From positions 251,263 to 315,262 of the forward strand of contig CAUYUJ010015742.1 in NCBI GenBank assembly GCA_963575745.1: 64,000 nucleotides of DNA, written 5' to 3'. Shown one piece after another: positions 1 through 64,000 of this stretch. A program made the position numbers and the translations under genes. The DNA is from Prorocentrum cordatum (Eukaryota > Sar > Dinophyceae > Prorocentrales > Prorocentraceae). Positions within the stretch are counted from its first letter, which is position 1. Each line of letters begins with the position of its first letter. Below the pieces are notes generated by a model. That model saw nothing but the letters and a program-made list of their open reading frames with translations, was not told where the DNA came from and searched no databases.

Positions 1-706
1 GCACATGCGACCATTCTTTGGGCCACTCATCACGGGGTAGGAATATCCACGTTGGAGTACCAACCAGTGTTGACTGAGTGTAAGCCTGACGGGCGTCGGC
101 TTGTTCAATGCTATGGCCTTCGAAGAGCCCATAAGTATCAGCTGTTTTGCTGGCCTGCATTGTAGCAGGACTGCTGGAAAGTTCTTGAAATAAAGCAACG
201 TCATTATTCTGATCTCTCACGCTCGAACCATCGAAAACTACCCGACCTCTGTATTTCCGATCTTTGTGTCCGAGTGGCGACTCTGAGTTTTCCTCGACAA
301 GGATCGCGAATGAGCGACCAAAGTGTGCGGTCTGTCCATTAAGTTCCGCAACAACATCGGAATATTCTCGGACGTTTTTCTCGTTCCATGTGCCTATGTG
401 TCGCAATATGGTCCATTCCTTTCTAAGAGCGGCCTGGGCATCTTGATTAGCCTGGGCCTCAGTTTTTGATACAGAGCGAGCTACGGCGGCATCAATCTTA
501 GCGTGTTGCCAATCGCTGGGCAGTTGGACGGGCTCGTCGACAACTGAGATGAGATCAGGAAAAGGGGTTGTATAGGTAATCCAAGTCAAATCTTTCCTTT
601 TCACGGTGACTAGGCATTGGGGCCGAGCTATGTTGCAGCGGCATTCGAGGCACGCTTCGCCGCGACACGGCGGCCGCTGGACTCAAGGTCAGGATTGCCT
701 CCTGTG
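1..706 (-). pseudogene. copia reverse transcriptase (RVT_2), N-terminal part
   Basis: One minus frame is open from 706 to the window edge. It reads RKYRGRVVFDGSSV, then SSSPATMQASKTADTYGL, then IEQADARQAYTQS and TWIFLPRDEWPKEW. These are the fingers and motif A of copia reverse transcriptases (the EQADARQAY segment holds the first catalytic Asp). The YxDD motif and RNase H would lie to the left, outside the window. The upstream pol frame (555-1328) is a different frame, so a frameshift lies between about 560 and 706. No start codon is expected, because this is an internal part of a polyprotein. Confidence 0.9.
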
Positions 707-1328
707 TCACCTCAGAATCCATATCAGACAACGGGTCCCTGCCGGCTGGGCCGGAGGGAACTCCGTCACGTGCTATGGAACCTCCGTACCATGTTTGCTT
801 CCACCAAACGTGCTCATCATCCGAGAGATAGTCGTCGGAATCACCCTCCTCAGAATATTCAGTAGCTACAGCTGCGGCTTGGCCGCCCTGTGCTGCCAGA
901 CGACGAAACCGCTCAGCAACCCACGGTGCGGCTCTTCTAGCCCTTGGGTGTTTCGCAAGGTAGGCAACGGTCTCCTCAGAGTTTGGACGAACCGCAGGTG
1001 GCTGGGCCACTGCGGGCTCGGGCGGAGTTGGTGGATCATCCACGTCCAAGCCTATATCACGCAGGAGGCCAAGACAACGACCAGGATCGTCTATACCAAA
1101 GAATCCTCTCTTTTCGGCCTCGTATTGCTCGACGGCCTGCCGGCGTTGAGCTTGATTCATGTTGAACCAGCGTCCAGGATGAATTCCAGGGTTGGTGGAT
1201 TCAGGCAATTTCTTCAGCCACTGAGCACCGCGCCTAGGATCTGGATCGGTGACCCATACACGGGTCACAGGAACGTAGTCGGGATCATAATTACTCACTG
1301 CGTGGAGCTCCCCATATGTGCCTCTCAT
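555..1328 (-). pseudogene. copia pol, linker between integrase and reverse transcriptase
   Basis: A 257-residue open frame with a hydrophilic, Pro/Ala/Asp-rich character and no recognisable fold. It lies just upstream of the RT frame and ends in a shifted frame while RT continues, so it is most likely the integrase-RT linker of pol. The first Met (MRGTYGELHAV) has a stop four codons or fewer upstream and sits next to the repeat-rich insert, so the true upstream residues are lost or displaced. Function is inferred from position only. Confidence 0.55.
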
Positions 1329-1799
1329 GTTTTATGTCATGCCGTGGTGAGCGTCTGTTCATGAGCGGTCGACTACAATAGCGCGTCCACGTGGGCGACA
1401 GGGCCGACGAAGACGAGTGACCCCTAATGCGAGTGATTGCGTATGAGTCAGAGTGAGCTTTGAGTATGGTTGAATGCGAGCCTCTTCCTCTTCATCCCCC
1501 CTCCTCAGCTGCCAGGCCTTCCCCTTTTCAGCCCGTGGTAGCTTTGGAGCTTCCCACATGTGCATATGTTGTAGGATAGTTGGCAGTGGGATATGTAAGA
1601 CGAGCGTTTAGCCACACAAGGCCATAAGTGCATGTCATGTTGGAGGATAGTGCCACGGTGAGCATTTCCAACGATCCCCGCACACAACCACCGCCCCCCC
1701 TCGCAGTCACCCCCTATGAATACACATATATATATATATATATGTATGTCCTGGACTTCGGAACAAACGTTCTGCTCGCGTCAAGGACCTTCGAGCAAA

Positions 1800-2150
1800 G
1801 CGCCCTCCTCCTCCTCCTCCTCCTGTTCCTCCGCCCCCTCCCTTCTCCTGCTCCTGCTCCTCCTCCTCATCCTCCTGCTCCCCCTCCCCCTCCGCACCCC
1901 CATGCCCCTCCTCACGATCCCCCGCCTCCTCCTCCTCCTCCTCCTGTTCCTCCTCCTCATCCTCGTTCCTGTCATTTCCCTCGCTCACGCCATCCTCCTC
2001 CTCGTCCTCAATCTCTTAGACATCATCCTCCTCATCCTTGTCGTCATCCTTCACCTCATCGTCCTGATCCCCTTGCTTCCTCCCCCAGTCCTCCTCCTCC
2101 TCCTCCTCCTCCTCCTCTTCCTCCCCCTCTTCCTCCTCAACCCTGGTTCC
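1800..2150. repeat. (CTC)n-type pyrimidine-rich microsatellite
   Basis: About 350 bp in which the plus strand is almost only C and T, built on CTC/TCC triplets with CCC and CTG interruptions. Long frames across it encode Pro/Leu/Ser or Arg/Glu runs and are artefacts of the repeat. Confidence 0.9.
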
Positions 2151-2194
2151 CCAGGGCGCGTTTCACCACTTTTGGAGGCGCAGCCCCGCCGGCG

Positions 2195-3075
2195 ATGTTG
2201 GGCATGAAAACGAGCAAACCGCCTGAGACATCCCCACAAACTGACCGCGAACGAGCCCGTGCAACCACCCCTGGCGGCTCCCCTTAGGGGTGCTGAAACC
2301 AGCGCCCCGCCTGAGACATCCTCACAATCTGCTCTCCAAGCGAAGGATGTTGAGCCCAGAAACAAGCAAACCGCCTGAGACATCCCCACAAAATGGCCGC
2401 GAACGAGCCCGTGCAAACACCCCTGGCGGCTCCCCTTAGGGGTGCTGAAACCAGCGCCCCGCCTGAGACATCCTCACAATCTGCTCCAAAGCGAAGGATG
2501 TTGGGCCCAGAAACAAGCAAACCGCCTGAGACATCCCCACAAAATGGCCGCGAACGAGCCCGTGCAAACACCCCTGGCGGCTCCCCTTAGGGGTGCTGAA
2601 ACCAGCGCCCCGCCTGAGACATCCTCACAATCTGCTCTCCAAGCGAAGGATGTTGAGCCCAGAAACAAGCAAACCGCCTGAGACATCCCCACAAAATGGC
2701 CGCGAACGAGCCCGTGCAAACACCCCTGGCGGCTCCCCTTAGGGGTGCTGAAACCAGCGCCCCGCCTGAGACATCCTCACAATCTGCTCTCCAAGCGAAG
2801 GATGTTGGCCCAGAAACAAGCAAACCGCCTGAGACATCCCCACAAAATGGCCGCGAACGAGCCCGTGCAAACACCCCTGGCGGCTCCCCTTAGGGGTGCT
2901 GAAACCAGCGCCCCGCCTGAGACATCCTCACAATCTGCTCTCCAAGCGAAGGATGTTGAGCCCAGAAACAAGCAAACCGCCTGAGACATCCCCACAAAAT
3001 GGCCGCGAACGAGCCCGTGCAAACACCCCTGGCGGCTCCCCTTAGGGGTGCTGAAACCAGCGCCCCGCTGGAGAC
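2195..3075. repeat. 151-bp tandem array, about 6 units
   Basis: The landmark CCTTAGGGGTGCTGAAACC recurs at 2283, 2434, 2586, 2737, 2888 and 3040 (within a base or two), a period of 151-152 bp. Units are nearly identical, so homogenisation is recent. Each unit holds two copies of a box near CCGCCTGAGACATCCYCACA at unequal spacing. Minus frames through it give a repeating peptide (SAPLRGAARG, LWGCLRRFACF), which I treat as accidental. Confidence 0.93.
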
Positions 3076-3095
3076 ATCCTCCAAATCTGATGTGT

Positions 3096-3460
3096 GTTGA
3101 GTAAGTCTGAGTATGAGTAGGTCTGAGTATGAGTATGCCTGAGTATGAGTAAGTCAGTGTATGAGTAAATCTGTGTATGAGTAAGTCTGGGTATGGGTAG
3201 GTTTGTGTATGAGAAAGTCAGTGTATGTGTACGTCTGGGTATGAGTAAGGCTGAGTATGAGTAATACTGTGTATGCGTAAGTCTGGGTATGAGTAAGTCT
3301 GTGTATGAGTACGTCTGGGTGTGAGTAAGTCTGTGTATGAGTAAGTCTGTGTATGAGTATGTCTGAGTGCGAGTAAGTCTGAGTATGAGTAGGTCTGAGT
3401 ATGAGTAAGTCTGAGTATGAGTAAGTCTGAGTATGAGTAGGTCTGAGTATGAGGAAAGAG
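3096..3460. repeat. 16-bp minisatellite (TGAGTATGAGTAAGTC)n
   Basis: About 22 imperfect copies of a 16-base unit with internal TGAGTATGAGTA structure and variants TGTGTATGAG. Because 16 is not a multiple of three, any frame reads a 16-residue peptide period (THTQTYSYSDLLILRL), which explains the long frames here. It is followed by 50 bp of GGA repeats. Confidence 0.9.
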
Positions 3461-3539
3461 GAGGAGGGGAGGAGGAAAGAGGAGGAGGGAGAGGGAGTAG
3501 GAGGCGTCCAAGTAATAACAAGAACCCCATCTTAGGATA

Positions 3540-4285
3540 TGGGGAATAAAATACGGCCCGTATGCTGCACGTCTTACGACGGCCTGTTAACGGGGGCTTT
3601 TGTGTCAACTCCTCTTTCGTTAGACCAACGACGATACGCCTGTCCTCAAAGTATTCCGTAGTATCAAGGTTCTGGGTCGTGCGAATAAGGCGCTGCCCTT
3701 TCCCTGGAACCTTCTCACGCGGCTTGGCCGCTGAGAAGTCCAACTGTCGATCCAGACGGTACTCAAGATGTGCGAGACCTAAATTCTCATCTTATCATCG
3801 TCTGGGCGAGAGTCTCGCTGTGGGCCCCGGCCATCAATTACCACAGGCTCGCCATCCACGCACAAGCCCCCCGGGCCGTCATCATCATCGGAATCGGCCT
3901 CGGAGTCCAGTGGTGGAGCGTCCTCGCCTTCAAGAGGAGGCGGTGGCGTAATAATGGCGGGATCATCTGCACCAAACAGATTCTCCGATCGCACACCTGT
4001 CTCCTGCCGCGGACCGTCTGGGACGGCCGCGGCATCTCCTGCTAGAGGGATCGTAACGGAGCGCACTTCGGTCATTGCCTGCTCGTACGCTTGTCTCAAA
4101 GGAAACTGAGGATATGGATCTCCCGCAGTGCCGTCCAAGGTGTTGCTGTATACCTGATCAGGCTTCTCTATGGTGGGTCGTTTGCCCTCGGGCGTGCGCC
4201 CTGATTCCATGTTAAGTCCATCCAGGTTGTCTGAGCGGCACAACGCAGCTCTCTGGACCAACCATGCCCCCCGCTTTGTGCACAT
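3540..4285 (-). pseudogene. copia integrase C-terminal extension
   Basis: Two minus frames continue pol beyond the integrase core: 3779-4285 (acidic, ending in SEADSDDDDGPGG) and then about 3743-3540, with REKVPGKGQRLIRTTQNLD and EYFEDRRIVV. The segment with RTTQNLD followed by a Y-F-E-D-R-R-I stretch resembles the region after integrase in dinoflagellate copia proteins as I remember them. A stop and a frame change separate the two parts. Confidence 0.6.
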
Positions 4286-5249
4286 ACCCCAGGTATATCC
4301 CAGGGATCATTGTTCCGCCAGTCTTGGCTGTCCGGAATCTTGACTCTGGCGGGGGTGCATAGCGTGCGAGAGACCCAAAGGGAAGAAGCGGAGCCTCAAA
4401 CATGTGTCCAAAGCGACGTTCCCAACTAGACTTCCCCTCCTCAGGGGCCCTGGCATTGTAGCAAGACAAGAGTATCGAACGGCGTACGTCCAATATGGTG
4501 GTGGGAGACCCGCCTGCATGAGCAGCGCTCGGGTCCCCATCTGTGCCGCGCCGTTCGCACGTTCGGCGAGCGCGTTTTGTTTCTTCCTTCCTGGGATCGT
4601 AGGATCGTGGGCAATCTTGAGCTCGTAACATGCCCTTGCAAGCTCACGTGCACCATCGGTATAACAATGCTCTAACTTCTCTCCCGGGGCCTTGAGGTTT
4701 ACTAAAAGTTGCAAACATGAACCGCATACTTGTCGTGCACACCCTGAGCGGCGAGGAAATCCGCTGCTCGGTCGCGAGAAGTCACGCACGCGGTCTCATC
4801 GTGGAGCCCCCGCGACAGTTCATCCATCGCAAACCATGGTCCATCGTCGTCAGGTGTCCAAACAAAGTGGGATTAGCGTATGGTCGGGGAAACTTCAGCC
4901 CTTTGTTGCGCGCTTTGCGCTGCTGTCTTCTGATAGCTTTGGCCCAATTGCACACTGAACAGTATGGGTTCTTGGGAGTATGAGTTAGAAGATGCGGCAG
5001 GGAGGCTGCGGCCTTTTTGAGCCGCTCGGCAAAGGGGCCCGACACCTCAACCTCTGCACCATCTCGGTCTAATTCTGGCGGTGCGTCGACGTCGACTAGG
5101 TCGACACCGTCAGCGTCTCCAACTTCACCCCCCTCGGGCCCGGGGGCCGCGTCGCGCGCATCGGAATCCAACTCTTGATCCATGTCATAGGGGAGGTATC
5201 CTGAGACCCCGTACCAACAAAGGCTCTTATGTGCGGCTGCGCAGGCCAC
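4212..5249 (-). pseudogene. copia GAG-pre-integrase zinc domain and integrase core
   Basis: Frame 4782-5249 carries the zinc-binding pattern H86-x3-H90-x6-C97-x2-C100 (HLLTHTPKNPYCSVC), followed by LTTMDHG with the first integrase Asp. Frame 4307-4789 carries CYTDGARE (second Asp) and KKQNALAERANG (catalytic Glu): a D-x30-E spacing, shorter than the usual D-x35-E. Frame 4212-4631 carries the typical tail WERRFGHMFEAPLLPFGS and PGIYLGYVHKAGG. Three frames for one domain means at least two frameshifts. The domain would insert cDNA into the nuclear genome. Confidence 0.88.
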
Positions 5250-5482
5250 GGCTTTGCCGGGCTGCTCATCGGTCTGACCAACGGCTTGGCCGTGGCAGGG
5301 CAGAGTCGAGAGACATTTGGAGGCAGCAATGCCGGTCGGTGTCCGATTCTAACCGCTTTCGCTAGCCTTGCGAAGCGAATAGTAAAAATAAGTGATGGTA
5401 TCCGCAGAGTCTAATGAGGGCGGAAAAAACGGGCGCGAGCTCAGTCGGCCGTCCGTCAACGTAGCTATGGTTGCCAATCAAC

Positions 5483-6103
5483 TCATGTGTATGCAGGTCT
5501 ATGGTCACGCGAGTCTGAACAGCATGGGGCGGATGGGCCTCCCGCTGATTCCACATTGCCCAGAAATGCCTTGGCGCCTAGCGTCACGCAGCGCCACCGC
5601 TCGGGAGGTTCGCCCTCCCCAGCGGCAGCCGCGCACATCCACTGACCCAGCGCCTCTTTGCCTGAAAGGGTCAAGTATGGAATCTTGCCCTCAACGATCA
5701 GGTCCACTCTTTGACCGTTGGGCCACAATAGGCAGGGTCTTTGGCCTGCTGGCCAGAAGAAACTAAAGCCGTGATCCATGCACCGCTCTCCTACCGAAAT
5801 CACGCGCGGGGTCTCCGGCATGACTAAAGCGTTAAAACTACCACCCTTAAGTTTAGGGCATGCGATGCGAACTGAACCGAGGGCTTTTGACTCTCCCCCG
5901 GCAGTGTTCAGAGTGATCAATTGCGGAAGCTTTCGAATCAGTCTCATTGCACCTGCACTTTTGATATACTTTCCCGCTATAAGGTTGCACCCGCACCCTG
6001 TGTCAATAATAAAACTCAGCGCTCCAAGATGCGCAGCATCCTTGTCTGTGCATCCCGCAGCGGCTGTGCCGTGTGGGCCCTCTTCCCCCTCCTCAGCCCT
6101 CAA
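5483..6103 (-). pseudogene. copia aspartic protease region
   Basis: A 206-residue open frame. The catalytic triad is visible at residues 34-36 in SFIIDTGCGCNLI, the retropepsin D-T-G with preceding hydrophobic strand. It would cleave the Gag-Pol polyprotein. The following strand-rich part (QLITLNTAGGESKALGSVRI) fits a retropepsin-like fold. It lies between gag and integrase, as in copia elements. The frame itself is intact, but its neighbours are shifted. Confidence 0.8.
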
Positions 6104-6119
6104 CCAAAGGTGCCAGACG

Positions 6120-7787
6120 TCATCTTGGGGGTCTGACGCCCCTGATCAGGGCCTCCGCAGCAGACGCTCTCGACTGAGTAGACATCTGTCGGCGTATTTC
6201 TGCTGGGAACTTCCGCCTGTCTTTGTCACTTGACGGCAATTCTTTTAGGTTGTGGCGACGCGCCTTCCTGCAAGTGATGGCGGGCTCCGCAGTCGAGGGG
6301 TGAAATCGGACGCGGAATTTGCACCGACCCTCCATCTGAAATCGAATGCAACTCTTACTCGGGGGGTCGCTCCAGTACATCTTGATAGCGTCCCGAGAAA
6401 GAGGATGCAGGAAATTCGCAAGGATATTTACAAGATTCTCAACTTGCTCCCTGCATTCGTGGTGAAACTCTCCGCCGGGGGGGCCCCTGTCAACTCCTCC
6501 GCTAGAATTTATAGAGGCCTTTGAACATTGAGGGCTGGCCTGCTTCTGCCCAGGAAGGCCCCGAGCTAGCGGGGCAGGGCGCGCTGTGGCACCCGAGCTG
6601 ACTTGGGCAGTGGGCACCTTCCATCCCCCCCGCTTTCGGTTTGACCGACGCGGGCGTCGCCGCATCCACCGAGCGAGGAAGATAAGAAAGAACATCCTTA
6701 ACACAATTATACCAATCAGTCCTCCAACACTGGCGGCTGGGCCGCCAGTGCGAAGCCAATGTCGCGGATAGCCGGTCGTGGTCTTGGCAAACCAACAATC
6801 TTTACCGCGCGTGCACTTGCCTGTTTCTTTGAGAGAGCGACAGATCGTGTCTTTGCCTTTGCCTCTGCCCTTATTATTGTCTCCGTCTTTCCTGCGTTTC
6901 TCTGAACTGTTACTGGGGGCCCTGGAGCCGCCGTCGCCCGCCGTTGAGGAGACATTGGCAGCCGCGGCACTGGCTTGTTTAACTGTTCGCTCATGTCCCA
7001 GAGACTGTCCCGCGTCAAGCTTCGCCTATTCGTATGTATCGCGCTTGAGCTTTTCTGCGTCGGTCAAGCCTCTGTGTTGCCTGTTGCAACCGTCTAGAGG
7101 TCCACGGCAATTCTTGGGGTCCCGCGAATAAGCATAACATGGCAGCGTACTCTCTTTTCCGCGCGAACGGTTGGATTGACTCCTGTTCCGTTGTTGCGCT
7201 CCTTTTCCACGGCCGCCCGTCGGAGTCTGCGATCGGCTCTGCCCCTTTCGGCCTCGGCCGTCGGGTTTCTCAGATCTCCCTCTGGGATTCTTGTTCTGAG
7301 CCGGAGCAGCATTTGACTTGGCCCCCGCAGCCAGCTGGGCCGGTGCGGCAGCTTTGGGCTTCTGACGATTAAACGGGCATCCCTGACCTGCATTCGGGCA
7401 GGTCTGGCCCTTACGTGCAAACTTGCACGTCGTCTCGCCCTTAGTCAATCCGCTCTTCATAACATCCGTGGGTTTCCCGAGACGGGCTGCCACTTCTGCC
7501 GGGGCGGCTTTGCCGCTGGCATTTCGACGATTGTCATTGCCATTGCCTCCGCCTCCGCCCAGTCGCGCCGGTCGAGCGCGTTGGTTCAGAGTACTCTCAT
7601 GCATGCTGATGTTCCATTCTTCCTTGTCGCGTAGCATCATCCCGTCAATCTGAGACATGAGCCATTCGTAGGACCTTGCGCCTTCTCCTAACTTATCTTT
7701 GGACAAGTCATAAAGTTGACAAGCGAAATCTAAATTCTTAGGCTTCCTGCGTTGCTCGATGAAGTGTGCGTGGATCGAAGCTCGCAT
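6120..7787 (-). pseudogene. copia gag C-terminal half with CCCH zinc fingers
   Basis: Frames 7026-7787 and 6120-6704, plus a middle frame near 6850-6790, join into the nucleic-acid-binding part of gag. Four finger-like motifs are visible: CKFARKGQTC..C (His replaced by Arg), CYAYSRDPKNCRGPLDGC followed by NRQH (a complete C-x9-C-x6-C-x3-H), CRSLKETGKCTRGKDC (no His at the expected place), and CIRFQMEGRC (third Cys replaced by Arg, HP kept). Between fingers the protein is Arg/Gly/Gln-rich and basic. This differs from the CCHC zinc knuckle of most retroelement gags. The ORFs are split by at least two frameshifts. Confidence 0.72.
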
Positions 7788-7844
7788 CTCATCAGATGGA
7801 GGTCGGGCGCCGTAGAGCTGTTGGTCAACGTCAGTCCATTCATT

Positions 7845-8333
7845 TTAGAAATGATATAAGTCAGCATCTGGCTTATTGGGGTCAATGACTACCTTGAAGA
7901 TATCACGCGAAATGCGATGTTGACCTAACTCCGATCTAACAGAACACCAACCGCAAATGGCTCGTATCCTCTCGCGACCCGTTAAGAGCCTCTCCTCATT
8001 CTGGGCACCATGCTCCATTCGACTGATCTGTTGAAGGAAGTGTATGTGATGATTGGTCAGACTGCGATTCCTGCGCATCTTGTTGAACTTCTCAATCAAA
8101 GTTGTGGCGATCATGATGTCAAGACGTTGGAAGCGACCTGGGTGTCTGAGCTGTTCGTTTTCCACAGCAGGGTCCATAGCTTCCATGATCCAACGCTGTG
8201 CTGCTTGAATCTCAGGAGATGGTCCAGCAATAGCGAGGACTGCGTGCATCTGCCACTCCCGCATGTTTGTAACATCGGGAATGTCCATCAGATCAACCTT
8301 CTGATTGTTTCCAACCTGTCTCCACTGGTCCAA
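7845..8333 (-). pseudogene. copia gag capsid-like segment
   Basis: A 162-residue frame, helical in character, with TNMREWQMHAVLAIAG and IMIATTLIEKFNKMRRN. It is followed after a stop by a continuing gag segment in 7787-7600 (LDFACQLYDLSKDKLG). Its place between the N-terminal coiled-coil region and the zinc fingers suggests the capsid part of gag. Assigned by position and composition; no capsid signature is decisive. Confidence 0.5.
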
Positions 8334-8417
8334 AGGGGTACTCTCATCAAGGCCTCCCGGGTCACGTGGCCCTCCTGGGCCCTGAGGCCCGCCGCGGCTA
8401 CCTCCACCGCCTGGGGA

Positions 8418-9442
8418 TCAAGGCCCCGCCGGACTCCCTGGGAACGGCTTCTCTGGCTGGTCGCGAATGGCGTCATTAAGTGCCGACAAAATCTCAGTAC
8501 TTGGTGCGACACTACTGTCATCCCCGTCCTTGCCCTGTCCTGCCCCGCCCGGCGGCGTTGCCGCTGGCGCGTGGTCTTTGTTTCCGCCAGACGGCTTGGC
8601 CGCTGGCGGTCTCACAGGTCCGCCCTTAGAGAACGGATGATAGTTGACAAAAGCCGTGTCATCATTGGTACCTGTGAAATTCGTATTGGTAGGTAGACCA
8701 TTCTCTGAGGTGCCCGGCTTGGCCGGACCTTCGATAGCAGGACCAAGAACGGTGTAATGGGGTCGCATGACAGGCCTTACGGGCGTTTTCTGTGAGAGCA
8801 GAGGCATATCGAATGAACTAAAATTGGGCAATTTGTCCTGTTCCTTCTTGCCATATGGAAAGGACTCGGTGATGATAGCTTTGAGCTTCATCACCTCTCT
8901 CTCTGATGCAACTGCGCTCGCTAGAGCCTCATCGTTCTCCCGAATGTTGGCAACTGACCTTTCTGAGCTCAGTCTAGTTTGCTCCTCAGCTTGCTCCTTG
9001 ATCCGCTGATCATTCAGTTTGTCAGCGCTACATTCATCAAGAAGCTTCTGCTGTTGAGCCCGTAAGTCTTGATCAGCACTGTGTTTTTGCCATTGTTCGT
9101 CCCACCTCTCCTGTTCTGCTGGCAAACACTTTCTTTGAGTGCGTGTAGAACGCCGTTTGGTGCTCACATTAAGTGGCCCTTGCAGCTCGGCAGCCCACAA
9201 GTGGCGCATTCTCCAACTTTCGGATGGAAGCAAATCGAGCAATTCTCTTCGTCAGCCCATCTCGCGGGCTGTGGCTGCGGCGCAGCCCTCACTTTCAGCA
9301 TCGGCGGCATCGTGCTCCCCATGGTCGTCGAACCAGACTGGGCCTGCGAGGGCGTTGCGCCGGGCGGCTGGGCCGCCGGCGATGGTCGTCTACTCGCCCC
9401 AGCCGGCTTGGCCGGTGGGTACGTATTGTCGCTTAACTGCAT
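8418..9442 (-). pseudogene. copia gag N-terminal region: Cys-rich motif and coiled coil
   Basis: Two overlapping frames. 9164-9442 ends in EENCSICFHPKVGECATC and then GLPSC, a C-x2-C-x7-C-x2-C-x4-C cluster that probably binds zinc. Frame 8418-9242 continues with Gln/Glu/Lys-rich helical sequence (DLRAQQQKLLDECSADKLND) and a Pro/Gly-rich tail leading into the capsid-like segment. Part of the unusually long gag of this element; no precise function assigned. Confidence 0.45.
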
Positions 9443-9493
9443 GCGCTGAAGAGATGCTCTGGCGTTTTCATGTAATTTAAGCTCTTCTCGATA

Positions 9494-10351
9494 TTAATTA
9501 TACGGATCAACTATCGTCGCAGCTACAGTCTGGGTATTGGCCACTTCCAGCCTGGCAGTTTGAAGTTGTTCTTGGAGCTCCTGTCTTTCTTGTTCTGCCC
9601 TGGCTGTAGCGACCCTCTCCCCTTCTATTCTCGCCGCCGCAACAGCGGCGGATGCGGTCTTGGCATCGACAGACTGACTGGTCGCCACCACAACGGCCTG
9701 TCGTGCGGAGGCTATCATCTCAACATATCTGTTCTCGGCTTCTACTTCCGCGCGCTGCTTGACAGCCGCGGTTTGATGGGGCACGTGTTCCACCAGTTCT
9801 TTTTCCCGCTCTCTGGCAGCCTGGGCCATGGCGAGTCTTTCAGCCTCGAACGTTTTCCGAACGTCCTCAATGACTGCACTCATTTCTTCTCGGTCCAGTC
9901 GGGCTTTCTCGGCCCTCTGGGCTTCGCGGGCCAGGAACTCTCGCTGAGTTTTGGCCTCAACAAATCTAGCCTGATCCTGCGCAGCCTGGGCGAGAAGGTA
10001 TGAGCAAGTGTGCTCTTCCATCGGAATGCAATCTTCACGCAACCACTGATTGCTACAATTGGGACGCACGTCTGAGCAACTTCTACATACTGGGCGCCTG
10101 CAGGCTCCATTCCGTTTGTGGGCTTTCCCCGGGCACCTGTTCTCCGCCCGGGGCGGGCAATTAGAGCCCCAGTTCCAGCATGTCTCGCGCATGGGTATCG
10201 TACTGTTGCTCCTCGAAGTAGATCGAGCTCCAGATCTAAGCATTTTGGGCCTTTCCCTGCTCGAAGCATTCGATCTGGGACGTGTGTGCGCACTCTCTGG
10301 CGGTCTAGCCGCCTCTCGAAGCTCCTCATCCCTTTCGTCTTGTCTAACCAA
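9494..10351 (-). pseudogene. copia gag N-terminal region: Cys-rich start and long coiled coil
   Basis: A 285-residue frame. A Cys-rich part (CWNWGSNCPPRAENRC, then CRRPVCRSC) is followed by about 150 residues of charged Ala/Glu/Arg heptad-like sequence (ARAEQERQELQEQLQTARLE), a strong coiled-coil candidate for self-assembly. It joins the upstream frame 10357-10851 only if one base is added in a run of nine G at 10368-10376. Confidence 0.5.
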
Positions 10352-10356
10352 CTCAT

Positions 10357-11297
10357 TCAGCCAAGCCGGGGGGGGGTGATCATGTCATCATCCTCAACTA
10401 CAACGGATATCGATGGTTGCCAATCGCCTGTGGCGACGGCAGTTCGATGAACCCCTTCCTGAAGCGGGGAATCATTCAAGTCGTAATCCTTATTCCTTTG
10501 CTTCTTGAGTTGAGGAGCGGGAGTTCGTCCTGTGATCTCCCGGTCATGCTTCGCTTGAGTCTGATACTCCATTTCCACCTCGACCGCCTGGGGCGGCAGG
10601 TCACTTATCTCGGTGTCCGAGTCTGGTATTGCAAACGCTTTCCCAAGGGCTTCCACGTGATCGTAGTCAATTGTATCCTGCCCAGGGGACCACCTCTCGT
10701 CTTGGACGGGGTGGTCTGCGTGAATTATTGAGGACAAATCTCGGCCGAGTGACACTTGATAGTTGGCATACTCAATGTCTTCCTCCATGGAGTTTATGTC
10801 GTCTCCATCATCAAGCTGTTCATCACTATCTTGGCCGGTTTGTCCGTTCAAGGCTATCGGGATGGGATAAATCCCTTGAGCGTTTCCCTATCCGTCTGGG
10901 ACGGTGGGGTACACGCCTCTGGCCCCCTCAGCTTCTCCCGACCCACTGGCTTGGCCAGCGGCCGGCACAATAGTCCGCATGGCAATCGGGCTGGAGTTTA
11001 TTGTATCCGAAGATTCGGCAATCAATGACGAGAATGCTCCTCGTCTTATCTTTGCTGTTGTGCCTTCCCGCCTCGTCGGGTCTCGGGTCTGTTCACGATC
11101 ACCGATCGGGATTCGAGAGGGAAAATCATCTCTTGACAATCTATAACTGCTCCCCTGCTCCTTCCACGAGAGACACGAGTGGCGATAGAAAAGGAGGGAA
11201 GGCGGCCCCTCCCCGGGCCGCCGTCCTGTGGTTCTTGCCCGTCATGCTGTACAACTTGCGATCCGACGGGCAATTCGGCTGTCTCATCATAGCTCAT
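10357..11297 (-). pseudogene. copia gag extreme N-terminus
   Basis: Three overlapping minus frames (11046-11297, 10888-11139, 10357-10851) with acidic, Asp/Ser-rich, low-complexity sequence and Met starts at 11297 (MSYDETAEL) and 11139. They read toward the coiled-coil part of gag. The start of translation is uncertain. Frameshifts separate the pieces. Confidence 0.4.
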
Positions 11298-11339
11298 CCC
11301 TGTTGCGACTTGGTCGCAGGTTTCGGCTGATAACCAGTC

Positions 11340-13240
11340 TTTCCTCTAAGAATCGGGGCAAGATGACAAAGGAATTAAGGTCTCGTGTTGACTCTGCTCA
11401 GTAGTAGAGGATACGGGATGAGACATCGATGAAACTACAAGTAACCGTTAAGCGACTGCACTCAGGAATGGGAAGTGAGGAGGCCGGCCGGCCGACGACA
11501 CGACGACGACGAGGGAACGACCCCTCGGCGCGCGCGTGCAAGCCAGCATGCTCCTTGTCTATCCTGTGAGCATATACAACTGCGGAACAGTGCCGCAGAG
11601 TCAAGGTGTGGCAAGGCAGGCAGCGAGAGAGGCAAGTGTAAGATGAGGCGGAGAGGAGCATATTTACTCGGGGGGAGGCCCTCCAAGAAGGCCCGCCTCT
11701 CAGGAGGCGTGGGGGGCATATGGTGTCCAAGGTGCCGAAGTTCCTTCTGAGAGGCCCCTCAGGAGGCCAAGCCCCCTCGCCATCTCTTCTGTCGCACAGC
11801 CCGGGGAGGGCGAGAGGGGCACTGGGCGATGTGAGCGTGGGGAAGGAGGAGATTAGACGAAGCCAAGACGCGGATAACATCGGGCGAGGCTACTTCGTGA
11901 CACTTTGAGATCTGGCGGCTCTGCAAAACGTCTCGGGCGTCGCAGCCTTCTCAGAGCGTTCCGGAGCGCTCCGAGAGCGTTCCGGAGCGCTCTTGGACGA
12001 CTTTATGTCCTCGTCCTGGCCCCGCCCGAGAGGAGAGGGGGCGAGTGAAGGGTGGGAGACCAGTGCGGGATGGCGGGGGGCGGGGCCCGGCGAGGACAGC
12101 GGGGAGATGTGCGGTCTGGGGGACCTTCTTGGGCCCCTCTCGGGCCTCTCTCGGGCCATCTTGTGGCAATCTTGAGGCCTCAAGATGGCATCGGAATCGA
12201 AAAGGCGAGAAGGGGGGGCTGAGAAATGGGCGAGAATGACACGCGATGATGAGGGGGAAGGGGTGCGAGAAGGCAAGAAGGCGCGAGACGCGGCAAGGAG
12301 GGCGCCCATACCGACGTGTAGCTGTGGAGGCTGCCAGCCACTCGAGTTGACTACCGTCTGACGTCTCCATGTCGGAGGGCCTTGTAATCAGCCCATCGGT
12401 GAACACTTGCGCTGGCCACCTCTTTCCACATCAGTGTACAGGAATCAGCACCGTGTGCTGAGGATGACGACTTCGACCTTCGACCATGGTCGTGGTGCTT
12501 GTGGTGGACGCGGCTGCTTGCTAATGACAGGCTTACCAGCGGCCCTCTGCTTCAAGAAAGTCAGCCACACATCTGCTCACATTCCTCAGCAGAACTAACG
12601 TCGAATACGGACGAATCACATCTTATTTCAACGTTAGGTGGAGATGCCCGGCTTGGACCTTGAGAGCAAGCAACCAACCAATCGATGCCTTCCGTACCCA
12701 CTGTGCTCCGTACTCTCACGCTCCGCCTGTGCATTTTGTTTTTTGTTCTCTCTCTCTCTCTCTCGTCTCTCTCTCACTCTCCTGCCTTCTCTCTCTCACA
12801 TTCTTTTTAGACAAAATCTTTCTTTCTCTCTCTCTATCCTGCATGTGAGTTCCCGACGTTGGCGTCGGAAGGACGAGAGCGGCGAACATGATGGTTTCTG
12901 GCTCTCACGGGGTCCCAGATCTGGACGACTTCAAGCTCGGCAGACAACCTTGCCACTGCTCATGCAATCGCGAGTTAGACTCTGGCTTCTGATATCGCGT
13001 GAACCGTTCAATCTTGAGCGATCTCGTTCTCAGAGGTCCCCACAAGCCCTCGACCCATTTTTCATGCGGATTTCGCGCGGTGTGCTCTCCTCTGCAGGCG
13101 TTCAGGGCCGAAGCGGGCCCCCAGAGGGTGTATGACTTTGAACGCCCGCGCCGGCGTGGCCGCCGCGTCAGCGCGACACGAACCCATGCAACATGTACGT
13201 CGCCTCCAGCACTTGCGGATACGAGTGAGGGGACAGTGGC
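11340..13240. other. non-coding stretch right of the copia element
   Basis: No recognisable gene on either strand. Visible details: a tandem of a 20-base unit near GAGCGTTCCGGAGCGCTCC at 11955-11995, a perfect CTTGAGGCCTCAAG palindrome near 12170, and a TC-rich microsatellite at 12745-12838. The 5' LTR of the copia element could lie at the left of this stretch, but I cannot delimit it. Confidence 0.5.
12745..12838. repeat. (TC)n microsatellite
   Basis: Interrupted CT dinucleotide runs of 10-20 bases separated by short CGT, CACT, CCTG and TTTAGAC breaks. Confidence 0.85.
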
Positions 13241-13244
13241 GCGG

Positions 13245-14045
13245 GCGAGCTGCCCCCAAGTGTAGCCCCCATGCGTAGCTCAATGTGTAACCCCCAAGCG
13301 TACTCCCCATGTGCAGCCCCCGTGTGCCCATGTTTAGCCCCCCCCCCTCTCCCCCCGTGTTTCCTCAGAGTCTAGCCCTCAAGTGTAGCCCACAAGTGAA
13401 GCCCCAATGTGCAGCCCTATACGTAGCCCCCAAGTGTAGCCCCCAAGTGAAGCCCCAATGTGCACCCCCGATGTGCAGCCCCAAGTGTAGCCCCAAAATG
13501 CAGACCCTCATGTGTAGGGCCTGGCCATGGCACTCATGTGTAGCCCCCACGTGCAGCCCCCAAGTGTAGCTCCCATGTGTAGCCCCCAAGTGCAGCTCCC
13601 AAATTGTAGCCCCACTGTGTCGCTTCCAAGTGTAGCCTCGTGTGTAGCCCCCATGTGTAGCCTCCCGCTTGCAGCCCCCACGTGTAGCTCCCAAATGTAG
13701 CCCCCAAGTGTGGCCCCCTATTTGTAGCCCGCAAGTGTAGCCTCCATGTGTAGCCCCAAAGTGTAGCTCCCAAGTTGAGCCCCTAAGTGTAGTCTCCATG
13801 TGTAGTCCCCCTGTGTAGCCCCTATGTGTGGCCCCCAAAGTGTAGTCCCCATGTGTAGCCCCCATGTGCAGCTCCTGTAGCTCCCATGCTTAGCCCCCAC
13901 CTGTTTTCTCGAAGTCTAGCCCTCAAGTGTAGCCCCCATGTGCAGCCCCCAAGTGTCGCACCAAGTGTAGCCCTCGAGGGCTTTCCACGTGTAGCCCCCA
14001 AGTGTGTCCCCCGCGTGTAGCCCCCTCGTGTGTAGCCCCCAGAAG
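13245..14045. repeat. TGTAGCCCCCAAG minisatellite
   Basis: About 800 bp of imperfect tandem copies of a 13-15 bp unit near GTGTAGCCCCCAA, with variants GTGCAGCCCCC and GTGAAGCCCC. Minus-strand frames read Gly/Leu/His/Tyr/Thr-rich repeats (GATHGGYTWGLHLGA), which I take as repeat artefacts. Confidence 0.9.
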
Positions 14046-14112
14046 CCGGGCCCTCCATCCAGCCAAGCGCGCGGATGGAGAAAGTGAGACCACTCGGGCC
14101 CCCTCGTTCTGA

Positions 14113-14300
14113 TACAGTAAGAGCTCGACGACAAGAAACCATCCACAAGAAACATAACCCTGAGACTCAGGACGCCCATTGATTTTTGGTGTGGGGACGT
14201 CACGCTCCCCATAGCAAAACCATCGAAACCCAAGAGAAACCCAAGAAACCCAGGGCACCCTGGAGACAGGCAATGTGTCTCCTGGCATGGGTTTCCACCG
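14113..14300. repeat. dispersed 185-bp repeat, copy A
   Basis: Shares a long colinear sequence with 19512-19690 and 35773-35958: landmarks TACAGTAAGAGCTCGACGAC, CACAAGAAACATAACCCTGA, GCCCATTGATTTTTGGTG, CACCCTGGAGACAGGCAATG and CTGGCATGGGTTTCC. It has an internal hairpin around GACGTCACGCTCCCC. The host flanks differ, so this is a mobile or otherwise dispersed unit of unknown type. Confidence 0.85.
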
Positions 14301-14457
14301 TATTCTTTTACTTCTGGACGGCGCACCTGCGGCGCGCTCGCCGCAGCGCGCGGCCAGGGCCGGCGCTGTGGCTCCCCCTCCGAGCAAGGCGCACGCCTCG
14401 CTGCGCAACGTGCGGACGCACCTCCGGCCTCCAGCGCGCCTCAGCGTGCGGTCAAAA

Positions 14458-14625
14458 TGACCAGATGGGCCAAGCGCCCTGGTCTCTGCTCTGGCGCTGC
14501 TCCCCCGAGCAGAGCGCACGCTCCTGTGTACAAGGTCTGGGCGCACCGCCAGTGCTTCGCCCAGGCGCGCGGTCCAGATTACCAGATGGGCCAACCGCCC
14601 TCTGGTCTCGCGCAGCGCGCGCCCA
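14458..14625. repeat. duplicated hairpin segment
   Basis: ACCAGATGGGCCAAGCGCCC followed by TGGTCT at about 14459 returns at about 14581 as ACCAGATGGGCCAACCGCCC followed by TCTGGTCT. The ACCAG/CTGGT arms form a small stem. Flanks also share GCGCGC-rich sequence, so a ~122-bp unit was probably duplicated in tandem. Confidence 0.6.
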
Positions 14626-14667
14626 GCAAGCCTGATGCTTGCTGCACGAAGCGTGCAACACACGTGG

Positions 14668-14884
14668 AGGCCTCCTAGATGGGGTCCGAGTAGATGGGGT
14701 CGGAGGATCGCGCCGCATGAAGGATACATCGCCGATACATCGCCGATGCATCGGCGACGTCGGCGATGCATCGGCGCCGTCGGCGTGGAGAAAATCGGGC
14801 TCCACATCGAGCCGAATCGGCGATGCATCGGCGATGCGGCACGATCCCTCGACCTCAGCTACTCGGACCCCATCTGGGAGGCCT
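14668..14884. mobile_element. foldback/MITE-like element with 51-bp terminal inverted repeats
   Basis: The left arm starts AGGCCTCCTAGATGGGGTCC (14668-14718); the reverse complement of the right arm (14834-14884) starts AGGCCTCCCAGATGGGGTCC. The arms match over about 51 bp with about seven differences. The inside is also partly palindromic, with the perfect 16-bp palindrome CGCCGATGCATCGGCG at 14741-14756 and a GTGGAG/CTCCAC stem near the centre. There is no transposase, so it would be non-autonomous. A target-site duplication is not obvious. Confidence 0.8.
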
Positions 14885-15104
14885 AGAATACGGCGGCTGG
14901 TTTGCTGCAGCTTCGTCGAGAAAAACTGCTGAGGCAAAGTGCCCCACAAGTGTAAGCAGACATTGCGGACTTGTTGAAATTAAGCACGTGGCGCAGACAA
15001 GAGGAAGCACTCGGGCAGATGGCATATCACACGGTGCAACCATTCCTCTGTGGATGCGTTATGCATGCAACCACCCGTCTGCTCACGGCGCTCGCGACTC
15101 GTGG

Positions 15105-18100
15105 TCACAGTCGAGACACCATTGCGCCCGCTTCGCCCGCTCCGGCGGCGGCCAGGTTCGCCATCGGGGCCTCAGCGATGGTCTCCGTCCGCTCCTCCAT
15201 GCGAATGCCCTCCGCGGCCAGCTCTGCCAGCACTGGAGCGTACCACTCCGGGCGCACGGGCCGCTGCACGCCCGTCCCGAAGCGCTCCGCGGGGCCGTCG
15301 AGCAGGAGCTGCGCGCAGATGGCGGCGGCCAGGCCGACTGTGCGAGACATCGCCGTCGCACCGCGGGGGATGCCGTACTCGATCAGCGTGCCGACGCGCT
15401 TCTCCACGGCACCGTCGCGGCGCACGCTCACGAGCTCGTGCTGCATGACGACCATGTCGCGCTCCTCGGGCAGGTAGGCCATCTCCGCGCGCTGCAGCAG
15501 CTGCGCGACGACGTCGACGGGCTGGTCCGCCGCGGCCTCGGCCGGCACCGCGCCGTCGCCCGTCAGCCCCAGCCACGCCACGAAGCCAGCGCCGGTGCTG
15601 ACGGCCTCGGGGCCCAGGCGCTGGGCGGCCAGCGCCTCCCTGACGGAGGCCTCGAGGTCGGCGCGCGTGGCGCCCGCGCCCAGGCCCAGGTGCTGCGCCA
15701 GCCACCGGCAGAGGGGCCAGGCCTGCCCTGGCGCAGCGGCCAGCGCCGCCGACGGGCCCGGCTCCAGCAGGCCCAGGTGCGCGAGGGCCAGCATGCGCTC
15801 GCAGAAGCCCCGGTAGCGGAGGGTGCCGCGGAAGAAGGTGGGCGCGTCCGAGATGCCGTACAGCTCGGCGAACGTCGTGGAGTCTCGATTCGGCAGCACA
15901 TCCAGGGCGAACGCGTTGTTGAGCGTCAACGGCCTCGAGTGGGAGAGCAGCTGGTCCCCGGGCACCTCGCGGAGCTCCCCGTCCTGGCGCCACCGCGCGG
16001 CATTCCGTGCCGCCAGCAGCACCCCCTTCGGGCTCCAGCTGAATTTGTAGCCCAGGGGGCTGGCGCCCACCGCTTCCGGGGCAGGCAGCCCGCCGCACAG
16101 CGAGGAGAAGCTGACGACGTGCCCCTCCGACGCCTTCACCTCGTCGATCATCTTCATTGCGCTCATGTGGTCGATGCCTGGGTCCAGGCCCGCCTCGTTC
16201 ATGATCAGCACCCCGGCGGCGCGCGCCTCGTCGTCAAGCGCTTGCATCTCAGGACTGACGTACGAGGCGGTGACCATGTGCTTCTGGTGCTTGATCGCGA
16301 GCCTTGCGATGCCCACGTGGAGGCTGGCTGGCACCAGCGACACCACAATGTCCGCAGCGCAGACGAGGGCCTCCGTCGCGGCCAGGGCCTCCGCTGTGGT
16401 CGAGGCGATGTCCACTACCTCGGGCCGCACTCGCGAGCCGAAGCGCCGGACGAGGACCTCGACCTCCTTCTGGGCAGCGCTGGCCACAGTCAGGGAGTTC
16501 TCTGGGCGGCGCAGCAGGTACTCGACCAGCGGGCCGGAGACGAAGCCCGCACCCAGGACGAGGACCTCCCGCTTGGGCCCCGCGAGCTGGAGCGTGGCGC
16601 CGCCGCGCGCCTGCGCCGACTTGGCCCTGCTCTCCGGCCCCACTCTGCGCAGGGCGACCTTGGCCTCGGCCGCCACGCCTTCGATCTCGGCCTCCACCTT
16701 CTTCAGGTGCTCCTCCGTCTGGGCCATGACGAGGACGGAGAGGAAGGACTCGTCGTGGGCGGTGGTGCCGACGTCGACGCTCAGGATGTGCAACCGGGCC
16801 TTCGCGGACTCCGCGACGTCGCACACCCTGTTGATGGTGTTGGTGTCGAAGATGTGCCCTGACATCTCCAGCGTCGCGCAGGCTGGGGGCCCGTGCACGC
16901 CATGGGCCTGGAGCCCGGCGGGCCCTCCGGCGGAGCCCGCGTCGTCCGCGTCCGCGCCGCTGAGGCTGCGTAGCTGGTCGATGTAGCGGAAGTCTGGCGC
17001 GAGCCGGCCGCCCTCCGCGATGATCGCCCCGCGGATCTGGGGGGAGAGCTCCTCGGAGTCTCTTGCGTGCGCCAGGTCCGGTAGGAAGGGGAGGAGGCAG
17101 TCCCCGAAGTGCTCCGAGGCCTCGCGGGGCAGCTCCGAGGGCAGGTGGTCCACCGCGTGGAACAGCACCCCGGGGTCGTCGAGGCTGGTGGAGACCTTCT
17201 CCGTGAGAGCGTTGAAGACGAAGAACGGCTGCTCTATGCTGGTGAACTGCCGCGTGGGCACCGAGCCATCCGCGTCGCATGTGATGTCGCAGACGCCGAG
17301 GAGCCGGTCGTGCCCGGCCACGACGTGCTCGTGCAGATCCTCGCGCGTGAAAAGCTTTGGGAAGCGCTGATCCCAGTACATGCCATTGATGATGACCGTG
17401 CTGTGCGGCAGGACTATGTCCTTGAATATAGGCTCAAACTTCTCTGGCTCGGCGTAGTACTCTGCCTTGTCGAAAGGGCCGCCTCCCCGGCGTCTCACCA
17501 TGTCCTCCGCGGTGGCGATGGATATGTACAGCTTGTGGCTGTCCGAGTGCCCGCTGCAGACGCCTGCAAGGTCCCTTGGCGCCACCATCTCGTGTGGGAG
17601 CAGCTTGAAGATGTCCAGGGCCCCGTTGGTGACCTTCCCGCTGCCCGTGAAGACGGCGGTGAACGGGCAGAGGGCCAGTGGGAGGCCCCTCGTCTGGATG
17701 GCCTCGCCGGCCAACTCCACGGCCCGCCTCGCCTCGGCCAGGCTCGGGTACATGAATGCCGAGCCGATGTGGAGGAGGGGCGTGCTGAAGCCCAGCGCCA
17801 GGAAGCGCTCGCCGAGGCCGCGGAGGAAGTCGATGGCACCAGCGTAGCCAGCGTAGTGGCCGAAGGCGACCAATCGCTGATCCCGGCGGTTGCCTGTCTT
17901 GGTGATGCACTCGTAGTCGACGAGGCGGACCTTCCTCTCCAGGGCCGCGTCGAGCAGCGGCATGCCCGCGGGCTGAGCCTTGATTGTGTGGGAGAAGAAG
18001 AGCCACGTGCGGCCTGGCAGAAGCAGGTCGACGGGCACCTCCTTGACCGCACAGATAGTGGCGCACTCCGAGAGGTCCTCGTTGATCTCTGCACCCGCGC

Positions 18101-18317
18101 TGCGGTACTCGTCGTCGGTAAAGACTCGCCTTGTCGAGGGCTGCACGATGATGCGAATGCCTTGGCCGACGAGGGCGCGCACGTGATTGGGCGCCATGGG
18201 CGCTCGCCGCTCCCACTTGTTCTTGTCCTCGCGGCGGATTCCCAATACCCCAGGGCTGCCCCTGTTCTGTCTCTCGGCGCCGCCGTGCGCACGGACCGCA
18301 CCGCCCGGGCTCGCCAT
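15105..18317 (-). CDS. LKR/SDH (AASS): alpha-aminoadipic semialdehyde synthase (lysine-ketoglutarate reductase / saccharopine dehydrogenase)
   Basis: A 1070-residue single open frame, close to the length of plant and animal LKR/SDH. It condenses lysine with 2-oxoglutarate to saccharopine, then oxidises saccharopine to glutamate and aminoadipic semialdehyde (EC 1.5.1.8 and 1.5.1.9), normally in mitochondria. Residues ~28-450 form the LKR domain (REDKNKWERRAPMAPNHV, LFFSHTIKAQ, FTGSGKVTNGALDIFKLLPH). Residues ~485-560 are the LOR/SDH linker domain (HIFDTNTINRVCDVAES). Residues ~580-1050 form the SDH domain, with the nucleotide-binding loop GAGFVSGP at 589-596 and NEAGLDPGIDH at 707-717. The start at 18317 is the first Met in frame; residues 1-27 are not conserved and not clearly a transit peptide. 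No introns. It is the only convincing host gene here, flanked by repeats; no operon-like neighbours. Confidence 0.96.
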   Translation of the reverse strand: MASPGGAVRAHGGAERQNRGSPGVLGIRREDKNKWERRAPMAPNHVRALVGQGIRIIVQPSTRRVFTDDEYRSAGAEINEDLSECATICAVKEVPVDLLLPGRTWLFFSHTIKAQPAGMPLLDAALERKVRLVDYECITKTGNRRDQRLVAFGHYAGYAGAIDFLRGLGERFLALGFSTPLLHIGSAFMYPSLAEARRAVELAGEAIQTRGLPLALCPFTAVFTGSGKVTNGALDIFKLLPHEMVAPRDLAGVCSGHSDSHKLYISIATAEDMVRRRGGGPFDKAEYYAEPEKFEPIFKDIVLPHSTVIINGMYWDQRFPKLFTREDLHEHVVAGHDRLLGVCDITCDADGSVPTRQFTSIEQPFFVFNALTEKVSTSLDDPGVLFHAVDHLPSELPREASEHFGDCLLPFLPDLAHARDSEELSPQIRGAIIAEGGRLAPDFRYIDQLRSLSGADADDAGSAGGPAGLQAHGVHGPPACATLEMSGHIFDTNTINRVCDVAESAKARLHILSVDVGTTAHDESFLSVLVMAQTEEHLKKVEAEIEGVAAEAKVALRRVGPESRAKSAQARGGATLQLAGPKREVLVLGAGFVSGPLVEYLLRRPENSLTVASAAQKEVEVLVRRFGSRVRPEVVDIASTTAEALAATEALVCAADIVVSLVPASLHVGIARLAIKHQKHMVTASYVSPEMQALDDEARAAGVLIMNEAGLDPGIDHMSAMKMIDEVKASEGHVVSFSSLCGGLPAPEAVGASPLGYKFSWSPKGVLLAARNAARWRQDGELREVPGDQLLSHSRPLTLNNAFALDVLPNRDSTTFAELYGISDAPTFFRGTLRYRGFCERMLALAHLGLLEPGPSAALAAAPGQAWPLCRWLAQHLGLGAGATRADLEASVREALAAQRLGPEAVSTGAGFVAWLGLTGDGAVPAEAAADQPVDVVAQLLQRAEMAYLPEERDMVVMQHELVSVRRDGAVEKRVGTLIEYGIPRGATAMSRTVGLAAAICAQLLLDGPAERFGTGVQRPVRPEWYAPVLAELAAEGIRMEERTETIAEAPMANLAAAGAGEAGAMVSRL

Positions 18318-18397
18318 CGGCCTGTGCCTCTATAGAACGGATCTGCGCCCGGCAAGCCCAAAAGTCGGCTTGGATGCGATAAAACGGCTTAAGCCAT

Positions 18398-18438
<41 letters not shown>
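18398..18438. repeat. (GT)n microsatellite
   Basis: About 20 GT dinucleotides roughly 80 bp upstream of the LKR/SDH start codon (CA on the coding strand). Position near the 5' end may matter for chromatin, but that is speculation. Confidence 0.95.
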
Positions 18439-18439
<1 letters not shown>

Positions 18440-18635
18440 TGGCTCCCCGCCCCGGCGCCTGCCCCGCCGCCGCCTGGCCCTGCTCTGAGCGGGCCTGGCT
18501 TCCTCCTCCTCCCGCCCGCGCCGGGCTTCCTTTCTCCTCGTCCCGTGCACTGCGGCTTAATCCGGCTTCATCCTCCCGTAGCACTAATGCCACATCGCCA
18601 GAGCAATCCCTCTGCCTGGCCGCCGACGGAAAAAC

Positions 18636-18639
<4 letters not shown>

Positions 18640-18672
<33 letters not shown>
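18640..18672. repeat. (GT)n microsatellite
   Basis: About 14 GT dinucleotides, a second run about 200 bp further upstream of LKR/SDH. Confidence 0.95.
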
Positions 18673-18675
<3 letters not shown>

Positions 18676-19511
18676 GCCGCTTTGCTCACTTTTCTGGCCG
18701 CTGCACGCTCCCTTCTTGGGTTAACAGGCCCTCTTGTCCACCACCCATCTTTTTGCATTTCCCCAGCGTTCGACGTCTCCTTCGCTGTGCTTCCGACCAC
18801 GCTCCATCGCAGCTCGCACTTCCACCTGCTGCTCGCGCTCGAGGACCCTCTGCACCGCTGACGTAGAAGAGTGCACCGTTGCTGCCTGCTGCTCGCCCCG
18901 GCGCAGGCTGCTGCCTTCGCCCCGCGCGCTCTGCTGCCGCGGTCGCTCGCGCACCGCCCCAGATCGGCGGCCACGCCGCCGCGGTCTGCCCGCGGCTCGG
19001 CTGCCCTCCCGTCTCGCCCGGCCGGCGGATCGCCAGAGACGGCCTCACCGAGAGCATCGTCGGCCGCGGGCCATGGCGCGCAGCACCATCCCAGCGCGCC
19101 CTTCTGCCCACCCCGTGCAGCCTGGCTTTTTCGCTGCTGGGCTCCGCCTGCTCTGCTGCGGCCCGCGGATCACCCGCGACGCCCTCGCTGTGTGGATCGC
19201 CCGCCGCTCCTTGGCGCGCCGCCTCACCCCCACTTTTGACGCACCTGCGTCGTCTTCGTGGATGTGATGTCTACCCCCCTATGCGACGCGCGCCGCGGCT
19301 CCTCCGGTGCACCCGCCTCGCGGCAGCTCGCGCGCGGCCCGCCGAGGCGCGGCCGCTGCCGTGCCTTCTGCTCATCCCTGACTGCCCGCTGGCCGTGCGC
19401 GGCGCTCTCGCCGATCGGCCCATCAGCGGCCACTCCGCAGGTCGACGCGACCGCACACTCCTACGCTCTCCGCGCTCGCCCCGGGACCCGCATGGCGGCA
19501 TACAGGTGGTG

Positions 19512-19690
19512 TACAGTAGGAGCTCGACCACCAGAAACCTTCCACAAGAAACCCCACCCTGAGACCCCAGGACGTCCATTGATTTTGGGTGTGGGAGCGT
19601 CACGCTCCTACACTGCAAAACCATCGGAGCCCATGAAACCCAGGTCGCCCTGGAGGCAAGCAGTGTGTTTCTTGGCATGGGCTTCTGCCC
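19512..19690. repeat. dispersed 185-bp repeat, copy B
   Basis: Colinear with copies at 14113 and 35773: TACAGTAGGAGCTCGACCAC, TTCCACAAGAAACCCCACCC, CGTCCATTGATTTTGGGTGT and TTCTTGGCATGGGCTTC. Here the internal hairpin is almost perfect: GTGTGGGAGCG and CGCTCCTACAC around a TCA loop. Confidence 0.87.
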
Positions 19691-20900
19691 AGGGGCAACG
19701 ATCGGGGGGGGATATGCACAGGGTTGGGAAACATCGACCTGGAGCCCGCGATGCATCGCCAAGAGATCGGCGACAGGCCTCCGATAGCGAATCCGCGCCT
19801 TCCTGGGCAGGCTGGGGCCATCGGGCCTATACCGGCGAGCCATGGGCGATTGAGGGTCGATGCATCCCCCCAAAATGCCTACAGTCGGGGCGTTGACCTA
19901 AGGAACCCTAAATAAGGAACAAGGCCCCTCTTTTCCATAAGTTGAACTTCGAGTTCCCACCTAAAACATCGGGAAACCCCGAGGCAAACTTTGAAACGAT
20001 CAAGGAACACCGAGCCCCTCCCCAACGAAAAGCGTTCCTTCTTCAAGGCCCCGACTGTACCCCCAGGTGGTTTTCGAGCCATAACTTGGCACTCCAGCGG
20101 CCGTTTGGAACGATGCTGGGCACCCCCAGAACGCCCTCGACGAAGCACAGCTGCTGGAACGCATCCCCGAGGCTGGAAAGCCGCCGCGAACGGACGACAA
20201 CGACGAAAACCTGGAAACTCGAGGCGAGTGGGAGCTGATGCCGATCCCCCCCCCTATCGCTGCCCCCGACCTCTGCTGCAACGCCAGACTGCGCCACCAG
20301 ACGTCCAGCCCCACACCGGCGCCAGCCGCCGCCCTTGCGCCGCGGCCTCGCGGTGCCCCCCCGCCCCTGCCCCCGCCCCACGTGCTGCCCCGCCGGGGCG
20401 CGCCGCAGGCCCGACGAGCCGCCGGCTGCTGCCCCGTTGCCTCCGGTCGGGCGGACGTAGAGGCCCCAGGGGCTTGCGGACTGTTCGCCAGTCGACCTGT
20501 GGGGATCGAGCCAGAGAAGTGCAGCCAAGCGCAGGCAAACCGAGACACGTCCAGGGAGATCGAGGTAGATCCATGTGGGGCAGGGGGTAGGGGCCCAGGC
20601 GGGGCTGGGAGGGAGCCTGCTCGAAGTGACACCTGGAAGAAGTAAGCGTGGGCATCCAGCTGAGCTCGCCCCCTCATCCCACCCTTGGGATGACCCCCTC
20701 CCTTCACGAACCGCCAGCCCAGACCACGGACGATGCAGTGGACCATTTTGCGGCTCCGGTGGCGCTCACAGCGCCCGAGGCCCAGCAGGCCAGCATAGCG
20801 CTTGGACTGCTGCTTTCCAGCAGCTCTGGAGAGGCTGGTGTCCGTGGATAAGAACAATATTCGATTCGTCACTTCTTATCTCACTGGGGCTCCCTAGCCT
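19690..20900. other. non-coding stretch, no gene recognised
   Basis: Frames of 130-290 residues exist on both strands but are rich in Gly/Arg/Ala/Pro and overlap each other without any domain. Nothing convincing. Confidence 0.4.
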
Positions 20901-20901
20901 T

Positions 20902-21088
20902 AGGTCGGGCATGTCCCCCTACAGGCCGATTTTGGACGAACAAAAACACCCAACAAATATTCCCAAAATGCCCCCCCAAAATAGGCAACACATCGTCCCC
21001 ATACTATATATATATAGATATATGTGTGTATATATATATATATACATAATGTTTGAATTTTCCTCTTGCAGAGGGACGTGCCCGATTT
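20902..21088. mobile_element. short inverted-repeat element, copy 1
   Basis: Starts AGGTCGGGCATGTCCCCCTA (20902) and ends with its imperfect inverse GAGGGACGTGCCCGATTT (to 21088). The inside is AT-richer than the surroundings and holds TATA runs. A second copy lies at 21214-21359. Both copies are preceded by ACTTCTTATCTCACTGGGGC. Non-autonomous and coding-free. Confidence 0.7.
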
Positions 21089-21213
21089 AACCCTAGCCCC
21101 CACCTCGGGATAACCCCCGTCCACGCACCCCCCCCGACCCAGACCCAAACCAATTTCGACTCGCCACTTCTTATCTCACTGGGGCTCCCTGGCCCCCACC
21201 TCGGGATAATCTT

Positions 21214-21359
21214 AGGTCGGGCATGTCCCCCTACAGGCAGATTTGTAGGCAAAATCTACCCAACACATACTCCTAATGCTCAAAAATAGTCAATAGATCC
21301 TCCCCAGACCATTTTGAACTATTTTTGAATATTCCTCCTGTAGAAGGACATGCCCGACT
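21214..21359. mobile_element. short inverted-repeat element, copy 2
   Basis: Starts AGGTCGGGCATGTCCCCCTA and ends CTGTAGAAGGACATGCCCGA, the inverse with two or three differences. It is about 40 bp shorter than copy 1 because it lacks the TATA runs. Confidence 0.7.
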
Positions 21360-21400
21360 TGATGACAGTCCCCCCTCTACGAAACCCCTTGACCCTTCGG

Positions 21401-21576
21401 CTATACGCAAGAGTGACCCTTGGTAAGAGTGACCTTTGGTGCGCGGTATTGGGGGGGCGCGGGGGAGCCACACCCGAGCGCGCAAGCCGCTTGTATCGCG
21501 GCGCGTCCGGCGATTGGGGGACCCATTTGGGCCCGCACCCGAGGCCACTCCGGCGAAAGGTCAATCCTACGTCCAG
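21401..21576. mobile_element. MITE-like element with ~42-bp inverted repeats, copy 1
   Basis: Left end CTATACGCAAGAGTGACCCT, then GAGTGACCTTTGGTGCGC. The right end, read backwards, gives CTGGACGTAGGATTGACC. The same element is at 35381-35536, where the two ends are better preserved. The core holds CATTTGGGCCCGCACC. Confidence 0.72.
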
Positions 21577-21699
21577 CTGAGACCCAGAGCGCGCCGCCCC
21601 TGCCGGGCAGGGGCCGCCCGGCCCCGCTGCTCCCTTTCGCCACTGGCTGCCCCGTGAGGGCTGGCGGGCTCCCTTCCGCTGCTCGGGCCGGCGCGCGCG

Positions 21700-21728
21700 C
21701 GGCCGCGTCGTCGTCGTCGTCGTCGCCG

Positions 21729-21777
<49 letters not shown>

Positions 21778-22168
21778 GGCCGTCGTCGTCCAAGTCGTCG
21801 TCGTCGTCGTCGTCGTCCGTCGTCGTCGTCGGTCGTCGTCGTCGTCGTCGGTCGTCGTCGTCGGTCGTCGTCGTCGCCGTCGTTGTCGTCGCTCTCGCTC
21901 CCGTGGCCGCTGCCGTCGTCGTCGCCGTGGGGCCCGCAAGGCGCGCCTGCGCCTCGTGCCGCGCCACGCGCATGCCGGCGGCCCGCCACCTGCGGAAAAG
22001 CCGCTTCGGCTCCCGGAGCCCGCCGCCGCCGCTGCCGCCGCAGCAGTTGCCGCCGCTGCCGCCGCCGCCGTCGTCGTCCTCGTCGTCGTCGGCGTCGTCG
22101 TCGTCGTCGTCGTCCAAGTCGTCGTCGTCGTCGTCCAAGTCGTCGTCGTCGTCGTCGTCGTCGTCGGT

Positions 22169-22200
<32 letters not shown>

Positions 22201-22215
22201 TCGCGGGCGCCTTCG
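21700..22215. repeat. (CGT)n microsatellite, two blocks
   Basis: CGT/TCG triplets at about 21703-21895 and 22068-22205, separated by a CG-rich unique part. Minus frames read long Asp and Thr runs; plus frames read Ser, Val or Arg runs. These are artefacts. Confidence 0.95.
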
Positions 22216-22925
22216 CGCAGCGAGCGGCGCCCGCCCCGTGGCTGGGGCGGCGGCGCGCGCGGGTGGTCGTCGCCGAAGCGACGGGATGGGGGTGCTCCTC
22301 CCTCTGCGCCTCCGCCTTCGCCTCCTTCTCCTCCTCCTCCTCCTCCTCCTCCTCCTCCCTCATGCGTCCTCCTTCCTCGTCGTCGCCCTCGACCCTGCCG
22401 CGCTCGTCGCCCCCCTCCCCTGCCCTACGTCCGACGCCCTCGGAGCCAGGCCTCCGAGGGCGAACTTGAGCGTCTTGGCTGTAGCGTTCTGTGAGGCAGT
22501 GGCCCGTGTCAACGCACGAGGGCTGCTGCCAGTGCGGACGCAAGCACTGAAGAAAGAGCTCGCAGAAGATGAGATGTCCAAGTGGGCGCAGAGCATCAAA
22601 GCTGGGCGCCGGGGGGAGTAGGGAGAACCATACCAGTACAACACACTCCTTCTGCTCACCCCCTCCTCGTTCTCCTTCTCCACCTCCTAAGTCTTGCATT
22701 CGAACCTCGAGGACGCACTAATCTGGACGTCGTTCTGGGATTCTGGTGGCGCCCCAGAGGCTGTCCGGCGACGTCCGGGGGTCAGGACCATGGGCGGCCC
22801 CACAACTTACGAAGTCTTGCTCTTACTCCTCCTCCGCCCCCCGAGAAAAGCGGGCTCGCCAAATCTCTGGTCGGGCCCCGCTCCGTAGTAGGTGCTGCTT
22901 CCTGCGCTCGGTTCGCTCGGTTCCC
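22215..22925. other. no gene recognised; possible exon-like plus frame near 22440-22618
   Basis: The plus frame ending at 22621 has a non-repetitive, amphipathic C-terminus (AEDEMSKWAQSIKAGRR preceded by LSVLAVAFCEAVARVN) directly after low-complexity sequence. It resembles ordinary protein more than the repeats do, but I recognise no family. Confidence 0.25.
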
Positions 22926-22929
22926 AGCC

Positions 22930-23065
22930 AACCTCCTCCTCCCTCTTCCTCCTCCTCCTCCTCCTCTTCCTCCTCCTCCGCTTCCTCCTCCTCCTCCTCC
23001 TCCTCCTCCTCCTCCTCCTCCTCCTCTTACTTCTCCTCCTTCCTTCCCCCTCCTGGGCATTTGGC
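22930..23065. repeat. (TCC)n microsatellite
   Basis: Pyrimidine-only plus strand for about 130 bp. Confidence 0.95.
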
Positions 23066-23247
23066 GGCATCCCTCGCCACCGCGACCCTTCTGGAACGTC
23101 GTGGGTTGTGGCTGACACCTGCTCTCCTCCTCTCCGTCCCTCGCCCCGTCCGTCCCGCGAGGAGCGGGCGGAAGGGGGCGGTCCTCTGCAGCTCGCCGCG
23201 CAACCTCACGGCAACGGGGGGGTCTGGGAGAACAGGACGGCAGACAG

Positions 23248-23972
23248 GAGGAGGAGGAGGAGGAGGAGGAGGAGGAGGAGGAGGAGGAGGAGAAGGAGGA
23301 GGAGGAGAGGAGGAGGAGGAGGAGGAGGAGGAGGAGGAGGAGGAGGAGGGAGGGGGAGGACGAGGACGAGGAGGAGGAGGAGGAGGGAGGAGGAGGAGGA
23401 GGAGGAGGAGGAGGAAGGAGGAGGAGGAGGAGGAGGAGGAGGAGGAGGAGGAGGAGGAGGAGGAGGAGGAGGAGGAGGAGGAGGAGGAGGAGGAGGAGGA
23501 GGAGGAGGAGGAGGAGGAGGAGGAGGAGAAGGAGGAGGAGGAGGAGGAGGAGGAGGAGGAGGAGGAAGGAGGAGGAGGAGGAGGAGGAGGAGGAGGAGGA
23601 GGAGGAGGAGGAGGGAGGAGGAGGAGAGAGGACGAGGAGGAGGAGGAGGAGGAGGAGGAGGAGGAGGAGGAGGAGGGGAGGAGGAGGAGGGAGGAGGAGG
23701 AGGAGGAGGAGGAGGGAGGAGGAGGAGGAGGAGGAGGAGGAGGAGGAGGAGGAGGAGGAGGAGGAGGAGGAGGAGGAGGAGGAGGAGGAGGAGGAGGAGG
23801 GAGGAGGAGGAGGAGGAGGAGGAGGAGGAGGAGGAGGAGGAGGAAGGAGGAGGAGGAGGAGGAGGTGGGAGGAGGAGGAGGAGGACGAGGAGGAGGAGGG
23901 AGGAGGTGGAGGAGGTGGAGGTGGAGGAGGGGAGGTGGAGGAGGAGGAGGAGGAGGAGGAGGAGGAGGCGGA
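23248..23972. repeat. (GGA)n microsatellite, about 720 bp
   Basis: Almost uninterrupted purine strand built on GGA, with occasional GGGA, GAAGGA and GACGAGG breaks. It creates the long poly-Glu, poly-Gly and poly-Arg frames on the plus strand and poly-Leu, poly-Pro and poly-Ser frames on the minus strand. Confidence 0.98.
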
Positions 23973-23974
23973 AA

Positions 23975-24785
23975 TATCGGGGGTTGCTAGAACTGGTCCT
24001 GGCCCAAGGTGTCCCCAGCTTTTCGCACCACTCTGGAGCCCACTGGGGCGCTTGGGCCCAGTGAGGGGTGTGCCGGAGGCCGTCTGGGCCTCCCCGGGAA
24101 TCCGGGGGACACCTCGGGTCAGGGACACCGCTGGCAGCACAGCACCCGGAACGAGAGGGTCGAGCGCGCGAGCTGGGCGGCGGCGCCAGATCGACGCTGC
24201 GAAGCACGATGCAGACAACATCGGGCTGGGATGAGCTGGGAATCTCTGAGGCCCGACGGCGCGGGAGGGCGTTCTGAGAGTGCTCCAGATCGCGCTTGGG
24301 CGATCTATCCTCATCCCAAGTCCGCTTAAAGGGGGAACCAGCGGAATGCATCGCTTGCAACTGTGCCGGCCTGTGGGTTCTGAAGCCTGACTTGAGCAGA
24401 GCTGCTATCCAATTGATCCGAAGCTAGACCGCAACGCGGGCAAGCCGTGGGAAATCATGGCAGGTTGCAAACAGTGGACCCAAGTATGGTGGAAGATTGT
24501 GCAGGAAGTCCAACCAGCCCTGTGGGCGTGGGTGGGAAAACGAGTTAGTTCTTCCAGCATGCGTTTCCCCCTTCGGGGAGAGGTATACCTCTCCCTCTCC
24601 CCCTACCCACTCTTCTTGGGTCTGAAGGGGGGGTCGCGGGTCTTGGAGAGTCCAAGATGGCTCAAGATGGCCCCGAGCCCCAGATGGCCCAGTGTGTCCA
24701 AGATCGTACAAGATAGCCCAGTATGGTTCAAAATAGTTCCCAACATGCCTCCCAAACCAAACATAATGGCAACGCGAAGTGCATA
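23975..24785. other. non-coding stretch
   Basis: No recognised gene. Contains a short degenerate tandem of CAAGATGGC-like units at 24645-24725. Confidence 0.4.
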
Positions 24786-24970
24786 CTAGCCGTCGCTATC
24801 ACCATCGCCATGGTGATCGTGGCGATCGCCGCCGTCACCAGCGCCATTGTTACCATCACCACAACCGCCGCCACCATCGCCACCGCCACCGAAAAAACGG
24901 CCTGTAATCGCAATCGCCACCGCTGTCGCCATCGCTATCATGAGCATCATGGCCGTCCTCATGGTGACTA
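24785..24970. repeat. degenerate (CATCGC)n repeat
   Basis: Imperfect CATCGCCAT/CACCATCGC hexamer-like repeats. Frames give Ile/Ala/Thr or Met/Val/Ala runs that mimic membrane helices. Confidence 0.8.
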
Positions 24971-25069
24971 GATGTATCTGTCTTTGTCGCCGCCGTCTCC
25001 GCTAACGGCCGTGGCCCACACCCATCGGACGCTCACCCATCGCGCAACGGCCCCCCCCTCGTCGTCGTT

Positions 25070-25235
25070 GCCGTCGTCGTCGCTGTCGTCCGTCGTCGTC
25101 TGTCATCCGACGTCATCCGACGTCATCCGTCGTCGTCCGTCGTTCGTCGTCCGACGTCATCCGTCGTCGTCGTCGTCGTTGTTATTGTCGTTGTCGTCGT
25201 CGTCGTCGTCCTCGTCGTCGTCGTGGTTGTTTCCA
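25070..25235. repeat. (CGT)n microsatellite with GTCATCCGAC units
   Basis: CGTCGT runs mixed with decamers GTCATCCGAC. Confidence 0.9.
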
Positions 25236-25514
25236 CTCTCCCCCCGATGTAGCACTCCCTCAATCTCGTCCACTCCGCAGCCCTCCCTCCGCCTCTTGCC
25301 CCTGCCAGTCGCGCCGCCAAAGGGGCCGAGCCTGGGGGTCCCCAAACCGTGTGGTGACAGACCGCGCGGTGACCTCGAAATCCGCGGAGACCTCACCGCA
25401 CAGTCCATCACTGCACGGTCTTGGGACCCGGGAGGCCCCAGCTGCCCGAGACGTCCTCGGAGAACGACCCGAGTCCCCAAACCGTGCGGTGACCCCGCCG
25501 AATCCCCACCTCGC

Positions 25515-25690
25515 CAGCGCTCGGACGTCCACTCCCCGTGCACTTTTCGGTCCCGCGCGCTTCGTTCTTCGCGCGATGGTCCAAGACGCTCCTCCACGGG
25601 TCCCCGCCGAGGGCCACGAGCGGCGCACACGCCCGAGCGGTGCCCGGCCACCGGCTCGACACGCGGTGTGGCCACCACCACCGTCTGGGG
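25515..25690. repeat. dispersed repeat joining two motifs seen apart elsewhere
   Basis: GCTCGGACGTCCACTCCCCG (25519) is followed about 55 bp later by GGTCCAAGACGCTCCTCCAC and GGCGCACACGCCCGAGCG. The first motif returns at 25852 and 55856. The second returns at about 29470 and 56636. Here they are adjacent. Confidence 0.65.
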
Positions 25691-25997
25691 GACCCCGACG
25701 AGCACAGCGCCCTCGCACCTCGAGAGTCGGGGCGGGGGGGGGGCACGCCACCCGACACGGGCTCGCCCGACTGTGCCGTGCGCGATCGCCCCCCCCGAGG
25801 CGCGCCCGTGGCTCCTCGCTGGTCGCCGCCAACTCGCCACACACCGCTCGGACGTCCATTCCCTGTGCACTGTTGGATGCCGTGCGTGCTCTTCCCCACA
25901 TCCCAGGTGGGGCTCTTGTTTTCTCTGGACGCCCCGCGCAGTCCTCCTCCTCACCCCATCTCCTCCTCACACACTCGCACACCATCATCAGCAAGCA

Positions 25998-26042
25998 TCG
26001 TCATCCGTCATCCGTCATCCGTCATCCGTCATCCGTCATCCG

Positions 26043-26089
<47 letters not shown>

Positions 26090-26170
26090 GTCATCGTCGT
26101 CATCATCATCGTCATCATCATCATCATCGCCATCGTCATCATCGTCATCATCCTCATCACAATCGTCAAT
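25998..26170. repeat. (CATCCGT)n and (CAT)n microsatellite
   Basis: About six CATCCGT heptamers followed by CAT triplets with CGT breaks. Confidence 0.95.
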
Positions 26171-26389
26171 CATCATCACCTGTCGTCCCACTACATCCTC
26201 ACCCATCATCATCATCCACCCACTCGGCCACTCACTCACGTTCTCCCAACACTCACTCATCATCATGTATGGTCCCACCAGGATCATCGGGTATCAGCAT
26301 CATTGTCGCCACCATCACCCGCGCGCACTTCACCATCGTCATCACAATCACCATCCCATCATGACCATCGAACAAGAGGGGCCTCGTCT

Positions 26390-28910
26390 GTGAGGAAATC
26401 GCGAGGAAGTCTCGAGCGGGACCCCCCCCCGTATGGGGCCCGCACTTCATGTTGGCAATCCTTGCGAGTCATCGGAATCCTGTAACTGTCGTCACTTTTC
26501 TGCTCCTCTGGATTGAATATGAAGGAAGTCTCGAGCGGGAGCTTCGTCTGTGAATTGAGGAAGTCTCAAGTGGGAGCCCCCTCCCTGTGAGCCCGTACTT
26601 CATGTTGGTAATCCGAGTGGGTCATCGGGATGCTGTAGCTGTCGTCAACTTTCGATTCCTCTGGACTGAATACGAAGGAAATCTCATGCGGGAGCTTCGT
26701 CTGTGAGTGAATTGCGAGCAAGTCTCAGGCGGGAGTCCCCTCCGTATGGAGACCGCAATTCATGTTGGTAATCCGAACGGGTCATCGAAATCCTGTAACT
26801 GTCACCACTTTTCGGCTCTTATGGACTGAGTCTGGAGGAAGTCTCAGACTGGAATTTCGTAGGTGACGGAATTTCGAGGAAGCCTCAAGCGGGAGCTCCT
26901 TCCCTATGGGGTCCGCACTTCGTGTTGCTAATCCGAACGGGTAACTGGAAACCGGAATGTGTCGTCATGTTTCGGCTCCCCTGGATTGAATATGGAGAAA
27001 ATCTCAGGCGGGAACTTCGTCCGTGAGTGAACCGCGAAGAAATCTCAAGCGGGAGCCCCCTCCCTGTGGGCCCGCACTTCATGATGGTAATCCGAGCGAG
27101 TCATCGGAACCGTGTAACTGTCGTCGCTTTTGGGCTTTTCTGGCATGGAGATGGAGGAAGTTTCGAGCGGGAGCTTCGTCTGTGAGTGAACTGTGAGGAA
27201 CTCTCAGGCGGGAGCCCCCTGCCCATGCGGTCTGCACTTTATGTTGGTAATCCGAGCGGGTAATCGGAAGCCTGTTATTGTCGTCACGTTTTCGGCTCGT
27301 CTGGATTGAATACGGAGGAGAACCTCAGGCGGGAACTTCGTCTGTGAATGCATGCCGAGGAAGTTTAAGTGGGATCCCCCGTCCTATGGGGTCCGCACTT
27401 CACGTTGGTAATCCGAATGGGCCATCGGGATCCTGTAACTGTCGTCACCGTTCGGCTCTTCTGGGGTGAATATGAAAGACATCTCAGGCGGGAGCTTCGT
27501 CTGTGAGTGAGCTGTGAGGAAGTCTCAGGCGGGAGTCGCTTCCGTATGGGGCCCGCACTTGAGGTTGGTAATCCGTGCGAACCATCGGGATCCTGTAACT
27601 GTCGTCACTTTTGTGTTCCTCTGGATTGAATATGGAGGGTGCATCGAGCGGGAACTTCGTATGTGAGTCGACGAAGTCTCAGGTGGGAACCCCCTCCTGT
27701 GGGCCCGCACTTCATGTTGATAATCCGAATGGGCCATCGGGATCCTGCAGCTGTCGTCACCATTTGGCTTCTCTGGACTGACCATGTAGGAAATCTCGGG
27801 CGGGAATTTCGTCTGTGAGTGCATTGCGAGCGAGTCAATCTCAGGCGGGGGTCCCCTCCGTATGGGGGCCGCAGGTCATGTTGGGAATCCGAACGGGTCA
27901 TCTAAATCCTGTAAGTACCACCATTTTCCAACTCTTGTGGACTGAATCTGGAAGAAATCTCAGGTTGGAGCTTCGTAGGTGACTGAACTTCGAAAAAACC
28001 TCACGCGGGAGCCCCCTTCAATATGAGGTTCGCACCTCACGTTGGTAATCCGAACAGGTAATCGGGACCCTGTAACAGTCGTCATTTTTCGGATCGCCTG
28101 GGTTGCATATGGAGGATACATATGGCGGGAACTTCATCTGTGAGTGAACCGCGAAGAAATCTCAAGCGGGAACCCCCTCCCTGTGGGCCCGCACTTCATG
28201 TTGGTAGCCCGGGCGGGTCATCGGAACCGTGTAACTGTCGTCGCTTTTTGGCTTTTCTGGCATGGAGATGGAGGAAGTCTCGAACGGGAGCTTCGTCTGT
28301 GCGTGTACAGTGAGGAAGTCTCAGGCGGAAGCCCCTCTGCTTATGCAGTCCGCACTTCATGTTGACAATCCGAGCGAGTACTCGGAACCCTGTATTGGTC
28401 GTCATCTTTTCGGCTCGTCTGGGCTGGCTATGGAAGAGACCTCAGGCGGGAGCTTCGTCCGTGAATGAATTTCGAATAAATTTAGATGGGAACCCCCGTC
28501 CTATGGGTCCGCACTTCACGTTGGCAATCCGGATGGATCATCGGGATCCTGTAACAGTCGTCACCTTTTCGGCTCTCCTGGGCTGAAAATGAAAGAAATC
28601 TCAAGCGGGAGCTTCGTCTGTGAGTGAATTGCGAGCGAAGAAATCTCAGGCGGTAGTCCCCTCCGTATGGAGACCGAAATTCATGTTGGCAATCCGAACG
28701 GGTAATCGGAACCCTGTAACTATCACCACTTTTCGGCTTCTCTGGATTGAATGTGGAGGAAATCCCAAGCCAAAGCTTCGTCGGTGAGTAAATTGAGAGG
28801 TCTCCAGCGGGAACCCCCTCCTTATGGGGTCCGGACTTCACGTTGGTAGCCCGAAGGGTCATCGGAACCCTGTAATTATTGTCACTTTGTTCGGCTCCTC
28901 TGGGCTGAAT
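26390..28910. repeat. ~160-bp tandem array, about 16 units
   Basis: The landmark CACTTCATGTTGGTAATCCG recurs near 26445, 26595, 26755, 26915, 27075, 27235, 27395, 27555, 27710, 27870, 28030, 28195, 28355, 28515, 28680 and 28835, a mean period near 160 bp. Units differ by roughly 10-20 percent, so the array is older than the 151-bp array. Each unit holds two boxes near GGAAGTCTCAGGCGGGAGC about 45 bp apart, and the shared segment GAACGGGTCATCGGAATCCT. No coding function seen. Confidence 0.93.
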
Positions 28911-30924
28911 AAAGACTCCAGGGCTGAGGCAGGGCAGCTCGCGGCAGAGCTGAATTTTGTGTCGCCTCCCGCCTGGGCGCGGCCGCGACTAACTCGGGGC
29001 ATGCGGGGTTGTCCCAACAGCTTGCTCTCGCGCCCCAGCGGCTCGCGGGGTTCTCCCAACGGCCGTTGCCCCGACAGTTTCGCGATCTTGCCATCGGAAA
29101 GCGCGTCCCTGCTGGGCGCGGCGGCGAGGGCGCCGAGGAAAGTCTGCATGCGCCCCCCCTGCCAGGAGGAAGGACATGTGCATGAGGAGAACAGGCGGGA
29201 TGGAGATGAGAGGGGGGGGTGGGAGAAGGAGGTGGAGGAGGAGGAGGAGGAAAAGGACGAAAAGGACGAAGAGGAAGAGGTGAAATTGAACACGGAGGGC
29301 GAGCAGGAGGAGGAGACGGAGGACGAGGACGACAAGGAGGATGAGGAGAGGAGGAGGAGGAGACGCACCAGAGGGCGAGACTGGGGGCTTCGGCCAGGGC
29401 GACGAGGAAAGAGCGAAAGGCAATCTCAATGTATCATCATGTGGGTCCTACCGTCCGAGAAATGTATGTGTTGCTCGAGGATCCAGGATGCTCCTCGAAG
29501 GTCCTCGCCGAAAACAACATTGCACACGCCCCCAAGCCAGCCGCTCCGTTGCATTCCGCACCACGCGGGGCTGGGGGGCCCCCGCGCCCCTCTCTTCGGC
29601 GTCAACGATAAGGGTCCTGAGGACGATGGGGGTTCTGAGGACGAGGCGCCTCGCCAACGTATATCCACCCTGGGATCCCTTCCGATCCTTGGGCCCCCAC
29701 CCCTCAGGACCCCATCCTTGAGCCACTGACCTCCACGGCGACAGGCTGGCGCCCTCCTCCCCCCGTGCCCCCCGCCCCCCCCCCCCCGTGCCCAGCCCTC
29801 CTCGGCCAGCGGAGAGGCCAATCCTTCCTGCCCCACTTGCCGTTCACTGTTGTTGGCAAGACGACGCCCCGTGCAACAGCAGTGTAGGCTGCCGCGAATC
29901 GTCTCTGCGGGGCCCGCTCACTGAGGATGCGCTCAGATGCCGACCGCCGCAGCTGCCAGGGTGCTGCATGCCAGCTGCACCATGGCCCGCCCCGCCTCTG
30001 CTCCGAGTCGCGGCTCTGTCTCCTCCCTCCTCGCGCCGTTCTCGCCGCCCTGCTTCTGCCTACCCTCCCTGCCACCTCTGACCTCCCTTCTCCCTCTCCC
30101 TGGCCTTCCGTTGCCTTCTCGCTCGTACCCGCTGTCATGCTCCTCCTCCGGATGCTTTTCCTCCACATCGTCCTCCTCCTTCCTGGGCTGCGGCGCCTCT
30201 CGTTCTCAGCCTGCGTCGCCTCCTGGCGGCGGAAGCTGGCGGCAACTCACCAGAACCAAGCGTCTGTGATCGATCGCTCGAAGTATTGACAGAAGAGGGC
30301 TGGGGGGAACCGCGTTTTTCCCACAGGCAGTGCTCGCACTGACTGGTCATTTGGAGCTGAAGTGACTTACCCGTACCTGTTGGGAATGGCCCATCTCCCA
30401 AGCTCGCTCATCGCAGTGAAGGCCGGGGGCAAGCCGGGGGAAGGAGGATGGTATGCACTGGCGCACGGGAGCATGGCCGAGCGGGGGGAGCAGAGCGCCG
30501 GCCAGCCCGCGGCGGCTCTGCCCTGGGCGTCGCCGGCGCCTCCCTCGTCGCCGCCGCCGCCGCCGCGGCGCAGGGCGCATGTCCTGGGCTCTGCGCGCCG
30601 CGAGGAGCTGGTCCTGCACGTACCTGCGGCCCGCCGTGCCGGGGGCGGCGGCGGCAGCGGCGACGCGAGGGCCTCCGGCTGCGCGACGGTCCCGTCTCTC
30701 TGCGGCCGACCGCCGGCAGCTCAGCTCCAGGCCGACGGGTGCCGCGCCTCGCCCGGAGCTCCCGGTCACCTCTCGCCCAACCAAGGCCAGGGCCCTGACG
30801 CCACACCTCCAGGATGGGGCTGCGTGGGGGCGCCTGGATCCTACGCCCAGGGGGTCTGCGCCTGGGTGGGCTGACAAGAGCTCTGGAGGAGGAAAGCGCC
30901 GCGGCGGTATATGGAGGAATCCCC
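28910..30924. other. no gene recognised; GGA run and CT-rich DNA
   Basis: Holds a GGA/GAC-rich run at 29225-29370, one copy of a dispersed motif at 29470-29545, and C/T-rich DNA at 29750-30200. Frames of up to 300 residues are low in complexity. The segment 30265-30345 shares GATCGCTCGAAG and CAGTGCTCGCACTGA with 55405-55500. Confidence 0.4.
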
Positions 30925-31388
30925 CTTCGACTGTCTTGAAGCTGTCCTCTCCACTGCTCGTGCAAACATCCCACCCTCCCACCCGCAACTTGGTCGCAAG
31001 ACATCTTCAGACAAGACCGTGACGGTAGGTACTGCGTGGCACTTGGCCACGACACCGATGCCGACGACGACAGCGACATCGACGACGACGGCGCCGCCGA
31101 CAGCGACTGCGACGACACCGACGACGTCTCCAATGTTTTCGACGACGACAACGACGACGACGACACCGACGACGACGACAACGACGCCGACGACGACGAC
31201 GAAGACGACGACGACGTCGCCAACGGAGACGACGACGAGGGAGGAGAAAAAACGACGACGGCGACAACGACGACAACGACGATGGAGGAGGGAAGACGGC
31301 GACGACGCCAACGACGAAGAAGGAGGAAGGACGGCGACGCCGACGACGACAACGACGAGGGAGGAGACGGAAGACGACGACGATGACA

Positions 31389-31420
<32 letters not shown>

Positions 31421-31689
31421 ACGATGAGACGACGACGACGACGACGACGACGGCGACGAAATAGGAGGGACGACGACGAGACGCCGACGACGGACGACGA
31501 CGACGAGGGAGGAGGATAACGGCGATGGAGGAGTGAAGACCACGACGACGACGACGACGACGACGACGGCGACGAAATAGGAGGGACAACGACGAGACGC
31601 CGACGAAGACAACGAGGGAGGAAGGACGACCACGGAGACAACGACGACGGAAACGACGACGACGCCAAAGACGACGAGGAAAGACAGAA

Positions 31690-31721
<32 letters not shown>

Positions 31722-32436
31722 GGGAGGAGGGAGGACGACGACGACGACGCAAGAGCGCGCGCGCACAATTTTGTTGAAAACCCGTGTTGCGAAACCTTGT
31801 GTTTTTGTAGGTTTTTTGGACGCACGATTTCGAAATTCTTCCGAAACCGAAGGTTTTTGAAGGATTTCGGCATACGCCCGCGACGACGCGCGCGTCTGCA
31901 CTTCGTCCCATTTTTTGCAGAGGATTCTCGCGACGGCACACGCGCAAGATCGTTCGACAGATTTCGACATGCGCGCGCGCGAAGCCCGTTTGGTAGCATT
32001 TTGTGAAAATCTTGAAAACCTATGGTTTTCTTAAGATTTCGCAAGAGCTCGCGCGTAAGTTTTTTTTTTTTTGTTTTGAATCAGTGTTGCGAAACCATGT
32101 GTTTTTATATGTTTTTTGGAAATTCAATTTTGAAATCTCTCCGGAACCGAAGGTTTTTGAAGGATTTCGGCATGCGCGCGCCACGACGCGCGCGTGTGCA
32201 CTTCGTCCCATTTTTTGCAAGGGATTCGTGAAAAAAGTGCTATGTTAGAACAAAACATGTCACCGCATAGTGTTTTTTACAAGGGAACCGCAGGGGGGGG
32301 GAACCCGGCTTGGCTGGGATGGTATGAATTCATATTTAGGATGGACATGTGGTCATAATCATATGTAATTTACAGCACGCGCGGGGGGGGCCCGATAAGT
32401 CCGGGGGGGGGGGTAGAATCTATTAGTCTTTTAGCA
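30925..32436. repeat. 1.5-kb tandem duplication, unit 1
   Basis: Starts CTTCGACTGTCTTGAAGCTG and ends TAGAATCTATTAGTCTTTTA. The left half is built on GAC/ACG triplets (31030-31745). The right half holds two ~300-bp sub-repeats beginning GTTGCGAAACCWTGTGTTTT and including GAAGGTTTTTGAAGGATTTC. Nearly identical to 32437-33859. Confidence 0.95.
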
Positions 32437-33150
32437 CTTCGACTGTCTTGAAGCTGTCCTCTCCACTGCTCGTGCAAACATCCCACCCTCCCACCCGCAA
32501 CTTGGTCGCAAGACATCTTCAGACAAGACCGTGACGGTAGGTACTGCGTGGCACTTGGCCACGACACCGATGCCGACGACGACAGCGACATCGACGACGA
32601 CGGCGCCGCCGACAGCGACTGCGACGACACCGACGACGTCTCCAATGTTTTCGACGACGACAACGACGACGACGACACCGACGACGACGACAACGACGCC
32701 GACGACGACGACGAAGACGACGACGACGTCGCCAACGGAGACGACGACGAGGGAGGAGAAAAAACGACGACGGCGACAACGACGACAACGACGATGGAGG
32801 AGGGAAGACGGCGACGACGCCAACGACGAAGAAGGAGGAAGGACGGCGACGCCGACGACGACAACGACGAGGGAGGAGGGAAGACGACGACGATGACAAC
32901 GACGACGAAGACGACGACGACGGCGACGAAATAGGAGGGACGACGACGAGACGCCGACGACGGACGACGACGACGAAGGAGGAGGATAACGACGAGGGAG
33001 GAGTGAAGACCACGACGACGACGACGACGGCGACGAAATAGGAGGGACAACGACGAGACGCCGAAGAAGACAACGAGGGAGGAAGGACGACCATGGCGAC
33101 AACGACGACGGAAACGACGACGACGCCAAAGGCGACGAGGAAAGACAGAA

Positions 33151-33182
<32 letters not shown>

Positions 33183-33859
33183 GGGAGGGAGGACGACGAC
33201 GACGACGACGACGCAAGAGCGCGCGCGCACAATTTTGTTGAAAACCCGTGTTGCGAAACCTTGTGTTTTTGTAGGTTTGTTGGACGCGCGATTTCGAACT
33301 TCTTCCGAAACCGAAGGTTTTTGAAGGATTTCGGCATAACTTCGTCCCATTTTTGCAAATGATTCTCGCGACGGCGCACGCGCAAGAGCGTTCGACAAAT
33401 TTCGACATGCGCGCGCGCAAAGCCCGTTTGGTAGCATTTTGTGAAAATCTTGGAAAACCTATGGTTTTCTTAAGATTTCGCAAGAGCTCGCGCGAAAGTT
33501 GTTTTTTGAATCAGTGTTGCGAAACCGTGTGTTTTTATATGTTCTTTGTAAATTCAATTTTGTAATCTCTCCGGAACCGAAGGTTTTTGAAGGATTTCGG
33601 CATGCGCGCGCCACGACGCGCGCGTGTGCACTTCGTCCCATTTTTTGCAAGGGATTCGTGAAAAAGTGCTATGTTAGAACAAAACATGTCACCGCATAGT
33701 GTTTTTTACAAGGGAACCGCAGGGGGGGGAACCCGGCTTGGCTGGGATGGTATGAATTCATATTTAGGATGGACATGTGGTCAGAATCATATGTAATTTA
33801 CAGCACGCGCGGGGGGCCCGATAAGTCCGGGGGGGGGTAGAATCTATTAGACTTTTAGA
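32437..33859. repeat. 1.5-kb tandem duplication, unit 2
   Basis: Same order as unit 1, directly abutting it. It is about 90 bp shorter, mostly through loss of GAC triplets and a ~25-bp gap around 33335-33345. The poly-Asp and poly-Thr frames in both units come from the GAC repeat. Confidence 0.95.
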
Positions 33860-34655
33860 AAGGAGAATAAAGGAGAATCAAGGGGCACGGAGAGCGGGAA
33901 CGGATCCAGAGACGCTAAAGCAATTCTTCGGAGGTGGTGAGGACGACTGCGCGGGAAACGGCACCAACACGACATATACGGAACCGTGACAAGTATCCTG
34001 CGCGCTTCCAGACATGACTTTGACCTCCTGGCAGGGCTTGTGGACTCTCACAGACAGCCCGCGAAGGTAGCCCAGGCTGATCTCAACATGCCCCAAAGGT
34101 CGTCCAGGGCGGTCTCAACACCCCAAACCCCAGGCCGCGGAGTGCCCTGGGGGCGCCGCTGGAGGTGGCGTGGGGGTGTTGATACCGCTCTGGAATACCC
34201 TGGGGGTTTACTGAGGCGAGCCTGGACTGCAGCCCTTTTGGGGGGCAGCCTGTGCACAGCACCACGCTTTGCTATGACCCCCTGTAGCCTCAGCTCCCCT
34301 TGGGCCACTCACGGGCGAACTGTAGGTCCCGACGCGCGTCGCTTCGAGCTGATCGGTGGACTCAGACTTCAGCGTCGCCAGGGGCCCCAGGCTCTAGACT
34401 TCATGGAGCTGGGTGGAGACTAACAACATAACTTCGACCGACCTGCGGCCTTTGCCACGGCTGCTGCTGGACCTTCTTCCCCTGCTCGTCCTCGTTGTCG
34501 GCCTCATGCTCACCCCGCTCTCATCCCGCAACTCATTCTACAAGCAGTGCACGGGAACCTCTCCGGGTTCTCTGGCTGCTGCAGGACCCCATGTACCTTG
34601 GCAGGGTAGTGATCTGATCAAGCAATAGCGACGATGGTGAGGGCGAGAAGAGGAT
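33860..34655. other. non-coding stretch
   Basis: No recognised gene. Holds an imperfect inverted repeat built on CAACACCCC/GGGGTGTTG between 34110 and 34190. Confidence 0.4.
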
Positions 34656-34659
34656 GATA

Positions 34660-34825
34660 CGGAAGAGGAGGAGCATGAGGCGGCAGAGGAGGAGGAGGAG
34701 GAGGAGGAGGAGATGAGGATGAGGATGAGGATGAGGATGAGGATGATGAGGAGGAGGAGGAGGAGGAGGAGAAGGAGGATGAGAAGGATGAGGATGAGGA
34801 TGAGGATGAGATGCAGGGTTTCCTC
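34660..34825. repeat. (GGA)n/(GAT)n microsatellite
   Basis: GGA triplets mixed with GATGAG hexamers. Confidence 0.93.
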
Positions 34826-34836
34826 CAGCCAGGTGG

Positions 34837-35244
34837 ATGAGGGGGTTTACGACGACCGCGAGGCTGGAAGAGCAGGGCAGAAGGATGAGGGTTCACGCGA
34901 CGACGGCGATGGAGATGGCGACGCCCTTCGCCGTACCAGACCCCTCCACGCACTACCCCCGCTGCCGCAGGTATTGGCTCCCCGATGGCGACCCCGCCCC
35001 CTTCAGCGGGTACTGCGACGCCTGCGGGGACGGCCCCGAATCCCGAGAAGTTGCGTTCGTCAGCGCACCCCGCCCCCACCCGCCCCCCCCCCTAACCAGA
35101 CTGCGGGTCCTTGAGATGGCGAGCCCGCCGTCTCCGACGAAGCATCCTCCAGACGCCGCACCCCGCGAAAAACGCCAGAGGCGGCATCGTCGGGAGTGGC
35201 TCGGAGGCGCACCGCAGCGAGCAGGACTGGACCCCAACCGATGA
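34837..35244 (+). CDS. unrecognised frame with a CxxC pair
   Basis: A 135-residue plus frame directly after the microsatellite. Residues ~38-75 (YPRCRRYWLPDGDPAPFSG, then YCDACGDGPES) look like a small zinc-binding or exon-encoded segment rather than a repeat. The rest is low-complexity. I do not recognise a family. It may be one exon of a split gene or chance. Confidence 0.2.
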   Translation: MRGFTTTARLEEQGRRMRVHATTAMEMATPFAVPDPSTHYPRCRRYWLPDGDPAPFSGYCDACGDGPESREVAFVSAPRPHPPPPLTRLRVLEMASPPSPTKHPPDAAPREKRQRRHRREWLGGAPQRAGLDPNR

Positions 35245-35380
35245 GGAGACCAGGCCTGCGGAAGGCAGCGGGGCTGGCACACAGGAGGAGCGTTAGCCAC
35301 TCCTTGGCCCATCCGACGCACGACGGACAGCCAGGCGCAAGCCTCCCCAACAGGACTCGCACCCTTTCGCAGGCTTTCAA

Positions 35381-35536
35381 CTATACGCAAGAGAGACCCC
35401 AAGCAAGAGCGACCTTTGGGGCGCTGCATTCGGGGACCTCGAGAGGCCCAAATCCAAGCGATCGGGCCAGTGCTGGGGCTACCCATGCGAGCTCGCACCA
35501 AAGGTCACTCTGGCGAAGGGTCACTCTTACGTGCAG
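35381..35536. mobile_element. MITE-like element with ~42-bp inverted repeats, copy 2
   Basis: Left end CTATACGCAAGAGAGACCCC, then AGAGCGACCTTTGGGGCGC. The right end read backwards is CTGCACGTAAGAGTGACCCT, then AGAGTGACCTTTGGTGC. The two ends align over about 42 bp. The sibling copy is at 21401-21576. Confidence 0.78.
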
Positions 35537-35772
35537 TCGAGGCTCCCACGCTCTCACTATCGGTCGGCTCCGCCGGAAAGAGGCCTCCCGCGCGGCCCAC
35601 CAGGTGCGCTGTCTGGGGTGCAAGCAGAAAAGGTACGCTGGAACGCGTGCCACCTCCAGAGCCCCCGCTCCCATTCAGCAGGGCGCCTGCGAGGCCCACT
35701 GCGCGACGGCTTTGGGCTGCTTCCTCGCGGAGCCGTGCTCGCCCCCGCCCTCGGAGCCAGGCGGCGGTGGAG

Positions 35773-35958
35773 TACAGCAGAGGCCCGACCACAAGAAACC
35801 TTCCACAAGAAGCCCAACCCTGAGACCCCAGGGCGTCCACTGAATTTTGGTGTGGGCACGTCACGCTCACGCGTTCCACCGCACAACCATCGAAGCCCGA
35901 GACACCCTGGGCACCCTGGAGGCAACCAGGGTGTTTCTTGGCATGGGTCTCCACTGTA
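35773..35958. repeat. dispersed 185-bp repeat, copy C
   Basis: Colinear with copies A and B (ACAAGAAACCTTCCACAAGA, GTCCACTGAATTTTGGTGTG, TTTCTTGGCATGGGTCTCC). It carries a perfect 8-bp stem, CACCCTGG and CCAGGGTG. Confidence 0.87.
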
Positions 35959-35959
35959 C

Positions 35960-37400
35960 GACCTCCCGCACAATGGACCCCCCCCCCGCCGACTGCGACC
36001 CCGCCGACTGCGCGGCGCCCCTGCCGGGCTGCGTGCTGCCTGGCAGGTGTGCACGCCGCCTGCGGCCGCGGCCGAGGCCGTCAAGCCTGGGCCGCCCGCA
36101 GAGGCCCCATGGGTCACACGCTGGAGACCCTGGGGATGTTCCTGCACGGGATGGCGCAGGGGGCGCTGTCGCGGCAGTGGGAACGCCTCGAGTGCACCAG
36201 GCGAGGAGCAGGCCCAGCATATAGCTTCTCGGATTACCGCCGCCAGCGGGGCCCTGTGCCCCCCCCCCCCCCCCCATGGGCTCGCCGTGCCCAAGTGCGG
36301 CGTGAGTCACCAGCGCAGGACCCCAATAGAGGACCCCCGCCGGCCGATAGGGGTACTCCCCGCGAGCACGCCCAGGACGCTTCCGCGTGGCGGACACGGT
36401 GGGCGAACAAAGTGTCCAACGGTTTGCAGGAGACGACACCAGCGCGGGGTCCGAGGCACCTCGGCCGCCCTCGCAGGCTGTCGATCCCCGCCGCGCCTGC
36501 AGACGGCACCATCCCCTACGCGCAACGAGCACCTAACCTAACCGCTGCACCACCCGCAGCCCGCGCCCTCCGAACCCCGCGATCGTCCCCTGCCACCCAC
36601 GCTCTGTGGGAACCGCGCGTCCGCCACTGGACCCGCTACACACCCTGTCCGGCCCGGAGTAGCGGGCAGAGGAGCGCCGCCGCTCGCGCCGTCCTCCTGG
36701 CGCTGCCTCCAGCTGCGGCTGCCTCCAGACCCCCCCTGACGCCCCAAGGGGGCCGCAGGCAGGTGCGCCGGGCTGGTCGCAGCGGGTCTGGAGAGGAGGG
36801 TCCGCGGCGCCGCCCACCGCCCGCAGATGTGCCCTCGCCAGGACTGGCCGCCGCCCGTGCGGCTCTGGCGGGCGCTCGGCAGGCACCGCCTGGCCGCCCA
36901 GCCGCGGCCCCGCTGCTGGCATCGTGCAGCGGCGGCCGCAAGGCTCCGCTGGAGGCCCCAACACCGCCGGCTGGTCGTGGGCGGCGTGAGAGATGGTACG
37001 GGGGGCGGGGGCCGGATCTGGCCGAGCTGGACCGCTGCCCATGCTGGCCACACTTCCCCTGGCCCTGCGCAGCACGGCGCCGCAGTCCTCGAGAGCTTGC
37101 AGCTTGGTGGGCTCCCTGGGCATGGCAGCCAGCGGCCCTGGCCCTACGCAGCCAGATGCGCGGAGGCAGCGGCCTGGCTCTGGCTCCGCTGCGCCCTGGG
37201 CAGGCTCCCATCGACACGGAGGCCCCGCCCGCGACACCTGCAGCGCCGTGGACGCGCCCTGGTTCCCCCAGCTGCACCCCTCGTCCATCGTTTGGCTCGA
37301 GGTAGCTGCCCCCCACTTTCTCTCGTTAATTTCTCATCCGACAGTCCTGGCTCGTCGGTGCCACCTGGCCGTCACTGTAGGCTGGGCCGCCTCTCGCTGC
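35960..37400. other. GC-rich stretch, no gene recognised
   Basis: Long frames overlap on both strands because of high GC. The plus frame around 36105-36235 reads GHTLETLGMFLHGMAQGALS and then ERLECTRRGAGPAYSFSDY, which looks more protein-like than its surroundings and might be an exon, but no family is recognised. Confidence 0.3.
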
Positions 37401-37414
37401 TCTGCGCTTGCGAA

Positions 37415-38060
37415 GTGAGTCCGTGCGAGCTCTGTGCGACTGCCTCGCGTGCGAGTTCCATCCGTACGAGTCGCGTGCGAGTTCCGTGCGTGCGAGTATC
37501 GCTGGTGCGAATTCTGCTTCCTGCATGTTTCGGAAGGACAAGGTGAGAGCAAATGCGTTGGCTGCATGGTTAGTTCACTGTGTCTCGCCTGCTCGTCTGC
37601 TTGCTAGTTTGCTTCTCTAAGATTTCTGACTGGCTGGTTCGTTGGTTGGCCGATTCGTTGGCCGTTTGGCTCGTTCGCCTCTTGGCAATCGCGCTCCCCG
37701 TTGCAAATCCAGCTCGCCGTGCGAACTCCGCTGACGGGCCACACTTCCGTGCGAGCTCCGCTGCCCGAGCAGAACTCTCACGGACCGACCTCGTATGGGG
37801 CGGCACTCGCACGGACGGAGCTCGCGCACCCAGGACGGATCTCTCGCGGACGAAGCCCGCACGCGGCGGACCACGCGCGCGCGGCACCCGCACGGACAGA
37901 ACCCGCGCGCGCGCGAGTTCCGCACGCGTGGGAGCTCCGCCGAGCGAGCTCCGCCGGACGCGGGGCTCGCTCCGTGCGAACTCCGCCGCGTGCGGGCTCT
38001 GCCCGTTCGAGGTCCGGCCCGTGCGAGCTCCGCCCGTGCGACTTCCGCCGCTTCCGACCG
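37415..38060. repeat. degenerate GTGCGAGTTCC repeats
   Basis: Short units near CGTGCGAGTTCCG or CGTGCGAGCTCCGC scattered in loose tandem at 37415-37515 and 37720-38055, with a GTTCGTTGGTTGGCC-type stretch between them. Confidence 0.7.
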
Positions 38061-38319
38061 CTGCGCGAGGGAGCACCAGCAGAGTGCCTCTGTGCGCCTT
38101 GTGCGCGGGATGGACCTCTCGACGGCGGCGGCGGCTCAGCTCAGGCCGGCGAGAGCGGGGAGCGTGAGGCAGGGGCTCTGGCCCCTCCGGGGGCCCCCAG
38201 CCTGGCCGCAACAGGCGCGGCACGTTCCCCCAGAGGACGCCAGCTCCGGCATCCCGGAGATGACGGGGCTCTTGGAACGAAGAACTGGGCCCAAGCTCCG
38301 CGGCCCTCCATCCTCCCCC

Positions 38320-38475
38320 TCCTGTTCCTGCTCCTGCTCCTGCTCCTGCAACTGCTCCTGCTCCTGCTCCTCCTCCTCCTCCTCCTCCTCCTCCTCCTCC
38401 TCCTCCTCTTTCTCCTCCTCCTCCTCCTCCTTCTTCTTTTTCTTCTTCCTCCTCCTCCTCCTCCTCCTCCTCCCA
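38320..38475. repeat. (CTC)n/(TCC)n microsatellite
   Basis: Pyrimidine strand with CTGCTC hexamers at the left and CTC/TTC triplets at the right. Confidence 0.95.
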
Positions 38476-38884
38476 AGCGGGTCCTGGGCCCGGGGGCCTT
38501 CCCCGGGACTCGGCTCTCGTCCCGGAACTTCTGTTGGTGATCCCCGGGGCCCGGGGCCCTGGAGAGATGCCGGGCGCTGCGGAGAACATCGGGACTCTTT
38601 TTCTTCATGGCCACCGCCCCTGCTCAAAACTCGATGCTCGAAGCTCGGTGGAGTTTTTGGTCGGGGGTTACTAAGGGTGCCCCCTGGCCCAAGGTGCCCC
38701 CTGGGCCTCGTGAGGGGTGCTCTGGAGGCCGTGGGGGCATCCTTGGAACACCTGGGGGCACCTTGGGACAAGGGCCGACTTGGGCCCTGGGACTCCCGCA
38801 GTTCGCTCTTGCGCACCAGGGCCCCTCCAGATTCCACTGCTCGGCGACCGCGGAACCACTGCTTGGCGACGGCTGAACCCCTGC

Positions 38885-38990
38885 TTACCGACGGCCGAAC
38901 CACTTATTCTCGGCGAGCTTGGGCAGCTCCACATCCTTGATGAGCTTCTGAGCCCCTTGGATGGAGTTGGTCTTCGGCCCCAGGCGACAT
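38885..38990 (-). CDS. possible orphan exon
   Basis: The minus frame reads LGPKTNSIQGAQKLIKDVEL and then PKLAENKWFGRR before a stop. The Lys/Asn-rich, non-repetitive composition differs from the surrounding GC-driven frames. It may be an exon of a diverged gene or of a mobile element. No family recognised. Confidence 0.25.
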
Positions 38991-39094
38991 GAGCCTTGCT
39001 CACCTGAGGCTCGCGCGCCAACTATTTCCTGGCGTGCTGGGGCCACCCGCGAAGTTCCCGAGGCCTGAAAGGACAGACCATCCAGCACTGTCCT

Positions 39095-39265
39095 CGTCGT
39101 CCCCCTCCTCCTCCTCCTCCTCCTCCTCCTCCTCCTCCTCCTCCTCCTCCTCCTCCCTCCCTCCTCCTCCCTCCTCCTCCTCCTCCCTCCTCCTCCTCCC
39201 TCCTCCTCCTCCTCCTCCTCCTCCTCCTCCTCCTCCTCCTCCTCCTCCTCCTCCCGCTCCCCCCT
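39095..39265. repeat. (CTC)n/(TCC)n microsatellite
   Basis: About 165 bp of pyrimidine triplets directly abutting the 5'-truncated LINE remnant. Confidence 0.96.
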
Positions 39266-39289
39266 CTCATCTACTATTAGGCTTTCAAG

Positions 39290-40652
39290 TGTGCCCGTCT
39301 TTCCAAACAGCCCCCCTGAGGGGATTGGACACGAAGAGTACGAATGGTGGTCTGAAGACGGATCTCCTCCTGAAGTAGCTCTGAGGGGTGTAGTCTTCTC
39401 GGACGGCTGTGCCTAGAAGGATGGGCACAGGTTCTTCCACCGCGCGGGTTGGGGACTTGTGAAGCTGTCCGATGATGGTAAGGTTCTCGCCAGGATGCGT
39501 GGTAGAGTAGGTAACCTTCTGCCCCAAAGTAGCCCAGCAACTGAGTACGTCGCAGTGTTGTCAGCTGTAACATACGCACCGCTAGTAACAGACATTAGAG
39601 CAGACTATAAGGGAGTGGTCGGATTGCACTGCCAGCCTCAAGAGACCCTCCTGTATAGGAAGTCGTTTTTTTTTTCGCAGGAATCAAGATGCGTATAGTT
39701 GGACTCTCCGCTGACGGTGTTTCCTGTTCTAAGGTGGCTGCCCATTTAGATCCCATGTCGTGTCCTGAAGGCTCACCTGAATGGTTTGACGCCGTTGGAA
39801 ACGACGAAGCCGACATGAAGCCGACATAACTGCCAAGCTAGGTGATCACCCGCATTTCCAGCCATCGAGTGCCGAGGTGGAGGACCAGGCAAAGACTACC
39901 AAAGCCTTGGAGTCATACCTTACATTCGTCGCTCGAGCTCGAAAGGTTTTCCCAGCTCTGCCCAAACCCTGTGGCCAGCAGGGGAGCCGCTCCAGACTGA
40001 AGAGAGCGGGGCCTCGACGGGAGGGCAGGGCAGAGTACAGCTACCGCGACGAGATTTTGGGCAGGTATCAACCAGCTACGGCTGGTACGGCGCCAGGGAA
40101 TGGGGTCAGTTCGGCAAGCGGGGGTGCTTCTTCCTCCTCCGCCCTACCCCCTCCCCCTCCCCCCCCTCCCCCGCCGCCGCGCCCGTATACCCTGTGTTCA
40201 GCTGGTGTCCCAAAGCCAGCCTCGTCCGTCACCCAATCTCCTCCCCTGGACGCGGCTTCGGGACCAGCCCATCACCAGTGGAAGTTTATCAAGCCAGATT
40301 TCTGGAGTTCTAGAATCTGCTACAAGCGAAGCTAGGCTGAGTTGCCTTCCGCATCGGAAGTCTGCACTGGCCATAATGCAGCTTTCAGCGCACTCGCCGC
40401 AAACCCTCGTTTGCATAGGATTTATATCGCATGCCACGGCTCCGACAGCTTGACATGTGTACGCAGTACATGTGGTTGCATATGCCAGGGCCAGCGTGCC
40501 AAAGGTCTTTTGAAACAGTATGATGGTACATACAAGGGCTCCCACAACAGGAACACTTGGAAGCGAATGTTTAAGATATTGCACCCAGACCCCGCCAAAG
40601 GCGACGCAAAGGTGCTATACGAGCTTTTTCAGCTCTCCAGCCTGTTCTCTTA
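39290..40652 (+). pseudogene. LINE-like retrotransposon remnant: RNase H domain and C-terminal Cys motif
   Basis: Plus frames read GVVFSDGCA (first catalytic Asp), an in-frame TAG, AGWGLVKLSDDGKVLARMRG, ATEYVAVLSAVTYA (Glu), ADYKGVVG (Asp) and, after a frameshift at a poly-T run near 39670, WFDAVGNDEAD (the final GN-x-x-A-D motif of RNase H). An 11-bp tandem duplication (GAAGCCGACAT) then shifts the frame to 39877-40335. A later frame (40342-40653) has HRIYIACHGSDSLTCVRSTC and GLLKQYDGT, like the C-terminal Cys-rich tail of dinoflagellate LINE proteins as I remember them. The reverse transcriptase is missing; the left end stops at a CTC microsatellite. Dead copy. Confidence 0.75.
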
Positions 40653-40800
40653 GCTCCCCTTTCTCGTGTGTGGCGGGCTTCGAACCCTCTGCGGTACAAA
40701 TGTAAGTGTTTCGCTTCTTTAAGAAAGTGAACCCCGACAGCCGCCAAAGGCGACGCATAGGGGACAGATGAGCTTTAACCGCTCTCCAGCTTGTTCTAGT
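40585..40800. repeat. short tandem duplication at the LINE 3' end
   Basis: CGCCAAAGGCGACGCA followed by GAGCTTTNNCNGCTCTCCAG appears at about 40594 and again at about 40742, so the 3' end of the LINE remnant is duplicated with a ~148-bp period. Confidence 0.7.
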
Positions 40801-40829
40801 CCCGAACCCAGCGCTGAATCCGAGTCCAA

Positions 40830-40972
40830 TCCAATCCCCCTCCCCCTCCCCCTCCCCCTCCTCCTCCCCCTCCCCCCTCCTCCCTTCCCCTCACCCACCC
40901 CCCCTCCCCCCCCTCCTCCTCCTCCTCCCTCTCCTCCTCCTCCTCCTCCTCCTCCTCCTCCTCCTGCAAGCA
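40830..40972. repeat. (CCTCCC)n/(CTC)n microsatellite
   Basis: C-rich pyrimidine run: CCCTCC hexamers, then CTC triplets. Confidence 0.94.
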
Positions 40973-41230
40973 TCTGGCTGAAACATACATTTTCTGATTG
41001 TTGGTCGCAGCTCAGACTTCAAGATGCTGTTCCCAGGGCAGCCGATTATGGCGCCCACTGCGAGCTCCCAAAGAGCTCTCAACGAAGCCCGAGCCCACAG
41101 GTGTCAGGTCCCGTGGCACTTACCCTTTCTAAGAGCCCTGACGCTTTGGCAGGATCGTTTTCGCCATCGGTCGTATTCGCCATCGGTCGCCTTCACCAAG
41201 GTCGCCTTCGCCCGTGGCCGTCTTCGCCGG

Positions 41231-41262
<32 letters not shown>

Positions 41263-41675
41263 TTGGACGGACCCCGGGGCGGCGCTGGCGAAGATGGCCG
41301 CTGGCGAAAACGACCCTGCCTTGTCCCAGCACCTGTACATGGCACTGGCCCCTGCAAGAGAGACGCCTCAACGAATCCAAGGAAGGAGTCATGACGCGAA
41401 CGCGCTGCACAGTCGGGCCCTGGCACACACAGCCCTGGGTTGGTTATGCAGTGCCCTATCCCGTTCGCTGTTTTCCGACTATCGGCCCATGGACCTCCTC
41501 TGGAGCGTGGTCTGACCAAGATTCCAAAGCGGATCTAGTTGTGGCCACGGGGGCGCCCCAAGAGGTGCAAAAACGTATAGCAGAGTGAGGGGGCCGAGCG
41601 GTCATTCACTGTCCCTTGGGTGCGTGGCTGAGGTGGGATTCCGCGGTGCGGATTGTTGTTGTTGCTGTTGTGTTT
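40972..41675. other. no gene recognised; TCGCC repeats and a short CGT run
   Basis: Degenerate TTCGCCATCGGTCG units at 41155-41230 and ten CGT triplets at 41232-41262. No coding evidence. Confidence 0.4.
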
Positions 41676-42290
<615 letters not shown>

Positions 42291-42394
42291 TTGGTGTTGT
42301 TCTTGTTGTTGTTGTTGTTGTTGTTACAGCTGCTGCTTTTGCCGTTATCATTGACGTTGTTGTTGCTGTTGCTGTTATTGTTACTTCCTCGCAA

Positions 42395-42933
42395 TCTATT
42401 CAGGCGATGCGCCCTCGGCGCTGAGGAATCACGCTCTCGATTTGGCCTTTCTCACGACTTACTTGGGAATCGCGCTATCGCTCGAGATTTCCTCGCGATC
42501 CAGGCAAGACCCACGCTTCAGCATCCCGCCTGCTCGGCCTGATCGCCTGGGCCCGCCTTCCCGACCTGCCTGTTATGGGTCTGCCCACCCGCCCTGCCTG
42601 TCTGGTTCTACCACTTGTTTTCTGTTCCATGCTCCCCTCCTGCTAATTTCTCTCGTGCTCCATTCTTCTCCCTCCCCCTTCCACCCGTCCTCTCTTCCCC
42701 TGGTTTAGGGGCTGCACTGAATGCACGTGGCAAGTAAGGAAGATATACCCCCAAAGGTGTACGATCGAAGACGACGAGGGCGGGTACAGCGGATTTGGGA
42801 TATACGTTTTGATTGGCGCGTGATCATATATGAGCGAACAGTCTTAACATGATTGTTGTGGTTGTGGTTGTTGTTGTGGTTGTGGTTGTCGTTCTTGCTG
42901 TTGCTGCTGCTGTCGTCGTGGTTGTTGTTGTTG

Positions 42934-42964
<31 letters not shown>

Positions 42965-42986
42965 ATTGTGGTTGTTGTTGGCGTCG

Positions 42987-43020
<34 letters not shown>

Positions 43021-45420
43021 AGTTGAACTCTCACCCTTAAAGAACAATTGCTGTTGACCCCCCCCTGGATGGTAACCATTGTATTTTTCGAATGAAATGT
43101 TCCTCCTGGGACTCGCACCCGTTTCTTTTTATACGGGAAAACTGAGTGTCACCAAAAATGGGCCCCTGGCACCCGAAGTACAACACAACAACAACGTTTC
43201 CTGCCTGATAATCCCTCACAAGTTGTTCCCAAATCGCGCTCTCGCGCGGGACTTCCTCACGCTTCATACAGGAACCGCGCTCTCGCGTGGGACTTCCTGG
43301 CAATCTATGCAGACGCCGCGCCCTCGACACCCAGGAACCACGCTCTCGCCAAGCTTTTCTGAGAATCGCGCTATCGCTCGAGACTTTCTTGCGATTCATG
43401 CAGGACGCACGTTTCATCAACCTGCCTGCCCCTTGTCCCTGCCTTCCATCCGTCCTCTCTTCCCCTGCCTTACGGGCTGCACGACATACACATTGCAGAT
43501 AAGAAAATACTCCCCCTAAAGGGGTACGATCGACGACGACGAAGGCGGGTATTGAGCGTTTGGGGTATACGTGTTGAATGGCGCGTGAGCAGATACGAGC
43601 AACCAATCTTAAACTTATTATTGCGGTTGTTGGTATTGTTGTTGCTGTTGTTGTTGGATTCTCATTCCCAAAACATAATTACTGTTGCTTACCCCGCAGT
43701 TTTTTAGATCAAGTGCTTCTCCCAGGGCTCGCACCCGATGTTTTTATTAGGGAAGGTGAAGGGTCACCAAACTGTCTTGTTGGCGCCCAGCTTGCAGCAA
43801 CAGCGGCTCTCGCTGGGTACTGCCTTAAAATGCATTCCCAGATCGCGCTCTCGCGCGGGACTTCCTCACAATTTATACAGGAATCGCGCTCTCGCGTGGG
43901 ACTTCCTGGCAATCTATTCAGACGCCGCGCCCTCGACACTCAGGAATCACGCTCTCGCCTTGGCTTTTTCTCATGATTTATTAAGGAATCGCACTATCGC
44001 TCGAGAGTTCCTTGCGATTCAGGCAGGGTTCACGTTTCATCAACCCGCCTGCCCCTTGTCCCTGCCTTCCATCCGTCCTCTCTTCCCCTGCCTGACGGGC
44101 TGCACGAAATACACGAGGCAGATAAGAAAATACTCCCCCTAAAGGGGTACGATCGAAGACGACGAAAACGGGTATCGAGCGTTTGGGATATACGTGTTGA
44201 ATGGCGCGCGAGCAGATACGAGCAAACAATCTTCAACTTCTTATTACGGTTGTTGGTATTGTTGTTGCTGTTGTTGTTGTTGTTGGATTCTCATTCCCAA
44301 AACATAATTACTGTTGCTTACCCCCCCGTAGTTTTTTAGATCAAGTGCTTCTCCCAGGGCTCGCACCCGATGTTTTTATTAGGGAAGGTGAAGGGTCACC
44401 AAACTGTCTTGTTGGCGCCCAGTTTACAGCAACAGCGGCTCTCGCTGGATACTGCCTTAAAATGCATTCCCAGATCGCGCTCTCGCGCGGGACTTCCTCA
44501 CAATTTATACAGGAATCGCGCTCTCGCGTGGGACTTCCTGGCAATCTACTCAGACGCCGCGCCCTCGACACTCAGGAATCACGCTCTCGCCTTGGCTTTT
44601 TCTCATGATTTATTAAGGAATCGCACTATCGCTCGAGAGTTCCTTGCGATTCAGGCAGGGTTCACGTTTCATCAACCCGCCTGCCCCTTGTCCCTTCATT
44701 CCATCCGCCCTCTCTTCCCCTGCCTTAGGGGCTGCACGAAATACACGTTGCAGGTAAGAAAGATATGCCTCTAAGGAAATACGATCGAAGACGAAGACGA
44801 AGAAGGCGGGTGTCGAGGGTTTGGGGTATACGTGTTGAGTGGCACGCGAGCAGATAAGAACGAACAATCTTAAAATGATTGTTGCTGTTGTTGTTGAGTG
44901 GGTGTTGAATTCTCACTTCTAACGAATAATTATTGTTGATCCCCACTCTCCGGTAACCGTCGTATGTTTCAATCAGAGTGCTTCTCCCAGGGCTCGCACC
45001 AGGCTTTTTATAAAGGAGCGTGACTATAACCAATCTGTGCTCCTGGCCATCGGTGTGCAACATCAGCGGCTCCCGCCTGATACTTCCTCACAATGTATTC
45101 CCAAATCGCGCTCTCGCGCGGGACTTCCTCATTGATACAGGAATCGCGCTCTCTCGTGGCACTTCTTGGCAATTCATTCAGACGCCGCGCCCTCGACACT
45201 CAGAAATCACGCTCTCGCTGTAGAATTCCCCGACGATCTATTTGGGCATTGCGCTATCGCTCAAGACTTTCTCGCGATTCATGCATGACGCACGCTTCAG
45301 CAACCCGCCTGCCCCTTGCCCCTTCCTTCCATCCGTCCTTCCTTACCCTGCCTTAGGGGCTGCACGAAATGCACGTTGCAATTAACGCAAACAAATAAGA
45401 GCGAACAATATTAAAACGAT
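42395..45420. repeat. ~630-bp satellite, one partial plus about four units
   Basis: Landmarks repeat in order: a TTG triplet run, TCTCCCAGGGCTCGCACCCG, AAATCGCGCTCTCGCGCGGG, CGCCGCGCCCTCGACACTCA, CATCCGTCCTCTCTTCCCCT, GGGCTGCACGAAATACACG, GGGTACGATCGAAGACGA. Units start near 42850, 43615, 44245 and 44875; the two middle ones are almost identical with a ~630-bp offset. The first unit (42395-42850) lacks its left part. Each unit holds four ~41-bp sub-repeats of the type AATCGCGCTCTCGCGYGGGA. Further units lie at 57010-57720 and 58505-59445. No coding. Confidence 0.93.
42850..43022. repeat. (TTG)n microsatellite inside the satellite
   Basis: The TTG run that opens each 630-bp unit, here expanded to about 170 bp. 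Confidence 0.93.
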
Positions 45421-45524
45421 TGTTGCTGTTGTTGTTTTGTTGTTCGTTGTTGTTGCTGTTGTTGTGGTTATTGTTGTTGCTGCTGCTGTTGTTGTTTGTT
45501 GATCGGTGCCGGCGTCCCTCCCGC

Positions 45525-45872
45525 GACCCGGCCCGCGACCCACCCGCGACCCACCCGCGACACACGCGCGACCCACGCGCGACCCACCCGCGACCCACCC
45601 CGCGACCCACCCCGCGACCCACCCGCGACCCACCCACGACCCACCCGCGACCCACCCGCGACCCACGCGCGACCCACCCGCGACCCACCCCGCGACCCAC
45701 CCCGCGACCCACCCGCGACCCACCCACGACCCACCGGCGACCCACCCGCGACCCACGCGCGACCCACCCGCGACCCACCCCGCGACCCACCCCGCGACCC
45801 ACCCGCGACCCACCCACGACCCACACGCGACCCACGCGCGACCCACGCGCGACCCACCCGCGACCCACCCAC
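45525..45872. repeat. CGCGACCCACC minisatellite with 90-bp higher-order period
   Basis: A 10-11 bp unit (CCCGCGACCCA) in tandem. Identical 40-base blocks beginning CGCGACCCACCCCGCGACCC sit at 45601, 45691 and 45781, so a 90-bp higher-order unit was amplified. Frames give RDPPATHPRPT-type peptides. Confidence 0.94.
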
Positions 45873-45874
45873 TT

Positions 45875-46225
45875 GCTTTAACGAAAAATTCGGCGCCTGC
45901 GGCGGGCTGGTTGTATCAATTGTTTTAACATCGGCGCCTGCGGCGGGCTTCTTCAGAGCCTCGCAGACTGCCGACGACCCCTCTGCCCCCTCACTCTTGT
46001 CCGCAAATGCGGGGCGCTACGTATACATACACCTCGTCTTCCGATGCTGGATCCGCATGCACCCCAGACAATTACTTTATCTTCCACCGGCGTCTGAGGA
46101 CAGCCTGCCGCTGTCGCCCTGGGCAAGGGCGACGCCGACGACCTACGACGGGCGACGGCGACGACGACGTGCAAAGGACGACCATGACGAGGACGTCAAA
46201 GACGACGGCGGACGACGAGAAGGAG
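45875..46225. other. no gene; short direct repeat
   Basis: TCGGCGCCTGCGGCGGGCT occurs at about 45889 and 45931. Otherwise nothing recognised. Confidence 0.5.
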
Positions 46226-46471
46226 AAGGATGAGGAGGAGGAATAGGAGGAGGAGGAGGAGGAGGAGGAGGAGGAGGAGGAGGAGGAGGAGGAGGAGGAG
46301 GAGGAGGAGGAGGAGGAGTGAGAGCAGGAAGACGAAGAGGATGAGGATGAGGAGGAGGAGGACGAGGAGGAGGAGGAGGAGGAGGAGGAAGACGACGACG
46401 ACGACGGACGGCGAGAAGGAGGAGGAGGAGGAGGAGGAGGAGGAGGACGACGACAGACAGTGGGCGACGCA

Positions 46472-46503
<32 letters not shown>

Positions 46504-46600
46504 GACAGTGGGCAACGGGCGGCGGCGAAGACGACGACTGGCGATGGACGACGGCGACGGGCGACGATAAACACCACGGCGACGGGACGACAGGAGACGC
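46225..46600. repeat. (GGA)n and (GAC)n microsatellites
   Basis: GGA at 46225-46320 and 46345-46445, grading into GACGAC/GGCGAC repeats to about 46600. Confidence 0.93.
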
Positions 46601-47185
46601 CAAACGATGCACGGCGGACGATCGACGGACGGCGGCGGCGGCGGCGAGGACGAGGGCTGCGGCGCGCCCCCTCGTGCAGCTGCTGCGGCGGCCCCGCCCT
46701 GCGCGGCTGGCGCGCGCGCTCGCGCGTTCGCCCGGGGGGGGGCTCCGCAGGGGCTGCAGTGCACGGGCCATGGGCCTTTCGGATCCACCGCAGGCGGAGG
46801 AGGAGGAGGAGGAGGAGAAGGAGGAGGAGGAGGAGGACCAATGAAAACCCAAGAGTCGTCAACGATGTTGGAATACCCCCTCCCTCCAAGCTCCCTCTTG
46901 ACAGGCCCCTATAACGGTTCATTTCCACTGAGGGAATTGCCTCGTTGAAAGACAGCCGTTTAAGACCAAGAAGAATGCCAAAACACGGTTCTCGGAATTC
47001 TAACGTCACGGATCACCTTGACTATTGCGTCTTGACGATCCTGAATCGTGCCAGGATGCCATTCCTGGGACTTCAACAAATCAACGTAACTGTTGCGCCC
47101 TCATAATCCTGAATCCTTCCCAAACAATATTTCTGGTACGATGACCATGGGAATACGTGAAGTCTTTGCAGATTTTAGCGATCGA
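46600..47185. other. no gene recognised
   Basis: GC-rich DNA with a short GGA run at 46795-46840, then a more AT-balanced stretch leading into the 83-bp array. No domain in any frame. Confidence 0.4.
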
Positions 47186-47189
47186 CTGT

Positions 47190-47690
47190 TTGCGCGGCGC
47201 TAAGGCGAGAGCCACATATTGAGAAGAAGCTGCCCTCAATGCGTGAAGCGTTTGTAATTTTTGAAACGAATGTACGCGGCGTGAACGCGAAAACCACATT
47301 TTGAAAAGGGACCACCCTCAATCTGTGAAGGTCGTCTAACTCTTTGAAACGAATGCGCGCAGCGCTAAGGCGAGAGCCATCTTTTGAAAACGACCCGCCT
47401 TCAATTCGTGAGACTCTGTCTGATTGTTAATTTCAGCGAATGTGCGCCGCGCTAAGGCGAGAACCACATTTTGAACACGAGCCGCCTTCAATCCGAACAA
47501 GTCTGGCACATTTGAACACGATTGTGCGCGGCGCTAAGGCGAGAACCACATTTTGAAAACCATTCGCTCTCAATCCGTGAAGCTCTTGCAATTTATTTAA
47601 ACGAGTGTGTACCGCGCTATGACGAGAGCCACATTTTGAAAACGACCCGCCCTCCATCTGTGAACCGGTTGTCAATTTCAAACTTCCGAG
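47190..47690. repeat. ~83-bp tandem array, about six units
   Basis: GCGCGGCGCTAAGGCGAGAR followed by CCACATTTTGAAAA recurs near 47193, 47270, 47354, 47442, 47523 and 47608 (steps 77-88 bp). Each unit also carries CCTCAATCCGTGAAG. Copies differ by 10-25 percent. The array ends in a GGAAGTCTCAGGC box at 47705. Confidence 0.88.
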
Positions 47691-47732
47691 CCATAACCGG
47701 TAAGGAAGTCTCAGGCGAAACGCCCAGCCCGG

Positions 47733-47810
47733 ATGAGGACGAGGACGAGGACGAGGACGAGGAGGAGGAGGAGGAGGAGGAGGAGGAGGAGGAGGAGGAG
47801 GAGGAGGATG
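47733..47810. repeat. (GACGAG)n/(GGA)n microsatellite, left flank of the YR element
   Basis: Ends GAGGAGGATG at 47810, immediately before the left end of the tyrosine-recombinase element. The GGA run resumes at 53841, so both are one interrupted microsatellite. Confidence 0.95.
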
Positions 47811-47895
47811 TGGGGGCGGGTTCAGGCCAGACGTTACTTTTTGTGCAAGGGGCCGAGGGCGCTCCGAGGCCACAAGCATGCTGGGCACAAAACGG
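47811..47895 (-). repeat. split direct repeat B2 of the YR element
   Basis: Plus strand TGGGGGCGGGTTCAGGCCAG to GGCACAAAACGG; identical to 48001-48085. Confidence 0.96.
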
Positions 47896-47929
47896 GACAC
47901 AAGAGTGAAAGGCGGGAGAGGAGGGACGG

Positions 47930-48000
47930 AAAGACTTGAGCGAGGTAAACGGCGGCGGGTCACACTCGCAGACCACAGACGCCTCTTGCAGAGCTAAATG
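47930..48000 (-). repeat. split direct repeat A2 of the YR element
   Basis: Plus strand AAAGACTTGAGCGAGGTAAA to GAGCTAAATG; matches 53770-53840 except for two transitions. Confidence 0.96.
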
Positions 48001-48085
48001 TGGGGGCGGGTTCAGGCCAGACGTTACTTTTTGTGCAAGGGGCCGAGGGCGCTCCGAGGCCACAAGCATGCTGGGCACAAAACGG
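48001..48085 (-). repeat. split direct repeat B1 of the YR element
   Basis: Directly abuts A2. The A2/B1 border reproduces the junction expected of a circularised element. Confidence 0.96.
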
Positions 48086-48902
48086 TACCACACATGCTAG
48101 CTCGGTATATCTGGCCCCCGAGGCCGCCCCAAAAACAAAACAGAAATGAACACGACGTGATCGCTTTACAGATCCTGGCGATTGCGGCTAAACGACGTGC
48201 GCTGTCCAGCACGGCGTGCACACCCTCAACGGCGACGAGCTTCGGGGCCCTGCGAACTTGGGCCCTTTGGGCCGCGTCCAGGTGAGGAAGCCCAAGAGAC
48301 CCGAGATGAAACTTACCAGATCTGTCACATCTAGCACGCGCACACGAGCAATGCGAGGAAAGCTTGTGCAAACTATTCACATGCCAGCCAACGATGCGCC
48401 ACGTTCGATGCACGCGGCCTTCGTACATACAAGCGTCGAACGTCGCCTCCGACGAGGCCGACAGGAGCAGACGTTGAACGAAGGGGAGGTGCCATAGCGC
48501 ACTGCTAGCAGGGTGCTCGAGGCACGAGAAGCGTTCGCAACAGATGATGAGCATCGTCATTGGCAACATTGACCTGAGCCTGCACCGAGGGACTACGGCG
48601 AGAGAGCCCGAGGGGCCGAGCCGACGACCTGGCGGGGGGCCTGGCGCACACCGACCAGGAGGGAAGCCCAGGCCGAAACCGCGCCCCCGCGACGCAGCAG
48701 CTGCGAATCCAGCCGTGGACGACAGGGGAGACCCCAGGCGCAGCCAGGTCGTCGGTAGGGCACCGACTCGGGTCCAAAAGTGCACTACCCAAGCCCTGGT
48801 GGCGACGAGCCTTGTCGATGGGATTCAACTGTGCGCCGCGCGCAAGAAAAAGGAAGCGAGGCAGGGCGCGGCAGTGAGAGACAGCGCGCGAGAAGAGCCT
48901 GC
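48086..48902 (-). other. 3' non-coding part of the YR element
   Basis: Between the recombinase stop and B1. A 575-residue frame crosses part of it but is the shifted continuation of the RNase H frame, not a separate gene. Confidence 0.6.
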
Positions 48903-50108
48903 TCAACCGAAGCGCCACCTGCGGCTCAGCTGGGGGGCGTGAACCCGCTTGGGCCGCTTCGCAGCCGGCAGGTCGGGTTGCAGAGGCGGCAGCGAACGCG
49001 CCCCCGTAGTCGTCATCGTCGAGATGAGCTCTGCCTCGCGCCCGTCCACGGCGCTGCCCAGCGCCGCCGCGTACTGCGGGGGCGCGGCGATGAGCTGCTG
49101 CATCCGAGGCCGCTTGGCGTAGCGCTTGAGGGGGGCGTCGGTGGCCCACCTCCCGCGGTCCTTGACCTCCTTCCTCGAGCGGCGGCCCGACAGGAGGTCG
49201 TCGGATGCCCCCCCGTGCCTGAGCGTGTACAGGGTCGAGACGCCGTCCCAGATGCCGAGCCTGACCAACGCCTCGCGGAAGACCTGGCGGATCACCGAGG
49301 GCGCGAAGCTCCACGGCGGATCCATCGGAGCGCGGTGGCGCTTCAAGCCCTGGAGGAAGGGCCACAAGCTCGCGTTGTCGATGATGACGCTCTCGTCGGT
49401 CGCACCCGTCTTGCCAGGGCCGCCCGTCGTCGCATCGTTCACGATCATGCCCCAGTGCTGATGGCCGTCGACTGACCCCGCGCGCGGCTCCACCAGGCTG
49501 GCCGCCACCAGGCGATAGGCCTCGCTGGGCCTGAGGCAGGCGTCGAACGCCAGCCTCGCGAAGACCGCCTCCGCGAACCTCCTGTCCTGAATCAGGAGGC
49601 CGACCACGGCGAGCATCGCCAAGCGCGGCAGCGGGAGCCGCATCTGCGGCGGCACTAGGCGGCTCCAGCCCTTGAGAGCCCGCGCGGCTCTCGGCAGAGC
49701 GCGGGGGCCCGCCAGCACGTGCGGCAACAGGTGGCGAAGGGCGGCCATCGTCATGCGCCCCGTCGCGGTGGCGAACCCGTCCAGGCAGAGGTCCCCGAAA
49801 AAGACCAGCAGCAGTGCGTCCAGCTCGGCGGCAGTCTCGAACGACTGCCCCGTCCACGGGCACCACTGGTGGAAGCGGGCGGCGTGGGCGTGGTAGGAAT
49901 CCCGTGTCCGCTGTGTCACCGCGGCGTTCTCGAGGAACGAAGTCTCCCCCCTCGGCAACTGCAGCAGCCCTGGGTGTCGAAGAGACCGCTGGACGTCGAG
50001 CGCCTGGGCTGCACTCGGGGGCCTGGTCGCCTGCTTCAGCTTCGAAGTCCTTCCGCGGCCCCAAGAAGAAGCCCGTCCGCGAAGGGCCATCTGCGACGTT
50101 CCGCTCAC
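48903..50108 (-). CDS. tyrosine recombinase (integrase) of the YR element
   Basis: A 401-residue frame, long enough for a complete phage-integrase-type catalytic domain. R193 lies in CLRPSEAYRL, a lysine candidate at 233, then LYTLRHGGASDD with R297 and H298, W321 in DRGRWATDAP and the nucleophile Y330 in LKRYAKRP. In the usual H-x-x-R box the first position is Tyr294 here. The N-terminal domain (SYHAHAARFHQWCPW) fits a SAM-like core-binding domain. Residues 1-30 overlap, in another frame, the end of RNase H, so the true start is uncertain and the protein was probably made as part of a pol polyprotein. It would catalyse integration of a circular DNA copy in the nucleus. Confidence 0.85.
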   Translation of the reverse strand: MSGTSQMALRGRASSWGRGRTSKLKQATRPPSAAQALDVQRSLRHPGLLQLPRGETSFLENAAVTQRTRDSYHAHAARFHQWCPWTGQSFETAAELDALLLVFFGDLCLDGFATATGRMTMAALRHLLPHVLAGPRALPRAARALKGWSRLVPPQMRLPLPRLAMLAVVGLLIQDRRFAEAVFARLAFDACLRPSEAYRLVAASLVEPRAGSVDGHQHWGMIVNDATTGGPGKTGATDESVIIDNASLWPFLQGLKRHRAPMDPPWSFAPSVIRQVFREALVRLGIWDGVSTLYTLRHGGASDDLLSGRRSRKEVKDRGRWATDAPLKRYAKRPRMQQLIAAPPQYAAALGSAVDGREAELISTMTTTGARSLPPLQPDLPAAKRPKRVHAPQLSRRWRFG

Positions 50109-51082
50109 TCGGAATCCATCGAACGATCGCGCGGATACACGTGGTGAGACTGACGGCGGCCAAGCGTCGGAGGAGATGTCGCAAGCGCTGTGAACCTGTG
50201 CGACCCTTGCCGCAACTCAGAGCCAGAGCCAAATTGTCGACGAGAAATAGAATGCGATGCCTGTGGTTACCCGTTTTTTTCGAGCGGCATGACGAACAGC
50301 AAAGCAGAGCGCCTCCCCCTCATACTCCAGAATGTTGAGACCCATGCGGCGATGACGACTGGAATGAATGATACCCAATCCTCCGAATCGTACAGCACCG
50401 ACGGCACATCGACGGAATCCGAGACGGAGTCGAGGCCCCCCTCCCCGTGCAGCACGTCCGACGGCAACGGGCAACCGACAGCAGCATCTTGAGCGCCCTC
50501 ATCACCTCCTCCACCTTCGAACGCGTGGGCCCTGGCAGAAAGCGCCTGCGAGACTCTGTGCCTCCACTTCTCAGCAACGCGGCCCGTGGGCGAGACGACG
50601 AGGGGGTCCAGCTTTTTCATGCGCGCACCCTTCCCGCGCGGCGAGGCATCTGAGGCGTAGAGGGTGCCTAGCCAAGGCGCGCGAGAGGACGCCCACATCA
50701 AGGGCAACAGAGCGGCCACGGCTGAGAGTTCCTGTCGGACTGAGGGCCATAGCTTCATGGGAGTGGGACCCGCGACTTGAATGAAACGATAAACACCATT
50801 GAATATCGACAGGCACTCTCTCCGCATGATCATGGCCCACGTCGCGGCGTGACCTACTATAGAGGTCAGGGCCCCGCGCGACGCAGACCCGCGGCTCAAG
50901 AGGGCCAGGGTGGCCTGCCGCAGGCGGGCGGGGCGGTCGGGCCTCGCGCGCAGCATCCCTGTCTTGCCCGAGAACTGGATGCCCGTGAAGACGCCCTCCG
51001 TCTGGGCCTCAGTGAAATCGTGCACGGGCAAGCCTCTGGAGGTCAGCGTCTGCGCCAGCTCCCGAGCCTTGGCGGTCGCCAA
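50109..51082 (-). pseudogene. RT thumb and RNase H of the YR element
   Basis: Spread over several frames: 51082-50267 (LAQTLTSRGLPVHDFTEA, FTGIQFSGKTGML, then TLYASDASPRGKG with the first RNase H Asp), 50360-50250 (NILEYEGEALCFAV, the Glu-containing helix) and 50240-50105 (VDNLALALSCGKGR, then RWIPSERNVADGPSR). The order and motifs are those of RNase H domains in DIRS-group elements. At least three frameshifts, one at a homopolymer T run near 50274-50280. Confidence 0.8.
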
Positions 51083-52191
51083 AGCGGCTGACTGTAGAGC
51101 GCCCGGTCCCAGCCCATGGGCACCGCGCGCACAACGGACTGCAGGAGGAAGTGGCGACCCGCGCTCAGGGAGCCGACGGTCTTCAGGCCCACGAAGCGGT
51201 TGGAGATAGTGGGCAGTCGGAAGAAGTCCCCGAGGTCGGGCGGCACCGCCGCGTGGTAGACGGCGCGCTGGATGCCCCCCTGGGCCGCATAGAAGTCGTC
51301 TGACGACTCGAGGGAGGCCCGGGCCGATGGGGTAGGCAGCACGGTGTTCGGAGGAGACTTGAAATAAGTATTCGCCACCCTCGTGTCGAAGACTAGCCTC
51401 AGCTTGCCGCCGTTCTTCCCGACAAAGAAAATCCCGACCGAGTGGGGGGAAGAAGGAGGTGACGCCACAGTCCACTCGATCATGTGGCGCTGCAGCATCG
51501 CGTTCAAAAACCCAGCATAATTCCGAGGATCACGAAGCAGAGGGTCGACGTAGGGCTGCTGAACGCCTAACGACACCTGCAGCTCCTCGACCTCGCCTGC
51601 GGATCTCAGCATACTCTGCCTCCAACCCTGCAACTGGGCGGCATCGGCCTGCTGCGCGACGGAGCTGACCTCGACGGGAGGCCCCGAGAGCGCAGGCCAG
51701 GCCACGAGGGCCTTGTCGCAGGGTCTGACCCGCGAGGCGTTCTGGTAGCCTGGGGTCGTAGAGAGCACCTCTGCGAGGGATGCTTCACAAAACTGGCGTT
51801 GCTCACTGTGTCCAGGAGGCAACTCAAAACGATGGTAATGCTCTTGTAGCTCTCCGACGACAGCGAGCTGCGCCTGGGGGCGGACCACGTCCTCACCCGC
51901 GAGACGTCCCGCAGCATAACGATCATGGAGCCAGTTGAGTGCGTCGATACCCTCGTTGCACCACCGGCGCCAGGCCGCGCCGCGAGCTGCGCGCTGGCGA
52001 GGGCGCCTATCGTTAACGGCGTGAAGACGGTCGTCCACGTCGAGGGGCGGCAGCGGCAGAGCATCCCGCTGGCGAAGGCGGGGGGCCTGTGGCAGGCCCA
52101 AGCCAGGGGGTGGCCCGAGGGGCCTTGGGCTCGGCGAGCTGGGCAGCCCTGGGGCTGGCCCCTCCCAGCTCGCGTCCTCAGGGAGCGTCAT
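51043..52191 (-). pseudogene. reverse transcriptase of the YR element, missing the YxDD region
   Basis: A 382-residue frame. VGIFFVGKNGGKLRLVFDTR is the RT finger; HAAVPPDLGDFFRLP fits motif A; VRAVPMGWDRALY fits motif B. Directly after it the reading jumps, out of frame, to SAALATAKARELAQTL, which belongs after motif C. The polymerase motif Y/F-x-D-D expected between them is absent, consistent with an internal deletion near 51083-51105. The start ATG overlaps the stop of the upstream gag-like ORF as ATGA (52191-52188). Confidence 0.82.
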
Positions 52192-53348
52192 GGCGCCCGC
52201 AAGGCGCGCTCCTCACGCGCCTTGCGTCGTTCCTTCGATGCCGCCGCCTCGTTCCTCATCTGTTCTGCGATAAACTGCATCAGCGCGGGGCAGATGCACA
52301 AGTTACCCTTCGCCTCTCCGATCCCCAGGAAGTGGCCGACCTCCGTGGACAGAGCGTCCTGGGGTGTGGAGTCCTTCTTGCCCTGCCCCTTGAGCGTGGC
52401 GGCTGCCTTGCGAGTCTTCTCGTCGTAGACCCTCTCCTCGATCAGCTGCAGCTGCCGAGCAAGATACTCGAAGCTGGCCAGCTCGGTGATGACGAGCTGG
52501 TCGTGCACCATCGACGTCTCCAGGATGCGGCAGATGGTCTCGTGCTGTTTCGCCGCCTCGTCGCCTTCGGCCAGGCCCATGACGGCGAGCCACCGCGTGT
52601 GCCACGCGACAGTACCTCCAGCCATCCGAAGCATGAACTGGAGGACCCAGAGCAACGTCCGAGGCCCAAGCGCGGGCCAGTCGTCACGCTCGCACTCAGT
52701 CTGCTCCTTGAGCGCGTCGCCGAAGGAGCGGTCGCGGCGACCCCGCGAGTCCCTCGCCACCGCGAGGGCGCGGAAGTCGTTGCTCGGGGGTTCTCCCGCA
52801 GGAGGCGTGGCCGTGCCTCCAGCGTGAGCCCCAGGAGGAGCGCCAGGCCTGAGCGCCGTGGCCAGCGCATCCCCCACGGGGTCGGGAGGCGCGAGAGGCG
52901 CGGAGGCAGCCCCCAGCGCAGGCGGCGCCGCGGCCACCAGCGGACCCGCCGCGGCAGGCACGGGGGCCGCGAGCGGGTCGCGCAGGAAGAGCGGCCCAGG
53001 CGCCATCCCGAGCACATTCCCCTCGCCGAGCTCCAGCGCGAAGTCCTCGTGCGGGAGCGCCGCAGCACCGCCTGCCGCCGCCTCGCGCAGCGCGTCCCAC
53101 ACCTGCACCGCCGTGGGGAGCCGCTTGAAGCGGTAAACACTCGCCGCCTCGATCCCGTCGACCGCGGCGCCCTGCCCGCTCAGCGGCTTGATGCCCCTGA
53201 CGTCCCTGGAGAGCACCTGGTCCTTGTGGTAGACGTCGCCATCAGGAGTCATGATGAGTGCCCCCTGGATGACGAACCGTTCGTGCCAGATCTCTCGACC
53301 AGGCACATTGAACCGAACAGGGTAGAAGCTGCCAGCCGCCATCGGCAT
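52188..53348 (-). CDS. gag-like ORF of the YR element
   Basis: A 386-residue intact frame upstream of RT. The N-terminal part is structured (WHERFVIQGALIMTPDGDVY), the middle is Pro/Ala-rich, and the C-terminal third is helical and charged (HETICRILETSMVHDQLVIT, YLARQLQLIEERVYDEKTRK). Its position before RT suggests the nucleocapsid-like protein of the element. No zinc knuckle. The stop overlaps the RT start codon (ATGA), and its own start follows the previous stop by four bases; a second Met is at residue 3. Confidence 0.65.
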   Translation of the reverse strand: MPMAAGSFYPVRFNVPGREIWHERFVIQGALIMTPDGDVYHKDQVLSRDVRGIKPLSGQGAAVDGIEAASVYRFKRLPTAVQVWDALREAAAGGAAALPHEDFALELGEGNVLGMAPGPLFLRDPLAAPVPAAAGPLVAAAPPALGAASAPLAPPDPVGDALATALRPGAPPGAHAGGTATPPAGEPPSNDFRALAVARDSRGRRDRSFGDALKEQTECERDDWPALGPRTLLWVLQFMLRMAGGTVAWHTRWLAVMGLAEGDEAAKQHETICRILETSMVHDQLVITELASFEYLARQLQLIEERVYDEKTRKAAATLKGQGKKDSTPQDALSTEVGHFLGIGEAKGNLCICPALMQFIAEQMRNEAAASKERRKAREERALRAP

Positions 53349-53352
53349 CGCG

Positions 53353-53763
53353 TCAGCGAGATGCTAAAGCCCTCCGCCGAGCCTGACGGGCCTGCTCCGC
53401 CGCCGCCTTCTCGAAGTCGGTCTCCCCGTGGAAAGAGCCCTCCTCCTGCACACTCGTGAGTGCTGAAGGCGCTGACGGCCTCCTCCTGCGACGAACCTCG
53501 CGGAGGACGAAGACAGCGGAGACCAGGAGCCCCGCCCCGAAGCCGTGCACGAAGCCGAGACCCCAGCACCACGAAGAGGCGGACGAGACAGGCGCCGCCG
53601 TCAGGAGCCCCTCCCCAGCAGGGCAGGAGCAGGTAAGGGGTGGGCAGTTCAGCGTCGGCTTGCAGATGCACGCGGGACAGGGATCGGCCGCAGCACGGAC
53701 TATCACTGCTGTCTGAAGGGAGCGAACGAAGTCGGGCACCGCCTCAACGAGAAACGCTTGCAT
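53353..53763 (-). CDS. small Cys-rich, single-pass membrane ORF of the YR element
   Basis: A 136-residue frame that starts seven bases inside the A1 repeat. Residues ~28-47 hold six Cys in DPCPACICKPTLNCPPLTCS. Residues ~63-88 (WCWGLGFVHGFGAGLLVSAV) form a plausible membrane helix followed by a basic stop-transfer stretch REVRRRRR. The tail is charged. The stop is four bases before the next ORF start. I recognise no family; a membrane protein is not a standard component of YR retrotransposons, and chance is possible. Confidence 0.5.
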   Translation of the reverse strand: MQAFLVEAVPDFVRSLQTAVIVRAAADPCPACICKPTLNCPPLTCSCPAGEGLLTAAPVSSASSWCWGLGFVHGFGAGLLVSAVFVLREVRRRRRPSAPSALTSVQEEGSFHGETDFEKAAAEQARQARRRALASR

Positions 53764-53769
53764 TCCCTG

Positions 53770-53840
53770 AAAGACTTGAGCGAGGTAAACGGCGGCGGGT
53801 CACACTTGCAGACCACAAACGCCTCTTGCAGAGCTAAATG
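53770..53840 (-). repeat. split direct repeat A1 of the YR element
   Basis: Right border of the element. The last plus-strand bases GAGCTAAATG are followed directly by the resumed GGA microsatellite. Confidence 0.96.
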
Positions 53841-54090
53841 AGGAGGAGGAGGAGGAGGAGGAGGAGGAGGAGGAGGAGGAGGAGGAGGAGGAGGAGGGGG
53901 GGAGGAGGGAGAGGAGGAGAAGGAGGAGGAGGGGAGGAGGGGGAGGAATTCGGATCCACGGGGTGTCAGGGAGGATGAGAGGATGAGGAGGATGAGGAGG
54001 ATGAAGGAGGAGGCAGAGGAGGAGGAGGAGGAGGAGGAGGAGTGAGGAGGAGGAGGGAGGAGGAGGAGGAGGGAGGAGGAGAGGGGCAGC
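53841..54090. repeat. (GGA)n microsatellite, right flank of the YR element
   Basis: GGA triplets to 53950 and again at 54005-54085, with GGATGAGGAGGATGAGG units between. The ATG-containing variants show that a target with ATG inside GGA repeats existed locally. Confidence 0.95.
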
Positions 54091-55880
54091 CTCCAGCCGC
54101 GTCTCTCTCAGATCAGCCCTTCACACAAGCGCGCCCGCGCTCCGCTGTGAAGGGCACCCACACGGCGCACCCAGGCGCAGGCCGCAGCCGAGTCCGACCG
54201 CAGCGACGAGGAGCGGACTGGGGCGGGAGGCAACAGGAACGCGATGGGAAAGTGCGGCTTGCTGCTCTTCCGACGTCAGACGTCGCGAGGAAGCCACGCT
54301 GTTTCGAAACGTTCACGGCACGAACTCTGGATCCCACCCTTCCATCTGCCTTACTGCTCGGCCCGGATCGATCTGTAGTGTCCCCTGGACCCGCATCAGG
54401 GCAGAGACGCTCGTCGTGACCCGATCCACGACGCCTGGCCGTGGAGGGCAGCGGGTGGGCATCGACCCGTACGCAGGACCCCTGGCCCATCCGTGGGTCG
54501 GGCTGGCTGCCTGATGAGCGAGATCGCGCGCGAGACCTGTCCAATTTGCGCTCCAAGCTCTCTCTGCCGCCGTGGCCTCTGCACAACGTGATCCCCGGGG
54601 ACAGATTTTCGGCGCGGGCTGCTTCTGTTGGCGGGCTCTGGGACCTTCGAGAGCCTCGCGGGAGGATCCACAACGCTGTTTCGACACCGGTTTCTAGTCT
54701 ATGTTTGCCCCTCTTGGGCCACTCCTTGGTCTCCCAAACAGGCTCGTTGGGCCCCATTCACCGCCTCCTCGGCACAACTTAGCGAACACATTGGAATCTC
54801 CAAATCATGCGCAGACCCCTCCGGCCTTCAATGTTTTCGCCTGGCTGGGAGTCGCCCCAGGGCCTTCGTAAACCATCGAAGATCTGCGATATTTTTTCTC
54901 TTCCTTCTGCGGCGTCGAAACTCGGCGGCGAGCCTGTGGGGGAAGTGAGAAGGGGCGAACCTTCTCATAAGGCTCGGAAGTCCCCCAGTCTTATGACAGT
55001 TTTCTAAGCCTTCCCCGAAGACGCAGAACACCTCTCAAAGGCCGGAGGCCTTCTGAGAAGCCCCGCCACCTTCTGAGAAGACCTTCTCTTTCACTTTCCC
55101 CTCTCGCTCGCCGCCGACAAACACCGCGCGGTGGGTGCGTGGACTAAGCTGAGCGGATGCAAGGAAACAATGACCTGACGCTGCAGAACATTGCGTGCAA
55201 AATGTTTGAAACAGCGCTGCGAGTGCCGCGCCGCGTGCTCAGCCGCCGTTGTGCTGCGAGCATGTTCCCCGCATCGAGATGCTGGCGAGGAGCAAGCGGG
55301 CCGCGCGAGCACGGCCCGCGCGCGATCGCGTGCCGAAAAACGCTCGAGCCGGGGCCGAGGGATCCCGCCGTGAGGGGCGTGCCGAGGCTGGCAGGGCAGG
55401 ATCGGATAACAGATCGCTCGAAGAGGCTGGGGTGACACAAAAAAAGGCACAGATCCCATGATCCCCCGCATTCCCCAATCAGTGCTTGCACTGAAGGGGT
55501 CCTAGCGGAAGTTGAAAGATTTGGCGAAAACTTCCCGCCGATTTTGGTAGCAAGCTGGGTTCCCAGGTTCCGGGTTCCTGGTTCCCGGGTTCCCAGTCGA
55601 TCTCCTCAGCGAAAACCATCCACTGATTGGGGTTCTTCTCTGGTGCCATTTTTACATGTCTTCCGGAGTTTCGTCTTCCCCTTTCAGTTCCCTTCTGTTG
55701 GAATCGACGTTCAGGTGTGCCTGTGCCTATCTTTCCCTCCTGGATCGTGCAGAACATTTCTGGAGACCTCCTCTGGAGGTCAGCCTCCCCCCCCTCCCGA
55801 AGACTGCCCTCCGACCTCTCCGGGGGCGACGCCACGGCCTTGAGAGTTGCCGTCGCTCGGACGTCCATTCCCCGTGCATT
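54090..55880. other. no gene recognised
   Basis: Mixed-composition DNA. Visible details: CCTTCTGAGAAG palindromic units at 55045-55085, a segment at 55405-55500 shared with 30265-30345, and a GGTTCCCGG-type mini-repeat at 55555-55600. Frames of 100-210 residues show no domain. Confidence 0.4.
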
Positions 55881-55889
55881 TTCGGGCTC

Positions 55890-56467
55890 CTTACATATGT
55901 ATGTGTATGTGTGTATATATGTATGTACTTGTAGATGCATATGTATATACACATATGTATTTATACATGTATATATATGTATATGTATGCGTATATGCAC
56001 ATGTATGTTTATATGTGTGTATATATATGCATCTGTATTTGTATACATACACAAATTTGTATATGTATAGGTATATGTATATGTATGTGTATATGTATAT
56101 GTATGTGTATATGTATATGTATATGTGTGGATGTATGCATGTACGTATGCATGCATGCATGCATGCATGTATGTATGCATGTCTGTATGTACGTATAGAT
56201 ACGTGTATGCCTGTATGCATGTATGTATGTATGTATGTATGTATGTATGTATGTGTGTATGTGTGTATGTATGTAGGTATGTATGCATGCATGCATGTAT
56301 GCATGTATGTATGCATGTATGTATGTATGTATGTATGTATGTATGTATGTATGTATGTATGTATGTATGTATGTATAAAGGCATGCTTGTAGTTATGTAA
56401 ATATGCATATGCGTATGCATGTATGTAGGTAGGTATGCATGTATGTATGTATGCACGCATGTATGTA

Positions 56468-56498
<31 letters not shown>

Positions 56499-56521
56499 GT
56501 TTGTAAGTATGTCTGTCTGCC

Positions 56522-56556
<35 letters not shown>

Positions 56557-56625
56557 ATGTATGTATGTATGTATATACACAGGCATGTGCATGTAGACAT
56601 ATATATATATATGTGTATATATACA
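55890..56625. repeat. (GTAT)n-type microsatellite, about 735 bp
   Basis: TATG/GTAT tetramers with TATATG, ATGC and GTCT variants (a pure CTGT run at 56510-56555). It lies between two halves of a dispersed repeat that are only 55 bp apart at 25.5 kb. Confidence 0.96.
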
Positions 56626-56635
56626 CATTCCGCTT

Positions 56636-57010
56636 GATCCAAGGCGCTCCTCGATGGCCCTCACCGAACAAAAACGCACACGTCCGAGCGATGCCAAACC
56701 AGCCGTGGCGACGAGGACCCCCCAGGAGGCACCGAACAAGGGCGAGGAAAGCCCGCAGTCTCAGGGTGAACGCTCCCCGCGCGGGCCGTGGGCTGCCGCC
56801 CGCGAGAGCCGCTCCAGACACCCCCGAACGCCTCCACGACCGGCCATCCAGTGTGCATCGAAAGCATGCGAGCACCCACCCATACTCCTTCTTCTCCTCC
56901 TCCCCCTCCCCCTCCTCCTCCTCCTCCTCCTCCTCCTCCTGCTTCTCATCCTCCTCCGTTCCCCCCTCGTCTTTCGCGAGCGTGCTCCTTCCTCTGTTTA
57001 GCTTTTGATT
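56636..57010. other. second half of a dispersed repeat, then CTC run; no gene
   Basis: ATCCAAGGCGCTCCTCGATG and ACGCACACGTCCGAGCGATG match 25575-25650 and 29470-29540. A CTC run lies at 56885-56945. Confidence 0.55.
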
Positions 57011-57050
57011 GTTAAAATTCTGTTCTAATTTGGTTGTCGGGCCCCGAACT

Positions 57051-57102
<52 letters not shown>

Positions 57103-57720
57103 CGGCTCCCGCTTGGTATTTCCTCACAATTGTGAAACATCGCGCTCTCGTGTGGGAATTCCTCGCAGTTTACTTACACGCCGCGCCCCCGACACTCAGG
57201 AACCATGCTTTCGCTGTGGCCTTTTCTCAAGGTGTACTTGGGAATCGCGCTGTCGTTCGAATGACTTCCTCGCGATTCATGCAGGACTCACGCTTCAGCA
57301 GCCCGCCTACTCGACCTGGCCGCCTGGGCCCGCCTTCCCGACCGCCTGCTAATGTCTGCCGGCCCGATCAGCCCGTCTGGTTCTGCCAGTGTCTTCTGCT
57401 CCTAGCCCCCGTCCTGCTAATCTCTCTCGTGCATCATCCTTCTCTCTCCCCCCTCCATCCGTCCTCTCTTCCCCTGTTTGGGGGGCTGCGCCAAATACGC
57501 ATGGCAGGGGAGGAAGATTTTCCCCACTGGTGGTACCGACGAAGACGAATTGGGCGGGTACCGAGGGTTTGGGATAGACGTGTTGAATGTCACGCGAACG
57601 GATCGGGGCGAACAGTCTTAACATTATTGCGGTTGTTGTTGCTGCTGCAGTTGTCGTTGTTGTTGTTGTTGATGATGTTGTTGTTGTTGAATATTATTAC
57701 TTCTAAAGAATAATTATTGT
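57010..57720. repeat. 630-bp satellite unit, diverged, with (AAC)n
   Basis: About 20 AAC triplets (57050-57102), then the satellite landmarks: CATCGCGCTCTCGTGTGGGA, CCGCGCCCCCGACACTCAGG, TCCATCCGTCCTCTCTTCCC and a terminal TTG run. The left landmark block is replaced by other DNA. Confidence 0.85.
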
Positions 57721-57779
57721 TGGGCCCCCTGGTGCACGCCCCCCCCGCCGCGCCTAGGCCGCAGCCACATTTTCATCAC

Positions 57780-58300
57780 TTTCGTGAGGAAGTCTCAGGC
57801 AAAACGGGTTGGTCCAGATCCGTTGTGTTGTTACGATCGGTTTTCCCCCTTGCAAAAAATAAGGCAAAGTGGACATTTCTTGTTCTAACATGACCAAACT
57901 TCAAGAATCCCTTGCAAAAAATGACACGAAGTGCACATTCGCGCGCGCAAGACGAAATCCTTCCAAAACCTTAGTCTTCGCAGCGATTTTCACATAAAAA
58001 CATGAAAAACCCAATGGTTTTTTCAAAAAAAGGGTTTCAAAAATTCACCCCGCGCGCTCTTGCGGATTTCTTAGGAAACCCAATACTTTTTCAACATTTC
58101 TGTCAAACGGGCTCTTGCGAGCAACTTTTTCACGTGCTTCGAACTTCTGCAACAAAGGTTGCGCGCCTGCCAGGGCCATCATCCCTGTCAAATAATACCA
58201 TGTGGGACACATTCGTTTTTTCTTCGCGCGCGCACGCCGAAATCTTCAATTGCAGGGGGAAAAGTCGTATACTAAGCTAGCTTCCACAAAATGTTACCAC
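57780..58300. repeat. diverged inverted relative of the 31-33 kb repeat
   Basis: Reads CCCTTGCAAAAAATGACACG, AAGTGCACATTCGCGCGCGC and GAAATCCTTCCAAAACCTT, the reverse complement of the GAAGGTTTTTGAAGGATTTC to TTTTTTGCAAGGGATTC block found four times at 31.8-33.7 kb. Preceded by a GAGGAAGTCTCAGGC box at 57785. Confidence 0.75.
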
Positions 58301-58504
58301 AACAAGTCATTGTACCCATGCGCCAGTGTAGTAGCCAAGGTCGTCCGCAGGCCACGAAGTGAAGTGTCCGAACGTCATAGGGCGGGAAGCTGGGTGTGGG
58401 TGGTGGCGAAGAGTCGTTTGGAAATTTGGTAGAGCTTGAACCGGCCCCCCCACAAAGTGGGGGTATTGCCCGCCTCCTATGAAAACCCTGGCACTGGTGA
58501 GAAC

Positions 58505-59445
58505 GGAGTGTCCCCAGTCTTAAATGATTGTTGTTGTTGTTGTTGTGGAGTTTTATTGTCTTAAGATAATTACGGTTGACCCCCTCCAAATAATATTATT
58601 TTTGTTTCAAAGTGCTGCTCGCGGGGCTCGCGTCTTTTTTATATAAAGGAGAGCGAGGGGTCACCAAATTGTGCACGTGGCCCCCGGTTTACAACAACAG
58701 CGGCTCCCGCCTGAAACTTCCCCAGAATTTATTCTCAAATCGCGCTGTCGCGCGGGGCGTCCCCACACACTGTATATGAATCGCGCTCTCGCGTGGAACT
58801 TCTTTGCCATTTGTTCAGACGCCGCGCCTTCGATACTCATGGATCACGCTTTTCCTTTGATTTCCGAGCGATTTATTTGGGAATCGCGCAAACGCTCGAG
58901 ACCTCCTCGCGATTCAAGCAGGACGCGCGCTGCAGCAACCCGTCTGCTCGACCTGGCCGCCTGGGCCAGCCTTTCCGACGCGCCCGTGAGGGTCTACCCG
59001 CCCGGTCTGCCCATCTGGTTCTGCCACGTGTTTTCTGCTCCTAGCCCCCCTCCTGCTACTTTCTCTCGTGCTCCATCCTCTTCCCTCCCCCTTGTCCCTT
59101 ATTTCCGCCCCGTCCTCCCTTCCCCTGTCTTGGGGATTGCGCGAAATACACGTTGCAGATAAGGAGCAGATCTGCCCCCAAGGGTGTGCAATCGAAGACG
59201 AAAGCGGCGGGTAGCGAGGGTTCGGGATCTATTTGTTGAGTGGCCCGCGAGCAGATAAGAGCGACCAGCCCCAACATGATTGTTGAATTCTCATTAGAAA
59301 ATATGGTTGGTCCCCCCTCCGATAACCATTGTACTTTTCAAGTCAAGTGCTCCTTCTAGGGCCCGCACCTGGTTTGTTACAAGGTATGGGGCCACCAAGC
59401 TGTAGTGTATTCCCAAATCGCGCTCTCGCGCGGGACTTCCTCACA
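58505..59445. repeat. 630-bp satellite units, diverged; last one interrupted by an insertion
   Basis: One full unit (58505-59280) and the beginning of another (59280-59445). The latter ends at CGCGGGACTTCCTCACAA, in the middle of a sub-repeat, where the second YR element begins. Confidence 0.88.
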
Positions 59446-59589
59446 AATCGAGCCGCGCGTGCAGGGCCTCGACCCCGCCTGCTGCCGCCGTCGGTGGGAG
59501 CGGCGCGGCGCGAGGCTGCCCCCCGCGGGCGGCTGCGACGGGCCCAGGCCCGACGCACCGCCGCTGGGCGGCCTCGCGCCACGCCTGCG
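59446..59589 (-). repeat. putative split direct repeat B2 of the second YR element
   Basis: Starts AATCGAGCCGCGCGTGCAGG. Matches 59984-60128 with one substitution and one single-base indel visible. Confidence 0.9.
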
Positions 59590-59688
59590 CGCAGCAGACA
59601 GGGCGGAGGGTGGGAGAAAGAACGCGCGCCAGGGAGGCACCCGCCGCGCGCGCGCGCGGGCGCGCGCGCGCGGCGCCTCCTCCAAATG

Positions 59689-59829
59689 CAAATCGCCTGC
59701 GAAGCGCACGCGCCGCGGGGGCAGCGACCCCCCCCCGCGGCGACGCAACCCCGGCGCTAGCAAATCACCTGCGAAGCGCACGCGCCGCGGGGCAGCGACC
59801 CCCCCCCCCGCGACGCGCAACCCTGGCGC
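59689..59829. repeat. 72-bp tandem duplication in the putative A2 region
   Basis: CAAATCGCCTGCGAAGCGCA at 59689 returns as CAAATCACCTGCGAAGCGCA at 59761, followed by CGCGCCGCGG and a C run in both. Confidence 0.9.
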
Positions 59830-59975
59830 GCGACGGCGCGTTGGCCCGCGCCTGCGCAGCGAGGCCGCGGTCGCGTCGCACTGCCGCGCGCGCGACCTAC
59901 GCGCAACCGTGGCCGATTTGTGCCCGCCCACAACGGTGAACGTCCGCGTCTGCGAGCGGACTTGCCGCCGTGGGC

Positions 59976-61694
59976 CTACCACCAATCGAGCCGCGCGCGC
60001 AGGGCCTCGACCCCGCCTGCTGCCGCCGTCGGTGGGAGCGGCGCGGCGCGAGGCTGCCCCCCGCGGGCGGCTGCGACGGGCCCAGGCCCGACGCACCGCC
60101 GCTTGGGCGGCCTCGCGCCACGCCTGCGTGCAAACCCAATGCCACACGGCACGCAGGCGACACGGGCCGGCAACGCGCGCCCACCCGCTGCCGAACGCGC
60201 GGGGGCAGAGCACGGGCGCCGTCGCGCGCACCCGCCCACGCACAGAAGCGAAACGTGGCGGCGCTGGCCGCCGGCGCCTAGCAGGCACCCTCGTCCGAAT
60301 CCGACTCCAGCATGTGCGCCTGGCGCGAGCAGCGCGCCGCGGCGCTGGCGGAGGGCGCGTGGCCCCGCCTCCACGACCGCGTCCCTTTCCAGATCGCCAC
60401 GGTCGAGATACGCCATGAAAGCGCAGGACCGCCACTCCCCGGCCGCGAGAATCTCGGCCAGCGTCGCGCCAGCCTCCTGCAGGTCCTTGGCGTGGCCCCT
60501 GCGGAGGTCATGCAACCGAAACAGGCTCGCCCCCTGGACACCGAGGGCAGCGAGCATCTCGCGCAGGGTCCGCGCAGCCGCCGAGATGCCTCCGAAGAGC
60601 CCGTGGCCCAGCCCGCAACGCGCCACCCAGGGGCCCAGGGTGTGCACGGGGCACGTGGCGCGGCACGATGAGCACCAGCACTTCCGCGACAGGCGACTGC
60701 CCTGCGGCCGGTTCTTCCGCCGCCGCAGCAGCAGCGTGAGCTCCGATTTGCCCAGCGCTAGCGCCGCTTGAAAGGGCGGCGCGTCGCCGGCGTCGGCCAC
60801 GCGCACGGCCGGCAACGCCTCGCTGGGAACACGCAACAAGAACGTGTAGGCGAAAAGGAAAAGCAGCGACGCGCGGAGCCACTCGGGGCGGCGCGCGCCC
60901 AACTCGACCAGCGCGGCGACCGCGCTCTTACGGATGAACAAGCGCGGGCGCGGAGTCCAATCGGCCCGCGCCCGGGCGGCGGCGCGCGCACGCCTGACCT
61001 CGGGGCGGTCGAACACGTCGACGCAGACCCCAGTCAGGAGGCAGCCGATCTTAACGTAGCTGCAGTAATTTGCGCACGTCTCCCCGCAGCGAAAGAGGGC
61101 GCTCCAGGCGACCAGGTCCGCGCAGGCTGGCGGGAGCTGCATGCACGGGTATTTCAACATTCTGATGCAGTAGGCCTCCCAACATTTGAGGCCGCTTCTC
61201 ACGCTTGGGAGCGACCGTGCGCATGGTTGCAGCATAGCGCGAACGCGTTCCTCCTCCCGCCAGCGGGCCGCGTCCGCCGGACTGCGGAGGCGAGCAGCGG
61301 CCTCGGCGAGCGCCGCCCGGGGCCCGCGCGTTATTGGCAGCGCGACCGGCGCGCCCAGCTGGTCGAGGACGCTCGGGGCGGGCGTCTCGCGAGCCACGGC
61401 GCGCGGGCATGCGCAAGCGCGCGGGGCCGATGACGCGCGCCTGTGGCGGCCCAGGGGGTGACCCCGGGGCGCTCGGCGCCGCGCGTCTCGCCGGCGACCG
61501 GCTGCGGGCGGGCGCGCGCCCTCCAACTGCCGAGCCCACGGCGACGGGCGCGCCTGCGAGGCGCACGCGCGGCGGGGGGGGGGGGCGCGCGCGCCAAAAA
61601 TCCTCGCGCAGCCGAGCCTCGGCGCGCAGCAATCTTCGCGGCTCTGAATAATTCGTGCAGGACTTCGACATTGGCCTGCGCGGTGACCGGTCAA
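59976..61694 (-). CDS. tyrosine recombinase of the second YR element
   Basis: A 572-residue frame. The catalytic set is complete: R288 in FLLRVPSEAL, a lysine candidate at K327, H395-D-L-R398 in LFRLHDLRRGHAKDL, W421 in AAGEWRSCAF and nucleophile Y429 in FMAYLDRGD. Between the Arg and His boxes sits CWCSSCRATCPVH (residues 339-351), which may bind zinc. The N-terminal ~110 and C-terminal ~130 residues are Arg/Ala/Pro-rich and of doubtful reality; the C-terminal end runs into the B1 repeat. No visible break in the catalytic core. Confidence 0.85.
   Translation of the reverse strand: MTGHRAGQCRSPARIIQSREDCCAPRLGCARIFGARAPPPRRACASQARPSPWARQLEGARPPAAGRRRDARRRAPRGHPLGRHRRASSAPRACACPRAVARETPAPSVLDQLGAPVALPITRGPRAALAEAAARLRSPADAARWREEERVRAMLQPCARSLPSVRSGLKCWEAYCIRMLKYPCMQLPPACADLVAWSALFRCGETCANYCSYVKIGCLLTGVCVDVFDRPEVRRARAAARARADWTPRPRLFIRKSAVAALVELGARRPEWLRASLLFLFAYTFLLRVPSEALPAVRVADAGDAPPFQAALALGKSELTLLLRRRKNRPQGSRLSRKCWCSSCRATCPVHTLGPWVARCGLGHGLFGGISAAARTLREMLAALGVQGASLFRLHDLRRGHAKDLQEAGATLAEILAAGEWRSCAFMAYLDRGDLERDAVVEAGPRALRQRRGALLAPGAHAGVGFGRGCLLGAGGQRRHVSLLCVGGCARRRPCSAPARSAAGGRALPARVACVPCGIGFARRRGARPPKRRCVGPGPVAAARGGQPRAAPLPPTAAAGGVEALRARLDWW
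59984..60128 (-). repeat. putative split direct repeat B1 of the second YR element
   Basis: Starts AATCGAGCCGCGCGCGCAGG. It overlaps the last codons of the recombinase frame, which ends at 59976. Confidence 0.9.
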
Positions 61695-61967
61695 CCTTCC
61701 AGGTCTGCGGCGTCTGCACTGGCGAGCTCGCAGGCTCGTGCGAAGCCGTTCTCAGCCAGGAAATCAGCAGCCCAGGCGACGGCCGTCCTGGCGCTGTCGG
61801 GCGCAAGGAACACAATTCAAGGAATAACGACATGATGCCGCGCGGCACGCCTGACAATGCGAGCGACGCGCCTGAGGCACTGGCCGCGTGCACTCCGCTT
61901 GCGACAAAACGCGGGACCCTAGGATGACAAGCGCGGCGGCGCGCCGAACGCTTTGCCGCGCCCAAAC

Positions 61968-63120
61968 TTAAGTATCGCGACGCCCCGACGCACAAGATGG
62001 CACCCGGGCGCGACATGGCGCGCGGTTTAGCCGAAGAGGCGGGCCACAGAGAGAGCGCCCCAGGCATCCGCGTGCCAGAATTCTTCGTCGAGCCACGGGC
62101 GCGTGCGCACCGCGCCGATGCGTAGCAGGAGTTCGTCGCCCCCCCTGCGACACGCTGCGCCCGCGGCCAGCCCGCAGCACCGCGCGGCGCGCACGGGCGC
62201 GCCGAGAAGGCAGATCGGCCAGATTCTCAGCCGTGGGCACGCGGAAAAACGCGAGGTCAACGTCGAGCTCCACCGCGCGCCTCCACATGGAGTGGACGAT
62301 GCACGAGTGGTCGGCGGATTTCGCGGCGCCCTTCCGCAGGCAAGACTCCGCGCCGGTATTGTCGCTGTAAATATGAAAGTCGCAACCTTGCACTTCCCCT
62401 GAGCGCAGCGAAGACGAGGGGCCGGACCTGCCCGCCGGCGCGGGCAGTCGCACGCGAAAGCAATGCCTGTAAAGGTGCACATGCCCAGCGCGATAGACAG
62501 GAACTCCAGCCCCTGAAGAAGAAAAAAGAATACCAAAGCCATTAAACCAGCCCCTGAATCTGGTCGTCCCGGCGACGCTGGAACGACGCCATCAAGGAAT
62601 CCGGGGCGACCATGGAAGTGAAACGGATGCCCGTGGCGGTGACGAGCACCGCGGCCACGCACGGTGGTTGGCCCGACGCGTCCGCGAAGAGAGTTGCGCG
62701 AGGCCGCGCCTTGTCGGCCCGCGGCCGCGCTTGGCACAAGTCCATGGCCAAGACCTCGCGCCACCACTGCAGGGCAAGCATCAACGGCTCCTGGGCCTTC
62801 GATGCCCCGCGATGCGATTGCGCGTGCAACGGCCTGCGAGCACGAAGCGCGGCGCCCCGCCCCCCCGGGCGCGCGGGGGCAGCGCCGCGCCTGAGGAGGG
62901 CGCGCCCCAGGCGGCGGAAGAGATGCGACGCTGCCCAGGCCAAGCCCCAGGCCAGCTTGGACGATGCGCCTGCACAGCGAACGCAAGGCCCCGACACATT
63001 AGGGGGGACGCGCGAGCCGCCTGGCGCGAGGGCGCGCGTCGCGAGCGCCTCGCCGATGACACGCTGCCACTTGGCGGTCTTCGCGGGTGCGGGACGCGCG
63101 CAGAACGCGCGTGGCAGCAC
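61968..63120 (-). pseudogene. RNase H of the second YR element
   Basis: Three frames carry the parts in order: 62542-63120 with ATLFADASGQPPC (first Asp), a middle frame with LMALVFFFLLQGLEFLSIAL (Glu helix), and 61968-62480 with FHIYSDNTGAESCLRKGAAK (Asp) and FFRVPTAENLADLPSRR. Two frameshifts. It would degrade the RNA strand during cDNA synthesis. Confidence 0.82.
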
Positions 63121-64000
63121 CTGGCGATGCGCGCAGCCGGCCGGCCGGCGCGTCGCGCCAAGGCCGCCCCGCCGTGATTTCGAGGCCGAGGATGACCAGC
63201 GGGGGCCCCCAGGCGATCTTGTCCGGCGCCACCGCGCCTGGGCCGAGCATCAGCTGAATTAGCTCCGCCAGCTGCGCTGCTGCGTGCTCCACCACTTCGG
63301 GGTGATCCGGCCCAAAATAATCATCCACGTATCGCAGCGCGGCGATCCGCAAGAGCACGCGCGCCTCCTCCGCGATGAAGGCACCCACTCGCGCCCAGCT
63401 GTGCACCGACGACGTGGCCCCGAAGGGCGCTGCCGCGTGCTGCGCCGCCCAGACCTGCCCGGCGGCGCTGAACACGATCCAAGCGAACCGGCGGTGCTCA
63501 GCGCGAATGGGCACGCGACGAAAGGCAGCGTCGATGTCTGCCTTCCAGAGGACGGGTGCCCGCCCCGCAACTTCCTGGAAGATGCGAGCTGCTTCGAAAA
63601 GCGCGTCCACGGCATCGTGGTGGAGCCGCTCCTGAGGCCGCGTCGCTTCGTTAATCCTAGCCTTGGTCATGTCGTCGACCAACCGGAGTTTCGAGGACCC
63701 GTCGTCACGGAGCTGCTCAACCGCAAACCTCGGAGCGATGACGGCCCCGTCCAGGCACACGTCGCGGAGCGGCACCGGGCAACTGATGCGCCCCAGCTCG
63801 GCCTCGCCCCGTGTCTTGCGGAGGATGGCGTCGCCGTGCGCGCCGTCGCGGAGGCCACAGGAAATGTCGCGATTTGTCGACTCGGCGTTGCCGAGCAGCT
63901 CCGCGATGCCCAGACGGGGAGGGAACACCTCTGGGCTGCCGTGGCCCGACCGCGGGAGCTCGCCGACGAGGGGCGCCCCCGTCCTGAAGAATTCCACGCA
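62999..64000 (-). CDS. reverse transcriptase of the second YR element, 5' end outside the window
   Basis: At least 332 residues. KLRLVDDMTKARIN (finger), LWKADIDAAFRRVPI with D154/D156 (motif A), AAPFGATSSVHSW (motif B), ALRYVDDYFGPD with D225/D226 (motif C) and VILGLEIT (motif D/E region). All polymerase motifs are present in one frame, unlike the first element. The Met near 63997 is probably internal; the frame is expected to continue beyond the window. Confidence 0.9.
   Translation of the reverse strand, partial: CVEFFRTGAPLVGELPRSGHGSPEVFPPRLGIAELLGNAESTNRDISCGLRDGAHGDAILRKTRGEAELGRISCPVPLRDVCLDGAVIAPRFAVEQLRDDGSSKLRLVDDMTKARINEATRPQERLHHDAVDALFEAARIFQEVAGRAPVLWKADIDAAFRRVPIRAEHRRFAWIVFSAAGQVWAAQHAAAPFGATSSVHSWARVGAFIAEEARVLLRIAALRYVDDYFGPDHPEVVEHAAAQLAELIQLMLGPGAVAPDKIAWGPPLVILGLEITAGRPWRDAPAGRLRASPGAATRVLRASRTREDRQVAACHRRGARDARPRARRLARPP

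Follow-up and report, generated by a model that had tools for sequence, protein, structure and literature searches.

A tyrosine-recombinase retrotransposon with split direct repeats in Prorocentrum cordatum: border triplets and a candidate target half-site

Between positions 47811 and 53840 of the window, the 64,000 nt stretch of P. cordatum contig CAUYUJ010015742.1 that was analysed, the minus strand carries what its sequence indicates, with a probability of about 0.8, to be a recently inserted tyrosine-recombinase retrotransposon with the split direct repeats of the DIRS order, the circular form of which would exchange with the chromosome at a site N1-T-N2 beside a half-site on the side of repeat B2. 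This kind of element is already known; the valuable part is the data on borders and target motif. Knowledge of site choice and entry by the cDNA circles of tyrosine-recombinase retrotransposons comes mainly from a model, and the 24 left and 22 right borders described here, where the inner junction is constant and the outer triplets vary, place the crossover almost to the base. The family also offers a target motif that can be tested and the basis of a concrete assay for recombination. A fuller proposal, that the recombinase picks sites by one half-site and exchanges at a single shared base, leaving hybrid NTG/ATN borders, while 13 of the 15 copies in the largest clade, with a dead reverse transcriptase, have spread in trans, is one for which we would give even odds.

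Structure and coding content of the element

Read along the minus strand, the element has the order A1-ORFs-B1-A2-34 bp-B2. Repeat A1 forms the 5' end (53770..53840, 71 bp) and differs from A2 (47930..48000) at two positions, being 69/71 identical; B1 (48001..48085) is identical over its 85 bp to B2 (47811..47895), which forms the 3' end and is separated from A2 by a 34-bp spacer (47896..47929). These are the coordinates and lengths proposed in the earlier note. A scan of the window with both 24-base ends of the repeats, allowing up to six mismatches, found only these four matches, and near-exact repeats over 71 and 85 bp are far beyond chance. The ATG triplets previously placed at the two outer borders and the A2/B1 border were likewise recovered, at 47808-47810 on the B2 side, at 53838-53840 as the end of A1 and at 47998-48000 as the end of A2 (CAT on the coding strand), as was the GGA microsatellite outside both borders, in arrays at 47761..47808 and 53842..53895. 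When joined, these arrays are in phase both with one intervening ATG (AGG AGG ATG AGG) and with none (AGG AGG AGG); as both fit equally well, the empty site is not uniquely readable from the window alone, and the claim that it could be so read has to be withdrawn. The only inverted repeats found in the element are one internal pair, 29 nt long at 79% identity. A diverged 83-bp minisatellite (47191-47664) adjoins the element, and the G+C content of the window is 60.9%; a review (PMC11453091) lists 59.7 in its table entry for P. cordatum, presumably the G+C of that species.

The first open reading frame, ORF1 (53353..53763, minus strand), has 136 codons, is cysteine-rich and likely encodes a membrane helix; it has 61% identity over 38 aa to the P. 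cordatum protein P0049, and a 13-aa piece of it recurs in P0050 from the same species. It is followed by a gag-like ORF of 386 codons (52188..53348, minus strand) with 78% identity over 358 aa to P0049 and no Pfam match, the stop codon of which overlaps the start of the reverse transcriptase as ATGA (52191-52188). The reverse transcriptase itself is in two parts: a first half (51094..52191, within ORF 52191-51043), aligned to relative P0051 and having motif A as QGGIQRAVYH, and a second half with RNase H (50077..51076), identified by tblastn with P0052, P0053 and P0046, which runs in the frame of 51475-50267 and then in that of 50283-50077, ending RWIPSERNVADGPSR. Between them, at 51077..51093, lie a frame change and the place of a missing YVDN-bearing segment, four relatives having about 46-49 codons more here. 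The last gene is an open recombinase ORF of 401 codons (48903..50108, minus strand). Searching the six window ORFs or ORF pieces with Pfam gave no reverse transcriptase, gag or recombinase match; the sole row returned was DMAC1_Dmo2 for ORF1 (E 0.048), below its cut-off. The element is structurally complete, as had been claimed, in its repeats and ends, but not in its reverse transcriptase gene, which is frameshifted, lacks YVDN and has glycine at motif A.

The recombinase ORF has a best relative at 1e-186, and R193, K233, Y294, R297, W321 and Y330 are invariant in all 14 rows of the alignment (A3). The catalytic set of tyrosine recombinases consists of R, K, H/YxxR, H/W and Y. The ORF also matches the phrog_1 integrase (2.9e-5), whilst a sequence search of the PDB matched nothing and no relatives were confirmed in viral and prokaryote contigs. 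Conjugative transposons of the Tn1549/Tn916 type insert as circles at sites with little homology; these are bacterial DNA elements that are not known to have an RNA step. Their integrase (6emz, 6en2) shares a tyrosine recombinase fold with the window element, by comparison of folds alone: the predicted structure resembles Cre, XerH and the Tn1549 integrase, and matches both of these entries, with modest Foldseek TM-scores (0.28-0.47 over the match list). The last gene of the element thus encodes a tyrosine recombinase, with a predicted Cre/Xer/Tn1549-like fold.

The excerpted accounts of Ngaro, PAT and VIPER (PMC6681497, PMC8547959) give the same A1-ORFs-B1-A2-B2 order of split direct repeats, and that of SymbioDIRS from Symbiodinium (PMC5890265) gives A-coding-B-A-B. 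The earlier identification as a tyrosine-recombinase retrotransposon with split direct repeats stands, whereas its assignment to the Ngaro type is not settled, because the repeat order is shared with PAT-like and VIPER-like elements and with SymbioDIRS. Ngaro elements, as outlined for Cafeteria (PMC8547959) and Xenopus (PMC9210276), further resemble the window element in having a gag-like ORF, RT/RNase H, a tyrosine recombinase and a length of about 6 kb; they differ from it, by description rather than by RT/RH/YR phylogeny, in that the window element has no recognised hydrolase ORF, an extra small ORF1 and a target motif. No methyltransferase was found in the six ORFs or pieces by a Pfam scan that also missed the reverse transcriptase and recombinase. 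SymbioDIRS, in the excerpted text of PMC5890265, shares the dinoflagellate host, the repeat order and a separate recombinase ORF; it differs, again by description and not by RT or recombinase sequence, in that no DNMT domain was found in the window copy, the Dnmt3 domain of SymbioDIRS-Dnmt3 Pol being absent from the ORF pieces in the same Pfam scan. DIRS1-like elements, in the partial accounts of PMC3266345 and PMC5633606, have in common with the window family a 3-bp circular junction, integration of a circle without target duplication, and varying start and end triplets. In contrast to the direct repeats at the ends of the window element, they have inverted terminal repeats and complementary regions, and DIRS-1 is described in PMC5633606 as inserting without apparent sequence preference, unlike the window family with its target motif. 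Within the titles and abstract openings of literature on dinoflagellate DIRS, Ngaro and tyrosine-recombinase elements, which included few subscription papers, this family was not found.

Sister insertions, border triplets and target motif

A search of the 4.13-Gb assembly for sister copies with common ends yielded at least 25 distinct insertion loci, including that of the window. Three queries were used, the best 40 being scored of 52, 49 and 46 candidates, with nearly the same set each time, and loci L014-L039 and L041 were examined. Borders could be read on the left in 24 and on the right in 22 of the 25 loci, the left of L031 and the right of L030, L033 and L037 being missing, cut or unclear. 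The window insertion is also present on a second contig, C9313 (L014, not counted as a separate locus), where the left 1000 bp and the element are identical, and the right flank, in which the array has changed, is 98.7% identical over 2.46 kb. Two of the examined loci, L039 and L041, proved to be the distal ends of L016 (C17261) and L030 (C15322); the termini of these two copies are separated by about 25 kb and 11 kb, respectively, which suggests later insertions inside both elements. A single B-like match on C14367 falls outside the locus counts. Terminus 18/20-mers matched three viral and two bacterial (Hydrogenophaga and Comamonadaceae) records, probably by chance.

Of the 22 distinct loci with a reported inner junction, the window included, 21 have ATG there; the exception is L038 with GCG, and L029 has an extra C after the ATG. 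By contrast, the outer triplets vary. All 24 on the left, or B2, side are NTG (ATG 13, GTG 5, CTG 5 and TTG 1), two of these borders (L021 and L029) having been shifted one base by hand owing to an extra base in B2. On the right, or A1, side, 19 of 22 are ATN (ATG 12, ATA 3, ATT 3 and ATC 1); the remaining three are ACT, ACG and GTG, which might have arisen by mutation or be target bases retained through mismatch repair. The odd first base of the GTG, in L025, is the same as that locus's own N1. These triplets suggest that the target and the circle share as little as the central T, with ATG on both sides as a special case, and the simplest reading would be an exchange at that T, giving N1-T-G on one side and A-T-N2 on the other. 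Of 21 pairs of flanks compared, 17 share no repeat of at least two bases; the other four (the window, L026, L028 and L038) are in triplet arrays, where a target duplication is not distinguishable. The earlier note had offered two ways in which it might fail, namely different ends in other copies and DDE-like target duplications of 4-9 bp; the sister copies have common end points, and no such duplication occurs outside the triplet arrays.

A one-sided motif, W-T-R-A-Y-A-N-N-R-N-[T], was found in the flank on the B2, or 3', side. Eight left borders in triplet-repeat surroundings (the window, L017, L026, L028, L030, L036, L037 and L038) were set aside; the other 16 have, from position -9 to position -1 before N1, A in 11 and T in three, T in 15, R in 15, A in 16, Y in 15, A in 13, two unconstrained positions, and R in 16. 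The best nine columns hold 9.43 bits of information, against a mean of 1.88 and at most 3.59 for a null of 2000 random window sets; the borders that served to find the motif also served to test it, and the random windows were taken from these same flanks. For the 14 right flanks tested, the value is 2.18 bits, with no excess over the null. The strict core T-R-A-Y-R occurs in 17 of the 24 left borders (11 of the 16 non-array borders), against a background of 1.1%. The GGA site of the window copy lacks the motif positions T(-8), Y(-5) and A(-4). Preferential insertion into GGA arrays, of which those with at least eight units make up 1.8% of the window, was set aside as an explanation: none of the other listed borders is a GGA array, and the site of the window copy seems rather to be off-motif.

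Three other accounts of these borders and flanks were weighed. The earlier note had integration occurring through a shared ATG, and a requirement for a full target ATG identical to the circle junction would accord both with the 3-bp model published for DIRS1-like elements (outlined in the excerpted text of PMC3266345) and with the ATG found at both borders of the window copy and of copies in ATG arrays; however, 11 of the 24 left triplets are GTG, CTG or TTG and 10 of the 22 right triplets are other than ATG, such that the strict rule is contradicted for this family and the account improbable. More improbable still is that the ATG copies represent a 3-bp target duplication from a staggered cut, rather than strand exchange with a circle: the window copy does have the same triplet on both sides, yet many sisters have unlike outer triplets together with an unchanged inner ATG, the enzyme encoded is a tyrosine recombinase, and the scanned ORFs have no match to a DDE integrase family in the Pfam scan, which also missed the reverse transcriptase and recombinase. 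Regarding the motif, the pattern in the left flanks might stem from places where insertions concentrate, ATG triplet arrays for example, or from selective survival in AT-rich places, instead of a target preference. That eight of the 24 left borders were classed as having triplet-repeat surroundings lends this some weight, but the signal persists among the other 16, where T(-8) is found in 15 and A(-6) in all, and the pattern is position-specific and one-sided, with right flanks at the null level; hence we consider it unlikely.

The joined flanks of L025 match diverged tandem-repeat units, several of which span the joint. Five such relatives of the empty site (L042-L046), 73-81% identical, all align across it. 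Three of them (L042, L043 and L045) have T at the central position and two (L044 and L046) have C; the alignment of L044 contains a one-base gap three bases ahead of this position, and the other four are free of gaps within ten bases of it. As repeat units rather than alleles, these may be said to support, but not prove, a target T and an insertion without loss or gain of target bases.

Exchange at the central T can be placed in a cycle as follows. RNA running from A1 to B2 would be reverse transcribed, a step taken from the DIRS/Ngaro model, with the internal B1-A2 block serving in that model as the template that joins the two ends. The resulting circle would carry the junction B-CAT-A on the coding strand, and ATG on the other, which the recombinase would exchange with a chromosomal site N1-T-N2. 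The left product would then consist of the target base N1 and the TG of the circle, and the right product mostly of the AT of the circle and the target base N2, with nothing longer duplicated. The preferred half-site, W-T-R-A-Y-A-N-N-R, would adjoin N1 solely on the side that becomes B2. The window copy would have entered an off-motif GGA array.

Reverse transcriptase defects and age of the insertion

The reverse TRANSCRIPTASE of the window copy is broken, its two halves aligning to the relatives P0051, P0052 and P0053, amongst which P0051 (4.5e-4) and P0053 (0.0065) weakly match RVT_1. P0051, which is filed under a Planctomycetes bacterium MAG, resembles the reverse transcriptase of the window element at 27% identity, and is perhaps eukaryotic contamination in the bacterial MAG. 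The distance from the PMG motif to the helix after YVDN/YVDD is 71-74 residues in four relatives and 74 bases in the window, from which it follows that the YVDN segment has gone and the frame has changed. In motif A, the window has GGIQ where P0051 has GDVQ, the codon being GGC and encoding glycine in place of aspartate. The motif A aspartate is a metal ligand of reverse transcriptases. With RT and RNase H present as homologous pieces in several frames and without catalytic motifs, the enzyme of the window copy should not work.

The motif A codon encodes glycine in 13 and aspartate in 10 of the 23 distinct loci read. All 13 glycine copies, the window and 12 sisters, fall within one group of 15 copies (support 100/100, midpoint root), which also includes two aspartate copies, so that the label needs three changes on the tree, and one change with two reversals, or recombination, must be assumed. 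One of these two, L023, has different codons neighbouring its aspartate, as if a patch from another lineage had been acquired through recombination or template switching. Seven loci outside the group retain both the aspartate and YVDN. A>G hypermutation was considered as the source of the Asp>Gly and Tyr>Cys changes and dropped, since the two strands differ only modestly, with 83 A>G changes over 151 A sites and 75 T>C changes over 184.

Judged on the divergence between A1 and A2 and between B1 and B2, which at 1.3% is the least of 19 copies (the others having 2.0-11.1%), the window copy appears to have been inserted recently. Since the loss of the motif A aspartate is common to 12 sister insertions, the glycine lineage was probably copied by an enzyme supplied in trans. 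It is possible, though doubtful, that the element instead moved with a working reverse transcriptase that decayed after insertion, the shared glycine being tolerated or having arisen through assembly or gene conversion. In keeping with this, the YVDN deletion of the window was found in no other locus read, YVDN or a variant of it, for example CVDN, being retained in other copies. However, 13 distinct insertions, all on the same side of a branch, carry the glycine, which replaces a metal ligand, and the repeats of the window copy are the least diverged of the 19. The shared loss of the aspartate opens a testable question of trans-mobilisation in the DIRS order.

Other features of the window

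An open ORF of 1070 codons on the minus strand (15105-18317), with saccharopine dehydrogenase and AlaDh/PNT domains, is an apparent single-exon host gene resembling the bifunctional lysine-ketoglutarate reductase/saccharopine dehydrogenase. A second retroelement, not similar by eye to the first, occupies 59442-64000 on the minus strand, at which point the contig ends with the window. It has a reverse transcriptase with YVDD (ORF 62999-63997; RVT_1 7.4e-4, below the cut-off), an ORF at 59976-61694 that is recombinase-like by eye and without a Pfam match, and a direct repeat of about 150 bp (59442-59594 and 59980-60132), the two copies of which could be B2 and B1.
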